A DNA stretch of 6,539 bases from Salinicoccus sp. UBA3372 (GTDB lineage: Bacteria; Bacillota; Bacilli; Staphylococcales; Salinicoccaceae). Below the pieces are notes generated by a model. That model did no database searches, had not been told where the DNA came from, and saw nothing but the letters and a program-made list of their open reading frames with translations. Both the position numbers and the translations under genes were made by a program. This document shows, piece after piece, positions 1 to 6,539 of this stretch. Position 1 is the first letter of the stretch. The number at the start of each line of letters is the position of its first letter. Where the stretch lies: assembly GCA_002360325.1 (NCBI GenBank), contig DEQG01000066.1:4342-10880 (forward strand), in the 5' to 3' direction.

Positions 1-684
1 CAGCGGTGCAACTGCTATGAGCAGTAATACAAGGAGGATTGAAGCCAGTGTAATCAGCATCTTTTTATATGACAGACGCTGCAGTATACGGAGGACGATA
101 TCAAAGAATATGGCAAGTAATGCTGCCGGTATCGCTCCGATGATGATGAGTGACATGTTATTTCTGTCGATACCGAGTAAAATCAGATCACCGAGACCAC
201 CCGCACCAATCAAAGCGGCAAGTGTCGCCGTACCGATGATCAGTACCATTGCAGTTCTGATTCCGGCCATGATGACCGGCATCGCCAGCGGCAGTTCGAC
301 TTTAAACAACCGGCGTGCCGGCTTCATGCCGATACCTTCGGCCGCTTCCACGAGTGACTCGTCGACTTCATCAATGCCCGTATAAGTGTTCCTTAAAATA
401 GGAAGCAGAGCGTAGATGACCAGAGCGATGATTGCCGGCACTGTCCCGATACCGAACAGAGGAATCATCAGCCCGAGCAGGGCAAGTGAAGGAATCGTCT
501 GCATTACGGCAGCGATATTTATCACTATTTCTGAGATTTTCTTCGTTTTTGTCAATAGTATGCCGAGCGGCACGCCTATGATTACTGCAATCAGTAACGC
601 GATGAATGACAGCTGGATATGCTCTATCAATGCTGTGAAAAGATCACCGCTTCTCGACTCCAGTGTACTTAACAGTCTGCTCAT
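1..684 (-). CDS. Osmoprotectant ABC transporter permease, 5' part; probably a permease/substrate-binding fusion (OpuF type), cut by the window edge
   Basis: Membrane subunit of a betaine/carnitine/choline-type importer; the first 228 residues are visible. The translation is strongly hydrophobic, with a membrane segment near residues 23-45 and others following. It contains the QTIPSLALLGLMIPLFG stretch (62-78) typical of OpuBB/OpuCB permeases and an EAA loop starting at 113 (EAAEGIGMKP), which docks on the ATPase. The IGAGGLGDLI signature is at 159-168. The ordinary permease domain ends near residue 206. A further hydrophobic segment (209-228, after a KK pair) then runs to the edge with no stop. 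Stand-alone OpuCB proteins are about 210-220 residues, so I infer the protein continues into a fused substrate-binding domain, as in OpuFB and a roughly 500-residue staphylococcal homologue. The ATG overlaps the upstream ATPase stop (ATGA), with GGTGAT (690-695) as ribosome binding site. The two are translationally coupled. The family is certain; the fusion and the exact substrate are inferred. Confidence 0.9.
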   Translation of the reverse strand, partial: MSRLLSTLESRSGDLFTALIEHIQLSFIALLIAVIIGVPLGILLTKTKKISEIVINIAAVMQTIPSLALLGLMIPLFGIGTVPAIIALVIYALLPILRNTYTGIDEVDESLVEAAEGIGMKPARRLFKVELPLAMPVIMAGIRTAMVLIIGTATLAALIGAGGLGDLILLGIDRNNMSLIIIGAIPAALLAIFFDIVLRILQRLSYKKMLITLASILLVLLLIAVAPL

Positions 685-1637
685 TGATGATCACCGCCTT
701 CATCATTGGATAAATACTTGAACAGATCCTCGCGGTTCAATAATTTACGCCGGTTTCCATCCACAATGACCAGCGTATCGTGTTCACTGAAATATTTGAA
801 TAACTGGTACATATCCACTTCATGGTCCACCTGCGGGAGACCGTCCTCAGCATTTTCAGCAATTTCAGGGACATTCCTGACAATATCTCCTGCAGTGGAC
901 TGCTTCAGCACGTGGCTGTCAATATCACCGATGAAGTCTCTGACAAAATCATTTTTAGGTTCAGACAGAAATTCTTCCGGGGTGCCGATCTGTTCCACAC
1001 TGCCCGCGTTGAGCAGACAGATGCGGTCTCCCATTTTCAACGCTTCCTGTATGTCATGTGTAACGAAAACAATCGTCTTTTTGATTTTCTTCTGCAGTTC
1101 CAGAAGATCATCCTGCAGTTTTTCCCTGCTGATCGGGTCCAGTGCACTGAATGGCTCATCCATCAATATTACCGGCGGGTCTGCCGCCAGCGCACGTATA
1201 ACCCCGACACGCTGCTTCTCTCCGCCTGACAGCTCACCTGGTATGCGGCTGCGGTATTCTTCAGGTTCCAGGCCGACCATATCCAGAAGCTCATCCACTC
1301 GGGCATCTATGTCTTTATTCGACCATTTCTTCATCTCGGGCACCTGTGCTATATTCTCTTTGATCGTCATATGCGGGAACAGGGCGATCTGCTGCAGGAC
1401 ATACCCGATATCCCAGCGCATTTCATACAGCGGAAAATCACTGACCGGTTTTTCCTTGAAGTATATGTAGCCCGTAGTCAGAGGGATCAGCCGGTTTATC
1501 ATCTTCAGTGTCGTGGTTTTTCCGCACCCTGACGGTCCGATGATGACAAAAAACTCTCCTTCCTGCACTTTGAAATTAACATCCTCAACTGCCAGATTAT
1601 CTCCGTACTTCTTTGAGACATTTTTAAATTCAATCAA
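681..1637 (-). CDS. Osmoprotectant (betaine/proline/choline family) ABC transporter ATP-binding protein, OpuBA/OpuCA/OpuFA family
   Basis: Cytoplasmic ATPase that powers compatible-solute uptake with the overlapping downstream permease. The 318-residue product shows the full ABC set: Walker A GPSGCGKT (34-41), Q-loop (around Q82-Q83), signature LSGGE (136-140), Walker B VILMDEP (156-162), D-loop SALD (164-167) and switch histidine H194. After the ATPase domain (about 1-240) comes a short tail. Residues 272-312 resemble a single CBS half-motif (hydrophobic strand TLVIVD, then LLNREDLFKYL). OpuCA proteins of about 400 residues carry two CBS domains, so this is a reduced form. The start is TTG at 1635-1637, placed seven bases after a strong AAAGGGGG ribosome binding site (1645-1652). 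No earlier in-frame start has a comparable site. It heads a two-gene operon, probably expressed from the promoter at 1709-1714. Osmotic induction is expected of the family but is not visible in the sequence. The opuCA, opuFA and proV names are all in use for close relatives, so I give no symbol. Confidence 0.95.
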   Translation of the reverse strand: MIEFKNVSKKYGDNLAVEDVNFKVQEGEFFVIIGPSGCGKTTTLKMINRLIPLTTGYIYFKEKPVSDFPLYEMRWDIGYVLQQIALFPHMTIKENIAQVPEMKKWSNKDIDARVDELLDMVGLEPEEYRSRIPGELSGGEKQRVGVIRALAADPPVILMDEPFSALDPISREKLQDDLLELQKKIKKTIVFVTHDIQEALKMGDRICLLNAGSVEQIGTPEEFLSEPKNDFVRDFIGDIDSHVLKQSTAGDIVRNVPEIAENAEDGLPQVDHEVDMYQLFKYFSEHDTLVIVDGNRRKLLNREDLFKYLSNDEGGDHQ

Positions 1638-1644
1638 AATAAAG

Positions 1645-1652
1645 CCCCCTTT
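1645..1652 (-). promoter_or_regulatory. Ribosome binding site that fixes the TTG start of the transporter ATPase gene
   Basis: On the minus strand this reads AAAGGGGG and lies seven bases before TTG (1637-1635). There is no ATG near the conserved N-terminus (MIEFKNVSKKYG), so this site decides the start. Confidence 0.8.
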
Positions 1653-1708
1653 GTCTGATTCTCTTTCCTATTCTCTAAAGTTCTCTTTTTCAAACAGTAT
1701 TTACCTTT

Positions 1709-1737
1709 ATTATACGCAAAGTGTGATTCATATCATA
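1709..1737 (-). promoter_or_regulatory. Candidate promoter of the osmoprotectant transporter operon
   Basis: The minus strand has a perfect -10 hexamer TATAAT (1709-1714). The -35 position, 17 bases away at 1732-1737, reads TATGAT, a poor match to TTGACA, so the promoter may need an activator or be weak. Transcription would start near 1702, giving a leader of about 65 bases before the TTG start. A CRP/FNR-like half-palindrome overlaps the -35 region. This is a motif-only call. Confidence 0.5.
1722..1737. promoter_or_regulatory. Possible CRP/FNR-family (for example ArcR-type) operator
   Basis: The sequence TGTGA-TTCATA-TCATA matches the TGTGA-N6-TCACA consensus of Crp/Fnr-family regulators, including staphylococcal ArcR, at nine of ten defined positions. 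It lies over the -35 region of the minus-strand transporter promoter and about 110 bases upstream of the scdA start. The placement would suit repression of the transporter better than direct activation of scdA. A single site of this length can arise by chance. Confidence 0.3.
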
Positions 1738-1804
1738 GATGCATCTTTCATACACTGTACAATCTGAAGAAAGAGTAGGGAGTTCACCAATATATTCATC
1801 ACTG

Positions 1805-1819
1805 TAAACTTTCTATACT
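1805..1819 (+). promoter_or_regulatory. Candidate -10 region for scdA
   Basis: Two candidate -10 hexamers lie here: TATACT (1814-1819, five of six consensus) and TAAACT (1805-1810, four of six). The first has no good -35 at 17 bases. The second is spaced 16 bases from TTCACC (1783-1788), a four-of-six -35. The choice between them is uncertain. Staphylococcal scdA is known to respond to the SrrAB system, but I cannot identify a binding site for it here. Confidence 0.35.
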
Positions 1820-1845
1820 GAATATGACTATGGGAGAGGATTATA

Positions 1846-2559
1846 TTGAATACAGAACTGCAGAATAAACATGTGGCTGACCTCGTTAAGGAATATCCAA
1901 GAACCGCTGATGTATTCCGCAAAGTAGGGATAGATTACTGCTGCGGAGGAAAAATCTCATTGAGTGAAGCTGTGGAAAGATGTGATTTTGACAGCGAAGA
2001 GATTTTTCTCGAAGTGGAGAGCAAGGTCAGTCAGTCGAGCAGTGAGGCGGGTCAGATCGATATGAAATACTTATCCATACCGAGCATCATAGAATATATC
2101 CAGAACAGATTTCATAAAGACTTGAAGGAAGAGCTGCTCAACCTGACGCCGTTCGTAGAAAGGGTCGCAGCCAGACACGGCGGAACCCAGCCTCATCTTA
2201 TCGCTCTGCATGACCTTTTCGAAAAATTTAAAGCGGAGATGATTGCACATACAGCTGATGAAGATCTGAATGTTTTTCCGCTGATTGTCAACTATGTGGA
2301 TGACAGTGAAAATGTTCCAGTTCCGGAAGTGAAAGAAGCGGTCCGGAAACTGGTGGACGACCATGATACGACCGGTGAAATTTTAATGCGCATGCGTAAA
2401 ATTACGGAAGGTTATAAATTACCTGAAAATGCGTGCGGCACATATACACTGGTGTACTCGCGCCTTGAAGCACTGGAAAAACAGACATTCGAGCACGTGT
2501 ACATGGAAAATCATGCTCTTTTTGAAAGAATTGCTGATTTGATGACGCAGCACGCATAA
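1846..2559 (+). CDS. scdA: ScdA, di-iron iron-sulfur cluster repair protein (RIC/YtfE family)
   Basis: Cytoplasmic protein that restores Fe-S clusters damaged by oxidative and nitrosative stress. The 237-residue product has an N-terminal ScdA_N/DUF542 domain with the YCCGG motif (31-35) and a C-terminal hemerythrin-like four-helix domain (about 80-232). The di-iron ligands can be placed by spacing against E. coli YtfE: H90, H135, E139, H173, H217 and E221. The gaps of 45, 4, 44 and 4 match YtfE exactly, and the one difference is about seven extra residues between E139 and H173. The length is slightly above S. aureus ScdA (about 224). The start is TTG at 1846, five bases after the GGGAGAGGA ribosome binding site (1832-1840). 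The gene is divergent from the transporter and is followed by its own terminator, so it is probably monocistronic. It lies just upstream of the Fe-S-rich formate dehydrogenase, whose clusters are plausible repair targets; that link is an inference. Confidence 0.96.
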   Translation: MNTELQNKHVADLVKEYPRTADVFRKVGIDYCCGGKISLSEAVERCDFDSEEIFLEVESKVSQSSSEAGQIDMKYLSIPSIIEYIQNRFHKDLKEELLNLTPFVERVAARHGGTQPHLIALHDLFEKFKAEMIAHTADEDLNVFPLIVNYVDDSENVPVPEVKEAVRKLVDDHDTTGEILMRMRKITEGYKLPENACGTYTLVYSRLEALEKQTFEHVYMENHALFERIADLMTQHA

Positions 2560-2572
2560 TAATCTCAAAATG

Positions 2573-2611
2573 AAAAACTGTGCAGAAGCGATTTTGGCTT
2601 ACACAGTTTTT
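2573..2611 (+). terminator. Rho-independent terminator of scdA
   Basis: A ten-base stem (2573-2582 with 2602-2611) is extended inside by AAGC/GCTT (2586-2589 with 2597-2600). The right arm ends in a run of six T (2607-2612). It lies 13 bases after the scdA stop and separates scdA from the formate dehydrogenase operon. The A-run on the left arm is only five bases, so it probably serves the plus strand. Confidence 0.85.
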
Positions 2612-2626
2612 TGTTATTCAATACAA

Positions 2627-2655
2627 TTGTCAAAATAGTCAAAAAATGTTTTGAT
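2627..2655 (+). promoter_or_regulatory. Candidate promoter of the formate dehydrogenase operon, with overlapping palindrome
   Basis: The -35 TTGTCA (2627-2632, five of six) and the -10 TTTGAT (2650-2655, four of six) are 17 bases apart. A TG at 2647-2648 gives an extended -10. An inverted repeat, TCAAAA-N4-TTTTGA (2639-2654), covers the spacer and -10 and could be an operator. The predicted start near 2662 leaves a leader of about 45 bases before the gene. Motif evidence only. Confidence 0.5.
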
Positions 2656-2693
2656 GTCATTCTACATGGGAATGAGAATATCAAACTGTATGG

Positions 2694-2699
2694 AAGGAG
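2694..2699 (+). promoter_or_regulatory. Ribosome binding site that fixes the fdhA start
   Basis: AAGGAG lies seven bases before ATG 2707. The reading frame stays open upstream to a TTG at 2611, but that extension would begin inside the scdA terminator and lacks a ribosome binding site. Confidence 0.9.
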
Positions 2700-2706
2700 C
2701 TTATAT

Positions 2707-5667
2707 ATGGCGGAAGTAAGAACAGAAACAGTGGACATCACGCTGAACGGCATGGATTTTACCGCACCAAGGAATGGCAGTCTGCTGAAGTATCTTGAAT
2801 CCAAAGATATAGACATCCCGAGTTTATGTTACCATCCGAGCCTCGGCGCTTTGGAAACATGTGACACTTGTATTGTTAAAGTAAACGGCGAGTTTGTACG
2901 TTCATGTTCAACTGAATTGAATAATGGAGATGTTGTGGAAACTGTCGGCAGCGAGGTTCACGAAGCACAATTGATTGCAATGGACAGAGTGATGGGAAAC
3001 CATGAGCTGTATTGTACAGTATGTGACTTTAACAATGGCAACTGTGAAATACATAATACAGTTAAAGAAATGCGTATTGATCATCAGGAATCACCACATA
3101 AAGCAAAAGGACATAAAATTCAGAGAAATGATTTTTACCGCTACGATCCAGATCAGTGTATTTTATGCGGCAGATGCGTAGAAGCCTGTCAGGATCTCCA
3201 GGTGAATGAAACATTATTGATCGACTGGACGCTGGAACGCCCGAAGGTGATATGGGATAACGATACGACAATCGATGATTCTTCATGTGTAAACTGCGGA
3301 CATTGTGCAACTGTCTGCCCATGTAACGCGATGATGGAAGTCGGCATGGAAGAGGAAGCCGGTTACTTAACAGGCATGCTCAAAGATTCATTCAGACCGG
3401 CAGTCAACGTAACAAAAGAAGTGGAAACAGGCTACAACTCACTGATGGTCGTTTCCGATGTTGAAGCTGAAATGAGAGAAGACCGTATAGAGAAGACAAA
3501 AACAGTATGTACTTACTGCGGTGTCGGCTGTTCATTCGATGTATGGACAAAAGGCCGTGAAATATTGAAGATCGAACCTCAGGAAGAAGCGCCTGCAAAC
3601 GGCGTCTCAACATGTGTCAAAGGTAAATTCGGCTGGGATTTCGTCAACAGTGATGAAAGACTGACAAAGCCTCTGATCCGTAAAGGGGACAGTTTCGTAG
3701 AATCCACTTGGGAAGAGGCACTCGACATCATAGAATCCAAGTTCAAAGATAAAATGGAAGAAAACCCGGATAAGCTGGCTTTCATCTCTTCATCCAAATG
3801 TACAAATGAAGAGTCGTATCTGATGCAGAAACTTGCACGTGGCGTAGTGGGCACAAACAACGTGGATAACTGTTCAAGATACTGTCAGTCACCTGCAACG
3901 ATGGGACTGTGGAGAACAGTCGGACACGGCGGTGACTCTGGAAGCATCACGGATATCGGCATGTCGGAACTGGTCATTTCCATCGGTTCCAACACAGCAG
4001 AATCACATCCAGTACTTGCGACGCGCGTCAAGCGTGCTCAAAAGCTGAACGGACAAAAAGTGATTGTCAGTGACCTGCGTAAAAACGAACTTGCCGACAG
4101 GGCAGATCTGTTTGTACAGCCGAGCCCGACGACAGACCTCATCTGGCTGTCGGCTGTCACAAAGCATATCATCGACCAGGGGTGGCACGATGAGAGATTC
4201 ATCACCGACCATGTAAATGATTTTGATGAATACTATAAGACATTGGAAAAATATACAATGGATTATGCTGTAGAAAAGACAGGTATTTCCAAAGAAGAGC
4301 TGATTGAAATCGCCGAATCCATCCATGAAGCTGAAACAACATGTATTTTATGGGCGATGGGTGTCACTCAGAAGCAGGGCGGCAGTGATACGAGTACAGC
4401 AATTTCAAACCTGCTGCTTGCAACAGGAAACTATATGAAGCCTGGTGCCGGTGCTTACCCGCTGCGCGGACATAACAACGTACAGGGCGCAAGCGACTTC
4501 GGCAGCATGCCTGACCGTTTCCCGGGTTACCAGTTCGTCACGGACGATGAAGTCAGAGGCCGTTTTGAAGAGGGATGGGGCACTGAACTGCCGAAAGTTC
4601 CCGGCCTGAACAACCATGAAATGGTCGATTCAATCCATGAAGGGAACCTGGACATGCTTTATCTGAAAGGTGAAGACATGGGTATTGTCGATTCAAACAT
4701 CAACTACGTACAGGCAGCATTTGAAAAACTCGATTTCTTCGTAGTACAGGATATCTTCTTCTCTAAAACATGTGAATTTGCAGATATCGTCTTACCGGCA
4801 AGCCCCAGTTTCGAAAAAGATGGTACATTCGTCAATACGGAACGCAGATTCCAGCGTCTGTACAAAGTTTTCGACCCGCTTGAAGGCACTAAGCCGGACT
4901 GGCAGATCATCATGGAAATCGCCAATCGTCTGGATGCAGGCTGGGATTATGACCACCCGGGTGAAATTATGGATGAAGCTGCATCACTCACCCCAATATT
5001 TGCAGGTGTCAGCTATGACCGCCTGGAAGGCTATGACAGTCTTCAGTGGCCGGTGGATGCAGATGGAACAGATTCTCCGCTGCTCTTCACTGAAGAATTC
5101 CCGTTCCCGGACGGCAGAGCACGCTTCTACCCTGTAGATTGGACGAAGCCGCTTGAATTTGGCGATGAGTATGATATTCATGTAAATAACGGACGTCTGC
5201 TGGAGCATTTCCACGAAGGCAACATGACTTACAAATCTGAAGCAATTACGAGAAAGACACCGGAAGTCTTTTTGGAAGTATCTCATGAACTTGCAAAAGA
5301 CCGAGACATAGAAGACGGCTCGATGGTCAGACTCACATCACCGTATGGCAGCGTGAAAATGAAAGCCGTCGTTACAGACCGAGTTTACGGCCAGCAGGTA
5401 TACCTGCCGATGAACGATGCAGGCGAAGGTGCAATCAACTACCTGACCAGTTCGTATGCAGATAAAGACACAGATACACCGGCATATAAGGAAGTGTCCG
5501 CAAAAATTGAAGTGCTCGAGAAAAAAGGAGACAGTCCTTTACCGAAAATCAACCACAGATACGGTAACCCGCAGCCACAGATCGGGGTTAACGTTGAACA
5601 GAAGTGGGCACGTAAAGATTATATCTTCCCTGGTGATATCGTTAAGGAAAGAAGGTCGAAAAAATAA
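2707..5667 (+). CDS. fdhA: Formate dehydrogenase catalytic (alpha) subunit, non-canonical ForC type, Mo/W-bis-MGD enzyme
   Basis: Oxidises formate to CO2; in the B. subtilis ForCE complexes the electrons go to menaquinone. The product has 986 residues (ATG 2707, AAGGAG seven bases upstream), close to the S. aureus homologue. Domains in order: [2Fe-2S] ferredoxin (C41, C52, C55, C67); His-Cys3 cluster site (H99, C103, C106, C113); two [4Fe-4S] ferredoxin motifs (C151/154/157/161 and C194/197/200/204); molybdopterin oxidoreductase domain from about 262 with a [4Fe-4S] site (C268, C271, C275, C303) and the electron-relay lysine K305; and a dinucleotide-binding domain (about 820-935, NNGRLLEHFHEGNMT). 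The metal ligand is C393 in NNVDNCSRYCQSPA, so this is a cysteine enzyme, not a selenocysteine one. The next residue is Q394 where canonical enzymes have histidine, and T564 aligns with the usual arginine. No signal peptide or Tat motif is seen, so it is cytoplasmic. The stop overlaps the next start (TAATG), giving tight coupling with the DUF1641 partner. B. subtilis names are yjgC and yrhE (forC1/forC2). Confidence 0.95.
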   Translation: MAEVRTETVDITLNGMDFTAPRNGSLLKYLESKDIDIPSLCYHPSLGALETCDTCIVKVNGEFVRSCSTELNNGDVVETVGSEVHEAQLIAMDRVMGNHELYCTVCDFNNGNCEIHNTVKEMRIDHQESPHKAKGHKIQRNDFYRYDPDQCILCGRCVEACQDLQVNETLLIDWTLERPKVIWDNDTTIDDSSCVNCGHCATVCPCNAMMEVGMEEEAGYLTGMLKDSFRPAVNVTKEVETGYNSLMVVSDVEAEMREDRIEKTKTVCTYCGVGCSFDVWTKGREILKIEPQEEAPANGVSTCVKGKFGWDFVNSDERLTKPLIRKGDSFVESTWEEALDIIESKFKDKMEENPDKLAFISSSKCTNEESYLMQKLARGVVGTNNVDNCSRYCQSPATMGLWRTVGHGGDSGSITDIGMSELVISIGSNTAESHPVLATRVKRAQKLNGQKVIVSDLRKNELADRADLFVQPSPTTDLIWLSAVTKHIIDQGWHDERFITDHVNDFDEYYKTLEKYTMDYAVEKTGISKEELIEIAESIHEAETTCILWAMGVTQKQGGSDTSTAISNLLLATGNYMKPGAGAYPLRGHNNVQGASDFGSMPDRFPGYQFVTDDEVRGRFEEGWGTELPKVPGLNNHEMVDSIHEGNLDMLYLKGEDMGIVDSNINYVQAAFEKLDFFVVQDIFFSKTCEFADIVLPASPSFEKDGTFVNTERRFQRLYKVFDPLEGTKPDWQIIMEIANRLDAGWDYDHPGEIMDEAASLTPIFAGVSYDRLEGYDSLQWPVDADGTDSPLLFTEEFPFPDGRARFYPVDWTKPLEFGDEYDIHVNNGRLLEHFHEGNMTYKSEAITRKTPEVFLEVSHELAKDRDIEDGSMVRLTSPYGSVKMKAVVTDRVYGQQVYLPMNDAGEGAINYLTSSYADKDTDTPAYKEVSAKIEVLEKKGDSPLPKINHRYGNPQPQIGVNVEQKWARKDYIFPGDIVKERRSKK

Positions 5668-6350
5668 TGGCAAAACAAACGAAAATCATTCATAAAATGA
5701 AAGTCGACCCTGAAGTCCAGCACGAACGAGATTTAAAAGAACTTGAAAAGCTCCTGGTTGAAAACCAGGAACTGCTTGAAAAACTTTTTGACATATTAAA
5801 CAAGCTCGAAGATCACGAAGTACTCAACATGGTAAAAGGCGGTCTTGCAGAGAGCGACAGTATACTATACCGTCTTTTGACCGCAGTAGAATCTTCAAGT
5901 GCGAGCAAATCCATTAAAAATGCATTATTGATGACCCAGCTGCTGGGCAAAATCAATATGGATGAACTTGAACCTGTCATTTTAAAAATGAACCACAGTA
6001 TAGAAGTTGCCTCTGAATATGAGTATCGTGACAGGGGCAGCGGCTGGTTCGGATTATTCAAAGTTTTAATGGACCCTGAGTTTATCGAAGGTTCGAATGT
6101 CCTGACACAGTTTGTTAAAGGTTTTGGTACAAATGCTGACGACCTTAAAAAGAAATATAAAGTGGAAGATTCTATTTCAACGATGAGTGATGAAGCTGAG
6201 GGCTACCAGTTATCCAAAGATGATTCAAAAGTGGATGACAAAAAGTCAGGCTCACTTGGCAAAGCAGCCGTTCTGGCTGCCGGTACGGGTGTCGCAGGAG
6301 CTGCAGCAGTAGCCATCCCGTTCATATTTTCAAAAAAGAAAAGTTATTAG
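5667..6350 (+). CDS. forE: DUF1641 protein, ForE-like partner subunit of the formate dehydrogenase, with C-terminal hydrophobic tail
   Basis: DUF1641 proteins coupled to ForC-type dehydrogenases were shown in B. subtilis to be an essential subunit (ForE) that lets the enzyme use menaquinone. This 227-residue product has a charged, helical, coiled-coil-like N-terminus (about 16-52, rich in E, K and L). The DUF1641 core motif GWFGLFKVLMDPEFIEG lies at 126-142, followed by LTQFVKGFG (146-154). A polar linker (about 158-196, many D, S and K) leads to an alanine/glycine-rich hydrophobic segment (200-221) capped by KKKSY at the C-terminus. That tail looks like a membrane anchor with the bulk of the protein in the cytoplasm. 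The ATG shares one base with the fdhA stop. A purine-rich AGAAGG (5650-5655) lies 11 bases upstream, rather far, so coupled reinitiation is likely. The family call is firm; menaquinone use and membrane anchoring are inferred for this organism. Confidence 0.88.
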   Translation: MAKQTKIIHKMKVDPEVQHERDLKELEKLLVENQELLEKLFDILNKLEDHEVLNMVKGGLAESDSILYRLLTAVESSSASKSIKNALLMTQLLGKINMDELEPVILKMNHSIEVASEYEYRDRGSGWFGLFKVLMDPEFIEGSNVLTQFVKGFGTNADDLKKKYKVEDSISTMSDEAEGYQLSKDDSKVDDKKSGSLGKAAVLAAGTGVAGAAAVAIPFIFSKKKSY

Positions 6351-6358
6351 TAAATCAG

Positions 6359-6399
6359 AAAAAGAAGACCATGAATTTAGAATTCATGGTCTTCTTTTT
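6359..6399. terminator. Bidirectional Rho-independent terminator between convergent genes
   Basis: A perfect 19-bp stem (6359-6377 with 6381-6399) encloses a three-base loop TAG. The left arm begins with five A and the right arm ends with five T, so each strand gives a stem followed by U residues. It lies eight bases after the ForE stop and 17 bases beyond the stop of the opposing gene, and so can end both transcripts. Confidence 0.92.
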
Positions 6400-6416
6400 A
6401 TTTCTCTGGAATCTGT

Positions 6417-6539
6417 TCAGTCATTCAAATAGACGGTTTTATCATCCGACAGGGACCGTGTTATATCGATGATCCGTTGGTTCAATGAGCCTCCGAATGC
6501 CAGATTCAGCTGGAAAAGCTGCTGCATAAACGGACCATC
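6417..6539 (-). CDS. Unidentified protein, C-terminal 40 residues only (gene cut by the window edge)
   Basis: The minus strand is open from the right edge to a TGA at 6417-6419 and encodes 40 residues ending SDDKTVYLND. The composition is protein-like (QQLFQLNLAFGGSLNQRIID), and the opposite-facing bidirectional terminator just beyond the stop supports a real convergent gene. One other minus frame is open for about 31 codons, but it stops well before the terminator. I do not recognise the family. It does not resemble the C-terminus of FdhD as I recall it, although FdhD would have been a logical neighbour. Confidence 0.6.
   Translation of the reverse strand, partial: DGPFMQQLFQLNLAFGGSLNQRIIDITRSLSDDKTVYLND

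Follow-up and report, generated by a model that had tools for sequence, protein, structure and literature searches.

How does a formate dehydrogenase (FDH) hold formate if it has lost both the histidine and the arginine of its active site? This question was raised by a catalytic-subunit gene of Salinicoccus sp. UBA3372, in which the earlier note had seen a His-to-Gln change together with an Arg-to-Thr change. We analyzed the window, that is, the whole stretch of 6,539 nucleotides that carries this gene. The active site is an already described form and is not stripped of both residues.

The ForCE operon and its upstream region

The closest genome matches, Salinicoccus sp. YB14-2 and Lacicoccus qingdaonensis, are 96% identical, and the window belongs to a relative of Salinicoccus/Lacicoccus whose genome is 2.05 Mb and 81% complete. 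Residues, alignment, family and operon are all read from the sequence, and on this reading the window carries a ForCE operon. The forC gene (2707..5667, + strand), which starts with the ATG at 2707, encodes a catalytic subunit of 986 amino acids. Residues 10-981 of ForC match YjgC, the B. subtilis subunit in the solved ForCE1 complex (PDB 8rqz/9gzq), with 1674 bits; ForC also matches TIGR01591 with 798.9 bits (cut-off 666.25) and Pfam domains. It consists of an N-terminal Fe-S extension (residues ~1-255) and a Mo-bis-MGD catalytic domain (residues ~262-935). The partner gene forE (5667..6350, + strand), the start of which overlaps the forC stop by one base, encodes 227 amino acids, and residues 1-163 match ForE1 (8rqz_A) with an E value of 3.2e-23. 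ForE of B. subtilis ForCE1 (YjgC-YjgD; 8rqz, 8rr0, 9gzq) is shorter, with 186 residues. In the Fe-S extension of ForC, C41, C52, C55 and C67, then H99, C103, C106 and C113, and also the C151-C161 and C194-C204 groups, are invariant in 28 aligned sequences. The extension has ligands for one [2Fe-2S] and three [4Fe-4S] clusters, as is characteristic of ForC. Which group of ligands serves which cluster is our own assumption.

Upstream of the operon are a BPD-type permease gene that runs off the window (1-684, - strand), a ProV-like ABC transporter ATPase gene whose TIGR01186 score is slightly below the cut-off (681-1637, - strand) and, directly 5' of forC, a RIC/ScdA-type iron-sulfur repair gene with a TIGR03652 score above the cut-off (1846-2559, + strand). 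We observed scdA beside forC in just 3 of the 100 ForC loci examined, indicating that this neighborhood is not conserved. FdhD is encoded in the source genome, and no second full-length ForC was found in the 81% of it that is present.

A SigB-like motif, GTTTTG-N14-GGGAAT (2648..2673, + strand), is located 33 bases upstream of the forC ATG; the motif follows what we take to be the SigB consensus. It was found in 54 of 76 ForC upstream regions, while base shuffles gave a mean of 0.9 and a largest value of 4, and on the reverse strand it was found in 10/76. This survey covers 76 of the 92 loci because a CYHP anchor was required. The window has a second match within forC, at 3692; two matches also occur in 6 of 200 shuffles. 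A SigB-type factor is encoded in the source genome, and forCE1 is described as a member of the SigB regulon (PMC8808070).

The retained arginine and the reciprocal His/Gln exchange

We aligned 544 rows (543 distinct) composed of the window protein, FdhH, 182 FDH-like locus frames and 360 protein-search hits. These rows are not independent, because they are biased to relatives of three queries and because the window protein and FdhH recur as locus frames. According to the E. coli K-12 gene sequence, FdhH has Sec140, His141, Arg310 and Arg-Gly-Gln at 333-335. C393 of the window ForC (3883..3885, + strand), the predicted Mo ligand, is opposite FdhH U140 and FdsA C386 and is Cys in 333/333 ForC rows. 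The following residue, Q394 (3886..3888, + strand), replaces FdhH H141 (= FdsA H387) in the motif SRYCQSPA in the frame from the ATG at 2707. Thus, the His-to-Gln half of the earlier reading stands, and so does its statement that this change is a hallmark of B. subtilis ForC, which was published in 2021 as a reciprocal His/Gln exchange (PMC8808070).

The Arg-to-Thr half does not. It is correct that codon 4396-4398 (+ strand) is Thr, residue 564, nine residues past the Gln of MGVTQ, and Thr is found here in 330/333 ForC rows. However, T564 had been placed at the site of FdhH R333 and R. capsulatus R587, whereas the alignment puts it on FdhH R310, an arginine that itself lies nine residues past MGVTQ; R333-G334-Q335 of FdhH come a further 23 residues on. 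The window has R587-G588-H589 (codons 4465-4473) aligned with these three residues. R587 (4465..4467, + strand) corresponds to FdhH R333 and FdsA R587, and H589 (4471..4473, + strand), which is His in 333/333 ForC rows, is at the position of FdhH Q335 as the reciprocal partner of Q394. The alignment with R. capsulatus FdsA (6tg9_A) agrees, with I564 opposite T564 and R587 opposite R587. Therefore, the claimed loss of Arg was wrong because the residue had been miscounted. Arg is invariant at 587 in 333/333 ForC, 123/123 haloarchaeal and 68/68 other CH/RGQ rows, where motifs are written as Cys with its following residue and then 587-589, and where the 68 rows are those with CH/RGQ apart from haloarchaeal search hits, L148 and L150. 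The position of FdhH R310, on the other hand, is not conserved; in the same 68 rows it is L in 25, M in 16, F in 7, R in 6, I in 4, K in 4, T in 2, A in 2, Y in 1 and G in 1. As a control, in five nitrate-reductase-like rows (CM/TGQ) the Cys is followed by Met and the Arg column contains Thr, so a real Arg-to-Thr change is visible in this alignment. In nitrate reductases, Met and Thr are the published counterparts of the FDH His and Arg (PMC10385643). A nitrate-reductase-type site (Nap/Nas) was rejected for the window, which has Gln and Arg at these positions, not Met and Thr.

These results indicate a site of the form Cys-Gln ... Arg-Gly-His, and the alignment identifies the Arg-to-Thr claim as a misalignment and the enzyme as an ordinary ForC. 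Since R587 is retained, the puzzle of how formate would be bound without either residue disappears. Although Q394 does replace His and codon 4396-4398 does encode Thr, a site holding formate in some other way is hardly conceivable, as R587 and H589 supply an arginine and a histidine at these places, at least at the level of sequence. The YjgC sequence contains MGVTQHIGGSDTSTAI and YPLRGHNN, and the Thr, Arg and His of this solved ForC are all identical to those of the window. An AlphaFold2 model of the window ForC had a mean pLDDT of 71.3, with active-site loops too weak to place H589.

Much of this is already known. Among the matches listed for ForCE and YjgC/DUF1641, PMC8808070 was the sole primary paper on ForCE, and a search by FdhH residue names found nothing. 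In PMC8808070, the CQ/RGH site is counted in 176 sequences, and the classes are C/UH RGQ or C/UQ RGH, C/UH RGE, and C/UH RGH. It also states that YjgC and YrhE have the conserved Arg, that the His beside it may preserve a positive charge, and that a DUF1641 partner and menaquinone reduction belong to ForCE. This description is repeated in a 2026 review (PMC13397495). FdsA, an NAD-linked enzyme according to its PDB title (6tg9), shares its domain order with the window ForC, and the R587 residues of the two align, but it has C-H and R-G-Q instead of C-Q and R-G-H, and Ile at T564. E. coli FdhH (fdhF; 1aa6) has Sec-His and R-G-Q and, unlike the window ForC, no N-terminal extension.

Taken together, we consider it very probable that the window encodes a ForC-family FDH with its ForE, in which His and Gln are exchanged, and which oxidizes formate at R587 with H589 predicted to supply charge. 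Formate would bind R587 and be oxidized at the Mo center, with C393 as ligand. H589 would provide the second positive charge, as a predicted stand-in for the canonical Cys-adjacent His. By analogy with B. subtilis ForCE1, electrons would pass from the [4Fe-4S] cluster of the catalytic domain to the clusters in the N-terminal extension and reach menaquinone at the interface between ForC and ForE. Formate activity and the menaquinone acceptor are thus expected from the B. subtilis work. In R. capsulatus, the R587K variant has a much larger Km for formate (PMC9804402).

Among the 674 columns of the catalytic domain, 217 have a single residue in at least 97% of ForC rows; 23 of the 217 are ForC signature columns, whose residue occurs in at most 5% of the haloarchaeal and other CH/RGQ groups, and they include T564, S563, Y584, S390, Y392 and D410. 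Three segments, around Cys393, MGVTQ-T564 and R587, contain twelve of the 23 signature columns (hypergeometric p 1.3e-4 within the set of conserved columns, a descriptive value because the segments were picked after the columns had been seen). Such a rebuilt pocket, in a fold common to nitrate reductases, might have a different small molecule as its substrate in vivo, formate oxidation being incidental. We regard this as improbable, because both B. subtilis complexes, ForCE1 and ForCE2, oxidize formate with kinetics comparable with those of other FDHs (PMC8808070) and because the Met/Thr pair seen in the nitrate-reductase-like rows is absent from the window.

Origin of the pair in the ForC lineage

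In the 544 rows, CQ/RGH was found in 333, CH/RGQ in 118, CH/RGH in 85 and other pairings in 8, namely CM/TGQ in 5 and CH/YGE, CS/EGQ and CH/RGL in one each. The combination CQ/RGQ was found in 0 of the 544. Q at column 394 in 333/333 ForC rows follows from the grouping, since rows were grouped by that residue. His follows the Cys in 123/123 haloarchaeal and 68/68 other CH/RGQ rows. The 85 CH/RGH rows are 72 haloarchaeal search hits, 11 FdhF/YdeP-type rows, L146 and L165. In the source genome, an FdhF/YdeP-family oxidoreductase with CH/RGH (loci L083, G000:C121:17763-19244, and L201) is located about 2 kb from fdhD. Many haloarchaeal FDH-like enzymes (L146, L148, P0122 and others) have R-G-H like the window but, unlike the window, His after Cys; in L146, L148 and L150 the FDH adjoins a NuoF-like gene.

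We built a tree of 54 representatives with columns 394, 564 and 589 removed, leaving out the 11 FdhF/YdeP-type rows, three odd rows (HRGL, HYGE and SEGQ) and the five CM/TGQ rows. ForC formed one clade of 21 rows (support 100/100), and the window was placed inside this CQ/RGH clade. Its sister is the haloarchaeal clade (100/99), in which the Cys-adjacent His is kept and column 589 varies between His and Gln. In a first tree of 57 rows, the FdhF/YdeP-type rows formed a branch of length 3.37; the node joining ForC, haloarchaea and these rows had a support of just 92 and is drawn open. A single CQ change suffices on the tree, and coevolution through repeated swaps was therefore rejected; the pair arose once and was then maintained. 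It is plausible that a two-histidine state came before the Cys-adjacent His was lost. The tree places L165, a single bacterial CH/RGH enzyme that carries an N-terminal Fe-S extension, in neither the ForC nor the haloarchaeal clade, and RGH may thus have arisen more than once.

One event in a single clade also leaves room for the view that the pair is historical, i.e., that H589 predates the loss of the Cys-adjacent His and is not involved in catalysis, for which the Arg would suffice. The mixture of CH/RGH and CH/RGQ in the sister clade and the activity retained by R. capsulatus H387M (PMC9804402) are consistent with it. However, H589 is constant in ForC, while the same column is H in 73 and Q in 50 of the 123 haloarchaeal rows, and CQ/RGQ is absent from the 544 rows. 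We think this view possible but rather unlikely, and favor a role of H589 in supplying charge.

ForE and its C-terminal tail

A ForE-like frame was found 3' of forC in 92/92 ForC loci, with a model refined on the same loci. At E <= 1e-3 it was found in 0/80 CH loci, with a weaker match in L153 (E 0.01). L153 (2824-7885) is on a haloarchaeal plasmid and has, in a row, a CH/RGQ FDH, a DUF1641 gene above the Pfam cut-off and a second molybdopterin oxidoreductase with CH/RGL. With a DUF1641 gene beside a CH/RGQ enzyme, L153 suggests that the partner and the swap may be separable. Pfam DUF1641 (PF07849) itself gave no match to the window ForE at E <= 1. Pantoea ForE is likewise below the DUF1641 cut-off (18.2 vs 21), so the model is narrow, and the homology to ForE1 holds without it.

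The window ForE ends in a hydrophobic, basic-ended tail (6270..6347, + strand; by hydropathy), a candidate membrane anchor, with the C-terminal end GKAAVLAAGTGVAGAAAVAIPFIFSKKKSY. We defined a tail as a C-terminal 17-residue stretch with a mean hydropathy of at least 1.3. It was present in 58/92 ForE frames, including all 29 from Staphylococcaceae or the family group to which the window belongs; the 34 frames that lack it include B. mojavensis (L072), whose ForE in this respect differs from that of the window. The same criterion was passed by 41/174 other downstream frames. In a stricter test (shuffle p <= 0.01), 39/90 ForE passed and the window ForE failed (p 0.023). Its predicted model had a mean pLDDT of 60.8, with residues 167-219 below 50, too low to show or rule out a helix in the tail, and according to PMC8808070 ForCE sequences have no predicted transmembrane segment. 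In view of these controls, the shuffle result, the weak model and that statement, the membrane anchor is put forward as a proposal. If ForE tails are anchors, they would explain how, in some members of the family, a soluble complex gains access to menaquinone in the membrane.

In summary, a false puzzle, an FDH without either active-site residue, is replaced by a published CQ/RGH site whose mechanism was left open by its authors. The pair table, the tree with the haloarchaeal sister, the signature columns and the survey of ForE tails are added here, and what interest remains, which is modest, concerns how the site evolved and the tail of ForE. The table, the CH/RGH-bearing sister and the 23 columns give positions for probing the debated second-sphere roles of His and Arg. 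Speculatively, the ForC line may have shifted its active-site His from the cysteine side of the pocket to the opposite, arginine side by way of an ancestor with both histidines (CH/RGH), resembling haloarchaeal forms seen today, rebuilt about a dozen neighbors on the same branch (SRYCQ-PAT, GD-G, ST and YP-RGH) and, in Staphylococcaceae, become anchored by the ForE tail; we hold this only tentatively. If true, proton handling and gating would operate from the opposite wall, and a cytosolic enzyme would have become a membrane-tethered formate:menaquinone oxidoreductase in Staphylococcaceae.
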